The position numbers were made by a program, and so were the translations under genes. Positions 1 to 64,000 of a stretch of 64,000 nt of DNA are shown one piece after another (positions within the stretch are counted from its first letter, which is position 1; every line of letters begins with the position of its first letter). The stretch spans positions 1-64,000 of the forward strand of contig JAIOPV010000023.1 of NCBI GenBank assembly GCA_021413735.1, in the 5' to 3' direction. The notes under the pieces are model-generated. The model was not told the DNA's origin. It did no database searches and saw only the letters and a program-made list of their open reading frames with translations. Source of the DNA: Planctomycetota bacterium. Lineage in GTDB: Bacteria; Planctomycetota; Planctomycetia; Gemmatales; Gemmataceae.

Positions 1-40
1 TCGAACAGCGACGGCCATTGGGCTGTGGGCAATAAACCGG

Positions 41-499
41 TCAAGTACCGCATCCAGTAACATCCGTGTCCCTCCCAGCGTCTACACAACTCCTGCCCAC
101 GTAGGCTATTGGGAATGATACCTGAGCGTGAAGAGGGATGAGTTCCGCTTCCAACTCCGCGTTCTGTTGTTTCAAGCGGATGTTCTCGATCTCGGTCTCG
201 GAGAGGATCTTCGCTGGTCGGCCCGCTGGCTTCAACTCCAGAGCCGCGATGCCCGCCTCAATCGCCAGCACGCGGAGTCGCTCGAACCGTTGCTGGCAGA
301 TGCCCAGTTGTTTGCAGGCTTCCTGAACGCGACACTCGCCCGCGATGGTCTCCAGGATCACTTGCATTCGCTCACGGGCCAGTGCCGAGCCAGCCAGCTT
401 CTCGGTCAACTCAGGTCCCACCGGTGTTCGGCCACGCATCGTTGGTTCTCCCAGAAGCCATCGGGCCGGGAGATTCCCGGCCCGATGGTGTTCACTCAC
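41..499 (-). CDS. IS-associated helix-turn-helix/coiled-coil protein, probably truncated
   Basis: A 152-aa protein, third gene of the transposon operon. Its GTG start overlaps the TGA stop of the preceding gene (GTGA at 496-499), with GGAGG six bases upstream. Residues about 50-90 look like a helix-turn-helix (CRVQEACKQLGICQQRFERL). A charged coiled-coil stretch follows (NIRLKQQNAELEAEL, ending near residue 118). The last ~35 residues change character to low-complexity, Cys- and Gly-containing sequence ending at a chance stop. This suggests the original C-terminus was lost and the frame now reads into flanking DNA. It probably helps transposase or DNA recognition; the exact role is unknown. 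Confidence 0.65.
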   Translation of the reverse strand: MSEHHRAGNLPARWLLGEPTMRGRTPVGPELTEKLAGSALARERMQVILETIAGECRVQEACKQLGICQQRFERLRVLAIEAGIAALELKPAGRPAKILSETEIENIRLKQQNAELEAELIPLHAQVSFPIAYVGRSCVDAGRDTDVTGCGT

Positions 500-942
500 A
501 CGGTTCCTCCAACACCTGGCGGCTCCGTGCCGGGAGCGACCTCATCCCGAAGTTGCTCGGCCCGACGCATGGCACGCACGTTGGGCTTGCGTTTACGTTT
601 CGCCTCCTTGGCGGGTGCGGGCGGCGGCACTCCCACGGTCCGCTGCGTCAACCGCACCAGCGACTGATACCGCGTCAACTCACGCTTGAGCCGGTCCACG
701 TCCTTGCGAGCACTGGCCAGTTCCGATTCCATACTCGTCTGCCGACCGCGTGGTCGTGGTTCGCACGCCGCCAGCAAGCCGTCCAGAGCACGCGATTCCA
801 GTTGGTAGTAACGCGGCAGCGACACGCCCAGGCACTCGGCGGCTTGCAGCGGCGTCCGCGAACCCACCAGCACGTCCAGAATGGCCAACGCCATTCGCTT
901 GGCTTCCTTGCTGGTCTCGGGTTCCTTGCCAGTGTGCGTCAC
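496..942 (-). CDS. IS-associated helix-turn-helix protein
   Basis: A 148-aa protein, second gene of the transposon operon. It starts at GTG 942 inside a GTGA overlap with the transposase stop, with a strong GGAAGGAGG six bases upstream. The N-terminal half carries a likely helix-turn-helix (PLQAAECLGVSLPRYYQLE). A heptad-like coiled coil follows (SARKDVDRLKRELTRYQSL), then a basic tail (KEAKRKRKPNVRAMRRAEQL). The basic tail and HTH suit DNA binding, probably as an accessory factor of the neighbouring transposase. No catalytic motif is visible. Its partners make it a mobile-element gene, not a host regulator. Confidence 0.7.
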   Translation of the reverse strand: MTHTGKEPETSKEAKRMALAILDVLVGSRTPLQAAECLGVSLPRYYQLESRALDGLLAACEPRPRGRQTSMESELASARKDVDRLKRELTRYQSLVRLTQRTVGVPPPAPAKEAKRKRKPNVRAMRRAEQLRDEVAPGTEPPGVGGTV

Positions 943-2342
943 AATGCACCTCCTTCCGTCGCGTCCATCTCATCCGTGTCCAACTCGTCGGCCAGCCGCG
1001 ACAGTCCTTCGTCGAGGTTCGATTCGCCGGGTGCGGGCGGTTCCTCGAACCCATCACCGGTGGTCGAGACGACCCCGTGCGGGCAGACCGGTTCTGGCAA
1101 CGTCACCTCCTCGGCTGGGCGTGTGGGCAGCAGGTCGATCTCCTTGCGACCCTCGGTGCTGGTGAGGATGACTCGTTCACCCTCGGCATGGACACTGAAG
1201 GGTTGCCCACCCGCCTGACCGGTGAGATAGAAGGGAGCCTTGGGCACACCCTGGCGGGCCAGCTCCAGGGAGTTGGCGGCCACCCGCGATGCCAGCGTGC
1301 GTTTGACTTCCTCAGCGGCACCAAAGAAGCGGTCGGCGGGCGTGGACCCGTCGATGCCCTGGTGCGTGCGTTGGAAGTTGTAATGGTCGATGAACAGGCC
1401 GATCCGCTGTCGGGCCTCGCCGAGGTCGGTGAACACAGCGGTCTCAAGGCACTCGCGCCAGAGCGTTCCCCAGAATCGTTCGATCTTGCCGAGCGTTTGC
1501 GGTCGATGCGGCTTGGCCACGATCTGCTTGATGCCGCGTTTGTCGCACTCGCGGGAGAAGGCACTCTTTCCCCTCCAGGTGATGTACTGGCTGCCGTTGT
1601 CGGTGAGCACTTCCTCGGGAGTCCCGAACCCGGTAATGGCAGCCCGCAAGACTTCGAGCACCAGCGCGGAGGATTGGCTGGCATGAAGCCCATAGCCGAC
1701 GAGGAATCGGCTGTGGTCATCCATGAAGGCGACGAGATAGACCCGTCGGTTCTGTCTCTTGAGGATAAAGGTGAACAGATCGGTCTGCCAGAGTTGATTG
1801 GGCTTGGCCCGCTCGAAGGAAGTGACCTTGGGTTCGTGGTTGTGGGTGGCGACCTCCTCGCTGTGGTAACCCGCTTCGTGGAGAACGCGTGCCACGGCGG
1901 CAGCGCTGGCGGGCAGTGCAGGTCCTCGCAGGAGCATGTCGCTGATCCGCTGGCATCCCCAATCGGGGTGAGCATCCTTGAGCATGAGGATGGTGCGTCG
2001 CGTGACTTCGGGCAACCGCGATCCAGCGGGTTGCCCCTTGGGCTTGTCCATCAGCCCAGCGGGTCCCTCTTCGTCGAACTTCTTCTTCCAGGCGTAGAGA
2101 GTGTGCTTGGACACGCCGACGAGCGGAGCGAAATCGCCAGCGGGGATTCCGCTTCGTCGCCAGGCATCGAGGATGAGAAGCCGCTGCTGGGGTGTGATGG
2201 GGTCGGTAGGGGTGCTGGGTTTCAGCGCCGCTCCGGGTCGCGGCCCGCGTCCGGAAAGCGGCGGCGCACCGGGTGTCGTGGGTGACTCGGGCGGTGGAGC
2301 CGAGTCGGGTTTGGGGACGGAGTTCAGGCGTTCTTCGGACAT
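939..2342 (-). CDS. IS481-like DDE transposase (integrase core)
   Basis: A 467-aa transposase. I chose the ATG at 2342 because AGGAGAGG sits six bases upstream; a longer frame starting further upstream has no such site. An N-terminal helix-turn-helix (residues ~55-95, with DFAPLVGVSKHTLYAWKKKF) is followed by an rve-type RNase H fold. The catalytic triad is visible as Asp in WQTDLFTF, Asp in LTDNGSQY and Glu in GKIERFWGTL. The C-terminal ~120 residues form an extra acidic domain not typical of compact IS481 proteins. It is translationally coupled to two small DNA-binding proteins downstream. The reading frame is intact, so it may still be active. Confidence 0.88.
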   Translation of the reverse strand: MSEERLNSVPKPDSAPPPESPTTPGAPPLSGRGPRPGAALKPSTPTDPITPQQRLLILDAWRRSGIPAGDFAPLVGVSKHTLYAWKKKFDEEGPAGLMDKPKGQPAGSRLPEVTRRTILMLKDAHPDWGCQRISDMLLRGPALPASAAAVARVLHEAGYHSEEVATHNHEPKVTSFERAKPNQLWQTDLFTFILKRQNRRVYLVAFMDDHSRFLVGYGLHASQSSALVLEVLRAAITGFGTPEEVLTDNGSQYITWRGKSAFSRECDKRGIKQIVAKPHRPQTLGKIERFWGTLWRECLETAVFTDLGEARQRIGLFIDHYNFQRTHQGIDGSTPADRFFGAAEEVKRTLASRVAANSLELARQGVPKAPFYLTGQAGGQPFSVHAEGERVILTSTEGRKEIDLLPTRPAEEVTLPEPVCPHGVVSTTGDGFEEPPAPGESNLDEGLSRLADELDTDEMDATEGGAL

Positions 2343-3300
2343 GACCAACCTCTCCTGGCGGACAACGCCGCCGACTGAGAGGAGGCAATTCACCCACTCA
2401 TTTCAGCTTTTCAAGCGGACAGACTTTCCGGAGGGTAGACAGCTCACGACGTTCTTGGCTTTCGCAGCACTGACAGCTCGGCGGATAGCGCGACGTAGGT
2501 TCGAGCGGAGAGAGAAATGGCGCAACATGGCAATACCTTTGGGTAAGTACAGAGCAGACACCGGCCGACCGACGGTCGACGGCATCGCGACTGGATCAGG
2601 CTTGGGTAGGTGAGTTGCGGGAGATTGCATTAACTGTGCCAAGCACAAGCGAGTGAGTGGATACCACGCCGGACTGCTTGCGTTGTGCAGGAATTGCTTG
2701 GAAATGATATCGCTGGTCTCTCGAACGCAATGCCTTAACAAATGTCGAATCGTATGTTCTCCGGATTACCTGTCGGGAAAAGACTGTGCGGAACCGCTCA
2801 CCCTGTGCCAAGCCGATCACCCGGCGCAAGGTGACCGTCGTTTGGAACGCCGCTGGCAAGTGGAAGCAGCGATTCGGAGAGGGAATGTTGAGTGTCCGTA
2901 TTACTTCAACCAGCCTTTGAGGGCGGTCAGATCGGCGGGCGGCTTCGCGGCTACGAGGTAGTCTCTGTCCAGTTCGATTCCGAGCATGTGGGTTTCGACG
3001 CGAAGGGGTCGATGCCGGTCGAGTGACCGGGGGGCGTGCAGGGGGCTGTCCTGCATCGGTGAACCGGAACCCGCGTCCCGCCCCTGCTAACACGAATTGC
3101 AACTCTGCGTATGACGGCAGGCTAACACCAGACATGTGAGCCGGGAAGGATCTCGTACACTCGGTCGTGCGACTCCTCGTCTCCGACAGTCACACGGCTG
3201 CCGGGCTCAGATCTCTGAGCCCTCCAACCCGATGCTACTGGACACAGTACAGCACCTGACGGATACTGGCCGCATCGTCCATTTCCTCAGAGGCTCTCTC
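2343..3300. other. Intergenic region flanking the IS element
   Basis: About 950 bases without a convincing gene. The first ~250 bases probably include the upstream end of the transposon. Two minus-strand open frames (2403-2741 and 2596-3135) are rich in Arg, Ser and Pro and show no recognisable domain, so I treat them as chance frames. The promoter of the downstream DUF1080 gene should lie near 3136-3290, but I could not pick out convincing -35/-10 boxes. Confidence 0.5.
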
Positions 3301-4080
3301 GTGCGATCCACTGCAACAGTCCTCCTCCCCCTGGCAGCGTTCACGCTTACGACCCTTCTCCCGGCGAGGGCGGAACCCCCGAAGCCGGAGAAATTCGACG
3401 ACACCGGGTTCGTCACGATCTTCGACGGGAAGACACTCAATGGCTGGAAGATATCGGCGAAGACCGGCCACAGCGGCAAGAGCAAGAACAAGAGCGGCGG
3501 CAAGTGGGTTGTCGAAGACGGGGCGATTGTCGGCAGCCAGGACGAGCCCGGTAACGGCGGCATCATCATCACCGAAAAGGAATACGGCGACTTCGAGGTC
3601 GCCCTTGAGATGCGAAACGACGACGGCCCCGATAGCGGGTTGTTCCTTCGCAGCACCGACACGGGCAAGTGCTATCAGGCGATGATCGACTATCACAAGG
3701 GCGGCAACCTGATGGGCATTTACGGCGAAGGTCTCGGCGGCAAACCGCACGTCCGCAACTTCGACTTCACGAAGGACGTAACCGAGATCAAGGTACCCAG
3801 CACGCAACCAGACGGCGGCTTCAAGTGCCCGATCGCGGCAGCGGATTGGCCAAACTTCTGGAAGCCGGGTGAGTGGAACGAACTGCGTGCCCGCATTGAA
3901 GGCAACCCGCCGAAGCTGACGACATGGATCAAGGGCGTGAAGTTCATGGAGTACCAGGACACGGAGAAGCGGCTCGGCGACAAGGGCGGCATCGCGTTGC
4001 AGGTTCACGGCGGCGGCGACTACACGAAGCAGTTCGTCCGCTACCGCAACATCCGCGTAAAGGAACTCGGCAAGAAGTGA
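3301..4080 (+). CDS. Secreted DUF1080 (3-keto-disaccharide hydrolase-like) protein
   Basis: A 259-aa exported protein of the DUF1080 family, a concanavalin-like fold now associated with 3-keto-glycoside hydrolysis. I chose GTG at 3301 because AGAGG lies about eight bases upstream. It begins a clean signal peptide (VRSTATVLLPLAAFTLTTLL, cleavage after PARA); longer frames add non-signal residues. The family opening FVTIFDGKTLNGWK is followed by the jelly-roll motifs DFEVALEMRNDDGPDSGLF and FVRYRNIRVKEL at the end. Planctomycetes carry many paralogs, often with Gfo/Idh dehydrogenases in sugar-oxidation pathways. It stands alone here, followed by a long inverted repeat. Confidence 0.88.
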   Translation: MRSTATVLLPLAAFTLTTLLPARAEPPKPEKFDDTGFVTIFDGKTLNGWKISAKTGHSGKSKNKSGGKWVVEDGAIVGSQDEPGNGGIIITEKEYGDFEVALEMRNDDGPDSGLFLRSTDTGKCYQAMIDYHKGGNLMGIYGEGLGGKPHVRNFDFTKDVTEIKVPSTQPDGGFKCPIAAADWPNFWKPGEWNELRARIEGNPPKLTTWIKGVKFMEYQDTEKRLGDKGGIALQVHGGGDYTKQFVRYRNIRVKELGKK

Positions 4081-4090
4081 TTCGATCGTG

Positions 4091-4268
4091 GATGAAGCCC
4101 CAAGACAGAAATCGCCGCACGATTGAAACCCGATCAAGACACGATCAGACCAAATGCAGTGTAACAACCGCGTTCCGTGGCTTTGAAAAATGGCTCTCTT
4201 GGTTTTGTCTGGATCGTGCCTTTTATCTGTCTTTGATCGTGCGGCGATTTCTGTCTTGGGTTTTCATC
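4091..4268. repeat. Large imperfect inverted repeat between convergent genes
   Basis: Arms at 4091-4123 and 4236-4268 are complementary over 33 positions with two mismatches (core cgattt/ctgtcttg). The pairing continues imperfectly inwards through gatcaagacacgatc, giving a stem of about 65 pairs around a ~40-base loop. It fills the gap between two converging genes. It could act as a bidirectional terminator or be a small non-autonomous mobile element. No second copy was noticed in this window. Confidence 0.85.
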
Positions 4269-4283
4269 TTCTTGCATCAAGCG

Positions 4284-6149
4284 TCACTTCGCGTGCGGTT
4301 TCACGATGTCGGCGAGCAGGTCGGCGTGACCGCTGACCTTCTCCAATCGCGGGTAGCTCAGGCCGCCCGCGTACTCCACCGCGTACGTCTTGAAGAAGTC
4401 GCCGCTTTCCACGAGCAGTTCCAGTTTGCCACCCGCCTTCGTGTTCGCCACCGCAGACTTCAGCGCCTCCGACGAGAACCGTCGACCGTTCACGGCGATG
4501 ACCTTCATGCCAGGAGCAAGTCCGGCTTTCGCAGCAGGCCGCTCGGGCACCACATCCGACACCGCACCCTCCGCACCCAGTAGCAACCCGAGCGAATCGA
4601 GCAGGTTCACACCACGCGACAAGCCTTCCTGTGCTGCGAACAAATCCGACGGCTTCTCGTTGAATGCGAGCTTCCAGCCCGAACCGGTGATGCCTTCCAA
4701 CGGAGGCGAATCCGCAACCGCTTCCACACGTCGTGCGAAGTAACGCTTCCAGTCGGTCGAGGCATCCACAGCCGTAAGGGCCGCGATCACGTCGTCGAGC
4801 TTGTAGCCCTTCACTTCAGGCTTGCCGCTGCCAGTGCCGAAGAACGCCTTGCAGAAGTCGTCCAACGATTTCTTACCCTTCGTCGCAGTGCGAATCATCA
4901 CGTCTACATCGAGCCACAGCAGCGTTCCCTCGTCGTAGAAGTCCACCGCTCGCCGTGCGGATGCCCACGAACGCGGCGCGTCGAACAACACGCTTGCCGA
5001 AGCTGCGGTATCGTCGAGCGGTCGCCATGCCCGGCCGCGTGAGTTGGTCATGCGGGCGGCCGTGAGGGCGAGGTATTCGCGAGCATCTTCCGGCGAGAAC
5101 AAGCCGCTGCGTGCCGCGAGCAACCAGCCGAGATAGTTCGTCAACCCTTCGTAGACCCACAGCAATCGCGTCTGTTGCGGCACCTGATAATCGTTCACGA
5201 TCATGTCGGCGGGTCGGCGATACTTGCCATTCCATGAATGCACGAACTCGTGCGGAAACAGCGTCGCCGACATTCGCCGTTCGCCAGCTTTCACCAGAGC
5301 CAACTCCGCCAGCCGATTGTCACTCGATTGATGATGCTCGATGCCCGCTCGCGGAACGTAATTGCTCAACCCAAGGAGGAACGTGTAATGCTTGTACGGG
5401 CGGTCTTTACCGAACAGCGCCTCTGCTTCAGCCGGCAACTGGTTCCACGCTTTGAGCGTCTCGGGCGTCACTTCTAACCCGTCGGGACTGTCGCACGCGA
5501 GCACCACGGAATGTTCCTTGCCCGCACCAATCGGAACAACGCGAACATGCTCCCCGGCCAGCACTGGCGAGTCGATCAGCGTTTCGAGCGGCACTTCTTC
5601 CGAGACGAACCCCGCATCTTTTTCCGATGGTTTCACGGGCAACGCGGTGCCGAACTTCCAGCCCGTCGGCAGCTTCACCCGAGCGACGAACGGCAGTTCC
5701 AACGGCTTCGCCGCCTTCGGATACAGCAGCACATCGTTCCAGTTCATCGTCATGATCTTTGGCGACGCAACCGTCATGAACTGCGCTCCGCCTTCGGAGC
5801 CTGCCGCGAGCAACAGGTCGAAGGTCACTTCCACCGCCTTCGCTCCTGTGGGAACGGTGCAGTGGATTGTGAACGGGTCCGCATCGTCGCGGTGCCACGT
5901 TACCGCTTCGCCCTTCGCGGCGATCCGCAACGCAGACACATTCGCGATCTGCCCGACGGGTCGGTGCCTGCCTGGAATCCACTTCGGATAGTGGAGTGTG
6001 AGCGGCCCCGGTTCGGCAGGCACCAACTCGCGAACGTGGATCACCCTCCGACCGACTTCCGACGCATCGACATCGAGCAGAATCGGGGCAGCGTGGACGT
6101 TCGCGGAACACGCGAACACGACGAGAACGGCAATCGGCAAGCGACGCAT
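4284..6149 (-). CDS. M61-family metallopeptidase with C-terminal PDZ domain
   Basis: A 621-aa exported zinc aminopeptidase of the glycyl-aminopeptidase (M61) family. I chose ATG 6149 because GGAG lies eight bases upstream and a signal peptide follows (MRRLPIAVLVVFACSANVHA). A longer frame adds 40 residues that look non-coding. The N-terminal beta-sandwich covers roughly residues 25-180. The zinc motif HEFVH is at 300-304, followed by SWNGKYRRP as in M61 enzymes. A PDZ domain (~520-590, with VVPERPAAKAGLAPGM) closes the protein. It probably cleaves N-terminal residues of peptides in the periplasm. Not operonic; it converges on the DUF1080 gene. Confidence 0.92.
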   Translation of the reverse strand: MRRLPIAVLVVFACSANVHAAPILLDVDASEVGRRVIHVRELVPAEPGPLTLHYPKWIPGRHRPVGQIANVSALRIAAKGEAVTWHRDDADPFTIHCTVPTGAKAVEVTFDLLLAAGSEGGAQFMTVASPKIMTMNWNDVLLYPKAAKPLELPFVARVKLPTGWKFGTALPVKPSEKDAGFVSEEVPLETLIDSPVLAGEHVRVVPIGAGKEHSVVLACDSPDGLEVTPETLKAWNQLPAEAEALFGKDRPYKHYTFLLGLSNYVPRAGIEHHQSSDNRLAELALVKAGERRMSATLFPHEFVHSWNGKYRRPADMIVNDYQVPQQTRLLWVYEGLTNYLGWLLAARSGLFSPEDAREYLALTAARMTNSRGRAWRPLDDTAASASVLFDAPRSWASARRAVDFYDEGTLLWLDVDVMIRTATKGKKSLDDFCKAFFGTGSGKPEVKGYKLDDVIAALTAVDASTDWKRYFARRVEAVADSPPLEGITGSGWKLAFNEKPSDLFAAQEGLSRGVNLLDSLGLLLGAEGAVSDVVPERPAAKAGLAPGMKVIAVNGRRFSSEALKSAVANTKAGGKLELLVESGDFFKTYAVEYAGGLSYPRLEKVSGHADLLADIVKPHAK

Positions 6150-6211
6150 GGCAGTGACTCCGGGGAAGCGATGACGGAAATGATACCCGCAATGCGTCGC
6201 GATTGCAGAGT

Positions 6212-6304
6212 GTAGTCCGCTCGCTCCGCGAGCGGATTCGTAAGTTTTGGAATCGTTCTGTTCGTTCACGGAATCGTAGACCGCTCGCGGAGCGAGCGGA
6301 CCAC
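6212..6304. repeat. Inverted repeat of a ccgctcgctccgcgagcgg unit
   Basis: Arms 6212-6235 and 6281-6304 are complementary over 24 bases with one mismatch. Each arm is itself nearly palindromic (ccgctcgc...gcgagcgg). The repeat lies in the divergent gap between the M61 gene and a small lipoprotein gene, where it could affect promoters. It belongs to the set of long intergenic inverted repeats in this window. Confidence 0.85.
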
Positions 6305-6397
6305 AATCTAAACGGCCATTTTCCCGCGATTGGGCGGGCTTGACGTGGATACCGCAGTGAGGCTATGTGGCCCGCACCCATGCTTTGGAGACGATCA

Positions 6398-6514
6398 ATG
6401 GCCAAGTTCCTGAAGTGCCTTGCGGTTCTTTTCGTTTTGGCTGCCGGCCTCGCGTCCGGTGCCGGTTGTTCCAAGGCAATTCAGGGAGCAACGGCGTCCG
6501 CGTACAGCAAGTGA
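6398..6514 (+). CDS. Small 38-aa lipoprotein
   Basis: A short gene: ATG at 6398, stop at 6512-6514, and a good GGAG seven bases upstream (6387-6390). The protein opens MAKFLKCLAVLFVLAAGLAS and continues GAGCSKAIQGATASAYSK. This is a lysine-bearing n-region, a hydrophobic stretch and a lipobox-like (S)GAGC, so Cys24 would be the lipidated residue of a mature peptide of only 15 residues. Such tiny lipoproteins resemble entericidin-type peptides in shape, though I see no sequence reason to equate them. It lies 9 bases from, and converges on, gcvPB. Confidence 0.65.
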   Translation: MAKFLKCLAVLFVLAAGLASGAGCSKAIQGATASAYSK

Positions 6515-6523
6515 TGCGGCCGT

Positions 6524-7984
6524 TTATGCGGAAGCGGTCCATCGCAGGATGGGTTCCTTCGCCGCCTTCACTTCGTCTGGTCGGCAGATGATGTGCGAGT
6601 GCGGCGAGGTTCGGAGCAAGTCAGCGTCCTCGCCCTTGATCTTCAGGAGTGCATCGGCGAAGGCGTCGAGCGTTTCCTTGCTCTCGGTTTCGGTCGGCTC
6701 CATCATCAACGCTTCCGCCACGACCATCGGGAAGTACACCGTTGGCGCGTGGAAGCCGTAGTCGAGGAGCCGCTTGCAGATGTCCATGGCGCGAACCTTG
6801 CGTTCGCGAAGCAGCGTTCGGGCGCTCGCCACGAACTCGTGCATACATGGTCCGGCGTGCGGAATGTCGAACGCTTCCGATACTCGCGTTCGCAGGTAGT
6901 TCGCGTTCAGCACGGCCTGTTCGCTCACTTCACGCAGACCATCCGGCCCGAGCGTGCGAATGTAGCAGTACCCGCGGAACAGGATGCCGACGTTCCCGAA
7001 GAAGCTACGAACTCGCCCGATGCTCTTCGGCATGTCGAACAGCAGCCGGAAGCGGTCGCCGTCTTTTATCACCACGGGAGCGGGCAGGTACGGTGCGAGG
7101 AAGTCGCGGACAGCAATCGGACCGCTGCCGGGACCGCCGCCGCCGTGCGGACCGGTGAACGTTTTGTGGACGTTGTAATGCTGCATGTCGGCGCCGAAGT
7201 CGCCGGGTCGCGTGATGCCGAGGATGGCGTTCATGTTCGCGCCGTCGAGGTACACGAGAGCGCCAACGCCGTGCAGCAGATCAGTGATCGTCTTGATTTG
7301 CGTCTCGAACAACCCGAGCGTGTTCGGGTTCGTAATCATGAACACGGCCACGTCTTCGCTGAGCTTCGCCTTCAAGTCCTCGATGTCAACGAGTCCCTTC
7401 GCGTTGCTCTTCACGGTGACGGTGTCGAACCCGGCGAGTGCGGCAGACGCGGGGTTGGTGCCGTGAGCGGAGTCGGGCACGAGAACCTTCTTGCGGTGCG
7501 TCTGCCCCTTGTCGCGGAAGTATGCGGCAGCGACGTACAGCGCCGTCAGTTCGCCCTGAGCGCCGGCGGCAGGTTGCAGCGACACGGCCGGCAGCCCGGA
7601 GATTTCCGCGAGGTACTGCTGCATCTCGAAGAGCAGTTCGAGCATACCTTGCGTGGTGTCGTCGTCTTGCAGCGGATGCAGGCTAGCGAAGCCGGGGAGT
7701 GCGGCGAGGCGTTCGTGCCGCTTGGGGTTGTACTTCATGGTGCACGACCCCAACGGGTAGAAGTTGGTGTCGATGCTCATGTTTCGTGCGGACAGATTCG
7801 TGAAGTGCCTGATGAGGTCAATTTCGCTGACTTCGGGCAGCGGCGGCGGTTGCGTGGCGAGGTGCTCGCCTGGAATCAACTCGGCGAGCGACTGGGTGGG
7901 CACATCGCTTTGGGGCGTGCGATGGCACCGCCGACCCGGCCGCGAGAGTTCGAAGATGACATCGGTCGATTGCGTATTGTTCAT
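6524..7984 (-). CDS. gcvPB: Glycine dehydrogenase (decarboxylating) subunit 2
   Basis: A 486-aa P-protein subunit 2 of the glycine cleavage system. It is the PLP-binding half of the split glycine decarboxylase found in many bacteria; GcvPA is the other half. Family blocks are clear: LSARNMSIDTNFYPLGSCTM near the N-terminus, QPAAGAQGEL, DSAHGTNPASA, and the PLP lysine in VHKTFTGPHGGGGPG (Lys274, with His273). The length is normal for subunit 2. gcvPA, gcvT and gcvH are not in this window, so the complex is assembled from separate loci or the operon was split. The start at 7984 fits the family length. Confidence 0.95.
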   Translation of the reverse strand: MNNTQSTDVIFELSRPGRRCHRTPQSDVPTQSLAELIPGEHLATQPPPLPEVSEIDLIRHFTNLSARNMSIDTNFYPLGSCTMKYNPKRHERLAALPGFASLHPLQDDDTTQGMLELLFEMQQYLAEISGLPAVSLQPAAGAQGELTALYVAAAYFRDKGQTHRKKVLVPDSAHGTNPASAALAGFDTVTVKSNAKGLVDIEDLKAKLSEDVAVFMITNPNTLGLFETQIKTITDLLHGVGALVYLDGANMNAILGITRPGDFGADMQHYNVHKTFTGPHGGGGPGSGPIAVRDFLAPYLPAPVVIKDGDRFRLLFDMPKSIGRVRSFFGNVGILFRGYCYIRTLGPDGLREVSEQAVLNANYLRTRVSEAFDIPHAGPCMHEFVASARTLLRERKVRAMDICKRLLDYGFHAPTVYFPMVVAEALMMEPTETESKETLDAFADALLKIKGEDADLLRTSPHSHIICRPDEVKAAKEPILRWTASA

Positions 7985-8038
7985 ATTGAATCACGAGTGA
8001 AGTTGCTGACAGTTCGCTTCTTGCAAGCGGTCAGGGCG

Positions 8039-8770
8039 TTACCTCGCCAGATATTCTGCGAGTGAGTTGAACGGCGGCCAACGTTCTGACCCGATACGGT
8101 CCAGCGATAAAATGCCGTACGGCTCAAAGGTGGCTATCTGCCCAATGTATGGCGCACGAGTGCCGAGAAATATCCACTCATAGTCGGCGTACCCAATCGG
8201 TAGGAAGCTCAGAAATGCGTCTCGCACCGAAGAGTCGGTTGTGGTCTCAGCAGTATCAGGCTGATTGACCCAATCCCGGTAATGCGCAATCTGGTTGGCG
8301 ACGCTAGGTTGTATTCCCTCACCAAGAAGTGGGTAGAATTTCAAATCGATGTCGTTGTAAATCGTCTCACCATTCACAATGCCCCAGAGGCGTTTGAGGC
8401 AACAACCGTTGTGATTCAGCAGGAACGCTCGGTAGTCAGGTGAGAATGTGGCCCCGAGTTGGTGTTCGACAGCAGAAATGTCCGAATCAGTCACAACTGG
8501 CCCGCGATCGAAGGCATCCGCGGTGTCTGTGCGGACCCCAATCGGCGGACGGCTGACGCGAGCCGCCCACACCGGATCGAGTTTCTTCGCGAGTTGTCGC
8601 AGCGTCTCGCTTTCGCTGGGGTCATGCGTGGCCGCCCATTCGTGCTCCGCACGCAGATACGGGCCGCGTGGGTCGTCGTGATCGTCGAGCCAATCGGCGT
8701 AGACGAGACGCGGCGTGTCGTCGCCAGGGTTGTCCACGATCGCACGGATAAACGCCTCGTCTTCGTTCAC
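8039..8770 (-). CDS. TIGR02996-domain protein fused to a SUKH (SMI1/KNR4) domain
   Basis: A 243-aa two-domain protein. Residues 1-45 match the planctomycete TIGR02996 leader (EAFIRAIVDNPGDDTPRLVY, then ADWLDDH and PRGPYLRAE). Residues ~95-235 look like a SUKH/SMI1-KNR4 domain: ISAVEHQLGATFSPDYRAFL, a hydrophobic core, and FLPIGYADYEWIFLGT. SUKH domains often serve as immunity proteins against contact-dependent or polymorphic toxins, but also occur as general binding modules. TIGR02996 is of unknown function and lineage-restricted. The gene ends 12 bases before the phosphofructokinase frame region and could share its transcript. No toxin gene is adjacent. Confidence 0.8.
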   Translation of the reverse strand: MNEDEAFIRAIVDNPGDDTPRLVYADWLDDHDDPRGPYLRAEHEWAATHDPSESETLRQLAKKLDPVWAARVSRPPIGVRTDTADAFDRGPVVTDSDISAVEHQLGATFSPDYRAFLLNHNGCCLKRLWGIVNGETIYNDIDLKFYPLLGEGIQPSVANQIAHYRDWVNQPDTAETTTDSSVRDAFLSFLPIGYADYEWIFLGTRAPYIGQIATFEPYGILSLDRIGSERWPPFNSLAEYLAR

Positions 8771-8781
8771 GACTCACTCCG

Positions 8782-10074
8782 TCACTTGCCGACGACGTAT
8801 GCGAAACGCTCCGTGAACTGGGCTGGCGTCATCTTCACCACGGCGGCCAGCTTCTCCAGCTTGTGCGAATCCTCGAAGTCAGCCTTCTCCAAGCGGATCA
8901 TGTAGCGGCGGGCCACTTCGTAGTTCTCGCCCGTCACTTCCACCAGTCGCGGGCGCATCTTCTTCGTCTTCGGGTCAATCATGTCCTGGAACGGACACGG
9001 AACCATCGAGCCGCCCACAAACGTGATGACCACGCCGTTCTTGTCGGCTGCTGGTGAGAGCAGGAACTTCACCGCACCGTAGCCAAGGTTACGCGTGTAT
9101 TCGGCGTCGAACGGAATCGGGTCGGCACAACGCAGTTCGTAGCCGAGATCCTTATCGACCATGTCGAACTTCAGGCCGACCGCCTTGAGCCGTTCCGCGA
9201 GCGTTGTGCGGATCATGCGACCAAACTCGATCTCGCCAAGACGCAGGTGCCCGAACGCGTCCAGTTCGATGGTGCCGAACTTGCCCGGGTTCTTCGTCAT
9301 GATCTCCTTCAACCGCTCCTCGCCGATCTCCTCCATCAGCCCTTCGGCCATCACGACCAGGCCGTAATCCTTGCCCTGCGCCGCCTTCCGCTTAATCATC
9401 GAACCCATGATGATGTCGCAGATCAGTTCCAGCGAAACATCGCGATCCGCGAACTCCTCGGCGATGATGGTGAGGGTTGCGGCGGATGCCTTGCCAATGC
9501 CGAGCGCCAGGTGACCGGCCGCTCGACCCATGCTGATGATGAGGTACCAGCGAGTTGTCGTCTTCGCGTCTTCGTGAATGTTGCGTGAAAGTTGCACGCC
9601 GTAGTGGCGGGCGGTCTCGAAGCCGAACGTCGGGATACCCGGAGGCAACGGCAGGTCGTTGTCGATGGTCTTCGGGACGTGCGCGACCTTGATCGCTCCC
9701 TTCGCGTTGGCGTACACCTGACTGCCGCTGAACGCCGTGTCGTCGCCGCCGATCGTGACGAGATACGTGATGCCCAGCTTCTTCAGGCTTTCGAGCACGT
9801 TCGCCATGTGGTTCGGATCCTTCGCCGGATTCGTCCGGCTGGTTCCGAGCATACTGCCGCCCTTTTGGTAGAACGGGGCGACATCGGGAATCGTGAGGTT
9901 GTGAACGTGCGTGATGTCGCCTTTGACGAGGTTCTTGAATCCGTCGCGGATTCCGATCACTTCCAAGCCTTGATTGATGGCCTCGATGGTGACTGAACTG
10001 ATAACGCCATTGATTCCCGGAGCTGGTCCGCCGCCGACCACGATACCGAGTTTACCGCGCGAAGATTCCGACAT
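8782..10074 (-). CDS. pfp: Diphosphate-dependent 6-phosphofructokinase
   Basis: A 430-aa phosphofructokinase of the PPi-dependent class, which phosphorylates fructose 6-phosphate reversibly. I chose ATG 10074 (MSESSRGKLGIVVGGGPAPG); the upstream in-frame ATG adds nine residues of unlikely sequence. Key motifs are GGDDT at 109-113, where Asp replaces the Gly of ATP enzymes (GGDGS) and favours pyrophosphate; PKTIDNDLPLP; MGRAAGHLALGIG; and the sugar-phosphate loop EGLMEEIGEE. The length exceeds bacterial ATP-PFKs (~320 aa), as expected for the group. It is probably followed by the SUKH-domain gene in the same direction. Assignment to the PPi type rests mainly on GGDD and PKTIDND. Confidence 0.88.
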   Translation of the reverse strand: MSESSRGKLGIVVGGGPAPGINGVISSVTIEAINQGLEVIGIRDGFKNLVKGDITHVHNLTIPDVAPFYQKGGSMLGTSRTNPAKDPNHMANVLESLKKLGITYLVTIGGDDTAFSGSQVYANAKGAIKVAHVPKTIDNDLPLPPGIPTFGFETARHYGVQLSRNIHEDAKTTTRWYLIISMGRAAGHLALGIGKASAATLTIIAEEFADRDVSLELICDIIMGSMIKRKAAQGKDYGLVVMAEGLMEEIGEERLKEIMTKNPGKFGTIELDAFGHLRLGEIEFGRMIRTTLAERLKAVGLKFDMVDKDLGYELRCADPIPFDAEYTRNLGYGAVKFLLSPAADKNGVVITFVGGSMVPCPFQDMIDPKTKKMRPRLVEVTGENYEVARRYMIRLEKADFEDSHKLEKLAAVVKMTPAQFTERFAYVVGK

Positions 10075-10189
10075 TGTGAATGCCCTTACAAAGAACGCCA
10101 ATTGCCCGGAGAGGGGGAGACGATTAGTGGCCGGGCCGACACCGTTAGGATTGGAATTGCCGACGCGGATTCAAGAGGCTGGCTATGTC

Positions 10190-10216
10190 GGTGACCCCGT
10201 TGGGGTCACCGCTAAA
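10190..10216. repeat. REP-like hairpin with GCTAAA tail
   Basis: A perfect 9-base stem (ggtgacccc / ggggtcacc) with a 3-base loop at 10190-10210 is followed directly by GCTAAA at 10211-10216. It lies between two minus-strand genes and has no T-run, so it is not a classical terminator. The core ccccgttgggg recurs at 36341-36351, and the GCTAAA tail recurs next to hairpins near 19985, 27757, 31940, 59066 and 59121. Confidence 0.75.
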
Positions 10217-10240
10217 CGCGGTTGAAACGTCACCTTGACT

Positions 10241-11569
10241 TCACTCCACCAGTTCAGAGATGGGTTCGCCGTCGTCGAGGAGTTGCATCGGACGGCCACC
10301 AAAGTCGAGCACCTTCTGCTTCCAGTCGATGCCCAGCGTGTGGTAGATCGTGCCAAGCACGTTCTGAGCGCCAAGAGCGCGAGTCTTCGGCCGTTCGCCG
10401 CGGCTGTCGGTTTGGCCGATCACCTGCCCGGTCTTCACGGCACCCGCGAACAACGCAAAACTCGCGTCCGGCCAGTGGTCGCGACCACGCAGCGAAATCT
10501 TCGGCGTGCGGCCGAACTCACCCCACACCACGACCAGCACTTCCTTGTCGAGACCGCGATCGTGCAGATCGCTCACCAGTGCGTGAATCGAGCGATCAAG
10601 CAACGGAAGCACCGTCTTCAGGCTGTGCCAGATGCTCACTCCACCGACCTGCTGAATGACGTTCCCGTGGTGATCCCATTGCCCCATTCGCAGCGTGACC
10701 ACCGGCACGCCCGCCTCGACCAATCGCCGAGCCAGCAGGAACTTCTCGCTGTCCCAGACCGAGTCGGACTTCGTGCCGACGTAGGTGTATTTGTCGTCGC
10801 GGGCACCGTACTTCGCCCGCACCTTCTCGGGCTCCTTCGACAGATCGAACGCCTCGCGTGCCTTCGACGAGGTGATCATGTCGAGGGCACGGGCGCTGAA
10901 AGCGTCCATGTCGGCAGCTTCTCGCTTGGTGTCGAGATCGCGGCGGAACGTGTCGAACTGACCGAGCAAGTCCTGGCGGGCCGTGAGCTTTGCAGGGGTC
11001 ACGCCCTGAATCAGACTGAGGTTTCGCACAGCGGAAGTGCCGACGAGTTGCAGCGGTCGGTGTGCGGCTCCGATGTATTGCGGGCTTTCGTAGCTCGTCG
11101 TGGTCGTGCCGTATTCGAGGCTGACGTATGACGGAAGCTTGGGATCGCCGTTACTGAACTTGCTCACGACTGACCCGAACGACGGTCGGCGAGCGGCTTT
11201 CGGGAACCCGGTGAACACCTCTTCGAGTTCGTGCTGCAACGGCTCCACGAACTGCAAACTGCGAACGAGCGCGAGTTTGTCCGCGATCTTCGTCTGAAGT
11301 GGCATGTGTTCGCAGATGTCGAAGCCTGGCACGTTCGTCTTGGTCGGCTTGAACTCGCCACGGTAATCGTCCGGAGCGTTGGGCTTCAGGTCGTACATAT
11401 CCATGTGCGACGGGCCACCCGCGAGACAAACCATGATGACCGCACGCGGCGAACGAGACGACCCCGACTCGGCTCGCAGACGCAGCAGATCGGGCAGCGT
11501 GAGGCCACCGAAACCGAGGGCACCGACACGGAGGAAGTCGCGGCGTGTTCCGTTTGAAAGTGTGAGCAC
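10241..11569 (-). CDS. DUF1501 twin-arginine-exported protein
   Basis: A 442-aa member of the DUF1501 family (sulfatase/alkaline-phosphatase-like fold), abundant in planctomycetes and usually paired with secreted DUF1553/DUF1549 cytochrome-type proteins. I chose GTG 11569 because GGAG lies eight bases upstream and a Tat signal starts there (TRRDFLRVGALGFGGLTLP). Metal-site-like motifs are CLAGGPSHMDMYDLKPNAP near the N-terminus, VWGEFGRTPKI and GRDHWPDASFALFAG towards the C-terminus. The substrate is unknown. No DUF1553 partner is adjacent, so it stands alone here. A shorter, broken paralog lies at 31964-32347. Confidence 0.9.
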   Translation of the reverse strand: MLTLSNGTRRDFLRVGALGFGGLTLPDLLRLRAESGSSRSPRAVIMVCLAGGPSHMDMYDLKPNAPDDYRGEFKPTKTNVPGFDICEHMPLQTKIADKLALVRSLQFVEPLQHELEEVFTGFPKAARRPSFGSVVSKFSNGDPKLPSYVSLEYGTTTTSYESPQYIGAAHRPLQLVGTSAVRNLSLIQGVTPAKLTARQDLLGQFDTFRRDLDTKREAADMDAFSARALDMITSSKAREAFDLSKEPEKVRAKYGARDDKYTYVGTKSDSVWDSEKFLLARRLVEAGVPVVTLRMGQWDHHGNVIQQVGGVSIWHSLKTVLPLLDRSIHALVSDLHDRGLDKEVLVVVWGEFGRTPKISLRGRDHWPDASFALFAGAVKTGQVIGQTDSRGERPKTRALGAQNVLGTIYHTLGIDWKQKVLDFGGRPMQLLDDGEPISELVE

Positions 11570-11663
11570 GACAGGAACTCCAACGCGAAGGGTGGGCTTT
11601 GGGGCAGACGCGTCGCAGCGAGGATGGGAAGAGTATACCACACTCGCGGTCGGCGGAAAGCAG

Positions 11664-12392
11664 CTAGCTGGCGGGGTCGATCACCGAACGCCATCGCCGG
11701 GGAACACCTTCCCACGCGGCAATATAGGTCTTCTCCAACGGCACCAACACATACCCATCCGGCACGAGATACAATGGCGAATCTGGTAGCACGTCGCCCA
11801 CGGCAACCGGTTCGACATACGCGGTGATTTGGTCGTTGCACTCGTAAGACGCGACCGTCAACGGCTTCTCGGTTTGCTCCGCATCCGACCCATACCAGAC
11901 AGTGTCCCAGATCGCCGCGTGAATGCCGTTCGGGTCGTGCTTGCCTGGTGGTTGCAGGTCGATGACGAGCAGGTGAATCTTGTTCTTCAGCAGATCCTTC
12001 ACTTTATCGAGGAACGAACGGATACCGTGTTTGTTCTTGTTGCCGGGCGACACGATCTCAATGACTGCGACGACTCGATCATCGGTCACATGGCGAACCG
12101 TAATGTGGCGTTGCTTTCGGGTGTAGAAAGTGTTGTCGGTCGTTTCGACGATTCGTGCTTTTGGCTTCGCAACAAGCAATCCTGTTCCGCCGCTTGATGG
12201 TGATTCGTCGGTGGACTTATCCGCGAGCGTCAGGATATCCGGCCCGACACCCGCCGCCTTCTGTTCCGACAAGGCGTAATATTCTGGCGGCAGGATGCCA
12301 TTGTTGAGTGTGTGCTTGATGACCTGAATCCAGTCGCCGTGGAAGTCGTGAAAGATGCCGGCTTCAACCTTCGACCAGTCGTGGATTGGCAT
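11664..12392 (-). CDS. DUF4058 family protein
   Basis: A 242-aa DUF4058 protein, a planctomycete- and cyanobacteria-enriched family of unknown function, possibly distantly nuclease-like. I chose ATG 12392 (MPIHDWSKVEAGIFHDFHGD), the usual family opening. GAGGAGG lies about nine bases upstream. Internal blocks include RHITVRHVTDDRVVAVIEIV followed by SPGNKNKH, then LLVIDLQPPGKHDPNGIH and a C-terminal YVLVPLEKTYIAAWEGVP. The ExV(S)PxNK-type segment resembles the Uma2/DUF4058 core. It is divergently transcribed from the PARG-like gene, 81 bases apart, so the two may share a control region. Confidence 0.85.
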   Translation of the reverse strand: MPIHDWSKVEAGIFHDFHGDWIQVIKHTLNNGILPPEYYALSEQKAAGVGPDILTLADKSTDESPSSGGTGLLVAKPKARIVETTDNTFYTRKQRHITVRHVTDDRVVAVIEIVSPGNKNKHGIRSFLDKVKDLLKNKIHLLVIDLQPPGKHDPNGIHAAIWDTVWYGSDAEQTEKPLTVASYECNDQITAYVEPVAVGDVLPDSPLYLVPDGYVLVPLEKTYIAAWEGVPRRWRSVIDPAS

Positions 12393-12473
12393 TGGGTCGT
12401 CCTCCTCTTGGCTGATTATACCCGAACCGCATTGCCGCCCGCAGTGTCTGTCACCCACCACACGGAGCCAGGC

Positions 12474-13298
12474 ATGTCCGGCATGTATCCCAGTCGTGCT
12501 CGGGCGGCCACAATCGCTCGCGAAACGCTCGATATCCTCACCGCAGGGCGGTACGAGAACCGTAGCGGCACCACCGTGCATGTGAAACACCTCGTCGAAT
12601 CGGCACGAGCAGGCACGGAGACGTACCCACCCGACGAGTCGTTGCCGCGATTCGTGCCGACCGAACGACCAACCGCCTTTCAGATCGTGAACGACACCAC
12701 GCTCGAAGCAGCAAGGCAACTCGTTGCCGATGGGTTCCGGCCAGTCGCGTTGAACTTCGCATCAGCCAGACATCCCGGCGGCGGCTTCCTTGGCGGGGCA
12801 CGCGCCCAGGAGGAATCGCTTTGTCGTGCGAGCGGCCTGTATCCGTGCATCAACAACAACGCGATGTATCGACACCACGCGACGCTCCCCGGCGGTTGGT
12901 ACTCGAACTACGCGATCTATTCGCCAGACGTGCCCGTCATCAAAGACGACACTGGCGAACTCCTCGAAGAGCCGTATCTGTGTGGATTCGTCACGTCGCC
13001 AGCCGTGAACGCGGGTGTCATCCGCGACAAAGATCGGGAACCGATTCACGACGAGATGCGGGATCGCGTCGAGAAAGTGCTGACGATCATGGCCGGTTAC
13101 GGACACGACGCGGCGGTTCTCGGTGCGTGGGGTTGCGGTGTCTTCAAGAACGATCCCGAGGTCGTGGCTCAGCTATTCTCGAAGGCGTTGCGAGGTCGGT
13201 TCAGCGGGGCGTTCGCGAAGGTCGTATTCGCAGTTCTCGATTCGTCGGAGGATCGGCACTTCATCGGGCCATTCGAGAGACGGTTCGGAGCCGCGTGA
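12474..13298 (+). CDS. TIGR02452 family PARG-like macrodomain protein
   Basis: A 274-aa protein of the TIGR02452 (microbial PARG-like) family, predicted to remove ADP-ribose from proteins or poly-ADP-ribose. I chose ATG 12474 because GGAG lies six bases upstream. The catalytic PARG signature GGGFLGGARAQEE is at residues 102-114, with the paired glutamates at 113-114. The macrodomain core continues with YSPDVPVIKDDTGELLEEPY, FVTSPAVNAG and the C-terminal GAWGCGVFKNDPEVVA. The length is normal. It stands divergent from a DUF4058 gene. No ADP-ribosyltransferase was recognised nearby. Confidence 0.9.
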   Translation: MSGMYPSRARAATIARETLDILTAGRYENRSGTTVHVKHLVESARAGTETYPPDESLPRFVPTERPTAFQIVNDTTLEAARQLVADGFRPVALNFASARHPGGGFLGGARAQEESLCRASGLYPCINNNAMYRHHATLPGGWYSNYAIYSPDVPVIKDDTGELLEEPYLCGFVTSPAVNAGVIRDKDREPIHDEMRDRVEKVLTIMAGYGHDAAVLGAWGCGVFKNDPEVVAQLFSKALRGRFSGAFAKVVFAVLDSSEDRHFIGPFERRFGAA

Positions 13299-13378
13299 AT
13301 CGTGTTCGGATTGCGTGCGAGCAACGGGTTTGTTTAGCATGTCGCCCTGATACCGATTCCGGCCACGGAGGGCAGGTC

Positions 13379-14719
13379 ATGCGACGGCTCATTTTACTTG
13401 CGGGGTTCGTGCTCAGTGCAGTCAGTGCGGCAGTCGTCGCCATCGCACAGACTCCAGTTTCGCCTCCCGCAGTTCCGGCCGTCGAAGCCGTTCCACCCGC
13501 AGCCCCTCGAACGCTGCCCGCAGTGCCGGCAACGGCCACTCCGGTAACTCCAACCGCCGCTCTGAACGAACCGGCGCTCGGTCAGTTTCAACCGCTCAAC
13601 GCATTCCCGCACCCGACTCAAAGCGCGGTCCGTGGGGTGTTGCTCGGATCAGGCTGGATGACCCGTCGGAATCAGCCGCAAGGGCGGTTCATGTTCGGTT
13701 TCATCCCGGCTCTCGGGCAGGTTCTTCCAGGCGATCACGACTTGAAGCAAGCTCGCGGAGCGCTCGGACTCGCACAGGCCGCCAAGTTCAGCGGCGACGA
13801 GAAAGAAGCCGCGATGGCCAGCCAGACTGCTCTGGCGTTGCTTGCCGCGACGAAACTCGACCCAGCCGATCCGAATTGCCGGGTGCCGGTGCATTCGTCG
13901 ATGCTGTGCAATCGCATCGGCTTCGCTGCCACAGTCGCACTCGCGATTTACGAACTGCCCAACGCCGATGCCCGGTTGGTTGCCGAGGCCGAGCGGCTCT
14001 GCGAGTTTCTCCACCGTCAATGCAAGACCGATGGTTCGGTGCAGTACACCGACAATGCGAGCGATGATTCCACGAAGGTCGATCCGGACGGCATGAACGA
14101 GTATCCCGGAATGGCATTGCACGCGATCATGGCAGGCAATCGCGTGAAGCCCGCTGCATGGAAGACGGATGTCGTGAAGAAGGCGCTCGAACATTACCGG
14201 GCTGCGTTCCGAACGAAGCCGCAACCGCTGATGGCGGCCACGCTGACGCCCGCGTTCGCCGAGTTGTACATGCAGACGAAGAACGCGGACGCTGCTGCTG
14301 CTGTGTACGAAATGAACGACTGGCTGTGCGGCCTTCAGATTTCCGGCAACGATCCGCGAACGCCGCAGTGGGCAGGTGCGTTCCGTGCTGTGGTCGATGG
14401 CCGCCAAACAGACGCGGCCCCCGGCACGGAAACAGGACTGTATGTGCAGAGCCTTTCATACGCGTGCACGCTCACGAGGCTTACTCCCGACCTCGACCGC
14501 AACCAGAAGTACAAGGTCGCGGTCACTGATGCAGTGCAGTTCCTCACGGGGATGCAGTACGTCGAAGCGAACACGCGGCACTTCGAGACGTCGTTCCGTG
14601 CGAACATGCTGATCGGCGGCTTTCACCTGTCGCCGAATGATGGCAACCTGCGAATCGACGCGACCGGCACCGCCGTGTCGGGACTGGTGCGGTTCTTGTC
14701 GTCGGGTGCGGAGAAGTAA
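13379..14719 (+). CDS. Secreted protein with Pro/Ala linker, alpha-toroid-like
   Basis: A 446-aa exported protein of unknown function. ATG 13379 follows GGAGGG and begins a signal peptide (MRRLILLAGFVLSAVSAAVV). A Pro/Ala/Thr-rich spacer covers roughly residues 25-60. The remaining ~370 residues are helical, with repeated motifs such as MALHAIMAG, ALEHYRAAFRTK and AAAVYEMNDWLCGLQIS, reminiscent of the alpha/alpha toroids of six-hairpin glycosidases and terpenoid-cyclase-like folds. I see no catalytic residues I can name. The gene ends just before a dispersed inverted repeat and precedes another secreted protein in the same direction. Confidence 0.75.
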   Translation: MRRLILLAGFVLSAVSAAVVAIAQTPVSPPAVPAVEAVPPAAPRTLPAVPATATPVTPTAALNEPALGQFQPLNAFPHPTQSAVRGVLLGSGWMTRRNQPQGRFMFGFIPALGQVLPGDHDLKQARGALGLAQAAKFSGDEKEAAMASQTALALLAATKLDPADPNCRVPVHSSMLCNRIGFAATVALAIYELPNADARLVAEAERLCEFLHRQCKTDGSVQYTDNASDDSTKVDPDGMNEYPGMALHAIMAGNRVKPAAWKTDVVKKALEHYRAAFRTKPQPLMAATLTPAFAELYMQTKNADAAAAVYEMNDWLCGLQISGNDPRTPQWAGAFRAVVDGRQTDAAPGTETGLYVQSLSYACTLTRLTPDLDRNQKYKVAVTDAVQFLTGMQYVEANTRHFETSFRANMLIGGFHLSPNDGNLRIDATGTAVSGLVRFLSSGAEK

Positions 14720-14721
14720 CC

Positions 14722-14788
14722 GAGCCACGGGGTTTATCCCCGTGGTCTTTTCATCACTTCAACACCACGGGGATAAACCCCGTGGCTC
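14722..14788. repeat. Perfect inverted repeat, 'ggtttatcccc' family copy 1
   Basis: Arms 14722-14746 and 14764-14788 are exactly complementary over 25 bases around an internal near-palindrome (cacgg ggtttatcccc gtgg). Related copies occur at 39508-39579 and 44666-44732. It lies between two co-directional genes. Confidence 0.9.
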
Positions 14789-14814
14789 GCCCAAATCACC
14801 ACGAGGAACACCCG

Positions 14815-15552
14815 ATGCGAGTGTTGTTGTGCGGATCGTTCCTCGCGCTCGGGTTCGCTTTCGCGACCGCGCAGGACAAGCCCGATGATCTCGTGAAAGC
14901 TGCCATCACGTCGGCGGGCGGCGCTGAAGCACTCAGCAAATACCCAGCAGGTCGCGTCGTCGGGAAAGGCGTCATGACCGTTGGCGGCAATGAAACTCCG
15001 TTTGTGTTTGAGCATGCATACCACGTCCCTGGCCGATTTCGGACGCAGATCAACTGTGAAGTGCAGGGGCAAAAATGGGAACTTCTGCAAGCAGTCGATG
15101 GAGCAGTTGCGAAGCAAAAGATCAACGGTCGCGTCGTTCCGATCACGGCTGCGGGTGTTCGCGAGCTGCAACTTGCGGTACTCTTAAATGAGATCGCGCA
15201 GTTGACGCCGCTCGTGGCCGACCGTCGATTCGTGCTGAAGCCAGACAAGCAGCTCAAGGGGCCGGACGCCTCGGGGTTGCTCGTGCAGGTGCGGGGGTAC
15301 CCTGAACTTCGGCTCGCGTTCGACAGAAGAACCGGGCACCTGGTCCGCATCGCTCACAAGAGCACCGACCCCGAGACGGGTAAGGAAACGGACCTGGAAA
15401 CGACGTTCTCGGACTTCAAGGAAGTATCGGGACTGGCGAAAGCAACGCGATCTGTGGTCACACGCGACGGCAGGAAAGTAGCCGAGCTTGTGATCGAGAA
15501 ATTCACCTTGCTGGAGAAGATCGACCCCACGGCGTTCACGCTCGGGGAATGA
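14815..15552 (+). CDS. Secreted hypothetical protein, LolA-like fold possible
   Basis: A 245-aa exported protein. I chose ATG 14815 because GAGGA lies seven bases upstream and a signal peptide starts there (MRVLLCGSFLALGFAFATAQ). An upstream in-frame ATG lies inside the dispersed repeat. The body is beta-rich with alternating strands (GKGVMTVGGNETPFVFEHAY, ELRLAFDRRTGHLVRIAH, TTFSDFKEVSGLAKATRS) and ends KIDPTAFTLGE. This pattern resembles the LolA/LppX-type outer-membrane lipoprotein-sorting fold that binds lipids. That is an inference from pattern only; no lipobox is present. Its stop is only 41 bases before the start of the pseudouridine synthase. Confidence 0.75.
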   Translation: MRVLLCGSFLALGFAFATAQDKPDDLVKAAITSAGGAEALSKYPAGRVVGKGVMTVGGNETPFVFEHAYHVPGRFRTQINCEVQGQKWELLQAVDGAVAKQKINGRVVPITAAGVRELQLAVLLNEIAQLTPLVADRRFVLKPDKQLKGPDASGLLVQVRGYPELRLAFDRRTGHLVRIAHKSTDPETGKETDLETTFSDFKEVSGLAKATRSVVTRDGRKVAELVIEKFTLLEKIDPTAFTLGE

Positions 15553-15593
15553 TCCATAAGCCGCTTGCGGCTTTGCAACATGAGACACCGTTC

Positions 15594-16682
15594 ATGCCGC
15601 CGATTCAGTTTGTCGTTGACCGTCGAGAACACAACAAAACGCTCGCGTTCGCACTCAAGAATCGCTACGGATTAAGCTGGTCGCAAGCGAAGCGACTGGT
15701 CGAGGGCCGACACGTCAAAGTGAGTGGGCAGGTCGAGCCGAACGTCACGCGAAAGCTTCAGCTTGGCAAGCGAATTGAACTCGCGTCGGGCACGATCGAA
15801 CTGAAGCCCGAAGACCGCAAGAAGCTTGCCGACAAAGCGAAGCGAAAAGCGGAAAAGAAGGCGGAGGGCGGAGGGCAGAAGGCGGAAAAGGCCAAGGCCA
15901 AAACCAAACCTGGGGTTTCTCCGCCCTCCGCCCTCCGCCCTCCGCCCTCCCAACGGTTGCCGGAATCCACCATCGTTTACCAAGACGAGTCGATTGTCGT
16001 GGCGAACAAGCCCGTCGGCCTCACGACGATGCGTCACAAGGACGAAGCTGAAGAGTTCGGCGAACGTGCCCTGAAGTTCCTGCCGAAGACGCTCGCGGAC
16101 ATGCTGCCAATTCTGCTCGGCACGCCGAACCGCCCCGTGATCGCCGTTCACCGCATCGACCGCGACACCAGTGGCCTGGTCGTGTTCGCTCGTACTCGTG
16201 ACGCAGCTGAACACCTCACGAAGCAGTTCCGCAAGCACACCGTCGAACGGCAATATCTCGCTCTCACTCGCGGCACGCCGCCTGCCAAGCGAATCGACTC
16301 CGTGTTCGTGCGAGATCGTGGCGACGGTCGTCGCGGCAGCACCACGAAGGCCGACGCCCCCGACGCAAAGCGAGCCATCACACACGTTCAGGTTCGGGAA
16401 TCGCTCGGCAACTTCGCGTTGGTGGAATGCCGTCTCGAAACGGGTCGCACGCATCAGGTTCGCATTCACCTGGGCGAAGCGGGCACGCCCCTCTGTGGCG
16501 AAACGGTCTACGATCGCCCGATCAACGGGAAGCCGTTGCCAGACGACAGCGGAGCGACGCGACCGATGCTGCACGCGGCGCGGCTGGGATTCGTTCACCC
16601 GGACAACGCCACGACGTTGAACTGGGAAGCCGCCCCGCCCGAAGACTTCGCGAAGCTGTTGGAGAGCATCCGGAAGCAATGA
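15594..16682 (+). CDS. RluA-family pseudouridine synthase with S4 domain
   Basis: A 362-aa RNA pseudouridine synthase that isomerises uridine in ribosomal or transfer RNA. An S4 RNA-binding domain (residues ~5-75, with GLSWSQAKRLVEGRHVKVSG) precedes the RluA catalytic domain. The active-site Asp is D189 in HRIDRDTSGLVVF, and the family block LETGRTHQVRIHL follows. An unusual Lys/Ala- and Pro-rich linker (~78-125) joins the domains. It is encoded by an inverted repeat of ggcggaggg units (15860-15951). I chose ATG 15594; an ATG at 15549 would overlap the previous stop but would read through a palindrome typical of intergenic DNA. Confidence 0.88.
   Translation: MPPIQFVVDRREHNKTLAFALKNRYGLSWSQAKRLVEGRHVKVSGQVEPNVTRKLQLGKRIELASGTIELKPEDRKKLADKAKRKAEKKAEGGGQKAEKAKAKTKPGVSPPSALRPPPSQRLPESTIVYQDESIVVANKPVGLTTMRHKDEAEEFGERALKFLPKTLADMLPILLGTPNRPVIAVHRIDRDTSGLVVFARTRDAAEHLTKQFRKHTVERQYLALTRGTPPAKRIDSVFVRDRGDGRRGSTTKADAPDAKRAITHVQVRESLGNFALVECRLETGRTHQVRIHLGEAGTPLCGETVYDRPINGKPLPDDSGATRPMLHAARLGFVHPDNATTLNWEAAPPEDFAKLLESIRKQ
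15860..15951. repeat. Inverted repeat inside the pseudouridine synthase gene
   Basis: ggcggagggcggagggc at 15860-15876 pairs exactly with gccctccgccctccgcc inside 15921-15951, where the ccgccct unit recurs four times. It encodes the linker between the S4 and catalytic domains without breaking the frame. It looks like one of the intergenic repeats that landed in a tolerant site. Confidence 0.85.
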
Positions 16683-17279
16683 TTTGCTGGGCGAACTCGA
16701 TCACCGGCAAGGCCGTCAACAATGCTTCACGCTCGGTCATGGTTGCATTCCCCACCAAACCAGATTGAGCAACCCCCTCTTTCTGTGATACACGCAATCG
16801 TCGAGATCGGACGAGGAAGCCAGTTACACCAGACGCGACGACTACCCCGTCGGAGCAACGATTCCGGTCATGTTTGATAGCCACAATGTCGGCAGCATCG
16901 CCGTCGCGGACGTGTTCGGATAGTTTCTTTCGGACGTGTGAAATGGTTCCGGACGTGGATTTGATTCTCGCGACAGCAGAATTGGTCGTAACCGATTCCA
17001 AGAAATTGCTTTACACACATTCTGATGTAGTTTCTTCCGGACGATCGAGATGGTTCCGGCTCTGAAACGATTGGTTCCGGACCTGAAACGGTTGGTTCCG
17101 GACATGGGGTGGGGAAGTAGGCCGGAATCAATTTGCAGCGCACATCACGCTTGACTCTCCACAAACGTTGACTCCAGAAACCGGTGCCACACCCTCATTC
17201 GGTTGATCTAGATTCCGCTATCATGCGTTGTTATGCCTCCGCCGCTTGGATTCTTCCAATCGAGCGAGGCGTGCGAACA
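16683..17279. other. Non-coding gap with degenerate short repeats
   Basis: About 600 bases without a convincing gene. Several weak minus-strand frames exist but have no recognised domain. The segments at 16921-16961 and 17031-17060 share the words tagtttctt.cggac and atggttccgg. This suggests an older duplication around the tandem repeat at 17052-17109. The thyX promoter must lie near the right edge. Confidence 0.5.
17052..17109. repeat. 21-bp tandem repeat
   Basis: Two complete 21-base units (17052-17072 and 17073-17093; ggttccgg..ctgaaacg.tt) and a partial third (17094-17109) lie upstream of thyX. Looser copies of the ggttccgga word occur at about 16944. Function unknown; possibly a protein-binding array or slippage product. 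Confidence 0.75.
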
Positions 17280-18119
17280 ATGGTCACGGTGGCACCACGA
17301 GTGGACGAAAGCATCCGAATCATCACGGAACCAGCAGTCTACGTCGTCGGAAAGCAGACGATCGAAGACGCTGAGTTGTCGCGTTTTCTCGCCGATCACG
17401 GCGTCAGTTGGGAAAGCGATAGCGAGATCGCTGGCGAAGTTCTCACCGAGACCGCCGGGCGTGTCTGCTATCTGAGCTTTGCCAAGCCGCGACCGGGTGG
17501 AAACGCCGCGTACCTCACGCACATCAAGGAAGTTGGTCACGGGTCGGTTCTCGAACATGCCGTGTGGAATTTCGTCATCACGGGCGTGTCGCGAACGCTG
17601 ACACACGAGTTGGTTCGCCATCGTGCCGGCATGTCGTACTCGCAGCTTTCGCAGCGATATGTCGATGAATCCATCGCGGAATATGTCGAGCCGGACATCA
17701 TCGCGAACGACCCCGAACTGCACGCTCTTTGGCTCGAATCGGTGAAACAGGCACACGCTGCATATGTGAAGATTGCCGAGAAACTGAACGCAAAGCTCGC
17801 CGATCCGAAGGCTGCGGCCGCTGCGATGGTGCCACCAGACGCGGATCGCACGACGCGCCGCAAGACCGCTCGCCAGGCTGCTCGCAGCGTGCTTCCGAAC
17901 GCGACCGAAACGAAGATCTTCGTGACCGCGAACGCACGGGCCTTGCGGCACTTCCTCGAACAACGCGGCAGCGCCTTCGCCGAACCTGAGATTCGCAAGC
18001 TCGCCGGCAAGTTCCTCGACATCTTGCAGAAAGACGCTCCGAATCTTTTCGGCGATTACGTTCGCGTTCCACTGCCTGACGGCACTTTCGAAGTGACCAC
18101 GCCTTACAAGAAGGTCTGA
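17280..18119 (+). CDS. thyX: Flavin-dependent thymidylate synthase
   Basis: A 279-aa ThyX, which makes dTMP from dUMP using methylenetetrahydrofolate with FAD/NADPH. The signature RHRAGMSYSQLSQRYVDES begins at Arg113. It has the longer RHRAG spacing seen in some ThyX proteins, not the compact RHRX7S. Other family blocks are VLEHAVWNFVITGVSRTLTH, LPNATETKIFVTANARALRH and PEIRKLAGKFLDIL. I prefer ATG 17280 (MVTVAPRVDES). An in-frame ATG at 17223 would add 19 residues, and the ribosome-binding site is weak for either. No thyA was seen in the window. The gene is followed by a perfect 28-bp inverted repeat that could terminate transcription. Confidence 0.93.
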   Translation: MVTVAPRVDESIRIITEPAVYVVGKQTIEDAELSRFLADHGVSWESDSEIAGEVLTETAGRVCYLSFAKPRPGGNAAYLTHIKEVGHGSVLEHAVWNFVITGVSRTLTHELVRHRAGMSYSQLSQRYVDESIAEYVEPDIIANDPELHALWLESVKQAHAAYVKIAEKLNAKLADPKAAAAAMVPPDADRTTRRKTARQAARSVLPNATETKIFVTANARALRHFLEQRGSAFAEPEIRKLAGKFLDILQKDAPNLFGDYVRVPLPDGTFEVTTPYKKV

Positions 18120-18130
18120 GTTAAGATGGA

Positions 18131-18208
18131 TCTCACGCAAAGCCGCAAAGCCACAAAGAAGACAGAAGTTCGTTTTCTTCCTTTGTGGCTTTGCGGCTTT
18201 GCGTGAGA
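18131..18208. repeat. Perfect 28-bp inverted repeat
   Basis: Arms 18131-18158 and 18181-18208 are exactly complementary (core acgcaaagccgcaaagcc) around a 22-base loop rich in gaagacag/ttcttc. The repeat sits between thyX and the cysteine-cluster gene. It may act as a transcription attenuator, but no T-run follows the stem. Confidence 0.9.
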
Positions 18209-18217
18209 TTATCAATC

Positions 18218-18712
18218 ATGGCCACTGAAGTTCGGCAACTCGTTCTCGCCATATACGCGGAAGCCGATGCTGCCGTGGCTGCGGCCGGTCCGCGTTGCGA
18301 TGCGTCGGGCCGTTGCTGTCGCTTCACCGAATACGACCACACACTGTTCATCTCGCACTTTGAAGCGGAAATCCTGCTCGAAACCGCGCCGCCATATTCA
18401 CAGCCCGTCACTCGCGATGGTTGCCCCTTTCAGGTGAATGGCCTTTGCACCGCTCGCGACGCTCGCCCGCTCGGTTGCCGCATCTACTTCTGCGATCCGA
18501 CCTACACCGATCGCATGATCGACATCACGGAAACAGCCATCGCGAAGTTGAAGGCCATCGCGAACGAACACGACACCGGCTGGAACTACGCCCCGCTACA
18601 TCACTTCTTGAACGCGGCACAGCGACAGGGGCCAGCCGTTTCCCCGCCGGATAGCATGAACCCACCGGATTCCCGGTTCTCGTTGCCGGTGGTTCACCCT
18701 GCAAGTGAGTGA
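18218..18712 (+). CDS. YkgJ-like cysteine-cluster protein
   Basis: A 164-aa protein with a putative metal-binding cysteine cluster. ATG 18218 directly follows the inverted repeat; only a weak GTGAG lies upstream. The cysteines occur as CDASGRCC (residues ~28-35) and CPFQVNGLCTARDARPLGC followed by RIYFC (~70-95), the arrangement of the YkgJ (zinc- or iron-chelating) family. The C-terminal ~30 residues are Pro/Ser-rich. Its role is unknown; relatives are thought to coordinate Zn or Fe-S. The final codons overlap the region upstream of the next gene, whose start lies 28 bases beyond the stop. Confidence 0.78.
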   Translation: MATEVRQLVLAIYAEADAAVAAAGPRCDASGRCCRFTEYDHTLFISHFEAEILLETAPPYSQPVTRDGCPFQVNGLCTARDARPLGCRIYFCDPTYTDRMIDITETAIAKLKAIANEHDTGWNYAPLHHFLNAAQRQGPAVSPPDSMNPPDSRFSLPVVHPASE

Positions 18713-18740
18713 GCCATCAGTTTGCCAGGAGGTTTACCGC

Positions 18741-19973
18741 ATGCTCCGCTTCTTGGCCTCGCTGTCCCTCACGCTCGCTTTCACCTTCACACTCTCCGCA
18801 GCAGATTGGCCGCAGTTCCTCGGCCCAACACGCGATAACAACACCCCCGAAGTCGTCGAGAAGTGGAAAGACGACATCAAACCATCGTGGAAGATGCCGG
18901 TCGGTGAGTCGCACAGTTCGCCGGTAGTCGCGGGCGGAATCGTGTACGCCTTCTACCAACCGAAGGGCAAGAACGCCGACGCTCTCGCTGCGTTCGATGC
19001 CGCGAAGGGCGAACTGCTCTGGGAGAAAAGCTACGAGCGTCCCGAGTTCAAGCCGTTGTTCGGGGCTGGCCCGCGTTCGACCCCCGCAATCAGTGGCGGC
19101 TCGGTGTTCACGCTCGGCGGCACGGGCATCCTCGCCTGCTGGAACGCCAAAACCGGCGAGATCGTCTGGAAGGTGGACACGCTCAAAGAGTTCAACGCGA
19201 AGAACCTGTTCTTCGGCATCTCAACGTCGCCAATTGTCGTCGATGACAAAGTGGTCGTGATGGTTGGTGGCAAGGGAGCCGGTGTCGTGGCTCTCGACGC
19301 GAAGACCGGCAAAACCGCATGGCAATCGACTGACGAACCCGCGAGTTATTCGTCGCCGGTCTTCGTCGGCGGGCAGTTCGTGTTCCTGACCGGAGCGAAT
19401 CTCCTCGGGCTCAACGCGAAAGGCGAAAAGCTGTGGTCGGTTCCGTTCGAGGGCAAAGTCGGCAACCTGGTTGAGTCCTCGGCGACGCCCATCAAGGTGG
19501 GGGAAATGGTGATTGGCAGCACCGTGACGTCCGGTGCGATCGGCTTGCGAGTCGCGGAGAAAGACGGCAAGTTCACCAGCGAGAAGGTGTGGGATAACAA
19601 GAAGCTGACGTGTTACTTCTCGACGCCGGTGGTGGTTGGCAAGCACCTCTACATGATCAACGGCGTAGCCTCGATCACGAACCCAAACATCACTCTGCGG
19701 TGCGTGGAACTGGAGACCGGCAAGGTGGCGTGGGAGAAATCCGGCCTGGGTAAGTATCACGCGGCCCTCATTCGCTGCGGCCCAACTGGCAAGGAACGCC
19801 TGTTGATGCTCGACGACGACGGTTCGCTCACACTGATCGAACCAAACACGACCGAGTTCAAGCCGTTGATTCGCACCAAGGTTTGCGGCAAGACATGGGC
19901 ACACCCGGCGCTCGTGGACGGCAAACTCTACCTCCGCGACGAGAATGACCTGATGTGCATTCCGCTGAAGTGA
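18741..19973 (+). CDS. Secreted PQQ-like beta-propeller (BamB-like) protein
   Basis: A 410-aa exported protein. ATG 18741 has a textbook AGGAGG eight bases upstream and opens a signal peptide (MLRFLASLSLTLAFTFTLSA) followed by ADWPQFLGPTRDN, the standard planctomycete PQQ-propeller start. Repeated blade motifs are visible: ALAAFDAAKGELLWEKSYE, ILACWNAKTGEIVWKVDTL, VVALDAKTGKTAWQS, LLGLNAKGEKLWSVPF and LRCVELETGKVAWEKS. They total about seven blades. The family includes BamB and PQQ-dependent dehydrogenases. No dehydrogenase active-site motif is visible, so a structural or binding role is more likely than catalysis. Confidence 0.9.
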   Translation: MLRFLASLSLTLAFTFTLSAADWPQFLGPTRDNNTPEVVEKWKDDIKPSWKMPVGESHSSPVVAGGIVYAFYQPKGKNADALAAFDAAKGELLWEKSYERPEFKPLFGAGPRSTPAISGGSVFTLGGTGILACWNAKTGEIVWKVDTLKEFNAKNLFFGISTSPIVVDDKVVVMVGGKGAGVVALDAKTGKTAWQSTDEPASYSSPVFVGGQFVFLTGANLLGLNAKGEKLWSVPFEGKVGNLVESSATPIKVGEMVIGSTVTSGAIGLRVAEKDGKFTSEKVWDNKKLTCYFSTPVVVGKHLYMINGVASITNPNITLRCVELETGKVAWEKSGLGKYHAALIRCGPTGKERLLMLDDDGSLTLIEPNTTEFKPLIRTKVCGKTWAHPALVDGKLYLRDENDLMCIPLK

Positions 19974-19982
19974 AGACCCACG

Positions 19983-20035
19983 TTTAGCCGCCGCCCCGAT
20001 GGGGCGGTGTTTGCGAACCGCTCCGATGGGGCGGT
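19983..20035. repeat. REP-like hairpin pair with TTTAGC tail
   Basis: TTTAGC at 19983-19988 (GCTAAA on the other strand) is followed by a perfect hairpin ccgcccc-gat-ggggcgg (19991-20007). A degenerate second copy of the hairpin lies at 20019-20035. It belongs with the GCTAAA-tailed group described elsewhere in this annotation. Confidence 0.75.
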
Positions 20036-20064
20036 CGCTTCACGAATGTGCCCGCAGGTGCCCC

Positions 20065-20598
20065 GTGATCGTCGGGTTAATTATCGCCGCGCTCCTGGTG
20101 GTGCTCGGGACGGGTGCCGGGTCGCGGCAGCTTCGCACCCTGCGCCGCGTCCATGACGAACCATTCATGCCCGACGTGGACCGGCGATACTTCCGCGGGC
20201 AGGGTCGCCGTCGGCTCGTTGCGTCCGGGTTGTTGGTGGTCATTGGCCTGCTGATCGCGTTCTACTATGTCTCCGGCATGGACGCCCGCATGGACGAACT
20301 CGGCGAGAATCGTCCCGAAAGGCAGCCGTCCGAGGACGACAAGAACTTCGCTCGCATGGTTGCGGTGTACTGGATCGGCGTGATCTTGCTGGTGGGCGTA
20401 GTGTTGCTGGTGGCCGTGATCGATTTCTGGGCGACGCGAGTGTACTGGATGGCTCGCTATCGCGAGATCAAGACGGACCACGACACGAAACTTCAGCGTG
20501 ATCTGGCGGTGTATCGGCAGCAGAAGTTGAACGACCGCGTGAAGGGGCTCAAGAAGCCGACCGACGACACGACCCCCGAAGGCGAACCGCCGCTGTAA
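20065..20598 (+). CDS. Membrane protein with three transmembrane segments
   Basis: A 177-aa integral membrane protein of unknown function. I chose GTG 20065, which begins directly in the first membrane segment (VIVGLIIAALLVVLGTGAG). Longer frames read through the upstream repeat. Further segments are LVASGLLVVIGLLIAFYYVS and IGVILLVGVVLLVAVIDFWA. Between them lies an acidic loop (MDELGENRPERQPSEDDKNF). The cytoplasmic C-terminus is charged (REIKTDHDTKLQRDLAVYRQ). No enzymatic motif is visible. It converges on the MoxR gene, 52 bases away, and shows no clear operon partner. Confidence 0.7.
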   Translation: MIVGLIIAALLVVLGTGAGSRQLRTLRRVHDEPFMPDVDRRYFRGQGRRRLVASGLLVVIGLLIAFYYVSGMDARMDELGENRPERQPSEDDKNFARMVAVYWIGVILLVGVVLLVAVIDFWATRVYWMARYREIKTDHDTKLQRDLAVYRQQKLNDRVKGLKKPTDDTTPEGEPPL

Positions 20599-20650
20599 TG
20601 ACCTGTACTTGTTTTTCTGTGGACCGCGATCGGCAGACGATATTGCAGTT

Positions 20651-21631
20651 TCACTCGAAGTAGTCTTCCGCAGCGGCCTTCTGTTTATCGGTGATCGGCA
20701 CCCTCGCATCGCCGACCAAATCGCGAACCACCACACTTGCCGTTCGCTTCCGCAGTCGGCTCTCGGGCTTCAGAATCAGCCGATGCGCCAGCACGGGCTG
20801 TGCCATTTTTTTCACGTCATCGGGTAACGCAAAATCACGACCACTGACCGCCGCGAGAGCCTGTGCCGTGCGGAACAACGCGATTGACGCACGCGGACTG
20901 CCGCCGAGCAGAATGTCTTCGTGGTTGCGACTCGAATGCACGATTTCGAGGATGTACCGCATCACCTTTTCATCGACGTGAATCGAGCGAATCGCCTCCT
21001 GACACGCCAACACATCCTCGGCAGGAACGACCGTCTTGAGGTCGTCGATGGGGTGCCCTTTCTGCAGCCGTGTGAGCATCTTCCCTTCTTCTTCCCGGCT
21101 CGGATAACCGAGACTCAGCCGCACGAGGAAGCGGTCGAGCTGTGCCTCGGGAAGCGGGAACGTGCCTTCCTGATCGACGGGGTTCTGCGTCGCGATCACC
21201 AGAAACGGCGGCTTCAGTACATACGTCTGCCCGTCGGCGCTGACGCGACGTTCGGCCATTGCTTCGAGGAGTGCGGCTTGCGTTCGCGGTGTGGCGCGAT
21301 TGATTTCGTCAGCGAGCAACGTCTGTGCGAACACCGGTCCGGGGCGGAACTCGAACTCGGTGGTCTTCTGGTTGAAGATCGACACGCCGGTGACGTCACT
21401 CGGCAACAAATCCGGCGTACATTGGAGGCGTTTGAAGGTGCAGCCAACGCTGCGGGCGAGGGCGCGAGCGAGCATGGTCTTGGCGACGCCGGGCACGTCT
21501 TCGAGGAGGATGTGCCCTTCGGAGAAGTACGCGGCAATGGCGAGTGTGAGTTGCGGTCGCTTGCCGATGATGACCTTCTCGATGTTCGAGATGATTCGGG
21601 CAGCGGTGGCGGCAACGTCGATATCGGGCAT
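20651..21631 (-). CDS. MoxR-family AAA+ ATPase
   Basis: A 326-aa MoxR-type AAA+ ATPase, a chaperone-like machine that usually works with von Willebrand A (DUF58) proteins to mature or remodel other complexes. I chose ATG 21631 (MPDIDVAATAARIISNIEKV), the typical MoxR opening. Motifs are Walker A EDVPGVAKTML, pore/sensor segment TPDLLPSDVTG, Walker B LLADEINRATPRTQAALLEA, sensor 1 ATQNPVDQEGTFPLPEAQLD and sensor 2 LGGSPRASIALFRTAQA. The usual downstream DUF58/vWA partner is absent; the next gene converges. It lies divergent from rtcA, with 214 bases between the start codons. Confidence 0.92.
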   Translation of the reverse strand: MPDIDVAATAARIISNIEKVIIGKRPQLTLAIAAYFSEGHILLEDVPGVAKTMLARALARSVGCTFKRLQCTPDLLPSDVTGVSIFNQKTTEFEFRPGPVFAQTLLADEINRATPRTQAALLEAMAERRVSADGQTYVLKPPFLVIATQNPVDQEGTFPLPEAQLDRFLVRLSLGYPSREEEGKMLTRLQKGHPIDDLKTVVPAEDVLACQEAIRSIHVDEKVMRYILEIVHSSRNHEDILLGGSPRASIALFRTAQALAAVSGRDFALPDDVKKMAQPVLAHRLILKPESRLRKRTASVVVRDLVGDARVPITDKQKAAAEDYFE

Positions 21632-21845
21632 GGAGGCTTTCCGGCGGATGGATTCGCTCAGAATATCGCGCACGACGGTACAACGACGCTCGCGAACGGC
21701 GATTCCACAATGTGGAGCCGTCCGTGCCCGAGCGCCAGCGAGGACAGCGAAAAACCTCGCTGGCGCTCAGGCTCTGCCACCGCGACAATCAGTGCTACAA
21801 TTCGACGACACTGAACCGCGTTCCCTGTCTGCGTGTCCGTCCAAC

Positions 21846-22892
21846 ATGAGCAGCAGCATGATCGAACTCGACGGCTCGGAAGGCGAAGGCGGAGGACAAA
21901 TCCTTCGGTCGGCGCTCGCGCTGTCGATCCTCACCGGCAAGCCGTTCAAGCTCATCAACATTCGCGCCAACCGCTCGAAGCCTGGCCTCGCACCGCAGCA
22001 CGTCATGTGCGTGAAAGCGGCGGGCACCATCAGCGGCGCCACGTACAAGGGAGCCAGCAACGGTTCCGCGGTGCTGTATTTCGAGCCAAACGCGGTGAAG
22101 CCCGGCAAGTACGTCTTTAGCATCGGCACCGCTGGCGCAACGAGTCTTGTTCTGCACACCATCGCGTTGCCGTTGGCGTTGCGGGGCAGTTCGTTGAGCG
22201 ATATCACCATCACGGGCGGCACACACAACACCCACGCACCGTGCTACCACTTCCTCGAAACGACATGGACTGCCTATCTCCGACGAATGGGCATCGTGAT
22301 CGACGTCGAGATGATCCGCCCCGGCTTCTATCCACGAGGCGGCGGCGAGATTCGGGCCGTCATCCATCCGTGTAATCGCGTGAACGGTCTCAGCATCCTG
22401 ACGTGCCCCGAACTGACCACGGCAGGCGGCTTCAGTGCATTCGCGGATCTGCCGGAATCAGTGGGTCGCAGGCAAGCTCGTCGGCTGTCGGTGCGGTTGA
22501 AGTCAGAAGGGATCGAGTCGCACATTCCGGTGGAGCAGTGGGAAGCCGCGAATCCGGGAACGGTCGCTGCGGTGATCTTCCGACAGGCTCCGGTGCCACC
22601 GCTGTTCTTCGGATTGGGGGAACGCGGCAAGCCTGCGGAATCCGTCGCCGACGAAGCTGCCGACGAAGCGATTGCGTTTCGTGATGCGAAGTGCCCGGTT
22701 GATCCGCACTCGGCCGATCAGTTGCTGTTGCCGTTGGTGTTCAGCCCGGATGCGAGCGAGTATCGGACGTCGGAAATCACACGGCATCTGACGACGAACA
22801 TTGCAACTGTGCGGAAGTTCGTGGATCGTGATGTGACATTGGATGCAGAAGAGGGATACGCCGGAATCGTGCGCATTCCCGCTGTGGTATAA
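21846..22892 (+). CDS. rtcA: RNA 3'-terminal phosphate cyclase
   Basis: A 348-aa RtcA-type cyclase that converts RNA 3'-phosphates to 2',3'-cyclic phosphates using ATP, acting in RNA end repair. Family blocks are DGSEGEGGGQILRSALALS at the N-terminus, ANRSKPGLAPQHVMCVKAA, GGTHNTHAPCYHFLE and RPGFYPRGGGEIRAVI. The catalytic His is in EITRHLTTN (His314), where the adenylated intermediate forms. The first ATG (21846) and one four codons later are both possible, and no strong Shine-Dalgarno is seen. The next gene starts 28 bases downstream in the same direction, so it is probably co-transcribed with the FtsH-like operon. No rtcB or rtcR is present here. Confidence 0.92.
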   Translation: MSSSMIELDGSEGEGGGQILRSALALSILTGKPFKLINIRANRSKPGLAPQHVMCVKAAGTISGATYKGASNGSAVLYFEPNAVKPGKYVFSIGTAGATSLVLHTIALPLALRGSSLSDITITGGTHNTHAPCYHFLETTWTAYLRRMGIVIDVEMIRPGFYPRGGGEIRAVIHPCNRVNGLSILTCPELTTAGGFSAFADLPESVGRRQARRLSVRLKSEGIESHIPVEQWEAANPGTVAAVIFRQAPVPPLFFGLGERGKPAESVADEAADEAIAFRDAKCPVDPHSADQLLLPLVFSPDASEYRTSEITRHLTTNIATVRKFVDRDVTLDAEEGYAGIVRIPAVV

Positions 22893-22920
22893 TGCCACAA
22901 CCTCGGAGCCAAAATTCACG

Positions 22921-23604
22921 ATGTCGAATCCCGTGGCTAATGCCCTGACGATGCAGATTGCTCAGGTCGTTCCTTGCACCGAAGCAGAGGGGCCAGGGAA
23001 GCGGTTCGCGATCTGGTTTCAGGGTTGTCCGTTGCGGTGCCCAGGCTGCTGCAACCCCGAGTTCCTTCCGTTCAAGGGCGGGCAGACGAAAACCGCCGCC
23101 GAGATGGTCGAATGGTTGACACGCACCCGCGATGAATCGGGAATCGAAGGAATCACGCTTCTCGGTGGCGAACCGTTCGCACACGCGCTGCCTGCGGTCG
23201 CGCTGGCCCGAACCGCCAAGCAGCTCGGTTTGTCTGTGATGGTGTTTAGCGGATACGTCCTTGAAGATTTGCGAGCGAAAGCCGAACCCGAGATTGCGGA
23301 ACTGATCGACCTCACGGATATTCTGGTTGATGGCCCTTACGACCGCGATAAACCGGACACCGAACGCAGATGGATTGGTTCAACCAATCAGCGAATTCAC
23401 TTCCTCACAAATCGCTACCAGTTCGATGAACAGTGGCGAAAGAAAAACACGCTCGAGATTCGAGTTATCGGTCGCGAGATCAGCGTGAATGGTTTTCCGG
23501 CGAAGGATGCTGTAGGCTTGTGGAAGGGATGGACACGTAAGAAACCACTCCCGCTGGCGACACCAACTTCGTCGCCGGATTCGCGAGGGGCTGACTCGAA
23601 ATGA
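22921..23604 (+). CDS. 4Fe-4S single-cluster radical-SAM-like (NrdG-type) protein
   Basis: A 227-aa protein with the radical-SAM cluster motif CxxxCxxC at Cys36, Cys40 and Cys43 (GCPLRCPGC). GGEP follows (TLLGGEPFAHALPAVALA), as in NrdG/PflA-type activases. Starting at ATG 22921 puts the cluster close to the N-terminus as in that family. The middle block LTDILVDGPYDRDKPDTERR matches the anaerobic ribonucleotide reductase activase group. No glycyl-radical enzyme is in the window. It overlaps the next gene by 4 bases and opens the FtsH-like operon after rtcA. It may install a radical-based modification in an operon partner; that is inference. Confidence 0.82.
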   Translation: MSNPVANALTMQIAQVVPCTEAEGPGKRFAIWFQGCPLRCPGCCNPEFLPFKGGQTKTAAEMVEWLTRTRDESGIEGITLLGGEPFAHALPAVALARTAKQLGLSVMVFSGYVLEDLRAKAEPEIAELIDLTDILVDGPYDRDKPDTERRWIGSTNQRIHFLTNRYQFDEQWRKKNTLEIRVIGREISVNGFPAKDAVGLWKGWTRKKPLPLATPTSSPDSRGADSK

Positions 23605-24770
23605 CCCGTGCCGTCGTACCGCCGCGTCCGCCAGAGCCAGACGGCCCACGGCAGGTCTCGAAGTTCGAGTTCAACCTGCTGCGCATCCTGCGGTTCATGG
23701 TCGGGCACTTCCCCGCAGACCAGGGAATGCAGCTCGTTCGCGCCGCCGTCAACCGACCGGAATGCCTCAGTGCAGGGGCGGTTGATCTCATCAAGGACAC
23801 GCTTGGCAAGGCGTGCATCCTGTTTCTCGTACGGCAGGGTGCGTGGCGGAACGACAAATACCTCCGCGAAAACAACCCAACGCCGGGCCGCGTGTGGGAA
23901 CGAATCCCGCTCGAAGAACGCAGTCTGATGTTCTCGCGGCCCGTGCTGGAATTCTTGCTGTGGGCGACCGCCGAGAAGGTGAACGACACGAAAGCCGCGT
24001 GGGATGCCGCCCCGAAAGCTCTGACCCCAGCCGACGAACTGTTCTTCTGGCTGGCCTTCGACGCCACTCGCACCGATCCCGATTTGCTCGCGGCGTTGCG
24101 AAAGAAAGACGCCTTCCGGCTGAATCCGCTGTGTTGGGCGACGTTCCCAGGCGACATGGTTGAAGGCGACGAAATTACGCCGCCGAACTTCTCGCCGATG
24201 TTCGAGGGACAACGGGCGGTGTTGCTTGAATGCCTCCAACCGCACCTGATGCATCGTTGGATTCGTTCGGAGCGAATGAAGGGTCAGATGGGCGACTGGA
24301 AGAAAATGCGGCAGCAGGGTCGCGCCGAGTTCGCGGCACTGCAAGCGTTCCTGAAGGCCGCTGCGGAGGCGAAACGCACGGACCTTGCGCGGTTCGTGCT
24401 TCGCACCAACGCCGCTCTGTTCACGAGCGAGATGACGCCCGTGTTCTGGACCGGCGGCCTCCAAGGAAGCGGTCCACCGCGACTCGCTGATCGACTTGAT
24501 ACGCAGCGTTCAGCGCTCGCTGTTCCTCGGCAAATGGACATTCTCGAAGGCTGGCAGAACGCGGCGTTGAACATCGGCTACTTCGACGAGGGCTACCAGG
24601 CGAGCCAGATGTGGAAAGCCGATTGGGAAGCCGTGAATGGGAATCGTGTCGCGGCTCGTGCCCGTGCGACCGTGGAGATGCTGGAACCGCTCCGCGGTCC
24701 GGTTGGCGGACCGCCCGCAGCGAACCCCGCAGCCGCACCAAACGATAACCCCGAAGGCAGCCCTGGTTGA
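23601..24770 (+). CDS. Orphan protein of the FtsH-like operon (389 aa)
   Basis: A 389-aa soluble, mostly helical protein with no domain I recognise. Its ATG overlaps the previous stop by four bases, so it is translationally coupled to the radical-SAM-like gene. Features are a conserved-looking N-terminal block (SKFEFNLLRILRFMVGHFPA), aromatic-rich helices (LEFLLWATAEKVNDTKAAWD, PADELFFWLAFDATRTDPDL), and a C-terminal helix (GYQASQMWKADWEAVNGNRV). The last ~22 residues are Pro/Ala/Asn-rich and probably disordered. There are no transmembrane segments. The coupling implies a shared function with the AAA+ protease; it could be one of the 'X' domains reported in FtsH ternary systems. Confidence 0.75.
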   Translation: MTRAVVPPRPPEPDGPRQVSKFEFNLLRILRFMVGHFPADQGMQLVRAAVNRPECLSAGAVDLIKDTLGKACILFLVRQGAWRNDKYLRENNPTPGRVWERIPLEERSLMFSRPVLEFLLWATAEKVNDTKAAWDAAPKALTPADELFFWLAFDATRTDPDLLAALRKKDAFRLNPLCWATFPGDMVEGDEITPPNFSPMFEGQRAVLLECLQPHLMHRWIRSERMKGQMGDWKKMRQQGRAEFAALQAFLKAAAEAKRTDLARFVLRTNAALFTSEMTPVFWTGGLQGSGPPRLADRLDTQRSALAVPRQMDILEGWQNAALNIGYFDEGYQASQMWKADWEAVNGNRVAARARATVEMLEPLRGPVGGPPAANPAAAPNDNPEGSPG

Positions 24771-24819
24771 TGTCATTCGTCTGATTCTTTCTCGTGACCT
24801 CTGACCCTTTGGAGCGAAT

Positions 24820-25392
24820 ATGAGCCGAGCTTACCGCATCACCGTGAAGGAATCGGATACCCGCCATCTCAAGGCCGGGGACGAGATCTGCACGCAACTC
24901 GAAATCCTCGAAATCCTGCCACCCGAAGACATGGCCACACTCCTGAAGGAAGAACTCAAGAAACGCGGCTTCGAGGAGCAAGACGACGGCACGATGCTTC
25001 GCAAGGACGGCGAACTCACCGTCAAGATCGACCCGTGTTCCGGCGAAGTGTCGGTCAAGGCCGAGACGGAAGAGACCATTAACCAGGAAGCGAAACGCGA
25101 CGCGACTGGCTTCAACGATGTTGGCCCGAGCGAGAAGAGTCTGCGGGACCGCGTGAAGGATCAACTGAAGTCGGACCTCGACAAGAAGTTCGAGCAGGAA
25201 CAATCGCGTCTGCAAACCAAGGCGACCGAGAAGCTGGAAAAGCACCTGCAAGAGTTGCAGCCGGAAATCTCGGAGGTCGTGAATCAGGTGACTCGCGACG
25301 CTCTCAAGCAGAAGGCCCAACAGATGGGCACCGTGAAAGAGATCAGCGAGGACGCCGAGAGCGGTTCGCTGACGATCAAGGTGGAAGTCTGA
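24820..25392 (+). CDS. Orphan coiled-coil protein of the FtsH-like operon (190 aa)
   Basis: A 190-aa acidic protein with GGAG about seven bases before the ATG. Residues 1-100 form a compact alpha/beta region: YRITVKESDTRHLKAGDEIC at the start and LKKRGFEEQDDGTMLRKDGE, then DPCSGEVSVKAE. A long coiled coil follows (~105-165, with KKFEQEQSRLQTKATEKLEK). It ends in a beta-like segment (SGSLTIKVEV). The small alpha/beta start recalls the DUF1257/DUF2997-type partners of the Ycf46 AAA+ group, but this is only a resemblance. It is followed by an inverted repeat and then the AAA+ gene, and probably acts as an adaptor. Confidence 0.75.
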   Translation: MSRAYRITVKESDTRHLKAGDEICTQLEILEILPPEDMATLLKEELKKRGFEEQDDGTMLRKDGELTVKIDPCSGEVSVKAETEETINQEAKRDATGFNDVGPSEKSLRDRVKDQLKSDLDKKFEQEQSRLQTKATEKLEKHLQELQPEISEVVNQVTRDALKQKAQQMGTVKEISEDAESGSLTIKVEV

Positions 25393-25514
25393 GCTATCGG
25401 CTGTCAGCTATCAGCTTTCAGCCAAACAACCAAATCCTCAACCCGAATTCTCCGGAGCGATTGCAGATCGCCCGGAATGTCTGGCTGAAAGCTGATAGCT
25501 GACAGCTGAGAGCT
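25392..25514. repeat. Inverted repeat, 'agctatcagctttcagc' unit
   Basis: Arms 25392-25424 and 25482-25514 are complementary over 33 bases with two mismatches. The core unit gtcagctatcagctttcagc contains repeated agct words. It lies between two genes of the FtsH-like operon and could form a large hairpin in the message, setting expression ratios. Confidence 0.88.
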
Positions 25515-25522
25515 TCCAAGCA

Positions 25523-27751
25523 ATGAGCATCATTGTCACCGAGAAAGAACTGCCCAAGAGCCTGACGCCCGAACAGGCCGTCGAAGCAGCCTACGCTCAG
25601 GAGTTGGCCGACATCGCCAGCAAACTGATTCGCGGGTTGCCCGTGCTCGTCGAGTGCGACAAGGAACTCGCCCCGTACCTGTTCCTCAACGTGCGGAACC
25701 GGCTGCGCGAGGCGAAGCTCCAGTGCATCTACCTCGACGGTCGGCAACGCGACCCACAACAGGGCGCGGTTCCGATGGGTCTCATCGGAACCATGATCGC
25801 CCAACTTCGCGACGCCGTTCGCGGTGCCGTCGAGCGTCGCGTTGTCGTGTTGCCACACCTTGACCTGCTCACCACGAGCCAGGGCGGCCTCACTGGCGAA
25901 GCACGCGAAGTGATCCCGCTGCTGTATGAGAACCCCGAACTCGTGTGGCTCGGCTTCAAAGACCCGTCGTTCCCGCTGCCGAAGGTCATCGAGAACTTGT
26001 TCCCGTGTTGGACCGGCATCCTCGGCACTTCGCGGAATCGACTTCGCCAGCTCGTCACGCAATCCGAGAGCCGCAAGTTCGGTCGCGATTTCTCGCCGTG
26101 GCAGCTTTACAAATACGTGTCTGGCGTGAACGCTGTGCGACTCCGACGACTGCTCTCGACACTCGAAGGCGAGGACTACCCTGCCGATCCGAAGCGTGCG
26201 TACTCACAAATTCGGCAGGCGACGCTCAGCGGTCACATGGAGATTCCGAGCATCGATCTTGAGAAGGACATCGGCGGCTACTCGAAGGTGAAGTCGAAGC
26301 TGCGGGCCGAGATCCTCGACACTCTCCAGAAACGCGACAAGGCCACCGACCCCGAAGAGATCGCGCGACTCGAAGAGTTGATTCCTCGTGGCATGATCTT
26401 CTGGGGACAGCCGGGCACCGGCAAGACGTACTTCGCGAAGGCGATTGCTGCGAGCATCGGCGCTGCGATCACGATTGTGTCGGGTCCGGAACTGAAGTCG
26501 AAGTGGGTCGGCGAATCGGAAGAGAACCTCCGACAGATCTTCCACAAGGCTCGGCAGTCGGCACCGTCGATCATCGTGTTCGACGAAATCGACTCGTTCG
26601 CCACGGCTCGCGGAACGTACACTGGCAGCGGCGTCGAGCATTCGATGGTGAACCAACTCCTCACCGAAATGGACGGCTTCCACAAGGACGAACTCGTCTT
26701 CATTGTGGGCACCACCAACTTCGTGGAATCGCTCGACCCCGCGTTGTTGCGGCCGGGCCGCTTCGAGTTCCACTTGCACATTCCGTATCCGGACGACGAC
26801 GACCGCCGTGCGATCTTCGAGATCTACAACAAGAAGATGAAGCTCCAGTTCACGCCGGACGCGATGGAATACGCCATCAACCGCACCGGAAACAGATACA
26901 TCACGTCGACCGGCACGGCGTTCAGCGGTGACCACCTGAACGCCCTGTGTCGGGCCGTGGCCCGGTTGCGGATGCGAGAGAACATCACCGGCGAAACGAC
27001 GCCGAAGCTGATCGAGAAGGCGATCACGGAGTTCGATGAGAAGATCGAGGTTCACGAGAAAGATTTGCCGATGGTGGCCACGCACGAGGCGGGCCACTTC
27101 CTCGTGTCGATCTTCTGTCCGAACCACGCGCCGCCCGAAAAGGTGACGATCCAGAGCGACATGCCGTGGGCACCGTTCTTCACGCAGTTCAAGCACGAGA
27201 AGAAGCGGATCGGCATGAGCCGCAACGAGATGCTCGACCAGGTCACCGTGCTGTACGGCGGCATCGAGGCGGAACGGTTGCTCATTGGCGACGTGTCCAC
27301 GGGCGCGAGCGGCATGGGCGACCCGAAATCGGATCTGGCGCGAGCGTCGCTGTTCGCGGAGTACATGGTCGAGGTGTGCGGCATGTCGAACCTTGCGGCG
27401 CCGCTGCGGTCTTTCCGGGATCACAAGGGCGACCGCCAGGTGCTCTCGGGCTCGATGGCGGAAGCGATCGACCGGCAGGTGAACACGCTGATCGTTGAGG
27501 CACAAGCGAAGGCGGCCGCGATTTTGACGAAGCACAAGGCCGACCTCATCAAGCTCCGCGACGAGTTGATTGAGAAAAAAACGATTGAGGGGGCGCGGGT
27601 TCACGAGTTCATTGAGGAGTTGCGGGCACGCTACCCGAAGGATGTGGGTGCGCCTGGACCAGAGGTGAAACTCGGAGCGGGTGCAGGCACCACGACCGAT
27701 GTGAATGCAACGCCCGACAAGAAGCCCACGAAGAAGAAGGACGCGGAATAA
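25523..27751 (+). CDS. Soluble FtsH-like AAA+ zinc metalloprotease
   Basis: A 742-aa AAA+ protease of the FtsH/M41 type. An AAA+ module carries Walker A GQPGTGKT at 295-302, Walker B IIVFDEID (Asp354, Glu355) and the second region of homology DPALLRPGRFEF with arginine fingers. The M41 peptidase follows, with zinc motif HEAGH at 521-525 and a third ligand Asp in GDPKSDLARAS. Unlike canonical FtsH it has no transmembrane helices. Instead, residues 1-250 resemble a degenerate second AAA-like module (VLVECDKELAPYLFLNVRNR, VVVLPHLDLL). It ends in a Lys-rich tail. A cytosolic, ATP-driven protease acting with its operon partners is likely; the substrate is unknown. Confidence 0.92.
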   Translation: MSIIVTEKELPKSLTPEQAVEAAYAQELADIASKLIRGLPVLVECDKELAPYLFLNVRNRLREAKLQCIYLDGRQRDPQQGAVPMGLIGTMIAQLRDAVRGAVERRVVVLPHLDLLTTSQGGLTGEAREVIPLLYENPELVWLGFKDPSFPLPKVIENLFPCWTGILGTSRNRLRQLVTQSESRKFGRDFSPWQLYKYVSGVNAVRLRRLLSTLEGEDYPADPKRAYSQIRQATLSGHMEIPSIDLEKDIGGYSKVKSKLRAEILDTLQKRDKATDPEEIARLEELIPRGMIFWGQPGTGKTYFAKAIAASIGAAITIVSGPELKSKWVGESEENLRQIFHKARQSAPSIIVFDEIDSFATARGTYTGSGVEHSMVNQLLTEMDGFHKDELVFIVGTTNFVESLDPALLRPGRFEFHLHIPYPDDDDRRAIFEIYNKKMKLQFTPDAMEYAINRTGNRYITSTGTAFSGDHLNALCRAVARLRMRENITGETTPKLIEKAITEFDEKIEVHEKDLPMVATHEAGHFLVSIFCPNHAPPEKVTIQSDMPWAPFFTQFKHEKKRIGMSRNEMLDQVTVLYGGIEAERLLIGDVSTGASGMGDPKSDLARASLFAEYMVEVCGMSNLAAPLRSFRDHKGDRQVLSGSMAEAIDRQVNTLIVEAQAKAAAILTKHKADLIKLRDELIEKKTIEGARVHEFIEELRARYPKDVGAPGPEVKLGAGAGTTTDVNATPDKKPTKKKDAE

Positions 27752-27754
27752 ACC

Positions 27755-27780
27755 TTTAGCGGCAGCCCCCACGGGGCTGC
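27755..27780. repeat. REP-like hairpin with TTTAGC tail
   Basis: TTTAGC at 27755-27760 precedes a hairpin gcagcccc-cac-ggggctgc (27762-27780). It lies four bases after the stop of the FtsH-like gene, where it might protect or terminate the transcript. No T-run follows. Confidence 0.72.
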
Positions 27781-27819
27781 GCCGCCGCGAACATCAACCG
27801 CACCGGAGATAGCAGACAC

Positions 27820-28077
27820 ATGGCCGAAATGATTATCATGCTTCGCCGCGATCCGAACACGGGCAAGCAGAACATCATCATCAAGCTGGATTCCGATCCG
27901 GATGCTTTGCCGCACGAACACGAGCAGATGCACCGCAAACTCGTCGAGAAGGTCACGGGCTTGAAGCCGGAAGACTTCGGCGAGGTGATCGTCGAACGCG
28001 AGTCGGAGGCGCAGCCGAGCCAGCCCACGACGACACCAAACGAGCCACAGAAGCAAAAGACCAGCAACAAGGGATAA
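27820..28077 (+). CDS. 85-aa protein of the FtsH-like operon
   Basis: An 85-aa protein between the AAA+ protease and the 1161-aa gene. It begins with a beta-hairpin-like repeat (MAEMIIMLRRDPNTGKQNII, then IKLDSDPDALPHEHEQMHRK) and has a helix rich in His, Glu and Lys. It ends in a disordered Gln/Pro/Thr tail. It resembles the small DUF2997-like proteins that accompany AAA+ proteins in other bacteria, but is not clearly a member. GGAG lies twelve bases upstream of the ATG, a weak site. Position and size suggest a tag, adaptor or substrate for the neighbouring protease; that is inference. Confidence 0.7.
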   Translation: MAEMIIMLRRDPNTGKQNIIIKLDSDPDALPHEHEQMHRKLVEKVTGLKPEDFGEVIVERESEAQPSQPTTTPNEPQKQKTSNKG

Positions 28078-28086
28078 CCAATCGCG

Positions 28087-28132
28087 TAGCCGCGACCGAA
28101 GGGAGCGCGAACGCTCCCTTCGGTCGCGGCTA
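28087..28132. repeat. Perfect 21-bp-stem hairpin
   Basis: tagccgcgaccgaagggagc at 28087 onwards is exactly complementary to 28112-28132, with a 4-base loop (28108-28111). It could fold into a very stable hairpin between the 85-aa and the 1161-aa genes of the operon. Confidence 0.88.
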
Positions 28133-28174
28133 ATCGGACATCTCACCACGACCACACAACCCCCGTCCGAACCC

Positions 28175-31100
28175 ATGATCCTGCTGTTTCCGAACCTGGA
28201 CACCCTGCGGCTCGCGCTGACGAGCAGCATCGTTCCCGCCGACGTGACCCTCGCCCCCGCTGCGGTCACGCTCGACGACCAGGGGAAGATCTACCTTGAA
28301 TCAACCGCGTCGCTCAACAAGACGGTCATCAAGAACCTCGACAAGATCGGCGTCAAAGGCTCGAAGCGGCACGCCACCGACACGCCCGAAGACGTCACCT
28401 GCTGGCCGCAAGTGCTGCCGGTCACGCGTGAGTCGGGCACGCCGACGGTCTCGAATCAGGCTCCCGTTTTGTTCGAGCTTTCGGATGCCGACGATCTGCC
28501 GACTCTGGTCACGGAAATGCTCAGGCTCGGCAACGATCGGCAGGGGTTCCGGTGGTTCGCTGCGCCGGGCGACGCCGACACCAAGCGTGTTTTGCTGCGA
28601 GTGATTGGCCCGCCGTACTACACGCTGCTTCGGGCGATGGACAAGACCGCAGCCGGCACAAAAGGCACCGTTCGTGCTTACCTCGAACGTGCTCCGCGAG
28701 TGTGGGTCGAACTCGGAAGCACGCACCCACTCGCGAACCAGATTCGTGTCGCGGATCGACAATTGCTGTTGATCCGCGAGCCACGCGAATGGGTGTATCT
28801 CGACGAAGCGGCGTTCCAGGATGTCTACGACATCATGCAGTTCAAGCTACCGACGGCCCCCGTCGGCTGGACTGAGACGAAAGCGCCGAAGAAGATGTCG
28901 GTGCCGATGCGGCTCACCGCCGGGAACGCCGCCGACATTCCGGAACTGTGGGTGCTGCGCGAGAACGCCGTCGAACAGCTCGACGTGCTCGTTCGCGATT
29001 CCGACGACCGCCTCACGCAACGACTCATGTTCGCGGTCGCTGCCGACGCGAAGGGCAACCGCACGGTGGTACTGCGGACCCGCCCGTCGAAACTCGCACC
29101 GCCGGCGTTGCCGCTCGAAAACGCGCTCGGCTTCAAACCGTTCTGGAAGTTGCCAAACCTGTTCGTGCCCGTCGGCAGGCGACTTCACCCGACGCTGCGC
29201 CGCGACGCCGTTCGGCGACTGCTCGCGGACGACGCCGATCAGGTCGTGTGGCTCTACCCCGACGAGAACGGCAAGTTCATCCCCGAGAGCGTGCCGGACG
29301 GCGCGTTCCGTTCGCTGGAAGACTGGGTCGATTACGTCATCGAGGCGGAGCAGAAGCCGCTCGGGGCGTGGATCGAAGCCACGCGATTCGATTTCGACCA
29401 CTTCATCTGCAAGGACGCATCTGGGCCGAAGACCAAGCCCGACAAACCCGAACGCGACCCGAAGGCGAAAGACGAAGACGACGCTCGTGGGCCGAAGACG
29501 AACGCACCACAGCCGAAGACAACCGGCAAGGGCAAGACCGTTGGGCCGCGAACCACAACCGACTTCCTGCCGCAAACGGAAATCGTCAAGCCGCCGAGCG
29601 AGTGGAAACTGCGTCGCGAAGAACTGGAGAAGCAGTTCCTCGCGGTCGAGGGCGGGCTTGATGCTCCCGAACGTGTCGCGTTGTGGCCGGAACTCGCGAT
29701 CGCCAGCACTGGCATGAACGACCCGCCCGAAGCTGCGGTGTGCTGGTTGAATGCGATGTGGGATGCCGACCCGATTCCGCCCGAATGGATTGGCGGCTGG
29801 GTTCGCAGCGAATTGCTCGCGACCGGGGGCAGCATACGCGCCGAGGAGTTCGACAAGCGGCTCGCGAACCCCGCTCCTGGGCAAGTTGAAACTCGGCAGG
29901 TCGTGGCGAGCTTCCTCTGGCTCGCGAGCCAGAACCCGGTGCCGCCGTGGCTCACGGCGCGGCTGCCGGTCGTGCAGAAGTTCCTTGAACAGCACGAACA
30001 GGCGCTTCCGGTGCGGGCGGTCTGGCTAATGGGCTTCCGCCTCGCGCAACTCTCCGGGGCAGACGTCCTCGGGTTGGCCCGCGTGCGCGACCGCGTTCTT
30101 CAACGGTTGCTTGAACAAGGGCTGACTGCCGAGAAGGATTTGCCGAGCTTCCTGCGGTTCGCCGGGCACAAGGATTCCGAGCGAATGCGGATTGTTCGCG
30201 ACAAGTCGATGGAGCTTCACGCGGCCGTTCGGAAGTGGACAGAAATCATACCCGTGAACCTGCCGTATGTCGATCTGCTGTTCGCGTTCGCCCTCGCGAA
30301 ACTGCAAGAGAGCACGCAGGCGAAGAAGTTGGTTGAGGATGCCCGCAAGGTGATGGAGAAGCCGGTTCCGGCGTCGTGGCAGGATAACAAGCACTTCGAG
30401 GCGGTCGTGTCGGCCGTCACGCAGAACTTCCTGTTCAAGGCGTTCAAGTATCGTGTCGATCAGGTGCTGGCCGGCAAGCCGCACACGGGGCAGATGTCGG
30501 CGGAGCTCGTCGCGGACCTCGAAGAGATCGGTAGCAAGGGCAAGTCGGGCGGCACGAACAACCCGTACCTGCGGGCGGATTACGTGATTGGCCGCATGCG
30601 GGAACAGTCGCGCATCATCGAACCGCAGGAGCGGCTCGACCCGTATGCGTACTGGACCAAGAATCAGGACGCACTCAAGAAGGAGCTGGCGGAGCTTCAC
30701 GCGATCAAGGAGCCCGGGCGCCTGGCAGACAAAATCCGCAAGCTCTACAAGGAAGGAGTCGCGGGCAAGACCACGAAGGAAGTGCAGTTCTTGGTGCTTC
30801 ACGAGGCGGTGCCGTTGTCGCACCGCGTTGGCGAGTCGTTCACCGTGGAACTACTGCAACTTGTGCCCGCGGCCCTGGCTGGAGGGCCAACGCCAAACAC
30901 GCCCGAGCCGCCGGACATGCCGAAGAAACAGGGCGAACTGATCGAGCGTTCGCTGTTCATGGCGGGCCACTTCGACCGTGGCGACCTGGTGAAGAAGCTC
31001 GTCGATGAAGTGTCGGAATTGATCCGCAGCAAGTCGGAAGACTCGCGGTTCAAGCTCATCAACGTGGTGGCGGGGCAGTGCCTGCGAAGCCTGAAGAAAC

Positions 31101-31660
31101 TCGGGATGCGTGACGAGATCGACCGTTTCCTGGCGAAACTTCGCAACGAGGTGCTGCGTGGTTCGACGACGGCGGAGTTGAAGAAGAAGCATTCGGCGAA
31201 GCCCGAAATGTGGGGTTCGGTGCTGCAAACGCTACTGAACCTCGCGGCGGGTTGGCTGACGTTCGGCTTGCACGAGCAGGCGGCACCGATTCTGGATGAG
31301 GCCCGCAACGAGTTGCTGAATCCGAACGCGGTGAAGTTGCCGCCGAAGGAATACACGGCACTCGCACAGACGTATGTTTCGGCTCTGGGTCAGGGACCGT
31401 CGGAGACGGGGCTGGCACGGATCACGGAGCTGTTCCGCAAGATGGACGACAAGCGGATCACGAACACGTGGACGACTGCACAATACTACTCGCGGTTCCA
31501 CCTGAACCTTGTGGAAGACGTGATTCGTGCGATTGTGAGCGACGATTTCGCGTTGGGTCCGACGGGTCGGAAGTGGCTCGACGACGACGAGTATTTGGTG
31601 CGAAAGCGCATTCACGCCGACATGCGCCGACACCTCGTGCAACTGGAGAAGGGGCATTGA
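28175..31660 (+). CDS. Giant orphan protein of the FtsH-like operon (1161 aa)
   Basis: An 1161-aa soluble protein that closes the FtsH-like operon, with no catalytic motif I recognise. Residues 1-400 look like several small alpha/beta modules (MILLFPNLDTLRLALTSSIV; APRVWVELGSTHPLANQIRV; LLLIREPREWVYLDEAAFQD). A Lys/Pro/Asp-rich linker covers ~410-470. A long helical, repeat-like half follows (e.g. ARVRDRVLQRLLEQGLTAEK, NLAAGWLTFGLHEQAAPILD), resembling tandem helical-repeat scaffolds. There is no signal peptide or membrane helix. The size and mixed architecture match the large recognition/scaffold proteins of FtsH- or MoxR-centred ternary systems. The start at ATG 28175 lacks a clear Shine-Dalgarno. 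Confidence 0.82.
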   Translation: MILLFPNLDTLRLALTSSIVPADVTLAPAAVTLDDQGKIYLESTASLNKTVIKNLDKIGVKGSKRHATDTPEDVTCWPQVLPVTRESGTPTVSNQAPVLFELSDADDLPTLVTEMLRLGNDRQGFRWFAAPGDADTKRVLLRVIGPPYYTLLRAMDKTAAGTKGTVRAYLERAPRVWVELGSTHPLANQIRVADRQLLLIREPREWVYLDEAAFQDVYDIMQFKLPTAPVGWTETKAPKKMSVPMRLTAGNAADIPELWVLRENAVEQLDVLVRDSDDRLTQRLMFAVAADAKGNRTVVLRTRPSKLAPPALPLENALGFKPFWKLPNLFVPVGRRLHPTLRRDAVRRLLADDADQVVWLYPDENGKFIPESVPDGAFRSLEDWVDYVIEAEQKPLGAWIEATRFDFDHFICKDASGPKTKPDKPERDPKAKDEDDARGPKTNAPQPKTTGKGKTVGPRTTTDFLPQTEIVKPPSEWKLRREELEKQFLAVEGGLDAPERVALWPELAIASTGMNDPPEAAVCWLNAMWDADPIPPEWIGGWVRSELLATGGSIRAEEFDKRLANPAPGQVETRQVVASFLWLASQNPVPPWLTARLPVVQKFLEQHEQALPVRAVWLMGFRLAQLSGADVLGLARVRDRVLQRLLEQGLTAEKDLPSFLRFAGHKDSERMRIVRDKSMELHAAVRKWTEIIPVNLPYVDLLFAFALAKLQESTQAKKLVEDARKVMEKPVPASWQDNKHFEAVVSAVTQNFLFKAFKYRVDQVLAGKPHTGQMSAELVADLEEIGSKGKSGGTNNPYLRADYVIGRMREQSRIIEPQERLDPYAYWTKNQDALKKELAELHAIKEPGRLADKIRKLYKEGVAGKTTKEVQFLVLHEAVPLSHRVGESFTVELLQLVPAALAGGPTPNTPEPPDMPKKQGELIERSLFMAGHFDRGDLVKKLVDEVSELIRSKSEDSRFKLINVVAGQCLRSLKKLGMRDEIDRFLAKLRNEVLRGSTTAELKKKHSAKPEMWGSVLQTLLNLAAGWLTFGLHEQAAPILDEARNELLNPNAVKLPPKEYTALAQTYVSALGQGPSETGLARITELFRKMDDKRITNTWTTAQYYSRFHLNLVEDVIRAIVSDDFALGPTGRKWLDDDEYLVRKRIHADMRRHLVQLEKGH

Positions 31661-31706
31661 TTTTCCACGCCGCTTGCGGCGTAGTGATTGTGGTTCGGTG
31701 GTTTTG

Positions 31707-31941
31707 TAGCCGCGGACGCGGCGACCGAGTGTAGCCAGGGGTGGAGCGAAGCGCAACCCCTGGTCCCCGGCGAAGGCGAAAAGAGAAATGAAGCCCCGGT
31801 AGGGGCGACGGAACCTAACCTTCGGGTGATTTTCCGTCGCCCCTACCGGGGCTTGGCGTTTGGTTGGACATCGCTTACCAGGGGTTCCGCTCACTTCGTT
31901 CGCTCACCCCTGGCTACATTCGGTCGCCGCATCCGCGGCTA
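31707..31941. repeat. 235-bp nested inverted repeat
   Basis: Three nested arm pairs can be read. The outer pair is 31707-31743 with 31905-31941 (37 bases, two mismatches). The middle pair is aacccctggt near 31755 with accaggggtt near 31877. The inner pair is 31793-31812 with 31833-31852 (20 bases, perfect; ccccggtaggggcgac). GCTAAA occurs at the right edge (31938-31943). A shorter palindrome (acgccgcttgcggcgt, 31667-31682) lies just to the left. It looks like repeats inserted into repeats. It separates the end of the FtsH-like operon from the broken DUF1501 gene. Confidence 0.88.
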
Positions 31942-31963
31942 AAAATACCCCGAAGGCACAACT

Positions 31964-32347
31964 TCACCCCACAATTCCCTGAATCGGCGTGCCCGCGTTG
32001 ACTGAGCGAACGAGGGTGTACTGGTCGGCGAGTTTCGCGAGCAGCGGCAGGTGTTCGGTGATGTGCGTGCCCGGCACGCTGGTCGCGATGGGCTTGAACT
32101 CGCCGCGAATCTCGGCGGGTGCGTCGGGCTTGAGGTCGAACGTGTCGAGGTGCGACGGCCCGCCGTAGTTGAACACGACGATGCACGCCTTCGCCTTGCC
32201 GAAGCTGCCGGTGCGTGCGGCGGTTGGCGTGGCCCGCACGAGATCGGACCACGCCAGCCCAGTGAACCCAAGGCCCCCGACACGCAGGGCTTCGCGACGA
32301 GTAATGCCGTCGCAGAGTCGAACCGAGTCGCCGAGGATGGAGAGCAT
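31964..32347 (-). pseudogene. Truncated DUF1501 gene (N-terminal fragment)
   Basis: A 127-aa open frame matching only the first quarter of a DUF1501 protein, compared with the 442-aa homolog at 10241-11569. It has the Tat-like start ITRREALRVGGLGFTGLAWS and the family block ACIVVFNYGGPSHLDTFDLK. It runs through LAKLADQYTLVRSV, then leaves the family near position 32000 and stops after eleven unrelated residues. The missing three quarters are not found downstream, where the nested palindrome begins. It lies 24 bases after the intron-split gene and was probably the last gene of a Gfo/Idh-containing operon. Confidence 0.8.
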
Positions 32348-33109
32348 GGGGAAGACTCCCAGGTTGCCTGCTTATTTTCTCGGGACAAAACGAATGTTCT
32401 TGGGGCGTGGATTATTCCACGAGCGGATCACGCTCAACCGCAATTCGGACGGATCGGAGTCAGGGATCGACACATAGTGTGCGCTGGGCAGCGTCGTGGT
32501 CAGGAGGGTTCAAGTCCCTCCGGTGTCCGGATGAGGGGCACCGTATCCGAAGGCGGGGGTAATTCCTCGCCGGCCGGGGAGAGGAAGGTATGGAGAACCC
32601 TAAACGGGCACGAAGGCGAAATCCGGACACAGCCAAGGGGAACCTGGAGCCACCTCTCGTAACTCGGAGGGCAGGGTGTCCGCCGCGAGGCGGGATCCGA
32701 AGGGCATGAGGAGAAGTACCGGGCCGTAGTCGATGGGGGCTGCCTCAATGACGAACCGGTCGGCCAAAGGTGGGGCAAGGTCGAGCCCGCACTATGGGGG
32801 CGAAGGCGTTACTCATCCACCCACCGTATCAAGGTGTTTGCGGACGGCACGGTACAGAAGACCATGACGTGACCCCAGGAGGACTCGACCGGCTCTCGGG
32901 TGGAACCGGGAGAAGCGACCCTATAAGCGTCAGCGAAATGGGAAGCGGGGCCGGTCGAGTTGTCGGACCACTGCATATTACCTGAAGCGTGGTGAAAGCC
33001 ACGCGACCGAGCAATCGGCAGCCGGGTGGGCTGGGGAAGGCGGTGGGCAGAGGTGGTCGGTGCAGGCAAGGACACCAGATGAGCAAGGGCGGTCGCGTGG
33101 AGAAGTTCC

Positions 33110-34405
33110 ATGAGTGAAAGACCCAGAAGCGAACGCCCGAGGAGACTGGCGGACTGGCTCAATCCGACCGGGGCGAAGAAGGTCCACTCCTTGGTGGACA
33201 AGGTTTACAAGCGGAAGAACTTGGAGATGGCCTGGGCTCGGGTCCGGAGTAACGGTGGGGCGGGTGGGGTAGACGGGCAGAGTGTGGTGGAGTTCAAGAG
33301 GGTGCTCGACGAGCAACTCGATCGGCTCGGCCATGAACTTCGCACGGACACCTACCAGCCTTTGCCGGTGCGACGGCACCTGATCCCCAAGGCCGGCCAG
33401 GCGGGGAAGTATCGCGCACTGGGTATCCCGACGATCTACGATCGCGTGTGCCAGCAGGCGTTATTGAACCGCCTGGAACCGATCTTTGAGCCGGTGTTCG
33501 ATGATGCCAGCTTCGGATATCGGAAGGGGAGATCGACAAAGGATGCGTTGAGGAAGATCTGGAAGGAGTTGAACGCGGGGGCAGAATGGATCGTGGACGC
33601 TGACCTGAGAGATTTCTTTGGTTCGGTGGATCACGAGAAGTTGCTGACTCTCGTTGCCCAACGAGTTTCGGATAGTCGGGTGCTCCGTCTCATTCGAGGT
33701 ATGCTCAAAGCCGGCGTGCTGGCCGACGGCCAGCGTCTGCCGACCGAGCAGGGAACACCCCAAGGGGGAGTTATTTCTCCCATGCTCAGTAACGTCCTTT
33801 TGACTCCGTTTGACCGGGAGATGCGTCGCCGAGGCTATCGGCTGACGCGATATGCGGACGATTGGGTGGTCACCTGTAACACACGGGCGGAAGCGCAACG
33901 TGTGTTGGTGGAGGCTACGGCCCTCTTGAAGACGCTGGGCGTGACGTTGAACGCGAGCAAGACGCGCATCGTTCACGTACAATTCGGTTTCGAGTTTCTG
34001 GGGTACAAGATCAAGCGGGGTACGCGGCCATTGCGGCTTGCACCTGGCAAGATTCGTAGCGGCGTCCGTTCTGGCGACCTCTATGCGTATGCCCGGCAGA
34101 AGTCGATCCATCACTTCAAGGACCAGATCCGTCAGCGTACCCGGCGTAAGGCTCCGTTAACCACTCCGGAACTGGTCGCCGAGATCAACCCGGTGATTCG
34201 CGGCTGGGGTTTGTACTATCACAAGGCCCATGTCCGCAAGCTCTTCGCTCAACTCGACCGTTGGATCCTGCGGCGTCTCTGGTCGCATCGGTTCAAGCGG
34301 TGGCGTTGCCGGGGTTGGAAACAACTTCCGGAGCGACATCTCTACGGCGAGTTGGGTCTTGTACGCTTGATCGCACTGATTCCTTCGATTCGCCTTCGCG
34401 AATAG
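33110..34405 (+). CDS. ltrA: Group II intron reverse transcriptase/maturase
   Basis: A 431-aa intron-encoded protein. It reverse-transcribes the intron for mobility and helps it fold and splice. GGAG lies seven bases before the ATG. RT motifs run in order: LIPKAGQAGKYRALGIPTIY, DDASFGYRKGRSTKDAL, DADLRDFFGSVDHEKLL, GTPQGGVISPMLSNVLL, the catalytic YADD in LTRYADDWVV, and FEFLGYKIKRGTRP. A C-terminal maturase (GIIM) domain ends with INPVIRGWGLYYHKAHVRKL. There is no HNH endonuclease domain, so it probably relies on other target-DNA priming. The frame is intact, so the intron may still be mobile. Confidence 0.93.
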   Translation: MSERPRSERPRRLADWLNPTGAKKVHSLVDKVYKRKNLEMAWARVRSNGGAGGVDGQSVVEFKRVLDEQLDRLGHELRTDTYQPLPVRRHLIPKAGQAGKYRALGIPTIYDRVCQQALLNRLEPIFEPVFDDASFGYRKGRSTKDALRKIWKELNAGAEWIVDADLRDFFGSVDHEKLLTLVAQRVSDSRVLRLIRGMLKAGVLADGQRLPTEQGTPQGGVISPMLSNVLLTPFDREMRRRGYRLTRYADDWVVTCNTRAEAQRVLVEATALLKTLGVTLNASKTRIVHVQFGFEFLGYKIKRGTRPLRLAPGKIRSGVRSGDLYAYARQKSIHHFKDQIRQRTRRKAPLTTPELVAEINPVIRGWGLYYHKAHVRKLFAQLDRWILRRLWSHRFKRWRCRGWKQLPERHLYGELGLVRLIALIPSIRLRE

Positions 34406-34417
34406 CGGACCTTTGTG

Positions 34418-34452
34418 AAAGCGGAGTGCGGGAAAACCGCACGCTCCGTTTG
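34418..34452 (+). ncRNA. Group II intron domain V
   Basis: A 34-35-base hairpin: the gcggagtgcgg strand pairs with ccgcacgctccgt, with a GAAA-type tetraloop and a two-base bulge on the 3' strand. The AGC triad lies near its base. This is the shape of the catalytic domain V of group II introns, at the expected place between the maturase gene and the intron 3' end. Confidence 0.75.
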
Positions 34453-34924
34453 AGCGGCGGACGGAGGCCAGCGTGAGGGCAACCGAACGCGCCTCCTCCG
34501 ACCCGACAGAGGTAATCTCCTCCGCTTGCCATCGAGCCGACACTGCTCCCCTCATCGCCCCGCAGAATGATGAGGTCGGAGGGTTTGACCCCTTTGATCT
34601 CCGCGAACCTGAAGTATAAGAAGTACCCGCCGACCCGCTGTTCTGCTGGAAACCAAACAAGCCGGTGTGTGGACAGGGAACGTTCCTCAATCCACGCATG
34701 CCCGAATCGGATCGACCCGCCCGGTATCTCGAGTTCACTTGGGTCCGCGGCTAGCTCTCTCACCAGAACCCCTCGTTCCGTAGCTTCACCTGCACTCCAC
34801 GAGTAGGTGACTCCTTCACCCTTGAAGTCGTCGAAGGTGGAATCGAGGAGTGCCTTCGCCCCTGTGATCACGAGGAAAATGAGCGAGAGCGTACAAAGCC
34901 AAGTCACCGTGCATTTGCCCATGT

Positions 34925-36262
34925 TCACAGCTCCCAGCCCTTGCGGTACTCGCGGCGGATGAACTTGTCGGCCTCCGACGTGTTCGTTGCCACCATCTTC
35001 GCGGCGTCCCAGGTCAGCTTCTTGCCGACACGATACGCCACGTTACCGAGGTGGTTCGCTTCCGTCAGCCAGCCCGAATACTCGAAGTTCGCATGGCACG
35101 GCTTGCCGCCCTTGCACGCCCCAATCCACTCCGCGTAGTGGCTCGACACTCGCGGGATGCTCTGCTCGGGGAGCTTCACGCCCGCGAACTCCTTCTCCGG
35201 CAACAGCACGAACTTGCCGTAGTCGGCGAGCAGCATGCCCTTGTCGCCGATGAAGAGAACGCCGTCGCCCCACTGCGGGATTTCCTTCTTCAGCCACGGC
35301 GTCGGTTTGTTCTCGCCCTGATGCCACGTCAGCTTCACCGCCGGTTGATCGCCACGCGGGCCGTACTCGTAAGTCGCACTCATACTCGCTGGGGCCAACT
35401 CCGGATGCGGCGGCGGTCCGGATGCCTCGATCGTCAGTGGGGCTTGCAGCTTCAACGCCCAGAATGCGAGATCGTTGCGGTGACTGCCAAGGTCGCTCAT
35501 GGTGCCGTTGCCGAAATCCCACCAGCGATACCATTTCGGCCCAGGCACATACACGTTGTTGAACGGACGATGCGGCGCCGGCCCGAGCCACAGTTCCCAG
35601 TCGAGACCGGTCGGCACCACGTCCTCGGTCTTGGGGCGGTCGGTGATCGTCACGATGTCCTTGTTGCGTTTCGCGGCGTCGGCGTCTTGCAAGCCCCACG
35701 CCCGCGACACCCACACATGAGCCTCGCGAACCGGCCCGATCACGCCGCCCTGCACCAGTTCCACGACCCGCCGATAGTTGTCGGTCGCGTGAATCTGAAT
35801 CCCCATTTGCGTGGCGAGTTTCGTCTTCGCGGCAGCCTCGCGAATCATGCGGGCTTCCCAGATGTTGTGCGTCAACGGCTTCTCGCAATAGACGTGCTTA
35901 CCGTTCTTCAGCGCGAGCATCGTGGCGAAGGCGTGCGTGTGTTCGCAGGTACTGACCACAACCGCATCGAACGCCGCCGGCTTGTCGAAGACCTGCCGGA
36001 AGTCGGTGAACTTGGCCGCGTTGGGGTGCTTCACCGCGGCAGCATCGACTGCAGCTTTGTTCACATCGCACAGGGCAACGATGTTCTCGGAAGCGACTCC
36101 GTTTAGGTTCGCCCCGCCGCGGCCACCGCTGCCGATGATGGCGATGTTCAGCTTTTCGTTTGCGTTGCGGGCCCGCAGGAAACGCGGAGCGGCGAGCGTG
36201 GCGACCGCCGCGGCTGTGGTTTTGTGGAAGGTGCGGCGAGTGATGCGTCGCGTGGCGGACAT
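34925..36262 (-). CDS. Gfo/Idh/MocA oxidoreductase with Tat signal
   Basis: A 445-aa exported NAD(P)-dependent dehydrogenase. The twin-arginine signal [20 protein letters not shown] covers the N-terminus. The Rossmann fold follows with [28 protein letters not shown]-like residues ([12 protein letters not shown]) and [15 protein letters not shown], the EKP motif characteristic of the family. The C-terminal dimerisation beta-sheet includes [20 protein letters not shown]. Such secreted enzymes oxidise sugars or inositols, often with DUF1080 or TIM-barrel partners. Its stop overlaps the GTG of the intron-split gene by four bases, so they formed an operon. Confidence 0.92.
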
Positions 36263-36336
36263 GCGGGGTTCTCCGGGGGAATGTGAGACAGGCGTGCCGA
36301 TGCAATGATACCCGCAACGCAGCCGCGTCGCAAAGC

Positions 36337-36361
36337 GCTGCCCCGTTGGGGCGGCCGCTTA
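36337..36361. repeat. Palindrome with ccccgttgggg core
   Basis: gctgccccgttggggcggc followed by cgcttaa matches, with changes, the element at 10190-10216 (same ccccgttgggg core, then cgctaaa). It lies between the divergent Gfo/Idh and SMP-30-LRR genes. Confidence 0.6.
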
Positions 36362-36439
36362 ACCGGGCTTTCTCGTTCCGCCCGTCCACTGCATCGGGTA
36401 TTCTGCACGTCTCGCCAAACCAACACCCCCGCATCACCA

Positions 36440-38599
36440 ATGACAACACAACTTCCCCGCCTGAGATCGCTCGTCGCCATGTGCGGCCTCGCGTGCCTCG
36501 TCGCACTCCTCACGCAACCGGCCCCGGCCGACGAACCGCAAACCGATCTCGCCAAGAAGCTCGCTGGCGTGAAGTTCGACCACTACGCCGAAGCCCCCGG
36601 CTACTCCGAAGGACCGACGTGGCGCAAGGGCGAGGTCTTCTTTTGCAGCGGAGCACTTCTGCGTGTCGATGCGAAGAAGGTCGTCTCGAAGTATCTGGAG
36701 ATCGGGCCTGCGGGAACGGTCCTTAAGGCCGATGGCCACATGCTCATCGCCGACAACAAATACAAGGCAATACTTGACGTGTCACCGGAAGGAAAGGTCG
36801 GCATCGTCGCGGATCGGCACGAGGGCCAAACGCTGCGTTCCCTCAACGATCTCACCATCGACGCTCGCGGCAACGTCTACTGGACCGACCCCGAAGGTTC
36901 CACGCCGAAGACGCCCGTCGGAAGCCTCTACCGCGTTCGCCCAGATGGTCGCGTCGATCAGATCGGCACGGGGCTGGCGTTCCCGAATGGCCTCGACGTC
37001 GATCCCGCGAGCAAGTTCCTGTACGTCATCGAATCGCAAACGCAAAAGATCCTGCGTTACCCACTGCCTGCCGACAACGAGCTGCTCGGCAAGCCCGAAC
37101 TCTTCTACGACCTCGGCGGCTCCGGCGGCGATGGTTGTGCCTTCGACGCGGCCGGCAACCTCTGGGTCGCTGACTTCCACCGCCCCGACCTGAAGACCGG
37201 CCGCATCACGATTCTGAGCCCGGAAGCGAAGGTGCTGGCGTATTTGCCGGTACCCGCGAAGGTGGTCAGCAACATCGCGTTCGGCGGCCCCGATCACGAT
37301 GAAATCTTCTGCTCCACCGGCGACCCGCCCGGCGTGTTTCATGCAAAGGTCGGCGTGAAGGGCTTCGCGGGTCACCCCGGCAAGCCGATGAAGATCTCGC
37401 GATACCTGAACGTCGTGCCGCTGCAACCACACGTGGACGCTGAGCGGCTACGGAAGGTCGCGAAACTCGCTGCTGAAGCAAAGTTGGTGGATGGAACATT
37501 CGACAACGAAAGCGATACCGTGTTGCAACTCGGGATTCTGATCGGCTCAACGAAGGATGAGGCAATCCGGAAAGACCCCCAGGCACTTCGCAAGATGCTT
37601 GAGAGCGCCGCGGTTCAGCATGCCAAGGACAAGTTGTTGCTCGCCGAAATCAAACGACTCGGCGGCACAGCGACAATCGAGGTTCATGCACCGGAATCGT
37701 GGCGGTCGATTGCCAGCGACGAAGCGCTGCCCGTGTTCGGCCGCATTACCGAGATCCTTCTGAACGAACGCTCCGACGGTCACAAGGCACCCACGCCGAA
37801 GGCTCTCACGGATCGCGTCACTGACGACTGGCTGAAGAAACTCGCGGGGCAGGATCAACTGCGACGTCTCGAGCTCTCGGGCACGGCTGTCACGAGCGCG
37901 GGTCTGGTTCATCTCAAGGAGTTGAAGAACCTCGAAATCCTGAACGTGTGCCTCACGGCGGTGAGCGACGACGGCTTCGAGCATCTCGCGGGCCTCACCA
38001 AAATGAAGCGGATGGTTGTGTGTGCGTCGAAGATCACGGGTTCGGGCTTCAAGCATCTCGCGGGCATGAAGGAGATTGAGTCGATCAACCTGCACTCGTC
38101 GCCGGCCAGCGACGCGGGGCTCGAAGCGATCGGGAAGCTGACGAACCTTCGCCGGCTGGAGATTGTTCACACGGCGGTCACCGATGCTGGGCTGAAGCAC
38201 CTCGCGAACCTCGTCAACCTGCGGCAACTGCACATCGCCAGCCACGACACCACCGAAGCCGGGTTGCCGTTCCTTGCGAAGCTGACGGAACTCGACCAAC
38301 TCGACGTTTACGAGAAGACCGCGAGCAACGCCACGCTCGAACAGATCGCAAAGTTGCCAAAGCTGCGGCTGCTGATGCTGATTACCGGCACGTTCGACGA
38401 CGACGGCGTGAAGCAACTCGCCAACCTGACGACGCTGGAGGAACTGACCCTGAACTCGAGCAAAGTGACCGACGCGGCGTTGCAGCATCTCACGGGGCTG
38501 AAGAATCTGCGCAAGCTGAATCTCGGCGGCACGAAGGTCACTGCTGCCGGTCGGGAGATGCTGGCGAAGCAACTTCCGAAGCTGGTTATGACGCCGTGA
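36440..38599 (+). CDS. SMP-30/gluconolactonase-like protein fused to leucine-rich repeats
   Basis: A 719-aa exported fusion. The ATG at 36440 (MTTQLPRLRSLVAMCGLACL) gives a signal peptide ending near PAPADEP. Residues ~30-310 form an SMP-30/gluconolactonase six-bladed propeller (SEGPTWRKGEVFFCSG, SLNDLTIDARGNVYWTDPEG, FPNGLDVDPASKFLYVIE). A linker covers ~310-470. At least eight ribonuclease-inhibitor-type leucine-rich repeats follow (LRRLELSGTAVTSAGLVHLK, LRRLEIVHTAVTDAGLKHLA). The propeller may hydrolyse sugar lactones in the periplasm, and the LRRs probably bind protein. The LRR style is the same as in the kinase at 54530-57574. Confidence 0.88.
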   Translation: MTTQLPRLRSLVAMCGLACLVALLTQPAPADEPQTDLAKKLAGVKFDHYAEAPGYSEGPTWRKGEVFFCSGALLRVDAKKVVSKYLEIGPAGTVLKADGHMLIADNKYKAILDVSPEGKVGIVADRHEGQTLRSLNDLTIDARGNVYWTDPEGSTPKTPVGSLYRVRPDGRVDQIGTGLAFPNGLDVDPASKFLYVIESQTQKILRYPLPADNELLGKPELFYDLGGSGGDGCAFDAAGNLWVADFHRPDLKTGRITILSPEAKVLAYLPVPAKVVSNIAFGGPDHDEIFCSTGDPPGVFHAKVGVKGFAGHPGKPMKISRYLNVVPLQPHVDAERLRKVAKLAAEAKLVDGTFDNESDTVLQLGILIGSTKDEAIRKDPQALRKMLESAAVQHAKDKLLLAEIKRLGGTATIEVHAPESWRSIASDEALPVFGRITEILLNERSDGHKAPTPKALTDRVTDDWLKKLAGQDQLRRLELSGTAVTSAGLVHLKELKNLEILNVCLTAVSDDGFEHLAGLTKMKRMVVCASKITGSGFKHLAGMKEIESINLHSSPASDAGLEAIGKLTNLRRLEIVHTAVTDAGLKHLANLVNLRQLHIASHDTTEAGLPFLAKLTELDQLDVYEKTASNATLEQIAKLPKLRLLMLITGTFDDDGVKQLANLTTLEELTLNSSKVTDAALQHLTGLKNLRKLNLGGTKVTAAGREMLAKQLPKLVMTP

Positions 38600-38611
38600 C
38601 ACGGTTGTAGT

Positions 38612-38630
38612 GTGCCGGCTGAGCCGGCAC
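38612..38630. repeat. Perfect 8-bp-stem hairpin gtgccggc-tga-gccggcac
   Basis: A short perfect hairpin with flanking gtag/ctac words lies directly after the SMP-30-LRR stop and before a convergent gene. It may act as a terminator-like or REP-type element; no T-run is present. Confidence 0.7.
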
Positions 38631-38654
38631 TACAAACTGGCGAAGACAGAAAGC

Positions 38655-39476
38655 TCAACTCGCTGTGTGCGTTGCCAGAAGTCTCGCCACAGCGGCGTGC
38701 CCCAGATTCACCACCTGCTTCGGATTCGCTCGCCACAGTTCCGGGTTCATCAGTTCCAGCGAAACCGCTCCCGCGTAATTAATCTGCTTCAAACGACGCA
38801 CGACAGCTTCGAGTCGGAAGTCGCCATCGCCCGGCAACACGCGATCCGCGTCGGTCATCACTTCACGCGGCACGCCAGCCACATCGCACACCTGAACGTG
38901 AAACAGATTCGCGGTCGTGAGGCGTTCAAGATCCTCGGGCTTGCTCGGTCCCTTGTAGTAATGGAACACATCAAGGCACACGCCGACGTTCGGTTCGCGG
39001 CACTGCTCGACCAGCGTGATCGCGGTGTCTAGCGAGGAACAGAACGCATCGCCGCCGCGAAACTCCAGAGCAAGACGCACACCGAAGCCGGCAGCCCACT
39101 GCCCGGCTTGCGCCAACGACACGATCGCACGGCCAAGGTCTTGCCCGTCGGGTTTCTGCGAGAAGTCGGCAGCGAGAATCAGCGTGCGGATGCCGAACGT
39201 CTGACACAAATCGAGCCGACGCTTGAAGTGATCGAAGTGAGCCTTGCGTTGCTCACCCTGCGCGAGCAGCAAACCACCCTGATACGCTGCGGCACTCAGT
39301 GTTAGTCTGCGCTGTGAAAGAGCTGCGAGTGTGTTCGCGGCCGAGACGCTTTCGAGGTGTTGCTCCAGTTTCGTGAGCCAGACCTCGATGGTTTGGCATC
39401 CACCGGCGGGGTAGTTCTCGGCGTCGTCGGCGAACGAACTCGGGAGCGTCGTCGCCTGCGAAATACACGGAATCAT
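38655..39476 (-). CDS. Sugar phosphate isomerase/epimerase (TIM barrel)
   Basis: A 273-aa xylose-isomerase-like TIM-barrel protein (AP-endonuclease family 2 fold). It has alternating strands and helices with FKRRLDLCQTFGIRTLILAA, GFGVRLALEFRGG (a metal-binding Glu), NVGVCLDVFHYYKG (Asp/His ligands), LFHVQVCDVAG and GAVSLELMNPELW (final Glu). These ligands are typical of divalent-metal sugar isomerases/epimerases. There is no signal peptide, so it is probably cytoplasmic. It stands alone between two repeats. Substrate unknown; myo-inositol or keto-sugar metabolism is common for the group. Confidence 0.88.
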   Translation of the reverse strand: MIPCISQATTLPSSFADDAENYPAGGCQTIEVWLTKLEQHLESVSAANTLAALSQRRLTLSAAAYQGGLLLAQGEQRKAHFDHFKRRLDLCQTFGIRTLILAADFSQKPDGQDLGRAIVSLAQAGQWAAGFGVRLALEFRGGDAFCSSLDTAITLVEQCREPNVGVCLDVFHYYKGPSKPEDLERLTTANLFHVQVCDVAGVPREVMTDADRVLPGDGDFRLEAVVRRLKQINYAGAVSLELMNPELWRANPKQVVNLGHAAVARLLATHTAS

Positions 39477-39507
39477 GAGGATGTGGCAAAGCTATTGGAG
39501 ATGTTTT

Positions 39508-39579
39508 GCGAGCCACGGGGTTTATCCCCGTGGTGTCTTGCGTTCGGAACTGCCCACGGGGGTAAACCCCGTGGCTCGC
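39508..39579. repeat. Inverted repeat, 'ggtttatcccc' family copy 2
   Basis: Arms 39508-39533 and 39553-39579 are complementary apart from about one mismatch and one extra base. Sequence matches the copies at 14722-14788 and 44666-44732. It lies between two minus-strand genes. Confidence 0.88.
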
Positions 39580-39591
39580 AATTCACGAGGA

Positions 39592-41061
39592 TCAGCCTGC
39601 GTTTCCTTTGCCCTTCTTGGGTGGAATCCGGTCTTTATCCGGTGCCTTCTTGGTGGTGGGCACCGGCTCGTCGGACTCGGACGAATTGAACGCACCGAAC
39701 ACCCACAACAGGATCATGGCCACGGCAGTGAGGTGGAGCATACCACCGAGAATGAGCAACATCTTGCTGCGAGATTTCTCCTCATCCGTCATGGCCCGCG
39801 GCGCCCGCTTCGCGGGAGCGCTCGACTGGGCCTCTTCAAACGCGCTCGGACCAACACCCCATTCGTCGCTGAGTTCAGATGCGACTGCCTCTTCCGGAGG
39901 CGCAGCGCCAAGCGCCGCATGACCAGCCGCGCCATTGGAATTTACGGGTGCGCCATACCCGACGATGGAAGCCGGGGAAGCCAGCGGAGCCATCGAGTGG
40001 CTCGACTGCACAGTCGCCGGCCGACAGAACTTGCCGAGCAACGTTTCGACTTCGTGAGCACTCGCCGGGCGTTCGTGAGGTTGCTTCGCCAACATCTGAG
40101 CAATCAACGCGACGAACTCAGGCGGCAAGTCGGGTCGCAGCGTTGCGAGCGAAGAGGGAACCTTCGACCGGATTTTGTTCAAGAGATCGGGATCGTCCGC
40201 GGGGAAGGGAGGTCGGCCCGCGAGCAGGAAATACAGCGTTGCTCCGAGACTGTAGATATCGCCGCGAGCATCCTGCGACGGCGAATCCAACCGCTCCGGC
40301 GGAAGGTACGGCGACGCGACCATCGGGAACGCCGACGCTGGCGGACGCACGGGAACGAGGCCAAGCTCCGCGAGCTTCACTACCGCATCGGGTGCAGGTC
40401 GGCGACGCGACTTGCCCTGCGGGTTGGTCTTCACATTCAGCGGACCGATCACGAGATTCGTCGGTCGGATATCGCCGTGCGTGCCGCCGTGTTCGTGTGC
40501 GGGGCGAAGCGCCGAGGCAACCGACCGACCATACTCGGCAGCCAGGAACCCAGGCATCGCGCCGCCGATCTCCTTCGCCAGCACCTCGAGGTCGGCAGAG
40601 TCGGTCGTCGACTCGATCACGAGGTACATCTCGTCGCCCTGCATCCCGGCGTCGAGAAGGGGAACGAGATTCGGGTGCGCGATCATGCCGAAAGCTTTGG
40701 CACGGGCCAGGTAGTTAGTCGGATTGTCGATCGGGGAAAACCAATCGTTGCGAAGCCGACGCAGAACGATCGGCGTTCGCAGAGCGGGATGCAACGCGCG
40801 ATATGCGGTGCCGCCGGGGTAGGGGCCGATTTCGTCGATAATCGGGTAGCCGCCGTAACTCAGTTCGTGCCCGCGGTGTTCGCAGAGCGCCGCCGCCTGG
40901 AAGCGTGTGAGCACACCGTGGTTTTGGAGGTATTCGCAGAAATTGGTGAGGTCATGCTGCGGAATGTCCGGCTGCATGATGAGCTGCTGAACCTGTTCTG
41001 GGAACAGCACGCGGCTGGCCTGAGCGCGGTCGAGAAACCCCGCGACGGATTCAGAAGGCAT
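39592..41061 (-). CDS. Degenerate serine/threonine kinase (probable pseudokinase)
   Basis: A 489-aa kinase-fold membrane protein. I chose ATG 41061 (MPSESVAGFLDRAQASRVLF), the usual planctomycete kinase leader; earlier starts have poor sequence. Core motifs are altered. The VAIK lysine is Arg (IVLRRL, Arg101), HRD is HGD (195-197), and DFG is ELG (232-234). The glycine loop is weak. Helices around DIYSLGATLYFLLAGRPPFP are kinase-like. A single transmembrane segment (MLLILGGMLHLTAVAMILLW) lies near the C-terminus, so the kinase fold is probably cytoplasmic. Regulation by binding, not catalysis, is likely. The upstream neighbour is a 1124-aa membrane protein, 133 bases away. Confidence 0.85.
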   Translation of the reverse strand: MPSESVAGFLDRAQASRVLFPEQVQQLIMQPDIPQHDLTNFCEYLQNHGVLTRFQAAALCEHRGHELSYGGYPIIDEIGPYPGGTAYRALHPALRTPIVLRRLRNDWFSPIDNPTNYLARAKAFGMIAHPNLVPLLDAGMQGDEMYLVIESTTDSADLEVLAKEIGGAMPGFLAAEYGRSVASALRPAHEHGGTHGDIRPTNLVIGPLNVKTNPQGKSRRRPAPDAVVKLAELGLVPVRPPASAFPMVASPYLPPERLDSPSQDARGDIYSLGATLYFLLAGRPPFPADDPDLLNKIRSKVPSSLATLRPDLPPEFVALIAQMLAKQPHERPASAHEVETLLGKFCRPATVQSSHSMAPLASPASIVGYGAPVNSNGAAGHAALGAAPPEEAVASELSDEWGVGPSAFEEAQSSAPAKRAPRAMTDEEKSRSKMLLILGGMLHLTAVAMILLWVFGAFNSSESDEPVPTTKKAPDKDRIPPKKGKGNAG

Positions 41062-41194
41062 GTCAAATCGTCTCAAATGAAGTTCGGCGAGTGTGCTGGA
41101 AGGATTGTAGCGTATTTCGAGATGGATAGCGACGCGCAACACAGAGTTTCACATTCCAAAATCGAAACCCATTTCGTCGCCGGTCGCCAAGACA

Positions 41195-44100
41195 TCACGT
41201 TGTCGTTTTCGTGCCGAGGTTCCAGTGGTTACCCCACTCGGTCCATGAAACGCGACGAGCCAGATCCGCGAGGCCCATTCGCGGCATCATCTCGTCCGAA
41301 CGTGTCTCGCCGTTCACACAGTCGGTTGCGGCCATGTCGAGCATTCCGCGAAGCACCACGATGAACGCGCCACGCTGAACATCGGTCAGCTTATCCAGCC
41401 AGCCCGTCTGCTCGACACGGGCCTCAATTCCACCATCGACATTCTCGAACCCCAGCACAAACGCATCCTTCGCCAGCGTCGGCGCCACGAGTTCCACGGT
41501 GACACGCTGGCAACCGAACAGCACACTTCCGACTTTCAATTGAATTCCGCCCCAATCTGGAGAATGCGACAGCAGATGAACCACTTCGCGATCCACGAAG
41601 TGATACACGCCTTCCACCGCATGATCGACTTCGTGGTGCAACCGGCTCGCCTTGGTGTGGTTCGCTGTGCGCATCTTTCGGAACAACTTCGGGATCGTGC
41701 CCGAGTGGAACCCCGGACGCAGCAGCCCTCGCATGGATTCGCCGTGCGATCCGAGCGTTACCGGCCTGAGCAGTTCCGAACGATTCGCCGCGTACAGTCG
41801 CCAGTTCGCGAGTAGTTCCCACGCGATGAACCCGAACACGCCAGGAATGCCTGCGACGATCCAGAACGCCCAGAAATTCGCCTTCTCCACTCCCCAACCC
41901 GTGGAATTGGCCAAAACTTCGCCAAAGGTCGAGAGAACCGTTGCGGGGTCGCCGCTCACCACGAGCGGAAGCAGCAACTTGTGCGACACCGTGACCACCG
42001 GGAAGTGCTTCACCGGGTTGATCTGCGGTTCGAGCAACAGATTGAACGCGAAGCGAAACACATACGCGAACGGAAACCAGATCAGACCGAGCAGCGATTT
42101 CACGACGAGCGAGCCTTGCGAATCGCCACCACGGAATCGGAGACGCTCATCCACGGAGTAAAACCGACGTTCGATCCAGTTCCCGAGCCTGCGGAACAAG
42201 TCGATGATCGTGGCGATGAATCCGGGGATGAGATTCACACGAACGACTCGCCACCAGTCGGAGACTTGCTCGGCGATGCGGTCCTGAATCACCCAGCCCC
42301 ACGGGGTGTTGTAGAAGAGCGTGAGCCCGGCCCAGATCGCCCAACCCCAGCGTGCCGTGAATCGCGGATCGGTGCCGAACACCGACATCAGTCCGATCAC
42401 GATGGCAGCAATGAGCAACGGACTCCAGAAGTATCGCAGCACCAGGCGAACCGGTCGGCTGAGCTTGATGCCTCGCACAACGTCGGACCGCCAGACCCCC
42501 ATCGGGACATCCCAGAGCAGACCGCGTAACGCCCACCAGAGATACCTGATCGACACGATCACCCCGCGTCGGAATGCCGAAATGTGGATGACCAGGAACA
42601 GGAACACAGCCAACCCACCCACCCAATTCCACGGGACATGAAACGTGTGATGCCCTGCCTTTTGCTGCGCGGACGTCTGCGATGGGATGAACACATCCTT
42701 CACGATGTTCACCGGGTGCGGAGCGTCCTGCCAGAGATAGTCACCCGTTTCCTCGTCCACTTCGACCTCATCGGTCGTTGCTTTACCGTCGGGCGGCTCG
42801 ACTGGCGGATTCGCTGGATTGGGAACGGGAACTGGCTCCGCGACCTGGGGAGGCGGAGGTTGTTTCCCGGTCATCTGCTTCGCTGCGAAGTTGTAGATCT
42901 TCTCCCCGATGTGCGTCATCTCCTGGGCACCGACGACCGCCATGAACCCGCCCGCGAACGGCAGCAGGAGATACAGGAACAACGCACGACCCAGCGGCGT
43001 CGCGAAAAACAGCGAACTCCCTCGTTGAAGCCAACGCAGGTAGAACTCGCCTTTGCGGTAGATTCCATCCAGAGCGTAAGCGAGGTTGAGATCGGCTTTC
43101 AGAAGCGGATCGCCACGGAGGAATTCGGCAGGGCCACTCAGGTCCGGCATCTTCAACCGATTCCGGGCAATGGCGTCGCGTAAATCACCGATTCGCAGAT
43201 AGCCGAGAGAGCAGACTCGGTCGATCAACTCGGCGACGAGTTTCTCCCGGGCAACCTCATCGACCGTGTTCGTAGCGACGAGTCCAGCCTGGGCCAGTGC
43301 GTCCGTGATGACCGGCGTGAGTTCGTGTCGGATGTTGTGTTCGAGTTTGTCGAGTTGGTGATGGAACAGTCGGTCGAGGCGGAACTGTGCGGCGTGCCCA
43401 AGATTGGCACGAATCAACTGTGTGTGCGCTCTACGAAGCCCCATCAGAATGAGGACGGGCTTTGCTCGCGGGAGCGGTCGCTTCACGGGCCGTTTGCCGA
43501 GGGTGCGGATCGCTTCCGCGAGATCGACGGCGTAGACTTCTCGCGAGAGATTCGCTGGAATCTTCTGGAGTTCGTAGAGACAGCGCGCCGCACGCGGCCA
43601 GACACCCGAGCGTGCGGCATCGAGCAGGGGATTGAGTGCCTGCCGCCATTCTTGCCGCATGCCGTGGTCCCAGGCGAACATATCGCCAAGCGAATCGACG
43701 AGCTTTCCGAGCGTGGTCCGAGCACCCGTGAGGGCGAGTTCCTTTTCGTCTCCCGTGGCGTGTGCGGCAACCTGAGTCCGGAGAATCGCTGCACGGACGT
43801 TGTTCCCGTTTTGTTCGGCGTCGAGGGCATGTCTGAGGATACCGCTGCGATCGCTGATTGAACCGTGCGAACTCGACTGCGCCGTGTCGGGGGTTCCCCA
43901 TTGCTCGTCCGGTGCCGGTTCTCGTTCGGGTTCCAGCGCGTGCGGAAGGCGAGTTCGTGCGAGAAGAGCGTCGGCGTCCACATCTTCGGCGAGCGCTGTT
44001 TTGACGATGTCGCCGTGTGGAAGGCTCGGGAACAACGCTTCGAGGCGATACGGCCTGAAGATCGCGCAGCAAAGGTAAACGGCCGCGAACGAACGATACC

Positions 44101-44569
44101 GGGCGACATCGTCGGCTTCTGGGGAAACGAGGTGTTCCGATTCGAGAACGTAGCTGATTTCTCGCCCGATTGCCGGGCCGAACTGGTTGAGTCTCGCGCT
44201 GCAGATGGCTGGCGTCAGGCTTCCGGCTTCGATCTTGCGGTCGATCGCTTGCATGATCGCCGCCTCGAACAGCACCTCCCAGAACACGCGAAGTTGTTCG
44301 GCTTGCGATTTCCGGTCGATCATCCGATCGTTCGGATCGGTGATGAGCAGCAGCGTGGGTTCGGTGCCTTCCATCACGCGTGAAGGCAGCACATTGGCGG
44401 AGACGAGATCGGTGCGATTCACCCAGAGGGGCAGTTCCGGATTCGTCGGCAGTGCCACCCCCCAGTCGATGAGGTAGTTCAGCACTTGCCTGAGATGGCG
44501 TTCCGGAAGCAGTCGAGCTGCGGGTTCGACTGCTCGCAGAACAGGTTCCAGGCTCGAATCGTGCGACAC
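41195..44569 (-). CDS. Giant orphan membrane protein (1124 aa)
   Basis: An 1124-aa protein with no family I recognise. The first ~500 residues are soluble and helical (RSGILRHALDAEQNGNNVRA, LNPLLDAARSGVWPRAARCL). Then come about six hydrophobic segments: ALFLYLLLPFAGGFMAVVGA, VGGLAVFLFLVIHISAF, FWSPLLIAAIVIGLMSVFG, IWAGLTLFYNTPWGW, LGLIWFPFAYVFRFAFNLLL and FWIVAGIPGVFGFIAWELL. A Pro/Glu-rich acidic loop separates the first two, and a ~190-residue soluble C-terminus follows the last. It looks like a planctomycete-specific membrane scaffold. It probably shares a transcript with the degenerate kinase downstream. Confidence 0.8.
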   Translation of the reverse strand: MSHDSSLEPVLRAVEPAARLLPERHLRQVLNYLIDWGVALPTNPELPLWVNRTDLVSANVLPSRVMEGTEPTLLLITDPNDRMIDRKSQAEQLRVFWEVLFEAAIMQAIDRKIEAGSLTPAICSARLNQFGPAIGREISYVLESEHLVSPEADDVARYRSFAAVYLCCAIFRPYRLEALFPSLPHGDIVKTALAEDVDADALLARTRLPHALEPEREPAPDEQWGTPDTAQSSSHGSISDRSGILRHALDAEQNGNNVRAAILRTQVAAHATGDEKELALTGARTTLGKLVDSLGDMFAWDHGMRQEWRQALNPLLDAARSGVWPRAARCLYELQKIPANLSREVYAVDLAEAIRTLGKRPVKRPLPRAKPVLILMGLRRAHTQLIRANLGHAAQFRLDRLFHHQLDKLEHNIRHELTPVITDALAQAGLVATNTVDEVAREKLVAELIDRVCSLGYLRIGDLRDAIARNRLKMPDLSGPAEFLRGDPLLKADLNLAYALDGIYRKGEFYLRWLQRGSSLFFATPLGRALFLYLLLPFAGGFMAVVGAQEMTHIGEKIYNFAAKQMTGKQPPPPQVAEPVPVPNPANPPVEPPDGKATTDEVEVDEETGDYLWQDAPHPVNIVKDVFIPSQTSAQQKAGHHTFHVPWNWVGGLAVFLFLVIHISAFRRGVIVSIRYLWWALRGLLWDVPMGVWRSDVVRGIKLSRPVRLVLRYFWSPLLIAAIVIGLMSVFGTDPRFTARWGWAIWAGLTLFYNTPWGWVIQDRIAEQVSDWWRVVRVNLIPGFIATIIDLFRRLGNWIERRFYSVDERLRFRGGDSQGSLVVKSLLGLIWFPFAYVFRFAFNLLLEPQINPVKHFPVVTVSHKLLLPLVVSGDPATVLSTFGEVLANSTGWGVEKANFWAFWIVAGIPGVFGFIAWELLANWRLYAANRSELLRPVTLGSHGESMRGLLRPGFHSGTIPKLFRKMRTANHTKASRLHHEVDHAVEGVYHFVDREVVHLLSHSPDWGGIQLKVGSVLFGCQRVTVELVAPTLAKDAFVLGFENVDGGIEARVEQTGWLDKLTDVQRGAFIVVLRGMLDMAATDCVNGETRSDEMMPRMGLADLARRVSWTEWGNHWNLGTKTTT

Positions 44570-44665
44570 GCAAGCACCTCAACGCAATCGGAAGGCAGTG
44601 CCCAAAATCATCGACGAAGACGGCCGCACGTCAAGCCCGTCTGCAACAGCGGCTTTCTTGGGGTT

Positions 44666-44732
44666 TGCGAGCCACGAGGTTTATCCCCGTGGTCTCAAGG
44701 GAAGTCCACGGGGATAAAACCCGTGGCTCGCA
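44666..44732. repeat. Inverted repeat, 'ggtttatcccc' family copy 3
   Basis: Arms 44666-44692 and 44706-44732 (27 bases, two mismatches; core agccacg.ggtttatcccc). The third copy of the family in this window, between a giant membrane protein gene and a TIM-barrel gene on the same strand. Confidence 0.88.
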
Positions 44733-44736
44733 AGGC

Positions 44737-45594
44737 TCAGCCTTCGCTGCCGCCACAGTCCCGCAGAATCTTGCGGAACGCTTCCACTGCGTACGGGAAC
44801 AGATCGGGACCGGTGATTCCGCCGGTCGGTCCGCCGCCGCGAAGGTGCGGTTCCATCGTCGCGAATCCGTGATAGTCTCGCTTCACCGCAGCCTTGATGC
44901 TGTATGCGATGTCGCCGTCGCCGGTGCCCGCGATGACGCCGTACTCGTGGCCGGCTGCATGCCCGCCCTTCTTCCAGTCCTTGATGTGAAAGTGCGACGT
45001 GAATTCCTTCGTCTTCTCCCAGCCCTCGACCGAATCGAAGTTCCCGAAGACGTAGTTTGCGGCGTCGTAGGCCGCACGCAGTGCCGGGCTGTTCACGCTG
45101 GTGAAGATATCACGAACGCGGTCGGGGGAATCGCCGTAGATGCGGTGCTCGTTCTCGTGGAACAGCACGACCTTATTCGCGACCGCGATCTCGGCCTTCA
45201 CTCGCATTCGGCGAATCACTTCGTCGCGCGACGCTGGCCAGTTCTTGGTGTCGAAGTTCGGATCGTTGCCCGGTGGGTAGTAGCTGAAGATGCGGATGTT
45301 CGGCGTTCCGAAGACGCCACACAGCTCGATGGCTCGCTTGAATTTGTCGAGGTGCGGCTCGAACGGAGCATCGACCGCGAGCTTGCCGATCGGCGACCCG
45401 ATGGCCGAGAGCTTGAACCCTTCGCCGTCGAGGAGCTTTTTGAATTCCTTGATTTGCTCATCGGAAAGAGCCAGCACGTTTGTCTTGTGAATCGAGCGGA
45501 ACTCGATGTGCCGGATGTTGCACGCCTTGAGCACGCTAATTTGCTCGCGGGGATCGGGTGAGATTTCGTCGGCGAATGCACTGAGGATGAACAT
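44737..45594 (-). CDS. Sugar phosphate isomerase/epimerase (TIM barrel)
   Basis: A 285-aa xylose-isomerase-like TIM-barrel enzyme. ATG 45594 has GAGG six bases upstream; a longer start adds four residues without a better site. Typical strands are MFILSAFADEISPDPREQIS, NIRHIEFRSIHKTNVL, NKVVLFHENEHRIYG (metal Glu), AANYVFGNFDSVEGWEKTKE, FHIKDWKKGG (His/Asp ligands) and YHGFATMEPHLRGGG (final Glu). The DEISPD opening and SIHKTNVL block are common in planctomycete members annotated as hydroxypyruvate-isomerase or inosose-related. No signal peptide. Substrate unknown. Confidence 0.9.
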   Translation of the reverse strand: MFILSAFADEISPDPREQISVLKACNIRHIEFRSIHKTNVLALSDEQIKEFKKLLDGEGFKLSAIGSPIGKLAVDAPFEPHLDKFKRAIELCGVFGTPNIRIFSYYPPGNDPNFDTKNWPASRDEVIRRMRVKAEIAVANKVVLFHENEHRIYGDSPDRVRDIFTSVNSPALRAAYDAANYVFGNFDSVEGWEKTKEFTSHFHIKDWKKGGHAAGHEYGVIAGTGDGDIAYSIKAAVKRDYHGFATMEPHLRGGGPTGGITGPDLFPYAVEAFRKILRDCGGSEG

Positions 45595-45676
45595 GACACG
45601 CCTCACTTGTGGCAGAAGGTTTGCAGACAGAGTAGGCTTGATGCGGGAAATGGCGAGCGCTCAGGGAGAATCGAGA

Positions 45677-46456
45677 ATGCGTGTGGTGTTGTTCGCGATG
45701 CTGCTTTCGGTCGCGATCGGATGCTCGAAACGGGACTCCGCGCCGCTGAATGTGCAGGTCACGCAGCCGGAACCCACCCCGGAGGTGAAGCCCGTTCCCC
45801 CGGTTCCTCCGGATGAAGCGAAACCACCCCCGCCAAAATCACTCCTCAAACTCGATTTCGCGAACCTCTGGGAACAAACCGGACCGAAACGACTATCGCC
45901 CGAGGAACAGGAACGTCAACACCACGGGCGTGTTGTCTACGCCGATCACGCTGACGAATGCCTTGCCGGACAGGTCGTTGGCGGCGGGCTTGCTGGTCCG
46001 GTCGCGGTGATCGCTCGCCTTCGGATTCAATCCGATGTCTTGAAGCGAGTGCGTGCTGCGTCGGAGGAACCGCCGAGCATCAGGCCGACTGGGGGATTGC
46101 TTGCCAGCGGAGAGTTCGGCGGCAGACGCCTGACGTTGATCTCGGTCGTGGAGAAACAACCCGAAGCACGCGACCGATTTCGGGATTTCATGCAAATTGG
46201 CGTTGTTCCCGTCGTGGCGAAGGCTACGGGAAGCCCGACTCGTCTTGAGACGCGGCACGGGGTTGTGTCGATCACACGCATCCCGTTCAAGACATCAGAC
46301 CGCAGCGGAACAATCACGCTCGCGCTGGTGTTTCCGAACACGGAAAAGAAGGCTCTCGATGAACTCATCCCGCCCGACGACGTGGTGGGGCGGTCGTTGC
46401 TCGCGGGTCATCGGGAAGGCGATACGCTGCTGATCGCAATTGTCGATGAGCAATGA
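45677..46456 (+). CDS. Lipoprotein with Pro-rich linker, unknown function
   Basis: A 259-aa exported lipoprotein. GGGAG lies about eight bases before ATG 45677. The signal sequence ends in a lipobox (LLSVAIGC, Cys17). A Pro/Glu/Lys-rich spacer (~25-55, PEPTPEVKPVPPVPPDEAKP) precedes an alpha/beta region with no recognised family (QSDVLKRVRAASEEPPSIRP, GRRLTLISVVEKQPEARDRF). The last half contains repeated hydrophobic beta segments such as GTITLALVFPNTEKKALDEL. It is divergent from the TIM-barrel gene and converges on a glycosyltransferase gene. Confidence 0.75.
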   Translation: MRVVLFAMLLSVAIGCSKRDSAPLNVQVTQPEPTPEVKPVPPVPPDEAKPPPPKSLLKLDFANLWEQTGPKRLSPEEQERQHHGRVVYADHADECLAGQVVGGGLAGPVAVIARLRIQSDVLKRVRAASEEPPSIRPTGGLLASGEFGGRRLTLISVVEKQPEARDRFRDFMQIGVVPVVAKATGSPTRLETRHGVVSITRIPFKTSDRSGTITLALVFPNTEKKALDELIPPDDVVGRSLLAGHREGDTLLIAIVDEQ

Positions 46457-46480
46457 CTTCGACGCTCGCAATTCAAACTC

Positions 46481-47749
46481 TCAGCGCTCGACACGTCTCC
46501 TCGTGTGGAATGCTTCCTCGGCGATATCGGCAGCACGCACAACCCCCAGATTGCCCTTCAACTGATCCCGACACTTCTCAGCCGCCGTGCGATAGCGTGA
46601 ATCGGAAAGCAACTTCTGGATCATCGCCCGCACCCGTGCCGCCGTCGCTTTTGCTGGCTTCAGCGTTTCACCCACACCGAGCCATTCCACACGCCTCGCG
46701 ACCCCAGGCTGGTCATTGGTGATCGGCATACACAGCATCGGAAGCCCGCGAGCCAGCCCTTCGAGTGCCGTGTTCAGGCCAGCGTGCGTGATGAGCAGAT
46801 TCGCTTTATCGAGGAGCGTCAGTTGCGGCGAGAACGGCACCACGACCGCATTCGCGGGCACCGGTTGATCCCAAACTGCGGCCTTCCTTCCGAGCGACAA
46901 CACGACTTGCACGGGAAGATCAGCACATCCGTCGAGGATCGCCCGGAAGACGTGCTGAAGGCGGTTCTGGAGCGTGCCGAGCGAGGCGTAAATCAGCGGT
47001 CGGCCATCGAGTTTGTCCCACGGAAACGGAATCCTCTCGCTGTCGCGTCCGTGACCGTGCCAGGGACCAGTGTAGTGAAAATGCGTCGGCAACTGCGTCC
47101 GCGGAAAGTCGAAGAGCGCCGGTTGCTGTGCGATCTGAGCAAGTCCCAACTTCGGCGTGTCCGTGAACAGATACGGCCCAAGACCGTGCTTCACCCGGTA
47201 CGCGGTCACGGCGTTGCTGATCGGCTTGGCCGCGATCTTCAGCACAGTATTACCGATGCGATTGCGGATGCGACCGAAGAACCCCGGCGAATACGCCCAG
47301 TTCAGGACGCCTGGCGGCACCCCAGGCTCCTGATGCATCGCCATCGCGTTGCACGCCATCACATACGGGAGCTTCAGCACATCCGCGAGGGCACTTCCCG
47401 ACGGCGAAACCTGATCGACCACCAGCGCCTCGACGCCAGCAGCCCGCAGCACGTCCGGAGCGTCTCGCAACGTGGCAACAGTTTGATCGCACAGCAGTTG
47501 ACCTGTGAATCGCAGCGCCGCAAGCCCCGTCATCTTCGCGAGTTTGTCGAGGTCGGTCTGGCGCTTGCCGGACTCGTGCTCTTTTACGCCGACCGGCAGC
47601 AACTCGAAACGACAGGCATCGGCCTTCGCTTTCGCCATCGGCGAACCCACGAGACTGACCCGATGCCCGCGGTTGGCGAGTTCGCGGCCAAGCGTGGTCA
47701 TGGGGTTGAGGTGCCCGTGCATTTCCGGACAGACGAGAGCGATGTGCAT
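46481..47749 (-). CDS. GT1-family glycosyltransferase, CrtX-like
   Basis: A 422-aa GT-B glycosyltransferase of family 1. The N-terminal half opens MHIALVCPEMHGHLNPMTTL, with the catalytic His region of UGT/CrtX-type enzymes. The C-terminal donor-binding half has LIYASLGTLQNRLQHVFRAI and the signature THAGLNTALEGLARGLPMLC followed by MPITNDQPGVARRVE. This is closest in pattern to zeaxanthin glucosyltransferase CrtX and macrolide glycosyltransferases, which transfer UDP-sugars to lipids or carotenoids. No carotenoid genes are adjacent, so the acceptor is uncertain. Length is normal. Confidence 0.9.
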   Translation of the reverse strand: MHIALVCPEMHGHLNPMTTLGRELANRGHRVSLVGSPMAKAKADACRFELLPVGVKEHESGKRQTDLDKLAKMTGLAALRFTGQLLCDQTVATLRDAPDVLRAAGVEALVVDQVSPSGSALADVLKLPYVMACNAMAMHQEPGVPPGVLNWAYSPGFFGRIRNRIGNTVLKIAAKPISNAVTAYRVKHGLGPYLFTDTPKLGLAQIAQQPALFDFPRTQLPTHFHYTGPWHGHGRDSERIPFPWDKLDGRPLIYASLGTLQNRLQHVFRAILDGCADLPVQVVLSLGRKAAVWDQPVPANAVVVPFSPQLTLLDKANLLITHAGLNTALEGLARGLPMLCMPITNDQPGVARRVEWLGVGETLKPAKATAARVRAMIQKLLSDSRYRTAAEKCRDQLKGNLGVVRAADIAEEAFHTRRRVER

Positions 47750-47850
47750 GGGTTCTTCACTGCGAAACGAACAGCGTGAAACGAGGAAGGAAAGACCCGG
47801 TGTCTTTCTTGCTCTGCGTCTTCAGCGTTCCAAGCGGGGAAATCTTACGA

Positions 47851-48363
47851 TCAAACTGCGGCGACGGGTTCGGCGAGTTCTGTGATGTGGAATGTGAGGC
47901 GGCGACCACAAAGGATGATTTGGTCGCCCGACTGCAATTTGGTTGGACCGGGGATCTTCTTGCCGTTCAGCACAGTGCCGTTCTTGCTGGCGACATCGTG
48001 GATTTCGCACCGCATGTCGTGGTGAACGACGACAGCACAATGACGACGCGAAACGCATTCGTCGCGGATCACGACGTCGTTATCGGGTAGACGCCCGACA
48101 CTGTTCAGCCCGAAGTGCAGAGGGTAGACGTTACTGCCGTCCTTGATGTAGAAGGCAAACCGACCAGAAGCGCAAGCAGCGGGTGCGTTTGGGGGAACTG
48201 CGATCGTGGGATCGTCGAGATGCTCGTCGGAAGCGAGCATGCGGAGATCGCCGGCAAGCGTTTGATTTCCACACGCAGCCTGAATAGCCTGTCGCGCGGC
48301 GCGGAACAAGTCCCGCCGAGGCTGGCCTTCGAGGTGCAAACTGTGGAGCCGAGGATCTGACAT
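47851..48363 (-). CDS. FHA-domain protein
   Basis: A 170-aa protein whose C-terminal ~100 residues form a forkhead-associated domain. The phosphothreonine-binding residues are visible in YPLHFGLNSVGRLPDNDVVI and CVSRRHCAVVV, and VASKNGTVLNGKKI carries the NG loop. ATG 48363 has AGGAGG four to five bases upstream. The N-terminal ~80 residues are helical with no recognised domain. It probably reads Ser/Thr kinase phosphorylation, and several kinases occur in the window. It is not adjacent to a kinase gene but is in the same direction as its neighbours. Confidence 0.9.
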   Translation of the reverse strand: MSDPRLHSLHLEGQPRRDLFRAARQAIQAACGNQTLAGDLRMLASDEHLDDPTIAVPPNAPAACASGRFAFYIKDGSNVYPLHFGLNSVGRLPDNDVVIRDECVSRRHCAVVVHHDMRCEIHDVASKNGTVLNGKKIPGPTKLQSGDQIILCGRRLTFHITELAEPVAAV

Positions 48364-48555
48364 GCCGCCTCCTGTGGCGGGCCAGCTTCGGGTTGGTGTT
48401 ACCAACCCCATGAGTAAGTTTCGGCTATAGAGAGAAACAGATCAAGTGGGTGGATTGAAAAACTTGCCCCTCTTGTACGTTATTCCACCGAATGCGCCCA
48501 CCCAAAAACGACGGAAACAGCGGAATCGCTGCAATAATTATTGCCTCAGCATAAA

Positions 48556-49041
48556 TTAGAGATTGGCAGCCGAAATCTCCAGAACCTTGAAGCGGAGTTC
48601 GCCCCTCGGAACTTGAATCTTGACGGTCTCGCCCTTCTTCTTGCCCATCAGCCCCTGACCGATGGGGCTTGTGCTCAGGATGCGTCCCTTGTCGGGGTTT
48701 TCCTGACCAGGGCCAACAAGTTCGTAGGTTTCCTCTTCGTCTTCGTCGAGGTCCTTCACACGAACTTTACTGCCGAAGGAGACCACGTCTTTCGGCATTT
48801 TGCTCGGGTCGATGATGACGGCGCGCGAGAGTCGATCCGAGAGGTCGTTCACACGCGCCTGGAGCATCCCTTGATCCTCCCGCGCGGCGTGGTATTCGGC
48901 GTTCTCGCTCAGGTCGCCCATCTCACGTGCGGTTGCCACGCGTTTGGTGATTTCCATCATCTCGACGCCGCGCAGACGCTCGAGTTCTGCCTTCAGCTTG
49001 TCGTACCCTTCGCGGGTCATTGGAATGCGATCATCTGTCAT
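48556..49041 (-). CDS. greA: GreA/GreB-type transcription elongation factor
   Basis: A 161-aa Gre factor that rescues backtracked RNA polymerase by stimulating transcript cleavage. The N-terminal coiled coil ends in the catalytic tip (TAREMGDLSENAEYHAARED, with the essential acidic pair Asp-Glu). The C-terminal FKBP-like domain has the family ending ILSTSPIGQGLMGKKKGETV. ATG 49041 has GGAG nine bases upstream. Longer frames upstream are arginine-rich and look non-coding. Length is normal for GreA. It is probably monocistronic. Confidence 0.93.
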   Translation of the reverse strand: MTDDRIPMTREGYDKLKAELERLRGVEMMEITKRVATAREMGDLSENAEYHAAREDQGMLQARVNDLSDRLSRAVIIDPSKMPKDVVSFGSKVRVKDLDEDEEETYELVGPGQENPDKGRILSTSPIGQGLMGKKKGETVKIQVPRGELRFKVLEISAANL

Positions 49042-49238
49042 GGTCGAACGCTCCTGCGTCCTGGATTTCGAGAGCAGATTGGGAGGTTGGATTGGAGTGA
49101 CGGGTCGCTCGTTTTGGAGGAACGCACCAAGGGGTAAGCAACGCTCAGTCACCGCAACGCAATCGCAATCCGCGGATCTGAGATCCTCAACATCTGCATC
49201 ATGCGAACCGGGTAGGGCGTTCGAATCCCGGAGCCATG

Positions 49239-49283
49239 AAAAAAGGTCCGGCGGCCAAGCGCTGAAGCTCGCGACCGCCGGGT
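49239..49283 (-). terminator. Rho-independent terminator
   Basis: On the minus strand a ccggcgg / ccgccgg stem (49275-49281 with 49248-49254) is followed by acc and six T residues (49244-49239). It lies 20 bases downstream of the stop codon of the ImmA/IrrE-like gene (49302), the expected place for its terminator. It also separates that gene from greA. Confidence 0.8.
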
Positions 49284-49301
49284 GATTGCAACGTCCGGCT
49301 A

Positions 49302-50027
49302 TTATACATCGTCGTCGCGAACGGAGCGCAGAATAATTCGCTGAAACGGGCGTCCGGGAATGTGCCAGCCCTGAGCGGTCCATTCGCCTTCCCGGACACG
49401 ATGCGGCAACTCCAGCTCCGCCACCTTCGCCTGACACGTTCGTTCCGCAGCTTCGAGGGTCTTCGGAGCCGCGAAGCGGTTGCTTCGCCGCAGCGCGACG
49501 ACGCCGTCGTCGATGATGGCGATCACGCATGGTGCATCGAGATCGAGCAATCGAAGGGCGACGGCTTCGACGCTTGCGGTGGCGAACACTTTCTTGAGCG
49601 CGGGCACATCGTACTTGCATTCACGCAGCGCGGCCCGGAGAAGTCGCGTCGGAATCAGAATGCGGGGGATCACGAGCCCGCGAACGTGAGTGCTGAGTGC
49701 TTTGTCTTCGGAGCCTGGGGGAATGCCGAGCTTCCGCAAGATATCCGGAAGCAGTGTTCGTGCGATTCCGTCGGCAGCGGCTTTGTGCTTCTGCTCAGGG
49801 GTCATGTCCGGCGAGATGAAGATACCCGAGCCTTGCGGACGGGCCTTCGGGCGGCGTCGGCCGTGTTCGTCTTCCTCGGCTGGTTCGACAATCTCGACGG
49901 GGATGCCGAGATGATCTTCGGCGATGTGCAGCGCATCGACCGGTGGCGCGGTTACGCCCGCTCGTTCGAGCAGACCGTTGACGAGCCGTTCGACGGCTTC
50001 GATCAGTTCTTCTTGTGAGAAGTCCAT
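49302..50027 (-). CDS. ImmA/IrrE-like protein lacking the HExxH zinc motif
   Basis: A 241-aa protein that follows the ImmA/IrrE pattern: an N-terminal helical block (LIEAVERLVNGLLERAGVTA, PPVDALHIAEDHLGIPVEIV) and a C-terminal block (LIPTRLLRAALRECKYDVPA, LKKVFATASVEAVALRLLDL) typical of these metallopeptidases. At the position of the HExxH helix it reads EQKHKAAADGIARTLLPDIL, so the zinc-binding His and Glu are missing and protease activity is unlikely. It may act as a regulator or inactive sensor. ATG 50027 was chosen because it begins the conserved helix. A terminator follows the gene. The family assignment is by pattern only. Confidence 0.65.
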   Translation of the reverse strand: MDFSQEELIEAVERLVNGLLERAGVTAPPVDALHIAEDHLGIPVEIVEPAEEDEHGRRRPKARPQGSGIFISPDMTPEQKHKAAADGIARTLLPDILRKLGIPPGSEDKALSTHVRGLVIPRILIPTRLLRAALRECKYDVPALKKVFATASVEAVALRLLDLDAPCVIAIIDDGVVALRRSNRFAAPKTLEAAERTCQAKVAELELPHRVREGEWTAQGWHIPGRPFQRIILRSVRDDDV

Positions 50028-50074
50028 ACCCCAAATGTATCGCGGAAGTGCGGGGAGGTAAAAGTCAGAAAAAT

Positions 50075-50124
50075 GCGAAGCCGCAAGCGGCTTCCTCAAC
50101 CTCGGAAGCCGCTTGCGGCTTCGC
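50075..50124. repeat. Perfect 21-bp inverted repeat, 'ccgcttgcgg' family
   Basis: Arms 50075-50095 and 50104-50124 are exactly complementary, and each is itself a near-palindrome (aagccgcaagcggctt). The same ccgcttgcgg core occurs at 15558-15573, 31667-31682 and 62322-62370. It lies between two genes on the same strand. Confidence 0.88.
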
Positions 50125-50155
50125 AAGCTGACCAAAAAGCGAGCATTCTCGCCGA

Positions 50156-50917
50156 TCACTTCCTCTGGCCCGAGAGTTCCGCGAGGCGGCGTTCCGATTG
50201 CTTGATCCGCTCCGGATCCGTGTCGTGTGCGATCACATCGCGATACAGTTCCATCGCCTTCGCTCGCTCGTTGAGCTGCTTGTCGTACAGCGTTGCGGCC
50301 CGAATTCGTGCGTCTGTGCGTGAGCCACGCACCCACTGGAACGAACGCTCGAAATACTTCGCCGCACGGTCGTACTGCTTGTACGCACGACCTTCGTACA
50401 GGTCGCCGAGTTGATACGCCACGTCGCCGATCTTGTCCGAGTTCGGGTACTTTTCCAGAATCTCGCGGAACAGAATCTCCGCTCGTCGTTGGTTCAGGAT
50501 GTAGTCGTTGCCGAAGCCTTTGCCCTTGTACTCCATCGCGGTGCGGTACAGCTCGTTCGCCTCGCGAACGTTGACCTTCGCTTCCAGACTCGGCGGCGGC
50601 ACATCCTTCACGTCGAGGTTGTACGATGGCTTGAAGAGCATGTGATGCCCCATCAACTCCTGCTCTGTCCATTGACTTCGGAGCTTCTCGCCGTGCTTGA
50701 TGTAATGCTCGTGGAGTTGCTTCAGACTCGATTCGTACTCTCGGCGTGCTGTGATAACACGCTCGACGAGATCAACGTCCGAGGCGCCCGGAGGAAGTGA
50801 CGACGATTCCGGCGGAGGACTCTTCTTTGTTGGCTCAGAGAGCGGGGTACTCGGCGACTGAGCAACAGCCCAACCCACGCCTGCGAACACCAAACCGCTC
50901 AGGACAATGCGAAACAT
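50156..50917 (-). CDS. Secreted tetratricopeptide-like protein
   Basis: A 253-aa exported protein with signal peptide MFRIVLSGLVFAGVGWAVAQ followed by a Pro/Ser-rich spacer. The C-terminal half carries TPR-like helices (RAEILFREILEKYPNSDKIG, DVAYQLGDLYEGRAYKQYDR, AAKYFERSFQWVRGSRTDAR, AKAMELYRDVIAHDTDPERI), as in YbgF/BamD-type periplasmic proteins that organise outer-membrane complexes. The middle region (LLELMG-like helices around HEHYIKHGEKLRSQWTEQEL) has no recognised domain. The start at 50917 fits the signal peptide. Upstream neighbour: the YacL-like gene, 81 bases away. Confidence 0.82.
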   Translation of the reverse strand: MFRIVLSGLVFAGVGWAVAQSPSTPLSEPTKKSPPPESSSLPPGASDVDLVERVITARREYESSLKQLHEHYIKHGEKLRSQWTEQELMGHHMLFKPSYNLDVKDVPPPSLEAKVNVREANELYRTAMEYKGKGFGNDYILNQRRAEILFREILEKYPNSDKIGDVAYQLGDLYEGRAYKQYDRAAKYFERSFQWVRGSRTDARIRAATLYDKQLNERAKAMELYRDVIAHDTDPERIKQSERRLAELSGQRK

Positions 50918-50998
50918 ACGAGCACCTTTGTTTAACCGCGACTCGAAGAGGAGCGTGAAAACCAGACGCCCGCTCCCCTTCCTGGTCGCAGCGAAACG

Positions 50999-52156
50999 TC
51001 AGGCTTTCCCGTCTCTGTCAGTCCCTTTCATCGGCTCGGCAGCCGACGTCCGGGAATCTCCCGGAACGCCGCCACTCACAGCAGGAACCCCGCCCGGCGC
51101 AGGCGTGTGCGAACCAGAAGTCCGCTGATCGGGACGACCAAAGATCATCCGACCCGCCGGCGTTTGCAGTACGCTCGTCACCACGATCATGACCTCCTGT
51201 CCGATCAGCGACCGCCCCATCTCGATGACAACCATCGTGCCATCTTCGAGATAGCCGACGCCCTGCCCAACCTGATCGCCCGCCTTCACCACTCGCACGT
51301 TCATCGCTTCGCCGGGCAACGCGACCGTCTTCATCGCATTCGCCAACTCATTCAGGTTGATGACATCAACCCCCTGAAGCTGTGCGATCTTGTTCAGGTT
51401 GAAGTCGTTGGTCACCACCCGTGCGTTGAGCGCCTTTGCAAGCAGGACCAGCCGTTCATCGACCCTAATTCGCTCGCCCGTCCGCAACTCGGCAACATTG
51501 CCGTCGTGCATTTGGAGTTCGATCTTCGGGTTGGTCTGAAGTCGCTTCAGAATGTCCAGCCCGCGTCGGCCGCGATTCCGTTTCAGCTTGTCCGAACTGT
51601 CTGCGATGGCCTGCAATTCCTGCAACACGAACCGGGGCACCACGAGCTTCGTGTCGATAAGTCGAGTATCGCACACGTCCGCGATTCGGCCGTCGATGAT
51701 TACGCTCGTATCGAGCACAAGCGAGCGCCCGCCCTTCACTTCTTTGGCAAATTCGACATAAGGGATAATGAACCGGAACTCGTCCTTAGTCTGGAGAAGC
51801 GTTGAAATCGTCACATAACAGCAAATCACGGTAATCAGCACCCGGCTCAGTTTGAGCATCTGCGGTTGCTTATCGAACGCGGACTCCAGAATCGGTTCCA
51901 GGCCCATCGAGAAGAGGTAGCCAAGCAGCAACCCGAGCATTAGCCCGAAGTAGATTGCTGAGATGGTGGTGATCTGTTTCTGCTTCTCGCGGATATCGGT
52001 GAATAGCACAAACCCACCAATCGCCATGATCGCGATCGGCACGACAATCACGTTGGAGTTCGTGTGGCCATCCTGATCGACGAAGCTGGTCGCCGCGAAA
52101 ACGGACAGACCGAATATCAGGGCAATGTACGCCCCGCGAATCAACCAAAGGAGCAT
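50999..52156 (-). CDS. YacL-like membrane PIN/TRAM protein
   Basis: A 385-aa protein with the YacL layout. Three or four N-terminal transmembrane segments (MLLWLIRGAYIALIFGLSVF, NVIVVPIAIMAIGGFVLF, YFGLMLGLLLGYLFSMGL, VLITVICCYVTISTLL) are followed by a PIN nuclease domain (LVLDTSVIIDGRIADVCDTR; conserved Asp residues, then RVDERLVLLAKALNARVVTN and DFNLNKIAQ). A TRAM-like beta domain follows (GEAMNVRVVKAGDQVGQGVG, VVIEMGRSLIGQEVMIVVTS). PIN domains are Mg-dependent ribonucleases; the membrane-bound YacL subgroup is of unknown physiological role. The last ~40 residues are disordered. Confidence 0.9.
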   Translation of the reverse strand: MLLWLIRGAYIALIFGLSVFAATSFVDQDGHTNSNVIVVPIAIMAIGGFVLFTDIREKQKQITTISAIYFGLMLGLLLGYLFSMGLEPILESAFDKQPQMLKLSRVLITVICCYVTISTLLQTKDEFRFIIPYVEFAKEVKGGRSLVLDTSVIIDGRIADVCDTRLIDTKLVVPRFVLQELQAIADSSDKLKRNRGRRGLDILKRLQTNPKIELQMHDGNVAELRTGERIRVDERLVLLAKALNARVVTNDFNLNKIAQLQGVDVINLNELANAMKTVALPGEAMNVRVVKAGDQVGQGVGYLEDGTMVVIEMGRSLIGQEVMIVVTSVLQTPAGRMIFGRPDQRTSGSHTPAPGGVPAVSGGVPGDSRTSAAEPMKGTDRDGKA

Positions 52157-52296
52157 GGGAAAGCCTCACTTGTCGGGAGAGGGATTTCGGATTCGGGACT
52201 CAGCAAAGCAAGAGGGTCACGCAGGCATGGACAAGCCACCCGAATGCGGCCTGTGGGCGACTTTCGAATCCTTAATCCTGGTTCCTGCATCTCATT

Positions 52297-53520
52297 CTAT
52301 AATTCTGTCGATGGCAAAAACAGGCGGCGGTATTCGAGTTGGGCGTAGCGATCCGTCATGCCAGCCAGGTAATCGCCAACCACACTTTCAAGGCAGTCGA
52401 GAGTGTTACGGGCAGCCGTCACCCAACCGGGTGGTGGCGGACCGATGACATCATTTGCACCGGTCCATCTTCGTAGATGTTTCTCGGGCATAAGTTCCGG
52501 ACTCCGGACATATTCCGCGAAAAGTGCTTCCAGCACCCGCTTCCCGTTGGCTGTCATCCGCAAAACCCGGTGGTGTCGATACACTCGCTCGTGCAGGAAT
52601 CGTTCCAGCCCGGCCTTCAGTTTCCGGATTTCCGGCGTGAAGCCAACCAACGGGTGCGCTGCGGCACGCACGTCTTCCGGTGAACGAATCTTCCCATCTT
52701 CGAGGCGCCGAATCGTCTCCGCGAGCAGGTCGGTCACCTGCCAGGCGAGCAGTTCGCGAACCACCGCGACCCGCAACGGATGCCCGCTCAATCCGGGTGT
52801 GTGACCATGAACTCGTTCCGTGGCACGCGCCCAGAATTCGACGCGAGCCAGTTCGTCCATTGTGATGAAGCCCAGCCCGAGCGCGTCGTCGCAGTCGTGT
52901 GTGTCGTAGGCGAGTGAATCGACGACATCGACGACCTGCGCTTCGAGCAGTGGCCGCCCTGCCCCGATGAATTCCGCACATTCGGGAGCGTCGAGTCTTC
53001 CACTATGTTGGACGAACGCCTCGCGAACTTCAAACGAAAGATTCAAACCGGGGAACTGTGGATAGCGCTCTTCCAGTTCATCGACACGTCGCAGACCGAA
53101 CAGGTTATGGTCGAAGCCGCCGTGATTCTTGAGGCACGCATTGAGTGTGCGTTCCCCGGCGTGTCCGAACGGCGGGTGCCCGATGTCGTGCGCGAGTGCG
53201 ATGGTTTCCGTGAGGTCTTCGTTAAGCCGCAACCGCCGGGCGACCGTGCGAGCAATCTGGGTGACTTCGAGCGTGTGCGTGAGGCGTGTTCGGTGGTGGT
53301 CGTTGACGCTTGCGACGAGAACTTGCGTTTTGCCGGTCATGCGGCGAAACGCGGTGCAGTGAACGACTCGTTCGCGGTCGCGTTGGTAGAGAGAGCGAAA
53401 CTCGTGTGAAGGTTCGGGATGTTTCCGCCCGCGGCTTGCCCGTGACGGCATGGCATACGGAGCGAGCCAGCCATCCTCGAATGCTTGCCAATCTTCTGCG
53501 GAAATCGGAGAGTGAGCCAC
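52297..53520 (-). CDS. dgt: Deoxyguanosinetriphosphate triphosphohydrolase-like protein
   Basis: A 407-aa HD-domain dNTP triphosphohydrolase, which removes the triphosphate from dNTPs and so limits dNTP pools or phage replication. The metal-binding motif has His82 (THTLEVTQIA) and His111-Asp112 in LAHDIGHPPFGHAGE. The opening SRGRKHPEPSHEFRSLYQRD with RDRERVVHCTAFRRMTGKTQ is characteristic of the dGTPase family. The later block GRLDAPECAEF leads into the helical C-terminus. Length is close to the bacterial type-2 dGTPases (~390-440). Probably monocistronic. Confidence 0.92.
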   Translation of the reverse strand: MAHSPISAEDWQAFEDGWLAPYAMPSRASRGRKHPEPSHEFRSLYQRDRERVVHCTAFRRMTGKTQVLVASVNDHHRTRLTHTLEVTQIARTVARRLRLNEDLTETIALAHDIGHPPFGHAGERTLNACLKNHGGFDHNLFGLRRVDELEERYPQFPGLNLSFEVREAFVQHSGRLDAPECAEFIGAGRPLLEAQVVDVVDSLAYDTHDCDDALGLGFITMDELARVEFWARATERVHGHTPGLSGHPLRVAVVRELLAWQVTDLLAETIRRLEDGKIRSPEDVRAAAHPLVGFTPEIRKLKAGLERFLHERVYRHHRVLRMTANGKRVLEALFAEYVRSPELMPEKHLRRWTGANDVIGPPPPGWVTAARNTLDCLESVVGDYLAGMTDRYAQLEYRRLFLPSTEL

Positions 53521-53559
53521 AATTCAACTTCTTGTCGGGCGAGGGAATATCCCGTCAGT

Positions 53560-54018
53560 TTACCAGAACACGTACCACGATTTGTATTGGAACGCCCAGG
53601 TCTCCCACGGCTCGTAGTCATACGCACCGCAGGTTGATCGCCAGTCAGCCACTCGTTCCGCATTCCCCGCCGGCATCCTCCACTCATTCATCCGCATCGT
53701 GTGGATGAACGCGTCCGGAAGCATGATGTTGTGCTTGTGGATGTAATGAGCAAGACCTTCCGGCCATGCCCAAATTCCATCAGAGCGTTCACAGGAGCCC
53801 ATCCGGACGGGATGTGCTCGACAGCAATGAAAACGGCACCACGAGTACCCCAGAGCGCCACCACAAACCGATCCAGACCGCAAGTATCTCGTGATGCGTC
53901 CTCTATTTTCCAATTCCCAATCGCTGTTCACCAACCAACGCGGCGACGGCCATTTACGGGGCGGTCGCCAGAAGCCAACTGCTTTTAACTTCGGAACGGC
54001 CTCTTCCTCGCCTGTCAC
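53560..54018 (-). CDS. Trp/Cys-rich orphan protein
   Basis: A 152-aa protein with unusual composition: eleven Trp and several Cys (GYSWCRFHCCRAHPVRMGSC, ERSDGIWAWPEGLAHYIHKH). It lacks a signal peptide. A Cys/His cluster (CRFHCCRAH) could bind metal. GTG 54018 overlaps the stop of the HIT gene by four bases (GTGA), so the two are translationally coupled. The coupled position and conserved-looking sequence argue for a real gene. I do not recognise the family. Confidence 0.72.
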   Translation of the reverse strand: MTGEEEAVPKLKAVGFWRPPRKWPSPRWLVNSDWELENRGRITRYLRSGSVCGGALGYSWCRFHCCRAHPVRMGSCERSDGIWAWPEGLAHYIHKHNIMLPDAFIHTMRMNEWRMPAGNAERVADWRSTCGAYDYEPWETWAFQYKSWYVFW

Positions 54019-54512
54019 GTTCGCAACGCCTCAATGAGCAGTTCGTAGAGAGCGTCGAGAGATTGCGAGATCACCTTCGTGTCCCCAACCACGGGCATGA
54101 AGTTCGCGTCGCCGTTCCATCGCGGCACGATGTGCCAGTGAAGATGTCCCGGTACGCCCGCTCCCGCTGCCGCCCCGAGATTCAACCCCACATTGAAGCC
54201 GTCGGGCCGCATCCGCTTCTCGATAATCGCGATCATTTCACGCAGCACGAGTTGCAGATCGAGCAGTTCTTCCGTCGTGAGTTCTTCGAGTTTCCCCTTG
54301 TGAGAACGCGGACAAACCAGCAGATGCCCGTTGTTGTACGGGAAGCGATTCAGCACCACGACCGAGCATTCCGTGCGGTGAACGAGTAGGTTTGCGCGGT
54401 CATCCGTTGCCGCGACCGCACGACAGATGAAACAATCCGGGCCGGTTGTCGTTGGCTTTTCCTTCGGTGCAGCGATGTACGCCAATCGCCACGGTGCCCA
54501 CAGTTGATCCAT
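54015..54512 (-). CDS. HIT-family nucleotide hydrolase/transferase
   Basis: A 165-aa histidine-triad protein. I chose ATG 54512 (MDQLWAPWRLAYI) because GGAG lies six bases upstream. The signature is GHLHWHIVPRW, with the three histidines of the HxHxHxx motif, preceded by LNRFPYNNGHLLVCPRSH and a zinc-like FICRAV pair. The opening LWAPWRLAYI and the block RMRPDGFNVGLNLGAAAGAG match the Ap4A phosphorylase/HIT subgroup. It probably hydrolyses or adenylylates dinucleoside polyphosphates. It overlaps the Trp/Cys-rich gene by four bases and follows the kinase gene by 17 bases. Confidence 0.92.
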   Translation of the reverse strand: MDQLWAPWRLAYIAAPKEKPTTTGPDCFICRAVAATDDRANLLVHRTECSVVVLNRFPYNNGHLLVCPRSHKGKLEELTTEELLDLQLVLREMIAIIEKRMRPDGFNVGLNLGAAAGAGVPGHLHWHIVPRWNGDANFMPVVGDTKVISQSLDALYELLIEALRT

Positions 54513-54529
54513 TTCCGCTCCACCGAACA

Positions 54530-57500
54530 CTATTTGTTGAACTCGCCCTTATCGAAACGCTCCCAGAACTCCTTGGCCGGCCAGGCTGTGTAGTGCCCGA
54601 GGCCGATGGTCTTGAGCGTCTTCTTCTCACGGATGATATCCAAGCCCGCAGTGATGTTCTTGGGAGTGAAGCGAAGGTCTTCAAGTTCAATGTCTTTCAG
54701 GGGAGTCAGGTCGCTGACGCCGGGCGCATCAACGTACAACTGCTTCAACGGCATTTTCTTGAGCGGCTCCAGGCTCGTAATCGAAGTGTTATCGAGGAAC
54801 AGCATCGTGAGCGGCATACCCCCAAGCGGCGAGATATCTTTAACCCCGTCGCAGTTACTGAGGATTAACGAGGTGAGCGGCATGCCTCCCAGTGACTCAA
54901 GATCTTGCATTCGGTTCGAGTTCAGGTTCAGCGTCGTGAGCTTCATTCCCTTCAGCGGCGCAACGCTCTCGACTCTGCATTCGTGAAGGCTGAGCCCGGT
55001 CAGTGGCATGCCTTTGAGCGGCCCGATGTCCTTGACCGAACCGCAGAACTCAAGGGTCAGCGTCGTGAGCGGCATCCCTCTGAGCGGTTCCAAATCCGTC
55101 AGTTCGCGGTTACCACTCAGATTCAGTGAGGTGAGCGGCATGCCCTTGAGTGGCGTCAGGTCTGTGACCTTCATACCAAGCACTTCAACCTGCGTTAGAT
55201 TCTTCATGCCCTTCAATGGAGAGATGTCTGACAACTGGCCATTGCCTCCGGCCGAATCGCATTTGAAAGATTTCAGCCCAGCGAAAGCCCGCACAGGTGA
55301 AATGTCGAATGCGTTCGAGGTTTCATGCAGCCAGATTCCCGTTATCTGGGTTTCGTCGGACGCGGTGACCATGAGGTAGCATGGCGAAACGGGATTGCGT
55401 TCCTTCAACTTGGCAAGGACCGCCGCCGCCTGCTCTTTGACAGGCATCGCGGCCACGCTGCGTTCCCAGAGTAGCGTGTCGGCATCCGTTTGAATGACGC
55501 ACTTTGGCAACGCCTTCTTCAACTCGTCGATTGCCGTGGCGGAAACGTTTGTTTTTTGAAGGCCAATGACTTTCAGGTTCTTGCAGTTCTTGAGATGAAG
55601 CAACCCAGCGTCCGTCACCGAGGAGCTTTCGAGGTAGAGTTCCGCCAGATTATCGTGCTTTGCGAGATGGACGAATGCCTCATCGGTCAGTTGCCGACAA
55701 CCGACCAACCCGATTTTCGTGAGGTTCGGCCACTGATCGACGTTGCTCAAACCCGCATCGGTGACCGCAGTGTGATCGAGATGGATGACCTCAAGCTTCG
55801 TGCAGTTCCGCAGATGGTTTAATCCCGCGTCGGAAACCTTCGTCTTGTGCAGATTGAGGAGCGTGAGATTCTTACAACCCGAGAAGTAGGCAAGCCCCTC
55901 GTTTGTCAGCGGTGTGCTGAAAACGCTGAGAGTCAACAGGTTCTTGTTCCCGCTGAAATTCGCAAAGCCCGCAGCCGTGAGGTTGAAAGTCGAGGGGATA
56001 GTGATTGCAGTCAGGTTCTTGGTGTCTTTGAACGCGGCTAAACCCGCGTCGTTGACGGCATTACCCCCAAGATAGACGGTAGCAAGTTTGAATGGAACCT
56101 TGGGTAACTCGTCCACGGTCCGGAAAACGCGTTTATCACCTTCAAGACCCACACTTCCGTGAACGCCGATGACGTACTCGGCGGCTCTGCGGTCCGGGTC
56201 CATTGAACCCACTAACGGGGTCTCTTTCTTCTGCGTGTTCGGATTCTTCAGTGGTTGAGGCGGTTCGTCGTTGTTCACCACCTCGGCGGGTTTCTTTCCA
56301 GACTGAGACGCAACGAACCCGACCACTCCTGCCACCGCGAGCAGCACGACAGCAACCACCGCCCACATCGGGAAGCCCGTGCTTGCTTTGGTCACGCGAG
56401 TCGGACGTGGTTGGTTGGCGTTATCGGCTTCTGCGTCTTTCTCTTCTTCAGGCGACGCGATTGCTGCCATGCTGACTTCGGTCGCGTCGAGATCGGCGAA
56501 CGGATCAGGTCCGGATTGTGTGAGAATCAGCGGTGGCGGCGAGTCGAGCGGAATGACTCGCACCGCGTTCGCAAACCCGCTCTCGATGTCTCGCAACTCG
56601 TTGGCCGCGATCTCTGCTGTTGGTGGGCGATACGCGGGGTCTTTCGCGAGCAAACGCAACACGAAGTCGGACAGCGATTGCGGAACAGCCGGATTCTTTG
56701 CGATTGGCGGCGGCGGATTGTCGAGCGCGAGCGACGTGAGAATCGCAAGCGGAGTAGCTCCGCGAAACGGAAGTTCGCCCGTCGTCATTTGGTAGAGCAT
56801 CACGCCGAGGCTCCACAAGTCCGTGCGGCCATCGACCTGCAATCCGCGCCCTTGCTCGGGACTCATGTATTGCGGCGTGCCGACGACCGCACCTTCTCGC
56901 GTCAAAGGGCCGTCGTCGCCTTCAGTTGCCTCGGCGTCGATCGTGGTGCGCGCGAGTCCGAAATCGAGAATCTTGACGCGGAGTTTCTTTCCTTCGAGCC
57001 AGATGTTTGCCGGCTTGATGTCGCGATGAACAAGCCCTTGCTCGTGCGCTGCGAACAACCCTTCGGCAGTCTCGCGAGCGATGCGGATGACTTCCGGCAG
57101 CGGGGGCCGCGGATTCGCCTTGAGCGCAGCATGAAGCGTCAAGCCCTTCAGCAACGGCATCACGATGTACGGCAATCCCTCGTGATCCGCGATGTGGAGA
57201 ATCGCGACAACGTGATCGTGTTCGACCTTGGCTTGAGCGCGTGCTTCACGCACGAATCGGAGTTTGGCTTGCCCGTTCTGAGCGAACTGTGGAAGCATCA
57301 CCTTGAGCGCGACCTCGCGCTTCAGTCGCGGGTCTTCAGCGCGATAAACGACGCCCATTCCGCCGCGGCCAAGTTCGCCGAGGAGAACGTATTCGCCGAT
57401 CCGACTGGGCGTGGCGGAATCGGCTTCCGGATTGCCGAGCGTGTCGTGAGCACTTGGTGTGGATTGAGAAACCGACGATGGAGCAATGTTCACGCTACCG

Positions 57501-57574
57501 TCACTGGAATCGCTGTAGATGTTGGTGCTGGTCACGTCTGTGGCGCGAACAGGACGGTGAACGGGGTCTGACAC
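54530..57574 (-). CDS. Membrane serine/threonine kinase with leucine-rich repeats
   Basis: A 1014-aa Hanks-type kinase receptor. I chose GTG 57574 because GAGGT lies nine bases upstream; an upstream TTG would add 21 poor residues. The kinase is intact: glycine loop GRGGMGVVY, Lys91 in VALKVM, HRDIKPAN (183-190) and DFG (204-206). A single transmembrane segment (FPMWAVVAVVLLAVAGVVGF) lies near residue 420. The outer half has two leucine-rich-repeat types: ribonuclease-inhibitor-like units (LTLLNLHKTKVSDAGLNHLR) and about eight 21-22-residue units built on PLKGMPLTSLNLSG. It probably senses a ligand outside and phosphorylates inside. Co-directional with the HIT gene. Confidence 0.92.
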   Translation of the reverse strand: MSDPVHRPVRATDVTSTNIYSDSSDGSVNIAPSSVSQSTPSAHDTLGNPEADSATPSRIGEYVLLGELGRGGMGVVYRAEDPRLKREVALKVMLPQFAQNGQAKLRFVREARAQAKVEHDHVVAILHIADHEGLPYIVMPLLKGLTLHAALKANPRPPLPEVIRIARETAEGLFAAHEQGLVHRDIKPANIWLEGKKLRVKILDFGLARTTIDAEATEGDDGPLTREGAVVGTPQYMSPEQGRGLQVDGRTDLWSLGVMLYQMTTGELPFRGATPLAILTSLALDNPPPPIAKNPAVPQSLSDFVLRLLAKDPAYRPPTAEIAANELRDIESGFANAVRVIPLDSPPPLILTQSGPDPFADLDATEVSMAAIASPEEEKDAEADNANQPRPTRVTKASTGFPMWAVVAVVLLAVAGVVGFVASQSGKKPAEVVNNDEPPQPLKNPNTQKKETPLVGSMDPDRRAAEYVIGVHGSVGLEGDKRVFRTVDELPKVPFKLATVYLGGNAVNDAGLAAFKDTKNLTAITIPSTFNLTAAGFANFSGNKNLLTLSVFSTPLTNEGLAYFSGCKNLTLLNLHKTKVSDAGLNHLRNCTKLEVIHLDHTAVTDAGLSNVDQWPNLTKIGLVGCRQLTDEAFVHLAKHDNLAELYLESSSVTDAGLLHLKNCKNLKVIGLQKTNVSATAIDELKKALPKCVIQTDADTLLWERSVAAMPVKEQAAAVLAKLKERNPVSPCYLMVTASDETQITGIWLHETSNAFDISPVRAFAGLKSFKCDSAGGNGQLSDISPLKGMKNLTQVEVLGMKVTDLTPLKGMPLTSLNLSGNRELTDLEPLRGMPLTTLTLEFCGSVKDIGPLKGMPLTGLSLHECRVESVAPLKGMKLTTLNLNSNRMQDLESLGGMPLTSLILSNCDGVKDISPLGGMPLTMLFLDNTSITSLEPLKKMPLKQLYVDAPGVSDLTPLKDIELEDLRFTPKNITAGLDIIREKKTLKTIGLGHYTAWPAKEFWERFDKGEFNK

Positions 57575-57851
57575 GGGGCGGGACCTCGCGGTGAGCGAAT
57601 CGACGATTATCTTCGCATAAGCAGAACGCACGGACAAGGATTCGCTGGATTTTGAATTTTCCCGATCTCACCCGCGAGGCCGTGACGTTCCCCTGTCCGT
57701 TCCTTGATAGAGGTGTACCTTACCCATCACGATACGCCTCGGGTGGTCGCACGGCACGAAGTCGCGGCCTCGTGGGTTGCTTGACACTGAGTGCAGCCGG
57801 TCCTAGCATGACCGTCTTACTCCGAATCTTGATCTGACCGCGAGAACCGTG

Positions 57852-58046
57852 ATGGCAGTACCCAAAAGACGCACCTCCAACGCCAAACAGGGCACACGTC
57901 GTAGCCACCAACACATTGTGCCGGTACAGATTCAGTTCTGCCCGCGTTGCAACGAGCCGGTGCTGCCTCACCGCGTCTGCTCTGAGTGCGGATATTACCA
58001 GGGCCGCGACGCGGTCGTGAAGGACGCTGACGACAAGAAGAAGTGA
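57852..58046 (+). CDS. rpmF: 50S ribosomal protein L32
   Basis: A 64-aa ribosomal protein L32. It starts at ATG 57852 (MAVPKRRTSNAKQGTRRSHQ); the GTG three bases earlier is in frame but less likely. The zinc-ribbon cysteines are present as CPRC and CSECGYY, the form of L32 that binds zinc. Ten bases separate its stop from plsX, the classical rpmF-plsX linkage that ties ribosome and lipid synthesis genes. Confidence 0.95.
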   Translation: MAVPKRRTSNAKQGTRRSHQHIVPVQIQFCPRCNEPVLPHRVCSECGYYQGRDAVVKDADDKKK

Positions 58047-58056
58047 GAAGTTAGCC

Positions 58057-59061
58057 ATGCGGCTTGCCCTCGACGTGCTGGGCGGCGACAACGGTGCCGC
58101 CCCAAACGTGGCCGGTGCTGTCCTCGCCGTCAACGCGATTCCCGACCTCACTATTGTTCTCGTCGGCGATCAACCCCAAACCGAAATCCTTCTCGCGAAC
58201 GCGTCCTTCCCCGCCGGAAGGATCGAGTTTGCCCACGCCCCCACCTTTGTGGACATGAAGGAAAAGCCCACGGAGGCGCTTCGCAAGAAGCCCGACGCGA
58301 GCATCTTCCGTTGCTGGCAACTCCTCGCTGAAGGGAATGTGGATGGTCTCGTGAGCGCCGGGAATACTGGTGCAGTGGTCGTCGGTGCGGTGAAGACTCG
58401 CAAGTTCCTCAAGTGCATTCAGAAGCCGGGCATTGCCACGATCATGCCGACCGCACGCGGTCGCTGCATCATTGTCGATGTCGGCGCGAACGTATTCCCG
58501 AAGCCGCGTCACTTGCTCGAATACGGGGTCATGGGTTCAGTGTTCGCCCGGAAAATCCTGGGCATCGCGCAGCCCACCCTTGGTTTGATGAACGTCGGCG
58601 AAGAAGAAGGCAAGGGCCACGAGCTCGTCCAGAAAACCTACGATCTGTTCCGTGCGAGTGGGTTGAAGGAACGCTTCGTCGGCAACATTGAGGGCCGCGA
58701 CATTCACCGCGGAGCCGTCGATGTCGTCGTCACGGATGGATTCACGGGAAACGTCGTGCTGAAGCTCTGCGAGGGCGTGTTCGAGTTCGTGATGAATATG
58801 GTGAAGCAGGACGTGCTTGGGGTACTCACCACGGAGCGTGACACGGGCATTGCGGCCGTGAAGGGCATGCTCGGAAAGTATCACTACAGCGCGTTCGGTG
58901 GGGCCCCTCTGCTCGGCGTAGATGGCGTGTGCATTATCTGTCACGGCAGTTCATCGGAGCGTGCGATTGCGAACGCGATTGGCGTTGCGGCGACCGGCGT
59001 TCGCGAAAAGGTGAACGACGCGATCGTCGCCGAGATCGAAGCGCTGCCGAAAGACGAGTGA
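58057..59061 (+). CDS. plsX: Phosphate acyltransferase PlsX
   Basis: A 334-aa PlsX, which converts acyl-ACP to acyl-phosphate for phosphatidic acid synthesis. Family blocks: MRLALDVLGGDNGAAPNVAG, DGLVSAGNTGAVVVGAV, RPGIATIMPT-like (KPGIATIMPTARG), IIVDVGANVFPKPRHLLEYG, GEEEGKGHELVQKTYDLF, FVGNIEGRDIHRGAVDVVVT and DGFTGNVVLKLCEGV. Length is normal (~330). It lies in the rpmF-plsX-fabD-acpP-fabF order typical of many bacteria; fabH, usually after plsX, is missing. A perfect 27-bp inverted repeat separates it from fabD. Confidence 0.95.
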   Translation: MRLALDVLGGDNGAAPNVAGAVLAVNAIPDLTIVLVGDQPQTEILLANASFPAGRIEFAHAPTFVDMKEKPTEALRKKPDASIFRCWQLLAEGNVDGLVSAGNTGAVVVGAVKTRKFLKCIQKPGIATIMPTARGRCIIVDVGANVFPKPRHLLEYGVMGSVFARKILGIAQPTLGLMNVGEEEGKGHELVQKTYDLFRASGLKERFVGNIEGRDIHRGAVDVVVTDGFTGNVVLKLCEGVFEFVMNMVKQDVLGVLTTERDTGIAAVKGMLGKYHYSAFGGAPLLGVDGVCIICHGSSSERAIANAIGVAATGVREKVNDAIVAEIEALPKDE

Positions 59062-59063
59062 AC

Positions 59064-59128
59064 CATTTAGCCCGGCGTTTACGCCGGGCTCCGGGTTGTA
59101 AAGCCCGGCGTAAACGCCGGGCTAAATG
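59064..59128. repeat. Perfect 27-bp inverted repeat with GCTAAA tails
   Basis: Arms 59064-59090 and 59102-59128 are exactly complementary. Each arm holds a cccggcg-...-cgccggg hairpin flanked by TTTAGC/GCTAAA (59066-59071 and 59121-59126). It lies between plsX and fabD, where fabH would be expected in the classical order. Confidence 0.9.
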
Positions 59129-59137
59129 GATCAAATC

Positions 59138-60046
59138 ATGTCGCGTCTCGCTTTCCTGTTTCCAGGTCAGGGTGCCCAAACGGTCGGGATGGCCGGGCCA
59201 CTGTGTGCCTCGTTCCCCACCGCGAAAACTCTCTTCGACCGTGCCGCCGCCATCCTCGGATACGATCTGCTCGATATCTGCGTGAACGGCCCCGCCGAGC
59301 GCCTCAACGCCACTGACATCAGCCAGCCGGCTATCTTCGTTGCAAGCCTCGCCGCTCTCGAACAGCTCAAGATTGCCGAACCCGATGCGTTCCCATCTGT
59401 GGTCGCCGCTGCTGGCCTCAGTCTTGGTGAATACACGGCACTCGTGTTCGCCGGTGCCATGACCTTTGACGATGCCCTTCGTGTCGTGCAGGTACGCGGA
59501 CGGGCCATGCAGGACGCCGCAGAAGCCACGCCATCGGGAATGGTCAGCGTTCTCGGCCTCGATCTTCCGGATATTGAAGCACTCGTGATTGAAGCACGGA
59601 CGGCAGGCACCCTGGAAATCGCAAATTATCTCTGCCCTGGAAACACGGCGTTGTCGGGGGCGTTGCCGGCCATCGAAAAGATCGAGCAACTTGCCGTGCA
59701 GAAGGGCGGCATTCGCACAGTGCGGCTCGCGGTCGCGGGGGCTTTCCACACAAACATCATGAAGCCAGCCGACGACAAACTGGCCGCGGCGCTCGCGGGC
59801 GTTGCGATTTCTTCGCCGACGGTGCCCGTGTGGTCGAATGTGGATGCAAAGCCGCACACTGATCCCTCGGAAATCCGCGATTTGCTCGTGCGGCAAGTGC
59901 TTTCGCCTGTGAAATGGGAAGACACGATGCGTGCTCTTCTTGCCGACGGCGTCGAGCGTTTCTACGAGATTGGGCCAGGGCGGGTGCTGGCCGGGCTTAT
60001 CAAGCGAGTGAACCGCAAAACGGACATTCGCAACATCACCGCGTGA
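59138..60046 (+). CDS. fabD: Malonyl-CoA:ACP transacylase
   Basis: A 302-aa FabD that loads malonate onto ACP for fatty-acid synthesis. I chose ATG 59138 (MSRLAFLFPGQGAQTVGMAG), the family opening; the ATG twelve bases earlier sits in the repeat. The active-site Ser is Ser95 in GLSLGEYTALVFAGAM, with Leu in place of the usual His of GHSLGE. The partner His lies in VAGAFHTNIM, and the family block QQVLSPVKWEDTM-like (RQVLSPVKWEDTMRALLADG) follows. Length is normal. In the lipid cluster it precedes acpP by ~300 bases that hold another inverted repeat. Confidence 0.94.
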   Translation: MSRLAFLFPGQGAQTVGMAGPLCASFPTAKTLFDRAAAILGYDLLDICVNGPAERLNATDISQPAIFVASLAALEQLKIAEPDAFPSVVAAAGLSLGEYTALVFAGAMTFDDALRVVQVRGRAMQDAAEATPSGMVSVLGLDLPDIEALVIEARTAGTLEIANYLCPGNTALSGALPAIEKIEQLAVQKGGIRTVRLAVAGAFHTNIMKPADDKLAAALAGVAISSPTVPVWSNVDAKPHTDPSEIRDLLVRQVLSPVKWEDTMRALLADGVERFYEIGPGRVLAGLIKRVNRKTDIRNITA

Positions 60047-60061
60047 GAATTTCAGAGTGGA

Positions 60062-60124
60062 GATTTGCGATTGAAGGTTGGCAGAGAAGAGGTGCCGTTT
60101 CTTCTCAATCTGCAATCACAAATC
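60062..60124. repeat. Inverted repeat gatttgcgattg / caatcacaaatc
   Basis: gatttgcgattg (60062-60073) pairs with caatcacaaatc (60113-60124) with one mismatch, and agagaaga/tcttct words add to the stem. It lies in the 307-base gap between fabD and acpP, where no gene is seen; the rest of that gap probably holds the acpP promoter. Confidence 0.7.
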
Positions 60125-60353
60125 GGCAATCAAAAATCATGGCGTGGCGGTGGGCTTTCCTTTTCCGCCCGGTGTCAGTAAAGTCTGCCCAAGGGTCGGA
60201 ACCGCGCCGAGTGTCATCCCACCCCACGCTGCGGCACTCCCAACCGAAGCGTGCGAACGATATACCATTGGTGCCGAGGAGTCGGTTGGAGCCGACACCA
60301 GGCCGCGGGACTCGCGGTGGCCCAACCATCGCCACTGTCCGGAGGGCTGAGAA

Positions 60354-60602
60354 GTGTCCGTCGAGCAACGCGTGATCGCCATCGTCAGCGACCACTTCGC
60401 CTACGACAAAGAAAAGATCAAGCGAGCCACCACGTTCATCGAGGACATTGGTGCAGACTCGCTTGACATCGTCGAGTTTGTCATGGAGCTGGAAGAAGAG
60501 TTCGACATCCAGATCCCGGACGACCAAGCCGAGAAAATCAAAACCGTAGGCGAAGCGATCGACTACATCGAAACCGCGATCAAGAACAAGCCTGCACAGT
60601 GA
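60354..60602 (+). CDS. acpP: Acyl carrier protein
   Basis: An 82-aa acyl carrier protein. GTG 60354 has a textbook GGAGGG seven bases upstream. The phosphopantetheine attachment Ser is Ser36 in DIGADSLDIVEFVMELEEEF, the standard DSL motif, and the rest is a typical four-helix ACP (QIPDDQAEKIKTVGEAIDYI). Four bases separate it from fabF, the usual acpP-fabF pairing. Cytoplasmic carrier for fatty-acid intermediates. Confidence 0.96.
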   Translation: MSVEQRVIAIVSDHFAYDKEKIKRATTFIEDIGADSLDIVEFVMELEEEFDIQIPDDQAEKIKTVGEAIDYIETAIKNKPAQ

Positions 60603-60606
60603 CGCC

Positions 60607-61866
60607 GTGACGACCACTCCCATGACGCGCCGCCGGGCTGTGATTACCGGGTTGGGAACTGTGAACCCACTCGGACTGAACGTGCCAACTTACTGGCGAG
60701 CTTTGCTCGCCAGTCAAAGTGGCATCGCGCCCATCACTCTCTTCGACACGACCGATTTCAAGGTCAAGTTCGGCGGAGAAGTGAAGAAGTTCGATGCATC
60801 TGGCGCGATGGATACTCGCGATATCCGTCGTTCAGATCGTTTCACGCAATTTGCGATCGTTGCCGCAACCGAAGCAGTCAAAGACAGCGGCATCGACTTC
60901 GCAAAGGAAGAAGCCTTCCGTTGCGGCTGCATTTTCGGCAGCGGCATCGGTGGGCTGAACGAACTCGAAGACGGCGCGAAAACCCTCGCCGAGCGTGGGC
61001 CAAGTCGTCTCGGGCCATTCCTGATTCCCAAGATGATCGCGAACGCCGCGAGTGGGAACATCTCCATCAAATTCGGGCTTCGCGGCCCAAATACCACTGT
61101 CGCAACCGCTTGTTCTTCCGCGGCACACGCCATCGGCGACTCGCTCGCAGCGATCCGTTATGGTCAGGCCGACGTCATGGTCACTGGCGGCAGCGAAGCT
61201 GCCATCACGCCGCTCGGTCTGGGTGGATTCATCGCCTGCAAGGCTCTTTCGGAACGCAACGACGCCCCTGAACTCGCGAGCCGCCCTTTCGATAAGAACC
61301 GTGACGGCTTCGTACTGAGCGAAGGCGCTGGCGTTCTCGTTCTCGAAGAGTACGAACACGCGAAGGCTCGCGGTGCAACGATCTACGGCGAGGTCTGCGG
61401 GTCAGGCAACACCGCCGACGCTTACCACATCACGGCACCACACGAAGACGGCCTTGGTGCAGGTGAAGCAATGCGGGTAGCGATGCGTGACGCGGGCTGG
61501 AATCTGAACGAAGTGCAGTACCTCAACGCACACGGAACCAGCACCGGACTTGGTGATGTTGCTGAGACGAAGGCCGTGAAATCGGTGTTCGGCGACCACG
61601 CCAAGAAGTTGATGATTTCGAGCACAAAGAGCATGATCGGGCACTTGCTCGGAGCCAGTGGAGGCGTCGAAGCCATCGCGTGCGCCCTGAGCCTGCGATA
61701 CGGCGTCCTGCATCCGACGATCAACCTTCAGAATCAAGACATCGAAGCGGGATGCGATCTCGATTACATTCCGAACGTGGCCCGCGAAGTGCGAGTGAAG
61801 AAGCTGCTCTCGAACAGCTTTGGTTTCGGCGGTCACAACTGCTCGTTGGCTCTCGGCGCGGTATAG
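60607..61866 (+). CDS. fabF: Beta-ketoacyl-ACP synthase II
   Basis: A 419-aa condensing enzyme that elongates acyl-ACP with malonyl-ACP. The Cys-His-His triad is visible: Cys169 in TVATACSSAAHA, His in NAHGTSTGLGDVAE and His in SMIGHLLGASGGVEA. The opening RRRAVITGLGTVNPLG and the C-terminal LLSNSFGFGGHNCSLALGAV are standard. GTG 60607 keeps the full N-terminus; ATG 60622 is an alternative. It lies four bases after acpP, and the next gene begins only four bases after its stop. Confidence 0.95.
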   Translation: MTTTPMTRRRAVITGLGTVNPLGLNVPTYWRALLASQSGIAPITLFDTTDFKVKFGGEVKKFDASGAMDTRDIRRSDRFTQFAIVAATEAVKDSGIDFAKEEAFRCGCIFGSGIGGLNELEDGAKTLAERGPSRLGPFLIPKMIANAASGNISIKFGLRGPNTTVATACSSAAHAIGDSLAAIRYGQADVMVTGGSEAAITPLGLGGFIACKALSERNDAPELASRPFDKNRDGFVLSEGAGVLVLEEYEHAKARGATIYGEVCGSGNTADAYHITAPHEDGLGAGEAMRVAMRDAGWNLNEVQYLNAHGTSTGLGDVAETKAVKSVFGDHAKKLMISSTKSMIGHLLGASGGVEAIACALSLRYGVLHPTINLQNQDIEAGCDLDYIPNVAREVRVKKLLSNSFGFGGHNCSLALGAV

Positions 61867-61870
61867 CGTC

Positions 61871-62320
61871 ATGCCTCCGCAAGGCGGATTCCCGTTCGCT
61901 ATCCTCGGCTTCATCGCCTTCTGGATATTCGTCTGCAATCTCATCGGTTACGGCTCCGGGTGGTGGACGCTTTGCAAGTCGTACCAACTCACGGGCGACT
62001 TCAGAGGTAAGCGTCGTCGCTGTCACAATCTCCGCATGAATCAGGGCAATTACGGCACCATGACCGTCGGAACCGACGCGAATGGCCTCTATCTCGCAGC
62101 GTTCTTCCTGTTCCGTCCGGGCCATCCACCCCTTTACATTCCGTGGGCTGACATCTCGGTTCAGATCGTGAAGGGGTGGTTCTGGACGAACTACATGGAA
62201 CTGACGTTCGCTCTGGCTCCGCAAGTGCGGCTTCAGATCCCGGAGAAGTACGGGAAATCGCTGGCGGCCGACGCGAATCTCGCCTGGGATAGCAAGAAGA
62301 CGGACGACGAGAATTCCTGA
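61871..62320 (+). CDS. Small membrane-anchored orphan protein
   Basis: A 149-aa protein with one N-terminal transmembrane segment (PFAILGFIAFWIFVCNLIGY) followed by a soluble beta-rich domain (MTVGTDANGLYLAAFFLFRP, GHPPLYIPWADISVQIVKGW, LTFALAPQVRLQIPEKYG). It begins four bases after fabF, so it is probably co-transcribed with the fatty-acid genes. The beta domain resembles PH-like YdbS/bPH modules loosely. Function unknown. ATG 61871 was chosen over upstream frames within fabF. Confidence 0.75.
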   Translation: MPPQGGFPFAILGFIAFWIFVCNLIGYGSGWWTLCKSYQLTGDFRGKRRRCHNLRMNQGNYGTMTVGTDANGLYLAAFFLFRPGHPPLYIPWADISVQIVKGWFWTNYMELTFALAPQVRLQIPEKYGKSLAADANLAWDSKKTDDENS

Positions 62321-62321
62321 C

Positions 62322-62370
62322 CGCCGCTTGCGGCGTAGCGCTCTTTCGGAGCGCTACGCCGCAAGCGGCG
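62322..62370. repeat. Perfect 22-bp-stem hairpin, 'ccgcttgcgg' family
   Basis: Arms 62322-62343 and 62349-62370 are exactly complementary around a 5-base tttcg loop. The core cgccgcttgcggcg is shared with 31667-31682 and related to 50075-50124. It begins directly after the stop of the membrane-anchored gene, so it may end or protect the fatty-acid transcript. Confidence 0.88.
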
Positions 62371-62460
62371 AAAACTCTTCCATCTCGATTGGGCTTCGCG
62401 CCGGGTTCCTCAAGTCGTTACCATCTCGCACCCTCTTGCCTCACCACGGATGGTGCCACG

Positions 62461-63732
62461 ATGCGGTGGCTGCTCATCGGCTATATGTTCCTGTTCATCG
62501 ACCGACCATTCGAGGTCTGGTCGTGGCTCGGTGATCTGCACTTTGAGCGAATGTACATGCTGTTCACGATGGCCGCGTGGATCGTGTACCCGAACAAACG
62601 CTGGCTGCCGAACGCACAGCAAGGAGCGTACTTCGCCTTTGCAAGTGCCGTGGTGCTGTGCTGGCTCATGAGTCCATGGAGCGACAAAGGCCAACCCATC
62701 GTCGAGGACTGGTTCAAGATTCTCGTCTTCTATTACCTGTTGGTCACGACCATTCACGACGAAGAAGGACTGCGTCACGTGGTGCTTGGCTTCCTCGCGG
62801 TGATGTGCCTGTATCTGCTGCACTCGCTGCGCGAATATATCGGCGGTCGGCACACGTACCGCATGGGCATCAGTCGAATGATGGGCGTCGATTCGTCGCT
62901 CGGCGACCCGAACAGCTTCGGAGCGAGCATCATCTATTCGCTGCCGATTGTCGCTGCTGTCTGGTGGACCGGCATGGGTGGTCGCCTGATGCGGCTTGTG
63001 CTCACGGGCTACGTCGGGCTGTCGTGCCTCTGCATTCTGCTGACCGGTTCGCGGGGGTCGCTGCTCGGGTTGATTGTGTGGTTCGCCATTGTGATCTGGG
63101 GAACGCCGTACCGGTTCCGGGCGTTGGCGGCGTTCGTGGTGGCCGCCCCGCTCGCGTTCATGGCGCTGCCGGATTCGCTCCAGAACCGCTTTGAAACGAT
63201 GATTCACCCGGAGGTCGGACCGAAGAACGCACAGGAATCGGGCGAAGGGCGAATCTACGGATTCTACATGGGTTTCGAGCTGTGGGCAGCAAACCCATTG
63301 AACGGCGTTGGCCCTGGCGCCTGGCGACCGGCGACCCGGCAGCCGATTGAATCGCATAATCTCATCGGGCAACTCGTGGGCGAACTCGGCGGGTTGGGGG
63401 TCATGTCGTTTGGGTCGCTGCTGGCGTGTTACTGGATGAACCTCCGAACAATGAAGCGACTCCGAAAGCACTACCCCGAATGGCAGAACGAACTCGTGTT
63501 CACGCTACCGCCGGCGATTGGCGTGAGTGTTTTCCTGTTGCTGTTCCTGGGCCTCTTTGGGCACAACCTGTTCCGGTTCACCTGGCTGTGGTACGGTGGC
63601 TTCCTCATCATCGCGAGACACTGTGCCGAATTGCGGGTTGCGAACTGGGAGCCTACGCCGGAGGTTGAAGAGGAACCAGAAGAAGAATTGGAACTCGCAG
63701 CGGGTTGGGTTCTGCACCCACCGCACATCTGA
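62461..63732 (+). CDS. O-antigen ligase-like membrane protein
   Basis: A 423-aa polytopic membrane protein with about ten hydrophobic segments (MRWLLIGYMFLFIDRPFEVW, YFAFASAVVLCWLMSPW, YLLVTTIHDEEG, LGFLAVMCLYLLHSLREYIG). It carries the Wzy_C/WaaL-type motif region GDPNSFGASIIYSLPIVAAV, LTGSRGSLLGLIVWF and GPGAWRPATRQPIESHNLIG, where a large periplasmic loop holds the catalytic residues. The family joins O-antigen or other glycan chains to carriers. ATG 62461 is the first in a hydrophobic start. The C-terminal tail is Glu-rich. No sugar-transfer genes are adjacent in the window. Confidence 0.88.
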   Translation: MRWLLIGYMFLFIDRPFEVWSWLGDLHFERMYMLFTMAAWIVYPNKRWLPNAQQGAYFAFASAVVLCWLMSPWSDKGQPIVEDWFKILVFYYLLVTTIHDEEGLRHVVLGFLAVMCLYLLHSLREYIGGRHTYRMGISRMMGVDSSLGDPNSFGASIIYSLPIVAAVWWTGMGGRLMRLVLTGYVGLSCLCILLTGSRGSLLGLIVWFAIVIWGTPYRFRALAAFVVAAPLAFMALPDSLQNRFETMIHPEVGPKNAQESGEGRIYGFYMGFELWAANPLNGVGPGAWRPATRQPIESHNLIGQLVGELGGLGVMSFGSLLACYWMNLRTMKRLRKHYPEWQNELVFTLPPAIGVSVFLLLFLGLFGHNLFRFTWLWYGGFLIIARHCAELRVANWEPTPEVEEEPEEELELAAGWVLHPPHI

Positions 63733-63740
63733 CACGAACG

Positions 63741-63911
63741 TCACGGCGTCTGGCCGAAGTTCGCAGGCAGCACGATCAGCCAACGTCCGTCAATCGCTCG
63801 CAAAGTGATTGCGTCCTTGAACTCGTGCCTGCCGGTTCCGCTGCTGGTCAGTTCGAGGTGATTCGTGTTCCCCACAACAACTGAACCACCCAAGGGAAAT
63901 GTAGCGTAGAC
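63741..63911 (-). pseudogene. C-terminal remnant of a minus-strand gene
   Basis: A 56-codon open frame ending at TGA (63741-63743). Its translation looks coding: GRHEFKDAITLRAIDGRWLI, then VLPANFGQTP. It is closed upstream by a stop codon at about 63912-63914 and has no plausible ATG, so it is probably the 3' end of a truncated gene, or a very short gene using GTG or TTG. It stands between the O-antigen-ligase gene and the nikR start. Confidence 0.45.
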
Positions 63912-63941
63912 TTATCGTTGTCCCCACTGCGGAGAGTCACC

Positions 63942-64000
63942 GTGTCCGACCTCAGCCGATTCTCGGTGTCTCTCGAATCTGATCTGCTCGAAGCCTTCGA
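63942..64000 (+). CDS. nikR: Nickel-responsive regulator NikR, N-terminal part
   Basis: The first 19 codons of a gene running off the window: GTG 63942 with GGAG seven bases upstream. The translation MSDLSRFSVSLESDLLEAFD matches the ribbon-helix-helix N-terminus of NikR (SRFSVSLxxxLLxxFD), a CopG-type repressor that binds operators when loaded with nickel. Only the DNA-binding strand and first helix are visible; the metal-binding C-terminus lies outside the window, so nickel specificity is inferred. Confidence 0.75.
   Translation, partial: MSDLSRFSVSLESDLLEAF

Follow-up and report, generated by a model that had tools for sequence, protein, structure and literature searches.

A probable dispersed FtsH ternary-type protease block headed by rtcA in the Gemmataceae

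Is a conserved gene block built around a soluble FtsH-like protease in a planctomycete of the Gemmataceae a weapon against invaders or a resident part of cellular housekeeping? The question is raised by seven genes at positions 21846–31660 of the 64,000-nt window (the whole stretch of DNA that was analysed). As an earlier note on this DNA had claimed, all of them are present in its open reading frame list and lie in series on the plus strand: rtcA, a radical SAM gene, fvmX6, fvmX5, the FtsH-like protease gene, fvmX3-analog and fvmX7, with intergenic gaps of -50, -4, 49, 130, 68 and 97 bases, respectively. The claimed 4-base overlap between the radical SAM gene and fvmX6 (23601–23604) is real, and the 50-base overlap between rtcA and the radical SAM gene is probably a matter of start-codon choice, because the ATG at 22921 gives a protein of 227 aa, which is the median of 50 relatives. 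Pfam names four of the seven genes, those for the 389-, 190-, 85- and 1161-aa proteins, as the FtsH-ternary domains fvmX6, fvmX5, fvmX3-analog and fvmX7, respectively (E 1.9e-153 to 8.1e-36). The neighbourhood, too, is conserved across Gemmataceae, so that neither condition under which the note's proposal would have been refuted (no model hits for these four proteins, and relatives of the FtsH-like gene lacking these neighbours) holds. All seven genes were ordered, with gaps of <600 bases, in 23 of the 61 loci of the family, and the run from X6 to X7 in 30 of 61 by the same measure, many other contigs being incomplete; X6 adjoined X5 in all 58 assessable loci. The seven-gene arrangement is more than chance. 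Promoter- and terminator-like counts across the block, examined as a signal of a single transcript, were close to the level of shuffled sequence.

The protease itself (25523–27751, plus strand; 742 aa) is a soluble FtsH-like AAA+/M41 zinc protease (PF00004 3e-41, PF01434 2.3e-29) with a 240-aa N-terminal part. Its AAA+ and zinc motifs had been called intact from this one sequence, and the catalytic columns bear this out in 44 or 45 of 45 aligned FtsH proteins: the Walker B residues D354/E355 are kept in 44, H521 in 45, E522 and H525 in 44, and the third zinc ligand D604 in 45. The AAA and M41 domains align with bacterial FtsH (for example, 2ce7) over residues 249–699, zinc ligands included. 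Unlike bacterial FtsH, however, the window protein has no membrane-span stretch (maximum 19-residue hydropathy, 1.45), carries the additional N-terminal part and scores 267 bits against the 600-bit cut-off of the FtsH equivalog. No P-loop was present in the first 240 aa of any of the 45 proteins, and the profile comparison of this part with AAA domains (0.4% probability) did not recover a degenerate AAA domain of the kind that ternary-system FtsH is described as having at its N terminus. It should be noted that an apparent gap between X5 and FtsH at locus L049 comes from an interrupted FtsH reading frame in the assembly and was rejected as an insert.

Four putative subunits are encoded around the protease gene. 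X6 (23601–24770, plus strand; 389 aa; PF20004 1.9e-153) is mostly helical; its AlphaFold2 model (pLDDT 88.5, pTM 0.84) gave no PDB match at E<=0.001, and the best VIA match (Z 7.1, rmsd 4.3 over 138 residues) is of a strength that the tool describes as common among helical proteins. X5 (24820–25392, plus strand; 190 aa; PF20003 2.8e-87) is a subunit that also occurs in a phage. The X3-analog (27820–28077, plus strand; 85 aa; PF20002 8.1e-36) has an invariant EHExxH, with HExxH present in 38 of 38 aligned proteins. X7 (28175–31660, plus strand; 1161 aa; PF20005 1.9e-127 over residues 2–390) was modelled with pLDDT 80.1 and pTM 0.55 as an alpha/beta region (residues 1–385), a low-confidence linker (386–467) and a helical region (474–1160), and from this model we infer that it is a scaffold. 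The X7 model had no Foldseek match at E<=0.001; the best VIA matches were helical repeat proteins (Z 12.0, rmsd 20.9 over 438 residues), and kinship with them was not accepted on this basis. The possibility of a vWA domain hidden in X7 was also considered, but the model showed none, and the genome encodes the vWA by a gene of its own at another site. Proteins outside 0.8–1.25 of the median length were excluded from the profiles, and X5 sequences no longer than 150 aa from the trees.

These families are those of the FtsH ternary systems. According to the main text of PMC7159879 (Kaur, Burroughs, Iyer and Aravind, 2020), such systems have an FtsH with an active AAA and an inactive N-terminal AAA domain, a MoxR that often carries GxxxTAKS, and a vWA protein with a helical N-domain, encoded by linked genes; NEFF1 is listed as an effector, and the simple type also includes a radical SAM gene. 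With the simple type as described there, the block shares the AAA-M41 FtsH, X5, X6, X7, the X3-analog and the radical SAM protein, and the same genome encodes an ivWA protein with a helical N-domain and a TAKS MoxR. On the other hand, MoxR and ivWA are unlinked to the block here, rtcA heads the block, and inheritance appears to be vertical and near-fixed. Thus, the fit to the ternary layout proposed in the earlier note holds for the families, whereas the defining MoxR-vWA pair is missing from the operon and lies on two other contigs. The note had also regarded both rtcA and the radical SAM gene as non-standard; this was wrong for the latter, and right for rtcA to the extent that the main text does not name it. 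Because the MoxR, vWA and FtsH genes of this genome lie on three different contigs, not in one linked neighbourhood (all are linked in L129, and some of them in other relatives), we filed the block as a dispersed variant of the FtsH ternary system and not as a standard member. Another module, the Ycf46-DUF1257(Ycf35)-DUF2997 operon of other planctomycetes, has a similar layout (radical SAM, AAA, two small proteins and repeat proteins), but what it has in common with the block is limited to the generic AAA and radical SAM domains. Homology, suggested by layout and by eye, was unsupported: local hhalign probabilities (X5 versus DUF1257, 3.8%; X3-analog versus DUF2997, 0.7%; FtsH N-terminal part versus Ycf46, 0.35%) were no better than those of mismatched pairs (X5 versus DUF2997, 6.5%), and DUF1257 had no match in this genome.

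Where, then, are the missing partners? Both ivWA and a ternary-system MoxR are absent from the window. In the same genome, contig C150 encodes ivWA (PF19997 7.1e-44) fused to the helical N-domain (PF19996 2.8e-30), contig C36 a ternary-type MoxR (PF20030 3.2e-61; P-loop GPPGTAKS) and contig C130 a second X7 (E 3e-50). The genome has 21 matches to PF20030, and the C36 protein was chosen as the partner because it is 73–82% identical to MoxRs beside X7 or ivWA in relatives, compared with 36–38% for the top-scoring match, on C244. Of the 80 block loci searched, 4 have a MoxR gene of the C36 type behind X7 or the X7 paralogue, and in 3 of 13 ivWA loci such a gene abuts ivWA; in L129, a distant planctomycete, FtsH, MoxR, ivWA, radical SAM and X5 genes form one run. 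The unlinked parts are co-inherited: among 95 genomes, 56 had both X6 and ivWA, 4 X6 only, 6 ivWA only and 29 neither (p 2e-14, uncorrected for kinship), two of the four genomes with X6 only being among the 66 better genomes, and the distances of unlinked X6 and ivWA agreed across 13 genomes (rho 0.95, 0 of 2000 permutations). An ordinary MoxR gene lies next to the block (20651–21673, minus strand; AAA_3 2.9e-63), and L048 and L044, which are the closest relatives (91–96%), have it directly beside the block as well. This MoxR was rejected as the ternary partner, since its bpMoxR score (26.9 bits) is below the cut-off of 27 and its homologues (46–53%) are sited elsewhere in L045, L055, L086 and L073.

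The radical SAM gene, whose open reading frame opens at 22843, encodes a 227-aa NrdG-like protein when read from the ATG (22921–23604, plus strand; Fer4_12 6.8e-33, Radical_SAM 5.4e-9), with its cysteines conserved in 54 of 54 aligned proteins. The best NCBIfam match is TIGR02491 NrdG, which would suit an ordinary activase of anaerobic ribonucleotide reductase that stands in the operon by chance. However, the match reaches 101.4 bits against a cut-off of 126.1, the gene adjoins X6 in 50 loci of 20 genera, and the partner NrdD (PF13597) was found in none of 95 family genomes, with 6 of 14 control genomes positive. An ordinary NrdG is therefore extremely improbable, and as stated this explanation is refuted, unless a divergent NrdD escapes PF13597.

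The first gene, rtcA (21846–22892, plus strand; 348 aa; PF01137 2.4e-69), encodes an RNA 3'-terminal phosphate cyclase that matches the solved enzyme 1qmh (E 1.8e-56) and has H314 conserved in 38 of 38 aligned proteins. The gene adjoins the radical SAM gene in 39 loci of 14 genera (median gap, 18 bases) and is not beside it in 11 loci of 7 genera. X6 and rtcA occurred together in 53 genomes, X6 alone in 7, rtcA alone in 9 and neither in 26 (p 7.5e-10, uncorrected, and only p 8e-4 among the 66 better genomes); thus, rtcA is absent altogether from 7 of the 60 genomes with X6 over cut-off. Could rtcA be a mere passenger, long sited beside the FtsH block and perhaps sharing a promoter with it but no function? 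Its adjacency changed state 8 times, and some genomes, for example G051, G006 and G004, have the gene at another site, as would suit a passenger. Against this, the close spacing in 14 genera and the co-occurrence, albeit weaker in the better genomes, speak for a functional tie, and we consider a mere passenger rather unlikely. The adjacency also occurs on either side of the X5 tree, in 38 of 56 rows, and its 8 changes compare with 15.5 when shuffled, which counts for the tie. In L129, rtcA and X5 are 8.6 kb apart and separated by other genes, and this proximity could be chance. The block resembles Rtc RNA repair (RtcA-RtcB-RtcR) in having RtcA with the conserved histidine, and RtcB occurs in 72 of 95 family genomes, with two matches in this one; it differs in that rtcB and rtcR are absent among the seven genes and rtcA is instead linked to a protease operon. 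A term search found no mention of rtcA in the main text of PMC7159879, and the searched library yielded no literature on a link between rtcA and the FtsH-ternary block; the link is thus new relative to that main text.

On the basis of these results, we read the block as the protease arm of a dispersed simple-type FtsH-vWA-MoxR system, that is, a resident stress or quality-control protease tied to RNA damage and possibly immune, and give this reading a probability slightly above one half (roughly 0.55). To our knowledge, FtsH ternary systems are so far a prediction only, with no experimental test of any component; within the searched library the term 'FtsH ternary' occurs in one paper, and looser terms in a second. 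The system would be kept in pieces: the operon, and elsewhere in the genome the TAKS-type MoxR, the helical-N/ivWA protein and the second X7. A soluble AAA+ hexamer of the FtsH type would couple ATP-driven unfolding to zinc proteolysis, with X7 as the putative scaffold of the complex and X5 and X6 as candidate gates or adaptors. MoxR and ivWA as a pair may arm or remodel the complex, the radical SAM enzyme may modify a protein partner (candidates are the X3-analog and X5), and RtcA would serve the same response by acting on the 3' ends of broken RNA. New here are the partners on other contigs, the adjacency of rtcA, the vertical near-fixed block with inserts in genus g9, and the X5 of a phage.

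The distribution bears directly on whether this is a true anti-invader conflict system, as proposed by Kaur et al. (2020). Such a system would have its threshold set by MoxR-vWA, the killing or containment of the infected cell would fall to FtsH and to RNase-type or radical-SAM-modified effectors, and RtcA would limit self-damage, with the phage X5 as a counter-defence decoy. The main text of PMC7159879 gives three marks of conflict systems: effector displacement, lateral or patchy distribution, and high sequence entropy of effectors. X6 is present as a single copy in 18 of 19 same-genus genomes; of 392 genomes from across the phylum, only 2, counting the present one, had X6 over cut-off. At E 1e-5 for X6 and 1e-60 for FtsH, the plasmid records searched gave no match, nor was X5 matched in the phage records searched, and gene order is the same across genera in most loci. 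Judged from these comparisons, the block appears to be vertically inherited and near-fixed in Gemmataceae, in which it differs from a typical conflict system, and a patchy or lateral distribution among close relatives was not seen. The 3.8-kb 'Archangium' contig L178 was not used as evidence of transfer, one of its ORFs looking like what we take to be sequencing-adaptor read-through; it was retained in the profiles and in one tree.

As for effector displacement, most loci have the same genes in the same order, and Pfam recognised no effector among the seven genes of the window, but in genus g9 the space between X5 and FtsH holds NYN (3.7e-14) and HEPN (6.1e-7) genes in one species (genome G030, locus L072) and a SUKH-1 gene in another (genome G029, locus L089), which looks like effector swapping. 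Among eight genes next to block ends that were checked, three gave hits and five none; the hits were a 3'-5' exoribonuclease match in L080, to the gene that follows FtsH (25.1 bits, below the cut-off of 27), RPE65 in L052 and PEPCK in L048. The RNase-type genes found where the block is opened count in favour of the resident-protease reading as well. PADLOC matched IetA to the AAA domain (3.7e-30), pVip to the radical SAM protein (1.5e-5) and LeoB to X5 (2.9e-4), all of which are probably shared superfamilies or coiled coil.

Finally, one contig of a large phage carries a lone full-length fvmX5 alongside portal, virion and tail-fibre genes. In the tree, this X5 falls among those of Gemmataceae, and three proteins of the contig match TIGR02996, two of them over cut-off. 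This points towards conflict. In our main reading, the phage would have acquired X5 from its host group, plausibly to serve as a decoy or as a means of commandeering the protease. X5 is known from this one phage, and a scan of viral contigs found no X6, X3-analog or X7. The NYN/HEPN or SUKH inserts and the phage X5 fit an immune role better than plain housekeeping, and the families are those of the published system; however, the inserts were seen in few genera and the block is single-copy with a common gene order. The conflict label of the earlier note is thus uncertain here, and a true anti-invader system is a possible but tentative explanation. More speculative, and improbable on present evidence, is a fixed innate-immune or stress machine of Gemmata-type bacteria, in which RtcA, a small subunit modified by the radical SAM enzyme and, in certain genera, RNases of the NYN/HEPN type make the scattered AAA+ protease responsive to RNA breakage, and which large phages disarm or steer by means of a stolen X5. 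The near-fixed block, the rtcA at its head, the RNase-type inserts in one genus and the single phage subunit are handles for experiment, and together they make the question of defence or housekeeping directly testable. The Gemmata family has cultured members, with Gemmata sp. and Zavarzinella formosa among the records.

The block at 21846-31660 belongs to the FtsH ternary systems, and the finding is sound. As the earlier note described, seven genes run in a single plus-strand series: rtcA (Pfam RTC, 2.4e-69), a radical SAM gene (Fer4_12/Radical_SAM), fvmX6 (1.9e-153), fvmX5 (2.8e-87), an FtsH-like gene (AAA and Peptidase_M41), an fvmX3-analog of 85 aa (27820-28077; 8.1e-36) and fvmX7 (1.9e-127), with intergenic distances in this order of -50, -4, 49, 130, 68 and 97 bases. 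Because the proteins match the Pfam models for fvmX6, fvmX5, fvmX3-analog and fvmX7 (hereafter X6, X5, X3 and X7), the system name given in that note is correct. The AAA+ and zinc motifs had been called intact, and alignment columns bore this out: the Walker B acidic pair was kept in 44/45 FtsH proteins, the histidine, glutamate and histidine of HExxH in 45/45, 44/45 and 44/45, and the third zinc ligand in 45/45. The cysteines of the radical SAM protein (54/54) and the RtcA histidine (38/38) were likewise retained. In a looser regular-expression scan, HExxH was apparently missing in 7/45 FtsH rows and the RtcA motif in 29/38; since the columns show the residues kept, these misses were mostly due to pattern wording (HExGH, HxxTN with other residues). 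P-x-EHExxH was invariant in 38/38 aligned X3 proteins; in so small a protein, EHExxH resembles a metal site and may bind zinc. The X6 model was confident and mostly helical (pLDDT 88.5, pTM 0.84), with no PDB match at E<=0.001. X7 was modelled as an alpha/beta N-domain that a low-confidence linker of 80 residues joins to a long stretch of helices (pLDDT 80.1, pTM 0.55), an architecture that would fit a scaffold.

According to the main text of Kaur et al. (2020; PMC7159879), FtsH ternary systems are defined by MoxR, a divergent vWA protein and an FtsH that carries an additional, inactive AAA domain; in their simple type, the vWA is joined to a helical domain and a radical SAM gene is present. 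The radical SAM gene is therefore common to the simple type and our block, whereas MoxR and vWA have no place among the seven genes. Both rtcA and the radical SAM gene had been considered non-standard members; this did not hold for the latter and stood for rtcA, as 'rtca' and 'rtcb' do not occur in that main text, supplements aside. The minus-strand MoxR beside the block (20651-21673) was rejected as the ternary MoxR: it is an ordinary one, scoring 26.9 bits against the bpMoxR (PF20030) cut-off of 27. It directly adjoins the block in the two nearest relatives, and homologues of 46-53% lie elsewhere in four other loci.

The partners were found on other contigs of the same genome. One ivWA, the vWA partner (PF19997, 7.1e-44), fused to the defining helical N-domain (PF19996, 2.8e-30), lies on contig C150, and a MoxR with GPPGTAKS (PF20030, 3.2e-61) on contig C36. 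Among 21 PF20030 matches in this genome, the C36 protein was chosen because it is 73-82% identical to MoxRs adjoining X7 or ivWA in relatives, versus 36-38% for the highest-scoring one, another TAKS-type protein encoded on C244. A second fvmX7 is on contig C130. The C36 MoxR gene comes after others on its strand that encode a HYDIN-like Ig-repeat protein, a calcineurin-like phosphatase and a protein kinase (L272:9339-17251). Arrangements in relatives tie the scattered pieces (block, MoxR and ivWA) together: a C36-type MoxR comes immediately after X7 or its paralogue in 4/80 block loci searched (L056, L057, L070 and L077) and abuts ivWA in 3/13 ivWA loci. A planctomycete of another family (39% GC) encodes FtsH, a 916-aa protein, MoxR, ivWA, radical SAM, 99-aa and 300-aa proteins and X5 in series (L129:345-10209); the 916-, 99- and 300-aa proteins had no Pfam match over cut-off. 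Among 95 genomes of the family, 56 had both X6 and ivWA, 4 only X6, 6 only ivWA and 29 neither, and pairwise distances of these unlinked genes agreed (rho 0.95, 13 genomes, 0/2000 permutations as high), both figures being raised by kinship alone. Corresponding values were 0.67 for FtsH-MoxR (11 genomes, 0/2000) and 0.72 for X6-MoxR (1/2000). A ternary core that is scattered in the genome yet co-inherited is new.

Also new is the near-fixed vertical pattern of the block. X6 occurred in 61/95 genomes of the family (E<=0.001; 60 over cut-off), in 51/66 of the better genomes and in 18/19 of the same genus, the missing one being 68% complete; each had a single match, save two in which a second match was split or weak. 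Outside the family X6 was rare (2/392 phylum-wide genomes over cut-off including our own; 8 at E<=0.001), and X5 was found in 10/392, again including our own. Of 45 named loci with X5, 44 carried a planctomycete label (Gemmata, Gemmataceae, Fimbriiglobus, Limnoglobus, Zavarzinella, Isosphaera or Singulisphaera for some MAGs, others unresolved) and one Archangium. Neighbourhood conservation across Gemmataceae, which the earlier note had named as a check, was counted on 61 loci, where pairs were adjacent versus not adjacent as follows, the remainder being cut by contig ends or lacking both genes: rtcA-radical SAM, 39 and 11; radical SAM-X6, 50 and 9; X6-X5, 58 and 0; X5-FtsH, 44 and 9 (L049, among the latter, has a broken reading frame); FtsH-X3, 35 and 2; X3-X7, 30 and 4. 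The block is split after X5 in some genera. A second X7 lies downstream in 18 loci, directly adjacent to X7 in 17. Just downstream of the block in the window is a group II intron (33110-34541; reverse transcriptase ORF and RF00029 match).

The link of rtcA to an FtsH ternary block is new as well. RtcA was present in 62/95 family genomes, with one match each save three with two partial matches, and adjoined the radical SAM gene in 14 genera. This adjacency required 8 changes on the X5 tree against a shuffled mean of 15.5 (0/500 shuffles as low) and occurred to either side of the midpoint root; such few changes and such a spread would fit an ancestral link that was repeatedly lost. RtcB, found in 72/95 family genomes, is not among the seven block genes. 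The best NCBIfam model for the radical SAM protein was NrdG, below cut-off; a role as RNR activase is unlikely, because NrdD was found in 0/95 family genomes by a search positive in 6/14 controls. Its substrate is likely a protein partner encoded in the same operon.

The layout of the block resembles that of an operon of other planctomycetes with genes for a Ycf46-like AAA, DUF1257, DUF2997, repeat proteins and, in some loci, radical SAM (L184, L186, L187, L211-L230). Homology was rejected, as profile comparison gave it no support beyond the widespread superfamilies of AAA and radical SAM; the two are thus alike in layout.

Scanning of the 6 inserted genes and of 8 of the genes at block ends revealed RNase-type genes inserted in the block of one genus (g9), which is new. 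Here extra genes separate X5 from FtsH: genome G030 (L072:4564-6623) has an NYN-domain gene (3.7e-14), one for a HEPN protein (RiboL-PSP-HEPN, 6.1e-7) and one for a 177-aa protein that no Pfam model matched, whereas in G029 (L089:1444-3101) a SUKH-1 gene (SMI1/KNR4, 4.2e-17) stands there with a 177-aa gene of the same sort. Elsewhere, an aminotransferase gene lies between X3 and X7 (G094), and the gene after FtsH in L080 has a sub-cut-off match (25.1 vs 27 bits) to a family of 3'-5' exoribonucleases, with a near-identical sequence start at this place in L081. SUKH proteins are immunity proteins. Since NYN and HEPN are RNase domains often present in toxin and immune systems, predicted RNA-cutting genes share an operon with an RNA 3'-end enzyme in a few genera.

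We favor, with a probability of roughly 0.55, a resident protease that serves in stress or quality control and is coupled to RNA damage. An immune system is a serious rival, possible but somewhat improbable: the g9 inserts look like effector swapping, and the NYN/HEPN or SUKH-1 genes might be swapped effector or immunity genes, but the block is near-fixed in the genus (18/19) as one copy, and neither X6 (E 1e-5) nor FtsH (E 1e-60) matched plasmids, nor X5 phage records. PMC7159879 lists three marks of conflict systems: displacement of effectors, effector parts of high entropy and a lateral, patchy distribution; most loci were invariant, and patchiness was not seen. PADLOC assigned IetA and TRIP13 to the AAA domain, pVip to radical SAM, RtcR to MoxR and LeoB (2.9e-4) to the coiled-coil stretch of X5; membership of the same superfamilies can account for all of these matches.

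Finally, an X5 in phage is new. A viral-contig scan with the X5 alignment gave a single relative, on a contig of 163,635 bases (IMGVR_UViG_3300027819_000007; L291:5001-5552, L292-L294). It is a full-length fvmX5 of 184 aa (PF20003, 2.7e-45) with 43-50% identity to four of seven aligned cellular X5 proteins and less to the other three (36% to one, 25-28% to two that are distant). We take the contig for a phage because genes for a portal protein (phrog_12, 9.1e-23; PF04860, 1.2e-19), a virion structural protein and a tail fibre are nearby; Thg1 and Band_7 protein genes also occur there, and for ten other proteins of this stretch any PHROG matches were confined to regulatory, sugar or unknown families. 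Three proteins of the contig matched TIGR02996 (two over cut-off, one under), a domain presumably typical of Gemmata and kin. In the tree, the phage X5 fell inside a supported 17-row group (97/94) otherwise of Gemmataceae and L178, a 3.8 kb contig labelled Archangium; its exact place there is unsure, since its long branch meets that of L178 (pair 90/35). No other block genes were found in the 39.6 kb read of this contig, and scans of viral contigs with X6, X3 and X7 gave no viral relative. A solitary adaptor-like X5 in phage, thinly evidenced by one contig, would fit a decoy or hijacking factor.
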